The position numbers were made by a program, and so were the translations under genes. The notes beneath the pieces were generated by a model, which did not search any database, was not told where the DNA came from, and worked only from the letters and a program-made list of their open reading frames with translations. Source: Deltaproteobacteria bacterium RBG_13_61_14 (GTDB taxonomy: Bacteria > RBG-13-61-14). From it: a DNA stretch of 13,761 nt. The stretch is taken from NCBI GenBank assembly GCA_001797815.1, contig MGQK01000033.1, positions 45,830 through 59,590 of the forward strand. Direction: 5' to 3'. Positions 1 through 13,761 of this stretch are shown here, piece after piece. The stretch's first letter is position 1, and each line of letters starts with the position of its first letter.

Positions 1-404
1 CCATTGCTGCGGGCGCGAGCTTCATCGTGACGCCCGCGGTCTTGCCGGAGGTGATCGAGGTCTGCCGGCGGCGGGAAATTCCGGTTTTTCCCGGAGCCCT
101 GAGCCCAACCGAGATCCTTTACGCGCATCAGGCCGGCGCGGCCATGGTCAAGGTGTTTCCGGCCTCGGTGCTGGGGCCGGACTACCTCAAGGCTCTGCGC
201 GGTCCCTTCCCGGATATCCCGCTGCTCCCAACCGGAGGCATAACCGTGGAGAGCGTATCTGAATATTTCCGCGCCGGGGCCAACGCGGTGGGCATTGGCG
301 GGGAGATATTCAAGAGGGAATGGATGGAGAGCGGGAATCTCAGCGCCATCAAGGAAGCTGCCGCGGCTTTTGTCGAGGCGGTTAAAAAGTCGGCGCGTTT
401 TTGA
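1..404 (+). CDS. eda: KDPG aldolase (2-keto-3-deoxy-6-phosphogluconate aldolase), 5' end outside window
   Basis: Class I aldolase that cleaves 2-keto-3-deoxy-6-phosphogluconate to pyruvate and glyceraldehyde-3-phosphate. The reading frame is already open at base 3 and reads IAAGASFIVTP from the first codon, so the gene starts upstream. About 133 C-terminal residues are present of the roughly 210 usual for the family. Visible hallmarks are FPGALSPTEI, the Schiff-base lysine in MVKVFPAS, and the phosphate-binding stretches LLPTGGI and VGIGGEIF. It is the first visible gene of a sugar-acid operon and lies 40 bp before kdgK, whose product makes its substrate. The ATG at base 27 is internal to the conserved domain and is not the start. 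The family assignment is firm. Some homologues also act on 2-keto-4-hydroxyglutarate or KDPGal, which the sequence cannot exclude. Confidence 0.93.
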   Translation, partial: IAAGASFIVTPAVLPEVIEVCRRREIPVFPGALSPTEILYAHQAGAAMVKVFPASVLGPDYLKALRGPFPDIPLLPTGGITVESVSEYFRAGANAVGIGGEIFKREWMESGNLSAIKEAAAAFVEAVKKSARF

Positions 405-410
405 AAAGGG

Positions 411-433
411 CATTGGTTGTAAACCGGTGGCAC
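411..433 (+). repeat. Copy A of a 23-bp palindromic repeat (eda-kdgK spacer)
   Basis: The core is an inverted repeat, CATTGGTT-GTA-AACCGGTG, whose arms pair fully only if G·U pairs are allowed, followed by GCAC. It aligns with the two tandem copies at 7261-7283 and 7287-7309, sharing the pattern GGTNNTAA..C.GTGGCAC. It fills most of the eda-kdgK spacer, directly follows a purine-rich AAAAGGG (404-410) and abuts the kdgK Shine-Dalgarno sequence. Wobble pairing in this copy suggests that an RNA hairpin is being kept. Confidence 0.6.
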
Positions 434-444
434 AAGGAAAAACA

Positions 445-1404
445 ATGAAGTTTGATTTGACGACTTTCGGCGAGGCCATGATCCGGATCTCGGTGCGGCC
501 GGGGCAGACCATGGAGAACGCCACCGAGGTGAACCTCTACACCGGCGGCAGCGAGGCCAACACCGCGATTGCGGCCGGCCGGCTGGGGATGAGGACCGCC
601 TGGGTCTCGCGCCTGACCGAGAATGCTCTGGGCCGGCGGGTGGCGGCGGATCTCGCGCGGCACAGGGTGGACACCTCGGCCGTGATCTGGACCAAAGAAG
701 ACCGGGTGGGCGCCTATTACGTGGAGTTTGCCACCCCGCCCCGTTCGAGCGCGGTCACCTATGACCGGCGCTACTCGGCCATCGCGCGGGTCAAGCCGGA
801 GGAGCTGCCCTGGAAATTCCTGCTCAACACCCGCATCCTGCACCTGACCGGGATCACGCCGGCCCTGTCGCCGGGTTGCCGAAAGGCCGTGGAGCTGGCT
901 ATCCAGAAGGCCCGGGCCAAGAAAGTCCCGGTCTCGTTCGACGTGAACTATCGGGCCAAGCTCTGGACGCCGGCTGTTGCGGCCAAGGCGCTGGCGCCGC
1001 TGCTTGGTCAAGCCACCATTGCCATCATGACCAGGGAAGACGCCGCCGCGTTGTTTCACCTGGAAGGGGATCCGAAGGCAATCGTCCGGGAAATCCGGGA
1101 TAAGTTCAGTTGCCCGGTTGCGGTGCTGACCCTGGGCGGCGCCGGCTGCCTGGCCTGGGACGGGAAGCGGCTGTTCGAGGAGCCGGGCTATCCCTTGTCG
1201 GGGGTGGTGGACCGGCTGGGCGCGGGGGATGTGTTTTCGGCAGGATTCATATTTGGATACTTGCGGGGAGATCTCCGGCTCGGGCTTCAGTTCGGGGTGG
1301 CGGCGAGCGCGATGAAGCTGGGGATGCAGGGCGATCACTTCTGGTCGAGCCGGGCCGAGGTGGAGCAGGTGATCAAGAGCCGGGGCGGGGATGTGAGAAG
1401 ATAG
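445..1404 (+). CDS. kdgK: 2-keto-3-deoxygluconate kinase (PfkB/ribokinase family)
   Basis: Predicted to phosphorylate 2-keto-3-deoxygluconate to KDPG with ATP, feeding the aldolase encoded just upstream. The protein is 319 residues, typical for the family. It starts FGEAMIRISV and has the substrate-side GGSEANTA motif (34-41). FDVNYRAKLW (165-174) is the DxNxRxxLW pattern common in KDG kinases. The PfkB signature DRLGAGDVFSAGF (256-268) places the catalytic base at Asp262. The ATG at 445 is preferred because AAGGA (434-438) lies 6 bases upstream and the N-terminus then matches the family; the frame stays open further upstream but those residues are unlike any kinase. It lies 8 bp before the hydroxyacid dehydrogenase gene. 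Another sugar kinase of the PfkB family is the alternative, but the operon context supports KDG. Confidence 0.9.
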   Translation: MKFDLTTFGEAMIRISVRPGQTMENATEVNLYTGGSEANTAIAAGRLGMRTAWVSRLTENALGRRVAADLARHRVDTSAVIWTKEDRVGAYYVEFATPPRSSAVTYDRRYSAIARVKPEELPWKFLLNTRILHLTGITPALSPGCRKAVELAIQKARAKKVPVSFDVNYRAKLWTPAVAAKALAPLLGQATIAIMTREDAAALFHLEGDPKAIVREIRDKFSCPVAVLTLGGAGCLAWDGKRLFEEPGYPLSGVVDRLGAGDVFSAGFIFGYLRGDLRLGLQFGVAASAMKLGMQGDHFWSSRAEVEQVIKSRGGDVRR

Positions 1405-1412
1405 GCGGAATC

Positions 1413-2366
1413 ATGAAAGTGGTGATCAATTACCAAGAATATTCCGATGTAGAGATCGAGAAGGGAATATTAAAAGATCTGCCGGGGATAGAAATAGTGG
1501 AAAGCCGGACGCGGGACCCGGTCGAGTTTATCTCCCAAATCCGCGACGCTGATGCCGCGATCATCCAATATGTGCCTTGTCCCCGGGAAGTGATCGCGGC
1601 CATGGACCGGGCCCAGGTGATCGTGCGCTACGGGATCGCGGTGGAAAGTATTGACTTGGCCGCAGCCAAAGCCAAGGGCATCCGGGTCTGCAACGTGCCC
1701 TCTTACTGCTTGGATGAGGTGTCCAACCATGCCTTGGCCCTGATCCTGGCCCTGCACCGCCGGCTCTTGCTGGCCGACCAGCTCCTCCGCGCTGAAAAGC
1801 ATACGCTGGAAGCGATCCGTCCCATCCCGCGCCTGAAAGATTGCACCGCCGGACTGCTCGGCTTCGGCCACATCGCCCGGCGCCTGGCCGAAAAGCTGCA
1901 GCCGCTTTTCCGTCGGGTGATTGCATATGACCCCTTCGTGAAGCCGGAGGCGATGGCCCGGCTCGGAGTTGAGTCGGTCTCCTTGGAAGAGCTTTTTCGG
2001 ACCAGCGATTTCATCTCCATTCATGTGCCCTTGACGCCGGAGACCCGACACCTGGTCAGCCCCGAGCTTTTGCGAGCGATGAAACCCTTCGCCTTCCTGA
2101 TCAACACCAGCCGGGGCGCGGTGGTGGACGAAGCGGCGCTGATTCAGGCGCTGCAAGAGAAGCGCATTGCCGGAGCCGGGCTGGACGTGTTCGAGACCGA
2201 GCCGCTGCCCAAGGATAATCCGCTGTGTTCCCTGGATAACGTGGTCCTGACCCATCACCTTGCCTGGTATTCGGAGGGCGCGATCCAGGAGTTGAAGGAG
2301 ACCGCGGCGATGGAGGTCTTGCGGGTGCTCCGGGGCGAGGAGCCGCTTTACGAGGTGAAGGCATGA
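1413..2366 (+). CDS. D-2-hydroxyacid dehydrogenase family protein (CtBP-like)
   Basis: NAD(P)-dependent oxidoreductase of the D-isomer-specific 2-hydroxyacid dehydrogenase superfamily, 317 residues. The ligand region includes VRYGIAVESIDL (71-82). The Rossmann dinucleotide motif is GLLGFGHIARRLAEKL (147-162), with Asp173 in the expected NAD-ribose position. Catalytic elements are Arg234 in NTSRGAVVDE, a Glu in DVFETEP (259-264), and His282 in LTHHLAWYSE. The usual TPH triplet reads THH. The C-terminal HLAWYSEGA...GEEP stretch resembles the CtBP/phosphoglycerate-dehydrogenase-like subgroup. The ATG at 1413 follows AGGCGGA at a short distance and yields a normal N-terminus. Its stop overlaps the next gene's ATG (ATGA), so the two are probably translationally coupled. 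The substrate is unknown; a sugar-acid-derived 2-keto or 2-hydroxy acid is an inference from the operon. Confidence 0.85.
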   Translation: MKVVINYQEYSDVEIEKGILKDLPGIEIVESRTRDPVEFISQIRDADAAIIQYVPCPREVIAAMDRAQVIVRYGIAVESIDLAAAKAKGIRVCNVPSYCLDEVSNHALALILALHRRLLLADQLLRAEKHTLEAIRPIPRLKDCTAGLLGFGHIARRLAEKLQPLFRRVIAYDPFVKPEAMARLGVESVSLEELFRTSDFISIHVPLTPETRHLVSPELLRAMKPFAFLINTSRGAVVDEAALIQALQEKRIAGAGLDVFETEPLPKDNPLCSLDNVVLTHHLAWYSEGAIQELKETAAMEVLRVLRGEEPLYEVKA

Positions 2367-3127
2367 AAGTGAAAGACTTGTTCGATCTCACCGGCAAAAA
2401 GGCGCTGGTCACGGGCGGCAGTTACGGCCTGGGCCGGGCCATGGCCGAGGCGTTAGTTGAGGCCGGGGCCGAGGTGGGCCTGGTGGACATCTCGGATCAA
2501 CTGGCCGATGCGGCCCGCGCCTTGGCCTCTCTGGGCCGCAAGGCCATTGGCATCCGGGCCGACCTCTGCGACCGCGGCGAGCGCAAACGCGCTTTTCAAG
2601 ATTTCCTGCAGGCCTTTGGCGCCGTTGATATCCTGGTCAACAACGCCGGGATCACGCGCCGGCATGTTGCGGAGGAATTCCCGGTCGAGGACTGGGACCA
2701 GGTGATTGAGGTCAACTTGACCGCGGTCTTTGACCTCTGCCAGATGGCGGGCAAAGTCATGCTGGCCCAAGGCTCGGGCAAGATTATCAACATCGCCTCG
2801 CTTTACGCGTTTCTGGGCGGGCTTCGGGTCCCCGCCTATACGGCGAGCAAGGGCGGGGTGGCGCAATTAACCCGGGCCCTGGCCAACGAATGGGCCGGCC
2901 GCGGGGTCCACGTGAACGCGATTGCGCCGGGCTATTTTGATACCCCGCTCAATACCGCGCTGAAAAATGACGCCCGGCGCTACCAGGAAATCCTCAATCG
3001 AATTCCGGCCGGCCGCTGGGGACAACCGGATGACCTTAAGGGCGCGGTCGTGTTCCTCGCTTCCCGCGCCTCGGATTACGTGCACGGGGCCATTTTGGTC
3101 GTAGATGGCGGGTTCCTCGGCCGTTAA
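2363..3127 (+). CDS. kduD: SDR oxidoreductase, KduD / gluconate 5-dehydrogenase-like
   Basis: Short-chain dehydrogenase/reductase of 254 residues, the size of KduD. The cofactor motif is TGGSYGLG (17-24), with NNAG at 93-96 and the catalytic Ser146, Tyr159 and Lys163 in IINIAS and YTASK. The stretches NEWAGRG, VNAIAPGY, NRIPAGRWG and ASDYV..G...VDGG follow 2-dehydro-3-deoxy-D-gluconate 5-dehydrogenase (KduD) closely as I know that family. KduD reduces 2,5-diketo-3-deoxygluconate to 2-keto-3-deoxygluconate, exactly the substrate of the upstream kinase, which supports a uronate or pectin/alginate-type route. Gluconate 5-dehydrogenase is a near neighbour and cannot be excluded. No kduI or lyase gene is visible. 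The start codon lies inside the previous stop (ATGA). This is the last gene of the operon. Confidence 0.8.
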   Translation: MKVKDLFDLTGKKALVTGGSYGLGRAMAEALVEAGAEVGLVDISDQLADAARALASLGRKAIGIRADLCDRGERKRAFQDFLQAFGAVDILVNNAGITRRHVAEEFPVEDWDQVIEVNLTAVFDLCQMAGKVMLAQGSGKIINIASLYAFLGGLRVPAYTASKGGVAQLTRALANEWAGRGVHVNAIAPGYFDTPLNTALKNDARRYQEILNRIPAGRWGQPDDLKGAVVFLASRASDYVHGAILVVDGGFLGR

Positions 3128-3151
3128 CCCACCCTTGCAGACCAGGGTGGG
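3128..3151. repeat. Intergenic hairpin after the sugar-acid operon
   Basis: CCCACCCT (3128-3135) and AGGGTGGG (3144-3151) form a perfect 8-bp stem with an 8-base loop, one base after the SDR stop codon. No T-tract follows on either strand, so it is not a textbook intrinsic terminator. Part of it (AGACCAGGGTGGGCTAC, 3140-3156) recurs as AGACCAGGGCGGGCGAC at 3177-3193, which suggests a repeat-derived element in the space between two convergent genes. Confidence 0.45.
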
Positions 3152-3207
3152 CTACAAAAAATTTCCGGAAGCTTGAAGACCAGGGCGGGCGACCAGAGAT
3201 GGTCCCT

Positions 3208-4047
3208 TCAGGGGCCGGGTGGCATGGGGCCGGTGAGGGTGAAGGTGGCAATAGAAGTTTCGAAGATCACCGACCAGAAGCGGGCCAGCCGGTCCTCGCA
3301 GACCGAGGTGATCTGGAAGATGCGGCCCGCGGCTGGAACGTAGAGCACGTGCAGGCGCACGGTGTTGAGGCCGGCCAGGAAAGTGGCGCGCGTCTCGAAC
3401 GCGGTCTTGCCCTGAAAGGTGGTGTAGTTCTGATAATCCGGGTGGAACCCGCCGATGGAGTCTTCCACCGACTTGGTCTTTTGCTCCACCAACTGGCGGA
3501 ACGCGCTGTCCACCTCCACCGCGCCCGGGACCGGGATCACATCCACAAAAATGAAGGCCTCGTAATTGGAGTCCGTGAACTTGACCACGTAGTTCTTGCT
3601 GTATTGGTCCACCCACCAGCCGGCCGGCGGCCGGATGGAGAAACCGTACTTGCTGGACGAGAAGGGCGGGTCGAGCGCGGTGGTGATCTTCGAGTAATCC
3701 CGCGGGGGCAGGATCGGCCAGTTGCCTTCCGGCGGGACCATGGCGGGCGCGGGCGTGGCTTGATCGGTTCCTTTAGGCTGGGCCGGTTCCAGCCCGAGCT
3801 GGGTCCGCAGCGCCTTGACCTGGGTCTGGGCATAGAGGTGGTTGGGGTCGAGCTTGAGGACTTTCTCGTATTCGACCAGCGCATACTGATACTTGCCTTC
3901 GCGGTAGAACTGGTCGCCGTTGCGAAGGTAAACATTGATGGCGTCGCCAACCGACGGAGGTCCGGCGGGCCGAGCCGCCTGGGTTCCGGACAAGCATACC
4001 GCGATCAAGCTCAGGCCGATCCAAACTCGGGCGATCCGGTGCGGCAT
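3208..4047 (-). CDS. Secreted TPR + PsbP/DUF1795-like protein
   Basis: Predicted 279-residue exported protein of unknown role. Residues 1-24 form a Sec signal peptide (basic MPHRIAR, hydrophobic VWIGLSLIAVCL, likely cleavage after GTQA). Residues about 38-85 look like a TPR pair (NGDQFYREGKYQYALVEYEKVLKLDPNH). A Pro/Ala-rich linker (86-115) leads to a domain beginning YGFSIRPPAGWWVDQ (134-148) and running to the end, which has the character of the PsbP/Mog1/DUF1795 fold. The ATG at 4047 is chosen because GGAG lies 7 bases upstream. An ATG at 4059 is in frame but has no ribosome binding site and would add only MERG. It is the only minus-strand gene here, convergent with the SDR and divergent from the acyl-CoA dehydrogenase. 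Function cannot be assigned; a cell-envelope role is inferred. Confidence 0.78.
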   Translation of the reverse strand: MPHRIARVWIGLSLIAVCLSGTQAARPAGPPSVGDAINVYLRNGDQFYREGKYQYALVEYEKVLKLDPNHLYAQTQVKALRTQLGLEPAQPKGTDQATPAPAMVPPEGNWPILPPRDYSKITTALDPPFSSSKYGFSIRPPAGWWVDQYSKNYVVKFTDSNYEAFIFVDVIPVPGAVEVDSAFRQLVEQKTKSVEDSIGGFHPDYQNYTTFQGKTAFETRATFLAGLNTVRLHVLYVPAAGRIFQITSVCEDRLARFWSVIFETSIATFTLTGPMPPGP

Positions 4048-4066
4048 CCCGCGCTCCATTTTTGCT

Positions 4067-4094
4067 ATTATACAAAACCCGGTGTCAAATACAA
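4067..4094 (-). promoter_or_regulatory. Probable sigma-70 promoter of the secreted TPR/PsbP-like gene
   Basis: On the minus strand there is a perfect TATAAT (4072 to 4067), preceded by a 16-base spacer and TTGTAT (4094 to 4089). A better TTGACA (4088 to 4083) is present but sits only 10 bases from the -10 box. Transcription should begin near 4060, leaving a leader of only about 12 bases that contains the GGAG before the ATG at 4047. An ATG at 4059 would be almost leaderless. Confidence 0.55.
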
Positions 4095-4171
4095 CTTCTT
4101 GCCACCGGGCCGGGGCTGGGCTAGGATGGGGCGCTGGATCAGGAAGTAAAACTTCAGCCAAGGAGGGTGAG

Positions 4172-5431
4172 ATGTTCGAGCTTCAGGAAGGACACCGGAT
4201 CATGGAGCGGGCGATCCGTCAGTTCTGCGAGAAGGAGATCGCGCCGCATGTTGAGAAAATGGAGTCGGGGGAGCTATTGCCTTACGACCTGATGCGGAAG
4301 ATGGCCGACGCCTTTGGCATCCGCAAGATGGGCAAGGAGCTTTTGGAAAAAGCCTTGGCCAAGGCCGAGGAGGGCGGGGAAGGCAAAGAGGGGAAGGCCA
4401 AGACCCGGTTCGGCGTCCCGGTTTCGGAAGAGGCCCTGGATCCCATGATCATGGCGGTGGTGGGCAAGGAGCTGTGCCGGGTCAGCCCCAGCTTTGCCCT
4501 GGCCTTTGCCGCCAGCATCGGGCTTTGCGGCCAGACCATCATGGCCAAGGGCACCGTCGAGCAGAAGCGCCAATACGGCATCCCGGTGGTGACCCTGGAC
4601 AAGGTCGGCTGCTGGGGACTGACCGAGCCGGAGGCCGGCTCCGATGCTTTCGCGCTCCGCACCATCGCCCGGCCCAAGGACAACGGCTATGTGCTCAACG
4701 GCTCCAAGATTTTCATCACCAACGCGCCCTATGCCGACGTGTTCGTGATCTACGCCAAGATTGACCGGGGGGACGAGGCCAAGGCCGACAAGCGGCGGAT
4801 CTACCCGTTCGTGATGGAGCGGGGGATCCAGGGGCTGAGCACCTCTCCGCCCATGAAGAAGATGGGCATGTGCGGCTCGCCCACCGGCGAGATCTTCCTG
4901 GAAGACGTGTTCGTGACCGCGGACCAGCTTTTGGGCGGGGAGGAGAAGACCTCCCGCGACCAGGCCAAGGAGGTGCTGGCCTCGGAGCGCACCGGCGCGC
5001 CTTTCATGTGCTGGGGGATCATCGAGCGCTGCCTGGACGACTGCATCAAATTTGCGATCGAGCGCAAACAGTTCGGCAAAAGCCTGGCCGAGTTCCAGCT
5101 CATCCAGGAGAAGATCGCCAAGATGTTCGTGCAGTTGGAGAACGTGAAGAACCTGGCCTTCAAGCAGGCCTGGCTGCAGAAGAACCGCAAGGGCACCCTG
5201 GAGGAGTTTTGCGCGGCCAAGTATTACTGCTCGGCCGCGGCGGTGGAGGTGGGGCTGGAGGCGATCCAGCTCATGGGCGGCTACGGCTACATGAAGGAAT
5301 ACCACGTGGAGATGCTGATGCGCGACGCCAAGCTCATCCAGATCGGCGGCGGCACCTCCGAGATCCAGATCCTCAACATCGCCAAAGAGCTCTTCCGCAA
5401 GGCGGGCAAGGAGATCAGCTTGGCAGGATAA
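4172..5431 (+). CDS. Acyl-CoA dehydrogenase (IVD/LCAD-type catalytic base arrangement)
   Basis: Flavoenzyme predicted to oxidise an acyl-CoA to the enoyl-CoA, 419 residues. Family signatures are WGLTEPEAGSDAFALRT (148-164), GYVLNGSKIFITNA (172-185), IERKQFGKSLAEFQLIQEKIAKM (positions 296-318, central FGKSLAEFQLIQ) and QLMGGYGYMKEY (366-377). The glutamate that acts as base in MCAD-like enzymes (YEGT) is replaced by glycine, IGGGTSE (391-397). A glutamate is present at the alternative helix-G position, Glu272 in ASERTG, as in isovaleryl-CoA and long-chain acyl-CoA dehydrogenases. A Lys/Glu/Gly-rich insertion (64-78) lies in the N-terminal helical domain. The ATG at 4172 follows AAGGAGGG, a near-perfect ribosome binding site. 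No electron-transfer flavoprotein genes are in view, and the chain specificity is unknown. A terminator follows. Confidence 0.92.
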   Translation: MFELQEGHRIMERAIRQFCEKEIAPHVEKMESGELLPYDLMRKMADAFGIRKMGKELLEKALAKAEEGGEGKEGKAKTRFGVPVSEEALDPMIMAVVGKELCRVSPSFALAFAASIGLCGQTIMAKGTVEQKRQYGIPVVTLDKVGCWGLTEPEAGSDAFALRTIARPKDNGYVLNGSKIFITNAPYADVFVIYAKIDRGDEAKADKRRIYPFVMERGIQGLSTSPPMKKMGMCGSPTGEIFLEDVFVTADQLLGGEEKTSRDQAKEVLASERTGAPFMCWGIIERCLDDCIKFAIERKQFGKSLAEFQLIQEKIAKMFVQLENVKNLAFKQAWLQKNRKGTLEEFCAAKYYCSAAAVEVGLEAIQLMGGYGYMKEYHVEMLMRDAKLIQIGGGTSEIQILNIAKELFRKAGKEISLAG

Positions 5432-5473
5432 GACGGTATCGGCGAAACTCGGAAAAGCTTGAAAATATAGATG

Positions 5474-5510
5474 AAAGGAAGGGGCACGGCCGGCCGTGCT
5501 CCTTCTTTTT
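5474..5510 (+). terminator. Strong intrinsic terminator after the acyl-CoA dehydrogenase gene
   Basis: Bases 5474-5491 and 5492-5509 pair along about 18 positions with two G·U pairs, centred on the palindrome GCACGGCCGGCCGTGC, and the right arm runs into CTTTTT. The innermost bases must open to form the loop. Since the outer arm is A-rich opposite the T-tract, it could also stop transcripts from the other strand. It cleanly separates the acyl-CoA dehydrogenase from metW. Confidence 0.85.
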
Positions 5511-5540
5511 GCAGGAGCGAATTGAAGATCCGGCGCCACT

Positions 5541-5573
5541 CACGGTGTTATTTCGGGAAAACCGTGTTAAAAT
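5541..5573 (+). promoter_or_regulatory. Possible metW operon promoter with inverted repeat
   Basis: This is an AT-rich stretch just after the terminator. TAAAAT (5568-5573) could be a -10 box, but the matching -35 position (GTGTTA, 5545-5550) is poor. CACGGT (5541-5546) and ACCGTG (5561-5566) form an inverted repeat with 14 bases between, and GTGTTA occurs twice, 19 bases apart. It may be an operator or a small leader hairpin. Support is positional and weak. Confidence 0.35.
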
Positions 5574-5610
5574 AATTTTCAAAGTGTTGGAATAAGGAGA
5601 CACGACAACG

Positions 5611-6249
5611 ATGGTTCCTTCACCGAACAGTTCCCGGCTGGACTACCGGATTATCACCGAACTGATCCAGAAGGGTTCGCGGGTTTTGGATTTGGGCTGC
5701 GGCAACGGAGAGCTCCTGGCCATGCTGGTGGAAGAGAAAGCGGCGATTGGCCAGGGGGTGGAGATCTCGGAGGAAGGCATCAATGCCTGCATTGCCCAGG
5801 GCCTGAACGTGATCCAGGGCGACCTCGACGAAGGTCTGGCCGATTACGCGGATCACTCCTTTGATTACGTGGTCCTTAACCAGACCCTGCAAGTGGTGCA
5901 CAAGCCGGACCTGGTGCTCCAGGAAATGATCCGCGTCGGGAAACAAGGGATCGTGGGGTTCCCCAACTTCGCCCATTGGGCGGTGCGCGGCCAGCTCTTT
6001 TTTAAAGGGATGATGCCCCGAACCCCGGAGCTGCCCTTTGAGTGGTTCAACACACCCAACATCCACCTCCTCACCATCCAAGACTTCGAGCGCTTTTGCC
6101 GCGGACAGGACATCCAGATCAACCGCAAGATCTATATCAAGGGCCAAGAGAGCGTGAGCGCGAACTTCCTGCCCAACCTGCTCGCCCAGACCGCGATTTA
6201 CGTGATCAGTCAAGTTCATCGAGCCAGGGGGGAAGCGGCGGATGAGTGA
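5611..6249 (+). CDS. metW: MetW, methionine biosynthesis methyltransferase-like protein
   Basis: A 212-residue class I SAM-methyltransferase-fold protein. MetW normally partners with the homoserine O-acyltransferase MetX. The SAM-binding motif is VLDLGCGNGELL (25-36), followed by GQGVEIS (47-53) and the family-specific tracts VLNQTLQVVHKPD (88-100), GFPNFAHW (116-123) and PFEWFNTPNIHLLT (142-155). Length and sequence fit the MetW family over its whole extent. AAGGAG (5594-5599) lies 11 bases before the ATG, slightly long. No metX is present in the window. Instead the stop codon overlaps the start of a predicted RNA thiolase gene (ATG at 6242, 8-bp overlap), implying translational coupling with sulfur-transfer genes. 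The exact biochemical activity of MetW is poorly defined in general. Confidence 0.92.
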   Translation: MVPSPNSSRLDYRIITELIQKGSRVLDLGCGNGELLAMLVEEKAAIGQGVEISEEGINACIAQGLNVIQGDLDEGLADYADHSFDYVVLNQTLQVVHKPDLVLQEMIRVGKQGIVGFPNFAHWAVRGQLFFKGMMPRTPELPFEWFNTPNIHLLTIQDFERFCRGQDIQINRKIYIKGQESVSANFLPNLLAQTAIYVISQVHRARGEAADE

Positions 6250-7246
6250 ACCCATCCGGGCCGTGGCCCTGCTCTCCGGCGGGCTCGACAGCACGCTGGC
6301 GATCCGGGTGGTGCAGGAGCAGGGCATTGCAGTGGTCGCGATCAACTTCTCCACCGCCTTCTGCACCTGCACGCCCAAGGGCCAGGGCTGCTCGTCCAGC
6401 CGGCGGGCCGCGGACCAACTCGGGGTGGAGTTGGTGGTGCAAGTTCTCACCGATGAATACTACGCGCTGCTTAAGGACCCGCCCCACGGCTTTGGCCGGG
6501 CCCTGAACCCCTGCATTGACTGCCGCATCCTCAAGCTGAAGAAATCAGCGAAGGTGATGCGCGAGCGGAGCGCCTCCTTCCTCATCACCGGCGAGGTGCT
6601 GGGCCAGCGGCCCATGAGCCAGCGCCGCGACGCGCTCCGGATCATTGACCGCGACTCCGGTCTCGAGGGCCTGATCCTGCGGCCGCTCTCGGCCCAGCAT
6701 CTGCCGCCGACGGTGCCGGAGCGGGAGGGCTGGGTGGACCGGGGAAAGCTGCTCGCCATCTCCGGCCGCAGCCGCAAGGTCCAGATGGAGCTGGCCGAGC
6801 ATTTCGGGATCCATGACTATCCCTGCCCCGCGGGCGGCTGCCTGCTCACCGAGCCGGAGTTCGCCCGCAAGCTCAAGGACCTGATGACCTGGAAGCCGGA
6901 CTTTACCACCCATGACCTCAACCTGCTCAAGGTCGGGCGCCATTTCCGGCTCCCGGCCGGCAGCCGGCTTTTGGTCGGCAAGAACGAGCGCGAGAACCAG
7001 CGGCTGCACGCGCTCGCGCGGGAGAGCGATATCCTGCTCGACACCGAAGGCGTGCCCGGGCCGCTGGCCTTGCTCCAGAACGGCGGCGGCGAAGAGGATC
7101 TGCGCCTGGCCGCGGCGATCATGGCCCGCTACGTGAAGGCGGCCGGGCCGATCCGGTTTCGGGTGAGCCGGGGCCCGGAGGGTCAGGGCCGGGAGCTGCT
7201 GGCCGAGGCGCTGGCCCCGGAAGCAGTGGACCGCTATCGCATTTGA
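6242..7246 (+). CDS. PP-loop ThiI-like RNA thiolase with predicted NFACT-R2-type C-terminal domain
   Basis: Predicted ATP-dependent tRNA sulfurtransferase of 334 residues, related to ThiI/MnmA-type enzymes. The PP-loop SGGLDS is at 12-17. Residues 1 to about 180 form the adenylation domain. About 185-330 (PCPAGGCLLTEP, then THDLNLLKVGRHFRLP and LLVGKNERENQRL) resembles the NFACT-R2 RNA-binding domain that I recall being fused to such thiolases. Cysteines cluster in suggestive groups: Cys41/43/50, Cys91/94 (NPCIDCR) and Cys195/200 (PCPAGGC). They could hold an Fe-S cluster or carry sulfur. There is no N-terminal THUMP and no rhodanese domain, so it is not classical ThiI. Its ATG overlaps metW, and a cysteine desulfurase follows. 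4-thiouridine at tRNA position 8 is the likeliest product, but another thiolated base is possible. Confidence 0.82.
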   Translation: MSEPIRAVALLSGGLDSTLAIRVVQEQGIAVVAINFSTAFCTCTPKGQGCSSSRRAADQLGVELVVQVLTDEYYALLKDPPHGFGRALNPCIDCRILKLKKSAKVMRERSASFLITGEVLGQRPMSQRRDALRIIDRDSGLEGLILRPLSAQHLPPTVPEREGWVDRGKLLAISGRSRKVQMELAEHFGIHDYPCPAGGCLLTEPEFARKLKDLMTWKPDFTTHDLNLLKVGRHFRLPAGSRLLVGKNERENQRLHALARESDILLDTEGVPGPLALLQNGGGEEDLRLAAAIMARYVKAAGPIRFRVSRGPEGQGRELLAEALAPEAVDRYRI

Positions 7247-7253
7247 GAGAATT

Positions 7254-7260
7254 AAAGGAG
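7254..7260 (+). promoter_or_regulatory. Displaced Shine-Dalgarno sequence of the cysteine desulfurase gene
   Basis: AAAGGAG, a strong ribosome binding site, ends 52 bases before the probable ATG at 7313. The interval is filled by two tandem palindromic repeats (7261-7309). Removing exactly those bases would leave AAAGGAG-GAG-ATG. No comparable Shine-Dalgarno sequence lies directly before 7313. Confidence 0.5.
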
Positions 7261-7283
7261 CACAGGTTTTAAACCTGTGGCAC
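7261..7283 (+). repeat. Copy B of the 23-bp palindromic repeat
   Basis: CACAGGTTT-T-AAACCTGTG is a perfect 9-bp inverted repeat around one base, followed by GCAC. It is the cleanest of the three copies in the window and directly follows the AAAGGAG at 7254-7260. Confidence 0.8.
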
Positions 7284-7286
7284 GCG

Positions 7287-7309
7287 CACAGGTCTTAAGT
7301 CTGTGGCAC
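7287..7309 (+). repeat. Copy C of the 23-bp palindromic repeat
   Basis: CACAGGTCTTAAGTCTGTG followed by GCAC. This is a diverged tandem copy starting 26 bases after copy B, with a 3-base gap between them. The outer CACAG/CTGTG arms are intact, with inner pairs partly G·U. Confidence 0.75.
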
Positions 7310-7312
7310 GAG

Positions 7313-8506
7313 ATGGATCGCATCTACCTGGACCACAACGCCACCACCCCGGCTGCCGCGGAGGTGATCGAGGCGGTGAGCCGCGGCCTGGCCGAGGAGA
7401 TCGGCAACCCTTCCAGCCTCCACTATTTCGGCCAGCGGGCCAAGCGCCGGCTGGAGGAGGCCCGGGAGGAAGTGGCGGGGCTGATCGGGGCCGAGGCCAA
7501 GGAGATCATTTTCCTGAGCGGGGGCACCGAGGCCAACAACCTCGCGATCAAAGGGGTGGCCGAGGCGAATGCCAAGCAGGGCCGGCACCTGGTGACGAGC
7601 GCGGTCGAGCACCATGCGGTCTTGCATAGCTTCGCGGCCCTGGAGAAACGCGGTTTCGAGGTGACCCGCCTGCCGGTGGACGAGTATGGCCGGGCGAGCG
7701 TGGAAGCGCTGGAGCCGGTGCTCCGGCCCGGCACCGTCCTGGTCTCGGTGATGCTGGCCAACAACGAGGTGGGCACGCTTCAGCCGGTGGCGGAGATGGC
7801 CGCGCTCTGCCGCGAGCGGGGCGTGCTCTTCCACACCGACGCGGTGCAGGCGGTGGGCAAGGTCCCGGTGGACGTGGAGAAACTGGGGGTGGACCTGCTC
7901 TCGCTTTCCGGGCACAAGTTTTACGGGCCCCGGGGCGTGGGCGCGCTTTACGTGCGCAAGGGCGTGCCCTATCTTCCGCAGATGCACGGCGGCCACCAGG
8001 AGCGGAACCGCCGCGCCGGCACGGAGGACCTGCCCGGGATAGTGGGGATGGGAGTCGCCGCCCGACTGGCGCGCCAACACCTGCCGGAATGGGCGGCCCA
8101 CACGCAGAGGCTGCGGGAGCTTTTGCAAACGGGAATCGAGGAGCGGATGGTGGACGTGAAGATTTTCGGCCATCCGCAATACCGTCTGCCCAACACGCTC
8201 TGCGCCGCTTTTGGCGGCACCGAGGGCGAAAGCCTGCTCATGAACCTCGACCTGAAAGGGGTGGCGGTCTCCACCGGCTCGGCCTGCTCCTCCGGCGCCA
8301 TCGAGCCCTCCCACGTGCTCCAGGCCATGCGCGTGCCGGCCGAATACCTCCGCGCCGCGCTCCGCTTCTCCCTGGGCAAGGACAACACCGAGGAGCAGAT
8401 CGCCCGCGTCCTCGAACTCCTTGGCGACATCATCCCCCGCGTGCGCTCGCTCGCGCCGGGTCATCGAGAGGCCTCAGGCGTCAGACCTCAGGCCCCGGGC
8501 AAGTGA
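7313..8506 (+). CDS. nifS: Cysteine desulfurase, NifS/IscS family
   Basis: PLP enzyme of 397 residues that removes sulfur from cysteine as a protein persulfide. It opens with the family N-terminus YLDHNATTP (5-13). His100 lies in EHHAV, Asp176 and Gln179 in HTDAVQAVGK, the PLP lysine is Lys202 in SLSGHKFYGPRG, and the persulfide cysteine is Cys325 in STGSACSSG, followed by EPSHVLQAM, which is closer to NifS than to IscS. ATG 7313 is chosen because residues begin in register with the family; a GTG at 7277 would start inside a repeat. The last ten residues or so are encoded by a low-complexity stretch with CCTCAGGC twice and look like an accreted tail. It sits between the ThiI-like thiolase and the E1-like enzyme and is the probable sulfur donor for both. 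Confidence 0.93.
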   Translation: MDRIYLDHNATTPAAAEVIEAVSRGLAEEIGNPSSLHYFGQRAKRRLEEAREEVAGLIGAEAKEIIFLSGGTEANNLAIKGVAEANAKQGRHLVTSAVEHHAVLHSFAALEKRGFEVTRLPVDEYGRASVEALEPVLRPGTVLVSVMLANNEVGTLQPVAEMAALCRERGVLFHTDAVQAVGKVPVDVEKLGVDLLSLSGHKFYGPRGVGALYVRKGVPYLPQMHGGHQERNRRAGTEDLPGIVGMGVAARLARQHLPEWAAHTQRLRELLQTGIEERMVDVKIFGHPQYRLPNTLCAAFGGTEGESLLMNLDLKGVAVSTGSACSSGAIEPSHVLQAMRVPAEYLRAALRFSLGKDNTEEQIARVLELLGDIIPRVRSLAPGHREASGVRPQAPGK

Positions 8507-8564
8507 GCGCGACCGAACGGGATGGAACTGTAAAGTCAGAAGTGTGAACCGTGAACTAATCACC

Positions 8565-9590
8565 ATGGACAACCTCTCCCGCTACACCCGCCAGATATTC
8601 TTCGCCGAGATCGGCGAGTTCGGCCAGCAGCGGCTTCGGCAGAGCCGGGTCGCCGTGGTGGGTCTGGGCGCGCTCGGGAGCATGATCTGCCAGTTGCTGG
8701 TCCGGGCGGGGGTCGGCCGCCTCACTTTGGTGGACCGCGATTTTGTCGAGCTCCACAACCTCCAACGCCAGACCCTCTACGATGAAGAGGACGTGATGGG
8801 CCGGCTGCCCAAGGCGCTGGCGGCTTCCAAGAAACTTAAGCTCATCAACGGTGAAGTGGAAGTGCAGGTTGCGGTTGACGACCTCAATCCGAAAAATGCC
8901 GCCAAGCTCTTGGCCGAAGCGGATCTCGTGCTCGACGGCTCGGACAACATGGAAACGCGGTTCCTGGTCAACGACTTTTGCGTGCGCGAAGGCAAGCCCT
9001 GGATCTACGGAGGCGTGATCGGGTCGGTGGGCATGACGCTCGACATCGTGCCGGGAAAAACACCCTGCCTTCGCTGTCTCTTCCCGGACCTGCCCGGGCC
9101 CGGCGAGCTGCCCACCTGCGACACCGTGGGCATCCTCAATTCCCTGCCCGCGGTGATCGGCGCGATTGAAGTGACCGAGGCGATCAAGCTCCTGGTCGGG
9201 AGCGAGGACTGGCGCCGCGATCTGCTCTACCTGGACCTGTGGAAGAACCAGGTCAAGAACCTCCAGGTCGCGGCGGTGACCGAGTGCGAATGCTGCGGTA
9301 AGCGGCAGTTCCGTTACCTGGAGAGCAAAGCCACGGCCTGGGTGACCACGCTCTGCGGCCGCAACACGGTCCAGATCAGCCCGGCTGAAGAGCGCGCGCT
9401 CGACCTCGCCCAGCTTTCCGCCAGTCTGGCCGGCCACGGCCAGGTGGAAAACCGGGGCTATCTCTTAAGCTTCCAACCCCGCGAGCACGAGCAGGAACTG
9501 GTGATCTTCCCCACCGGCCGCGTCCTGGTCCAGGGCACCAGCGAAGAGTCCCTCGCCCGTAACCTTTATGCCAAGTACCTGGGAGGGTAA
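8565..9590 (+). CDS. ThiF/MoeB-type E1-like adenylyltransferase with C-terminal extension
   Basis: Enzyme of 341 residues predicted to adenylate the C-terminus of a ubiquitin-like sulfur carrier (ThiS/MoaD type) for thiamine, molybdopterin or another thio-cofactor. It begins SRYTRQIFFAEIGEFGQQRL. The nucleotide motif is VVGLGALGS (31-39), Asp57 and Arg68 lie in LVDRDFVELHNLQRQ, and Asp126 in LDGSDN. Zinc is likely bound by Cys168/Cys171 (CLRC) and Cys241/Cys244 (CECC). The conserved cysteine is Cys185 in LPTCDTVGIL. About 90 further residues (252-341, from LCGRNTVQIS onward) form the extension seen in many bacterial MoeB/ThiF proteins. The polypeptide ends in KYLGG. The ATG at 8565 matches the family N-terminus, with no clear ribosome binding site. 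No sulfur-carrier gene is visible nearby, so the partner is unknown. Confidence 0.9.
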   Translation: MDNLSRYTRQIFFAEIGEFGQQRLRQSRVAVVGLGALGSMICQLLVRAGVGRLTLVDRDFVELHNLQRQTLYDEEDVMGRLPKALAASKKLKLINGEVEVQVAVDDLNPKNAAKLLAEADLVLDGSDNMETRFLVNDFCVREGKPWIYGGVIGSVGMTLDIVPGKTPCLRCLFPDLPGPGELPTCDTVGILNSLPAVIGAIEVTEAIKLLVGSEDWRRDLLYLDLWKNQVKNLQVAAVTECECCGKRQFRYLESKATAWVTTLCGRNTVQISPAEERALDLAQLSASLAGHGQVENRGYLLSFQPREHEQELVIFPTGRVLVQGTSEESLARNLYAKYLGG

Positions 9591-9663
9591 AGAGCTATTT
9601 TTTCACGCCCGGGCCTGAAGCTTTCTTTTATTCCTAATTTAGATATTAAGTTTCAATTAAAAC

Positions 9664-9698
9664 CCGACTTTTGTAACCCTTGACAAAATCGGCTTTTT
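9664..9698 (+). terminator. Possible intrinsic terminator of the sulfur-transfer cluster
   Basis: CCGA-TTTTGT (9664-9674, one bulged C) pairs with ACAAAA-TCGG (9683-9692) around an 8-base loop, followed by CTTTTT. The stem is long enough but AT-rich, so termination may be weak. It overlaps the TTGACA box, so this stretch may serve as either or both. Confidence 0.4.
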
Positions 9699-9716
9699 CT
9701 GTAAGGTAATCTTACA
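9680..9716 (+). promoter_or_regulatory. Candidate promoter with operator-like dyad upstream of the START-like lipoprotein genes
   Basis: TTGACA (9680-9685) is a consensus -35 box. The corresponding -10 region is imperfect (TAAGGT at 9702 or GGTAAT at 9705). Overlapping it is TGTAAGGTAATCTTACA (9700-9716), a perfect 6-bp inverted repeat with a 5-base spacer, the size typical of dimeric helix-turn-helix repressor sites. Its position over the -10 area suggests repression of the downstream run of genes. No regulator gene is in view. Confidence 0.45.
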
Positions 9717-9793
9717 ATCATGGCGAAACGGTCGAGTTGGAACGCAGGTTGAGAGCGGTTCAGCGAAGACGTGAACCCGGGGAGACCGAATCA

Positions 9794-10918
9794 ATGAGTG
9801 AGTGGCCTCAAATTCGGCGGTGGATTATCGGGGTAGTTTTTCTCGCAAATTGTTCACTTCTCTTTAATTGCCAGCCGATCAAGAAGCTTCTGGTCAAGCC
9901 GGCGCCGGAGGGCTTGATGGAAACCGCTTACACCGTCCGGCTCCGAGGCTACGTGCAGACGGTGACGGTGAAAGCGGATCCGGCCGCGGTCCGGGCTTAT
10001 ATCTCCAATCCGGCCAACGTCGCGATTCCGGGGCTGAAGTTTGAAGGAGCCGAACGCTCGCCGGCAGAAAACCTGATTCCGACTACCGGCCAGACGTCTC
10101 CCTTTGTGGTCCGGGCCGTGGGGATCAATATCCAAGGCCGGATCCTGGTCGTCCGGTCGGACGAGGAAAAGTTGTGGCTCCTGCTGGAAAGCCCTTTCGG
10201 ATTCCACATCCAGCGGTGGCAGTTTAAACCCGTCAAGGACGGGACCCAGCTCACCTTCCAGATGGAATACGAGCTTCAGGAAAAGGGGATCAAGGGACAA
10301 CTGGGAAAAATCACCGAGTTGGTCGGTCTCGGCGAAGCCCTGGAAAAAGGGATGGACCGGATGCTGGCGGAAGTCCAGGTCCATTTTGATCCTTCCCTGG
10401 AGGCGGATCAGTTGGTGGCCCTGGGAGTGCGGGGAGAAGGTTATGAGGCTTTCCTGCAAGTGTATGAAACGAACGTCGGCATCAGCGCTCCGCCCGACCG
10501 GGTGGAAGCTTGGGCCAACAACTCGGAGAATGCGCGCATGTTGATGGAGCAATTCCAAATGGAAAACCAATATTTTTCCCAATTTTTGGAATTGGGTCCG
10601 GGGCAGATACTTTATGCGCCGGCGGTTCTGGCGACCAAAGGCCTAAAGTCCAAGGCCGAGCTTTTTATCTTTCGGGATCCTGATCCGGAAAGTCATGGCT
10701 GGAAGATTTTCGCCCTGAGCTACGGGATCGGAGAAATGATAGAGATCCAGATCGAAGCAGGCCCAGGAGGCAGCCTGCTCACATTCAAGATAAAGTCCGA
10801 AATTCCGACCGCCCTTTCTTCTGAACAGGTGGACCTGATGATGCACTTGTTGGGTATTCCGCAAATGCTCCGGGATCGGGCCTTGCGGATTAAAAACGGG
10901 GTGGAACAGATCGGTTAA
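9794..10918 (+). CDS. Putative lipoprotein with two START/SRPBCC-like domains (paralogue 1)
   Basis: No named family recognised; 374 residues. The N-terminus (MSEWPQIRRW, then a hydrophobic run) is a signal peptide ending in LLFNC-QPIKK; Cys26 is the likely lipidated residue, although Asn at -1 is not canonical (Cys20 is an alternative). Two similar halves follow. The first begins YTVRLRGYVQTVTVKADP (46-63) with AVRAYISNPAN, and the second begins GVRGEGYEAFLQ (211-222) with VGISAPPDRVEAWANNSEN. The pattern 'beta strand, APxxxV, helix, dPeN' is typical of START/SRPBCC helix-grip folds, which often hold hydrophobic ligands. Segments are shared with the genes at 11936 and 13181. GGGGAG (9779-9784) lies 9 bases before the ATG. 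It is the first gene after the control region. Ligand and function are unknown. Confidence 0.75.
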   Translation: MSEWPQIRRWIIGVVFLANCSLLFNCQPIKKLLVKPAPEGLMETAYTVRLRGYVQTVTVKADPAAVRAYISNPANVAIPGLKFEGAERSPAENLIPTTGQTSPFVVRAVGINIQGRILVVRSDEEKLWLLLESPFGFHIQRWQFKPVKDGTQLTFQMEYELQEKGIKGQLGKITELVGLGEALEKGMDRMLAEVQVHFDPSLEADQLVALGVRGEGYEAFLQVYETNVGISAPPDRVEAWANNSENARMLMEQFQMENQYFSQFLELGPGQILYAPAVLATKGLKSKAELFIFRDPDPESHGWKIFALSYGIGEMIEIQIEAGPGGSLLTFKIKSEIPTALSSEQVDLMMHLLGIPQMLRDRALRIKNGVEQIG

Positions 10919-10943
10919 GGTCAGAAGGAGAAAGAACTTGATC

Positions 10944-11849
10944 ATGAAACGACTCCTACTCCGCGGGTTGATGGTGGGGCTGAGTATTCTCTCCTCACCC
11001 CTTTGGGCGGCCGAGCCGATCCTGGTGCTTTCTTCCTCGGATCCCGAGAACCAGGCGGTGGCCGCGGGTTTCAAGCATTACTTCACCGGGAGCATTCGCG
11101 AGATCAACCTGGAAGGAAGCGATGCCCAGCAGCGGATCGTGGGCGAGCAGCTCAAAGGCGCTCCCCCGTCCCTGGCGGTGGTGGTGGGTGACCTTGCCGC
11201 CCAAATGGCCCAGTGGTATCTGCCGGGAGTTCCCCTGGTTTATTGCGGGGTGTCCCGGGCGGCCAAATTCTCGTTCAACAATCCTCAGGTCATCGGTATC
11301 TATCACGAGCCGAACCCCCTGGAACAGCTCAAATTGGTCCCTGGTCTCTTCGCCGGGAAGACTCGGGTCGCCATGTTTTACAGCCCGGAAAATGTGCAGA
11401 TTAACCAGAAGGAATTAACCCAGAAGGCAGGAGAGCTGGGCATTACCCTGAACTTTGTTACGTTGGGATCCATCAAAGAAGTGCCGGCGAAACTCCGAAA
11501 CACCCTGCCCCAGACCGATCTCTTGTGGGTGTTTACCGATCCGGTGATCCTGAGCAGCCACAGCATTCAATACCTGGTGTTGGAGGCGGTGTCCGCCGGA
11601 GTCCCGATCTATTGCGGCGACAGTAGTCTGGGCCGACGGGGCGCGACCGCCGCTTTCATCCCTGACGGGGAGGACGCCGGCAAACTGGCGGCCAAGGCCG
11701 CCACGGACTTGATCCATGGGACCCGCCGCTCCAAACAAGAAATCGTCTACCCCAAAGGCAAGCTGATCTTGAACCAGAAAATCGCCGGCCTCTTGAAGGT
11801 TTCTTTTCCTGCTTCCTTGCTCAGCCAGGCGCAGGAACTGATTCAATAG
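10944..11849 (+). CDS. Periplasmic ABC-type substrate-binding protein (PF04392-like)
   Basis: Predicted 301-residue exported binding protein. The signal peptide is MKRLLLRGLMVGLSILSSPLWAA, with likely cleavage before EPILVLSSSD. The body has two alpha/beta lobes; VAMFYSPENVQINQKELTQ (142-160) resembles the inter-lobe region of uncharacterised ABC binding proteins. The C-terminus KLILNQKIAGLLKVSFPASL (273-292) matches the 'NlktAkaLGl.iP.sLl' ending characteristic of PF04392. Some relatives bind aromatic amino acids; the ligand here is unknown. No permease or ATPase gene is present. AGAAGGAG (10923-10930) is 13 bases from the ATG at 10944 but only 7 from an in-frame TTG at 10938, so the start may be two codons earlier. 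It is sandwiched between two START-like lipoprotein genes and begins 25 bp after the first, indicating co-transcription. Confidence 0.82.
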   Translation: MKRLLLRGLMVGLSILSSPLWAAEPILVLSSSDPENQAVAAGFKHYFTGSIREINLEGSDAQQRIVGEQLKGAPPSLAVVVGDLAAQMAQWYLPGVPLVYCGVSRAAKFSFNNPQVIGIYHEPNPLEQLKLVPGLFAGKTRVAMFYSPENVQINQKELTQKAGELGITLNFVTLGSIKEVPAKLRNTLPQTDLLWVFTDPVILSSHSIQYLVLEAVSAGVPIYCGDSSLGRRGATAAFIPDGEDAGKLAAKAATDLIHGTRRSKQEIVYPKGKLILNQKIAGLLKVSFPASLLSQAQELIQ

Positions 11850-11870
11850 CGCCCGGCTTCCTGCCGGCGC
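11849..11870 (+). other. Intercistronic hairpin
   Basis: GCGCC plus GGC (11849-11857, one bulged C) pairs with GCCGGCGC (11863-11870) around TTCCT, directly at the stop codon of the binding-protein gene. No T-tract follows closely, so it is unlikely to end transcription fully. It could protect mRNA ends or lower expression of the downstream gene. Confidence 0.4.
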
Positions 11871-11935
11871 ATGCTGGAGTTTGGGGAGAGGCGGAACGAG
11901 AATCGAAATTTTTTTCTCACGAGAGGAGCTTTAAC

Positions 11936-13078
11936 ATTCTCCGGATCGGTTGCAGATACCTTTCCTGGGTCCTGGTTTTAGCCGTTTTCCTCGGTGGCCT
12001 CGGATGCCAAAAGCTCAAATTGGCGTTCCGCAAGCCGGCCGCCCCCGGGGTGCTCCACCAGTCTTATCCCATCCATGCTTATTCCTATCAATCGTCCTTG
12101 GTGTTTTATACCACTCCTCAGGAATTGATGAAAAATTTTGTCCAAGACCTGTCCTGGCTGGAGAGGATTTCCGGCCCGATGAAGATAGAGCTAAAGCAGT
12201 TCCAGCCGCAGACCGATCTGACCCAGGCCGGCCAATTCGTGGATTTCAATATCAAAATCCTGGGAATTAATTTCTCCTGTCGCGTGATCTGTCTCAAATA
12301 TAAACCGGATCAGGAATTGTGGTGGATGATCGTTCCCCCGGGAGATTCCTGGATCTTGTTGCACTATGAGATGAAGCCGATCCCCGAAGGGTGCAAATTG
12401 AACCTGAGCTTCCTGGGCGGCCAGCCCCCGAAATATCTGGAAGCTATTGTGGACATTCGCCAATTGGCCAAGGCCGTGGTGGCCCGGGTGGATTTGTGCC
12501 TGGCCCTGATCCAAGCCGAATTTGATTCGGCCCTGGACGTGGAACAAGTCACCGCCCATGGTCTGCGCGGAGAACTCTATGAAACTTTTCTGCAAGGCAA
12601 TGACTCCTCGATCCGGGTGAATGCTCCGCCGTCAAAAGTCGTCCAATGGATCTTCTCCGACCCCGAGAACCTCAATTTTTTGATTCCGAATTTGCGTCTT
12701 AAAGGCCCCTGTTTTGACGATCCCCAAATTCTCTTCGCCCATCCGGAAGAATTAATCGCCTGCCCCTCCACCTACCATCTCGGCGCCATGGAGATGAAGG
12801 CCATGGTTTTGACCAAAGGCGGCTGGGAAGATGAAAATAAGATGACCTCCTATCACCACAATGTCTGGGTCTTGGCCCTGGATCACTTGGTCCGGGTCCA
12901 GATCCTCATCACCGGGCAAGGATCCGGCAGTGAGGTGAAAATGGTGTTTGCCTCCGATCTTTCCGAGTCTGCGGCCGCGGAAGCCATTGACTTTATCATC
13001 GCCATCGCCGGCATTACCGAGCGCTGCGAACAGGCCCTGCTCAAGATCAAAGCCGGGGTTGAAGGGCCAGGAGTTTGA
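11936..13078 (+). CDS. Putative lipoprotein with two START/SRPBCC-like domains (paralogue 2), probable ATT start
   Basis: Related to the protein at 9794; 380 residues from the proposed start. The frame has no ATG, GTG or TTG between the preceding gene's stop and base 12020, yet it encodes a good lipoprotein signal, LRIGCRYLSW then VLVLAVFLGGLGC-QKLK, with lipidated Cys24. AGGAG (11924-11928) lies 7 bases before ATT at 11936, which gives a signal peptide of the same length as in paralogue 1. A TTG start at 12020 would begin after the lipobox and is rejected. Shared linker: EFDSALDVEQVTAHGLRGEL (195-214) against HFDPSLEADQLVALGVRGEG in paralogue 1. The second half has the strongest SRPBCC look: SSIRVNAPPSKVVQWIFSDPEN (224-245, core NAPPSKVVQW). 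Its ligand is unknown. The first domain has diverged most. Confidence 0.72.
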   Translation: MLRIGCRYLSWVLVLAVFLGGLGCQKLKLAFRKPAAPGVLHQSYPIHAYSYQSSLVFYTTPQELMKNFVQDLSWLERISGPMKIELKQFQPQTDLTQAGQFVDFNIKILGINFSCRVICLKYKPDQELWWMIVPPGDSWILLHYEMKPIPEGCKLNLSFLGGQPPKYLEAIVDIRQLAKAVVARVDLCLALIQAEFDSALDVEQVTAHGLRGELYETFLQGNDSSIRVNAPPSKVVQWIFSDPENLNFLIPNLRLKGPCFDDPQILFAHPEELIACPSTYHLGAMEMKAMVLTKGGWEDENKMTSYHHNVWVLALDHLVRVQILITGQGSGSEVKMVFASDLSESAAAEAIDFIIAIAGITERCEQALLKIKAGVEGPGV

Positions 13079-13180
13079 GCGGTCAAGTTACTCCTGGTCG
13101 AAAAATCCCGGGCCGGAACCGGAGCCGGCCAGGCGATGTCCCAGGAAGCGGGCGTGTAGCCCGGAAAGATGGTGTCAGTG
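13079..13180. other. Spacer between START-like paralogues 2 and 3, with a GC hairpin
   Basis: A short non-coding stretch. GGCCGG (13111-13116) and CCGGCC (13125-13130) can pair around an 8-base loop, with no T-tract after. GGAAAG at 13163-13168 is the only weak ribosome-binding candidate for the next gene. No promoter is evident, so co-transcription with the upstream genes is likely. Confidence 0.35.
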
Positions 13181-13761
13181 ATGAATAGAGCAAGCAGTCG
13201 AATTTTTTCGTTGGGTTTCCTTCCGGCCTTCGTCGCCGCTGGCCTAGTCAGTGCGTGGGCCGGCGCCGCTTCCCGCCCGCCGGCGCCGGAAGTGGCGCAG
13301 ACATCCTACACGCTCCGGCTGATGGGCTACGAACAGACCGTAACCATTCGAACCCCCCCGCCCGAGCTGTCCGCGTTTCTCAACGATCCCGTGAACGCTT
13401 CCTCCCTCTTTTCTTCGGCGCTGGATACCAAACCGGGCCAGGAAATTCCCCCGGATCAGCCTCCGCCCGGCTTGGGCGGGTGCCTGCCCGCGCCGGTGAA
13501 GCTGCTGGGGATGGAAATCCCCGGATGGCTGATCCTGGTCCGGGTGCAGGAGCACCGGTTGCTTTGGATTGTCTGGGACAACCCCTACCTGTTCCAGGTC
13601 CAGCGCTGGCAGTCCTGGCCGGTGGAAGAAGGGACCCGCCTCACTTTGAAGATTGACTCGGAAATTCCCCAGCAGGGATGGCTGGGCCGGGCGGTGAGGA
13701 TCTTCAACTTCGAGAGCCTCAGCCGGCGGGTTTTCAAAGGGGTGGACCTGATGCTGGCCCG
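13181..13761 (+). CDS. Exported START/SRPBCC-like protein (paralogue 3), 3' end outside window
   Basis: The frame is open from 13181 to the window end, giving 193 complete residues without a stop. The N-terminus MNRASSRIFSLGF and a hydrophobic run to SAWAGA-ASRP look like a Sec signal peptide with signal peptidase I cleavage; there is no lipobox cysteine. The body aligns along its whole length with the first half of the protein at 9794: YTLRLMGYEQTVTIRTPPPE against YTVRLRGYVQTVTVKADPAA, then AFLNDPVN, LGMEIPGWLILVRV, LFQVQRWQSWPVEEGTRLTL and VFKGVDLMLA. A second START-like domain is therefore expected beyond the window. ATG 13181 is chosen; an in-frame ATG at 13169 and GTG at 13178 are alternatives, and the ribosome binding site is weak. 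Function is unknown. Confidence 0.75.
   Translation, partial: MNRASSRIFSLGFLPAFVAAGLVSAWAGAASRPPAPEVAQTSYTLRLMGYEQTVTIRTPPPELSAFLNDPVNASSLFSSALDTKPGQEIPPDQPPPGLGGCLPAPVKLLGMEIPGWLILVRVQEHRLLWIVWDNPYLFQVQRWQSWPVEEGTRLTLKIDSEIPQQGWLGRAVRIFNFESLSRRVFKGVDLMLA

Follow-up and report, generated by a model that had tools for sequence, protein, structure and literature searches.

Pairing of exported tandem-SRPBCC proteins with PF04392-type binding proteins in Deltaproteobacteria bacterium RBG_13_61_14: a possible ligand-handling module of the envelope

The pairing of genes for exported tandem-SRPBCC proteins with genes for PF04392-type substrate-binding proteins is the key finding of this analysis and the strongest clue to the function of the family. 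The phylum is represented here by three genomes, the present one (G000), G001, and G002, in which one, four, and no PF04392 genes score above the cut-off, respectively, and all five of these genes directly adjoin a tandem-SRPBCC gene. The fold of the SRPBCC proteins is known; it is their architecture, export, expansion and, above all, their fixed pairing with a binding protein that together make the arrangement a novel one.

The gene run and its paralogues

The window, that is, the whole stretch of 13,761 nucleotides that was analysed, covers positions 45830–59590 of contig C33 in a genome of 4.7 Mb that is 95% complete. Its relevant features are listed below in window coordinates.

9794–10918, plus strand: P1, exported tandem-SRPBCC protein of 374 aa (PF10604 E 5e-10, over the cut-off; AlphaFold2 pLDDT 79.6)
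9869–9871, plus strand: candidate lipobox Cys26 of P1 (Cys column nearly invariant in the family; Asn at -1 atypical)
9914–10387, plus strand: predicted N-terminal SRPBCC domain of P1, residues 41–198 (AlphaFold2, beta-alpha-beta5-long helix; Z 15.0 to 7wa9; PF10604 over 55–193)
10436–10903, plus strand: predicted C-terminal SRPBCC domain of P1, residues 215–370 (AlphaFold2; Z 12.7 to 6cay over 221–371; hhalign of N versus C half 98%)
10944–11849, plus strand: periplasmic substrate-binding protein (PF04392, TrpX-like) with a Sec signal peptide (PF04392 E 4e-20; PDB 3lft E 2e-11)
11921–11928, plus strand: Shine-Dalgarno-like GAGAGGAG, 7 nt before the ATT at 11936 (sequence, start-codon scan)
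11936–13078, plus strand: P2, exported tandem-SRPBCC lipoprotein of 380 aa with a likely ATT start (AlphaFold2 pLDDT 79.8; homology to P1)
12005–12007, plus strand: Cys of the P2 lipobox GLGC (sequence)
12050–12523, plus strand: predicted N-terminal SRPBCC domain of P2, residues 39–196 (AlphaFold2; Z 16.2 to 7wa9)
12572–13063, plus strand: predicted C-terminal SRPBCC domain of P2, residues 213–376 (AlphaFold2 model and homology with P1)
13169–13761, plus strand: P3, exported tandem-SRPBCC protein truncated at the window end (28% to P1, E 1e-38; clade with P1 95/97)

P1, P2, and P3, the last of which starts at 13169 or 13181 and runs to the window end, are paralogous in BLASTP comparisons, with 28% over 342 aa for P1/P3 (E 1e-38), 24% over 382 aa for P1/P2 (E 9e-32), and 20% for P2/P3 (E 1e-11). 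The earlier note had described a run of three such genes; the paralogy stands, but the members number four and the run is interrupted. The fourth paralogue, P4, lies past the window end at L006:17135–18283, is 53% identical to P2, and has a start that overlaps the stop of P3, while the PF04392 gene at 10944–11849, which the earlier note had left out, splits P1 from P2. In the tree, P1 groups with P3 (95/97) and P2 with P4 (100/100), with the deeper branches unresolved; this grouping indicates that the P1–P2 pair was duplicated into P3–P4. The whole of P3 comprises 379 aa at L006:15999–17138 with two assembly gaps inside (runs of N, L006:16592–17036), and the window ends exactly at the first of them.

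The start-codon scan found no ATG, GTG, or TTG upstream of the P2 signal peptide; the best candidate is the ATT at 11936, which follows GAGAGGAG at a distance of 7 nt and could be a rare start codon or an assembly error. Scans of the DNA for promoters and terminators gave no more than chance, and no phage match was found. Upstream on the same strand, positions 5611–9590 of the window carry MetW, ThiI-like/NFACT-R, class V aminotransferase (cysteine desulfurase-like), and ThiF genes, a run that resembles a sulfur-transfer cluster.

Short motifs that had been read as common to the paralogues were largely borne out. The opening strand is shared by P1 (YTVRLRGYVQTVTV) and P3 (YTLRLMGYEQTVTI), but is kept only weakly in P2 (YPIHAYSYQSSLVF). 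The mid-protein linker said to be common to P1 (FDPSLEADQLVALGVRGEGYEAFLQ) and P2 (FDSALDVEQVTAHGLRGELYETFLQ) is present in both, with a G-x-RG core that hardly varies across an alignment of 10 family members. The element resembling 'APxxxV...dPeN', pointed out as a repeat, was located at the opening of both halves of the protein.

Fold, export, and distribution

AlphaFold models of P1 and P2, for which 11 aligned family members served as input (pLDDT about 80, pTM 0.75), each contain two consecutive predicted helix-grip domains with the pattern beta-alpha-alpha-beta5-alpha and a long C-terminal helix. The START/SRPBCC-like two-domain fold suggested earlier from sequence is supported for P1 and P2 by these models and by the structural searches, which brought up no fold other than helix-grip and no strong match to a family of another type. 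The best Foldseek matches in the PDB are di-domain SRPBCC proteins (StfQ, BexL, and DynU16), with StfQ (4xrt) at the top for both P1 (E 5e-8) and P2 (E 9e-7). Single SRPBCC/START/Bet v 1 domains align to P1 and P2 at Z 12–16. For instance, in VIA-align, the N half matches MSMEG_5634 (7wa9) with Z 15.0 and rmsd 2.7 over 140 residues in P1 and with Z 16.2 and rmsd 2.5 over 144 residues in P2, for which the PDB comparisons cover mostly the N half and the C half is modelled and assigned by homology; the C half of P1 matches the StART-like domain of Lam2 (6cay) with Z 12.7 and rmsd 3.3 over 147 residues. Compared half against half, the profiles of the N halves and the C halves are homologous (hhalign 98.0%, E 2e-13), so that the tandem protein is an internal duplication. 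Invariant residues are mainly Gly, Pro, the RG motif of the linker, and a Lys in the last helix, with few polar ones inside the domains.

No named family in Pfam or NCBIfam covers the two-domain protein, in keeping with the earlier failure to name one. NCBIfam has no model for it, and Pfam offers only the superfamily-wide PF10604 (Polyketide_cyc2, SRPBCC superfamily), whose curated cut-off is exceeded by the N half of P1, the N half of the relatives at L017 and L020, the C half of that at L016, and the L050 member; P2, the P3 fragment, and P4 have no Pfam match on their own. In likeness to the SRPBCC/START/StARkin superfamily, both halves are predicted to adopt the helix-grip fold and PF10604 is matched by P1 and several relatives, while the present proteins differ from it in having two domains per chain and a conserved RG linker and in being exported and mostly lipid-anchored.

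All complete family members begin with a signal-peptide-like stretch. Export, as claimed for the three paralogues, extends to all four; partial lipidation is supported by a candidate lipobox Cys in P1, P2, and P4 and by its absence from the signal peptide of P3, which is probably soluble. One alignment column holds this Cys in P1, P2, P4, and all complete members of G001, and none of the Cys-bearing members has Asp at +2, so that by the +2 rule the lipid-anchored ones are probably located in the outer membrane. Lipidation of P1 is less sure owing to the atypical Asn before its Cys. LolA is encoded as well. Exported SRPBCC proteins are a recurrent feature of this genome: four more, single-domain and with lipobox signal peptides, are encoded at L054 (G000:C125), L034, and L036–L038, three of them close together on C125.

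It is mainly from the cytoplasm that START-like domains are known, as carriers, enzymes, and receptors. The literature search on exported SRPBCC lipoproteins returned nothing relevant. The earlier view that a cluster of exported tandem helix-grip proteins is unusual is tempered by a precedent, the lipid-anchored BamC (PMC3359395).

Full-length relatives occur in two genomes only, both of this phylum, among 386 genomes, a sample by which absence elsewhere is not proven. Outside the phylum, profile searches of the same 386 genomes with A1 and A6 gave no more than weak single-domain matches in G375. The contig search found no relative with P1 alone and only AlinenSediments_bin-1115 with alignment A2. 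This MAG is G001, described as an uncultured delta proteobacterium, and its five loci of the family encode six full members and one partial member; a further, very divergent one is encoded at L050. G002 retains only an 84-aa remnant (L052:3207–3461), which extends no further than the signal peptide and first strand and is apparently what is left of a decayed copy.

The PF04392 partner and its gene neighbourhoods

The partner gene matches PF04392 with 72.6 bits against a cut-off of 25.9 (E 4e-20), while its score against the NCBIfam TrpX model, 55.7 bits, is far below the cut-off of 390. Its nearest structure is 3lft (E 2e-11), which we take to be the Trp-bound S. pneumoniae protein, 3lkv presumably being the Phe-bound V. 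cholerae protein. PF04392-type proteins are known to bind Trp in S. pneumoniae and Phe in V. cholerae (PMC10805632).

The arrangement of the pair recurs in G001. At L016, L017, and L019, the lipoprotein gene comes first, and no more than about 40 nt separate its stop from the start of the binding-protein gene; at L019, the two genes overlap. At L050, a single-lobe PF04392 protein (L050:10055–10669) precedes the divergent tandem-SRPBCC lipoprotein, which is 13–18% identical to the other members, yet the pairing is kept. No ABC permease or ATPase gene lies beside the five PF04392 genes; a sugar-type ABC operon with its own binding protein is found several genes away at L050. A further PF04392 match in G001 (C48), which with 20.7 bits misses the cut-off and falls within genes of RCC1-like repeats, was discarded as chance.

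The tandem-SRPBCC copies at L018 and L020 have no adjoining binding-protein gene. The former adjoins an HGD-D dehydratase gene. At the latter (L020:9636–11507), an SCP2 sterol-transfer gene comes after that of the tandem-SRPBCC lipoprotein, and beyond it lie genes for a hydrolase and an acyl-CoA dehydrogenase. Outside the phylum, the closest PF04392 relatives often sit beside TonB receptors, histidine kinases, MCP, or PF12974 binding protein genes, with HAMP-histidine kinases at L092, L096, and L101 and an MCP at L097.

Proposed role, rival explanations, and known systems

The cluster may be an envelope ligand-handling module for one or more hydrophobic or aromatic small molecules, a reading to which we give an even chance. 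Its basis lies in the homology, the predicted tandem fold, the export signals, the gene pairing, and the P1–P2 duplication shown above; gene adjacency alone does not prove joint action, and the L018 and L020 copies, which have no binding-protein neighbour, count against the reading. The soluble periplasmic PF04392 protein and the exported tandem-SRPBCC proteins would bind the same molecule or set of molecules, which the SRPBCC cavities would hold and which the binding protein would hand to, or take from, the lipoproteins, so that the module would act in taking up or moving the ligand and not in sensing it. The SCP2 and acyl-CoA dehydrogenase neighbours at L020 and the HGD-D dehydratase at L018 are circumstantial, and would fit acyl compounds of a hydrophobic or aromatic kind. 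The PF13243 cyclase is absent in the three genomes, with positive controls detected, so that the ligand is unlikely to be a hopanoid or sterol made by the cell itself; imported sterol-like compounds may serve.

The main rival is a sensing module, in which the binding protein and the START-like lipoproteins would detect a compound and relay this to a kinase or chemoreceptor whose gene lies elsewhere. It owes this rank to the signalling genes with which the nearest PF04392 relatives outside the phylum often sit, the HAMP-histidine kinases and the MCP; TonB receptors also occur beside these relatives. Rhodothermus, too, has single-domain PF04392-like proteins encoded close to MCP genes (PMC10805632), and the single-lobe protein at L050 is of this kind. 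Many of the structural matches are PYR/PYL hormone receptors, though a common fold shows no function. No kinase, MCP, or other signalling gene adjoins any of the pairs seen in the phylum, however, and four to eight tandem-SRPBCC paralogues per genome are more in line with binding or handling a number of compounds than with a single signal; we consider sensing unlikely here. Catalysis in the periplasm is less probable still: di-domain SRPBCC enzymes would perform cyclisation, hydrolysis, or a similar reaction like the di-domain aromatase/cyclases, and the top Foldseek matches of both models are indeed the ARO/CYC StfQ (for P1 also BexL) and DynU16. Few polar residues are kept inside the domains, however, the proteins are exported, and no polyketide genes lie nearby. 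StfQ and BexL share the tandem SRPBCC domains with the present family, but at about 10–12% identity, and they are polyketide enzymes by their PDB titles, whereas no neighbourhood that was read contains a polyketide synthase gene.

It is very improbable that the tandem helix-grip lipoproteins have a structural role and dock on an envelope machine with no small ligand, as BamC (NlpB, PF06804) might suggest. BamC, a lipoprotein of the outer membrane, has two helix-grip domains and is part of a protein machine; it has been reported from beta- and gamma-proteobacteria only, and in other lineages such places are filled by other lipoproteins, for instance BamF (PMC3359395). P1 and P2 resemble it in their two predicted helix-grip domains, and their own outer-membrane location is putative. 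The family does not match PF06804, to which the E. coli BamC control scores 372 bits, and the comparison of its A3 profile with E. coli BamC gave 0.5% in hhalign and below 0 bits in hmmsearch, so that BamC was rejected as a sequence relative; BamC is not among the PDB matches listed, which excludes nothing by itself. Unlike the present family, BamC is not paired with a binding protein, and this pairing together with the strong divergence of the paralogues argues for ligand diversity.

Closer in logic to ligand handling are the eukaryotic Lam/Ltc and GRAMD1/Aster proteins, which move sterol and of which Lam2 and Lam4 have two StARkin domains per chain. Their StARkin domains are likewise membrane-anchored and align singly at Z about 12–13, but these proteins are eukaryotic and transmembrane-anchored, and no sterol or hopanoid cyclase was detected in the present genomes. 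The mycobacterial CoxG, among the P2 structure matches (8uds, Z 13.2), reportedly carries menaquinone and would be another case in which an SRPBCC protein draws a lipid out of a membrane. A binding protein has also been recruited to carry lipid with a lipoprotein-family partner in the Bst system of Methylococcus (PMC10942540). The likeness to BstA, BstB, and BstC is that of a periplasmic binding protein working with such a partner on lipid, but BstB is a PF12974 protein, BstC is TatT-like, and BstA is an RND pump, whereas here PF04392 and SRPBCC proteins are combined with no RND gene in the cluster; of the sterol synthesis genes that would go with a BstB-type protein, the PF13243 cyclase is absent in the three genomes. 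Similarly, the partner gene resembles TrpX-type proteins in being a PF04392 member with 3lft as its nearest structure, but a TrpXYZ-type ABC importer includes permease and ATPase genes, which both the cluster and the surroundings of the G001 pairs lack.

Returning to the ligand-handling module, its extension to transport is tentative: soluble PF04392 proteins and lipid-anchored tandem StARkin proteins could jointly carry a compound of hydrophobic or aromatic nature through the periplasm, which we consider possible but somewhat doubtful; the cluster has no gene for an outer-membrane receptor or inner-membrane permease, so that a full transport route is missing. If true, this would be an undescribed envelope system, seen so far only in one little-known bacterial phylum, and a bacterial counterpart in logic of the eukaryotic membrane-anchored StARkin lipid carriers. 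A lineage that has expanded exported tandem START-like proteins to four to eight copies and keeps them beside a periplasmic binding protein offers a concrete, testable candidate for the passage of oily or aromatic molecules through the periplasm with no classic ABC importer involved, and PF04392 proteins, found here without ABC genes, gain a new type of partner.
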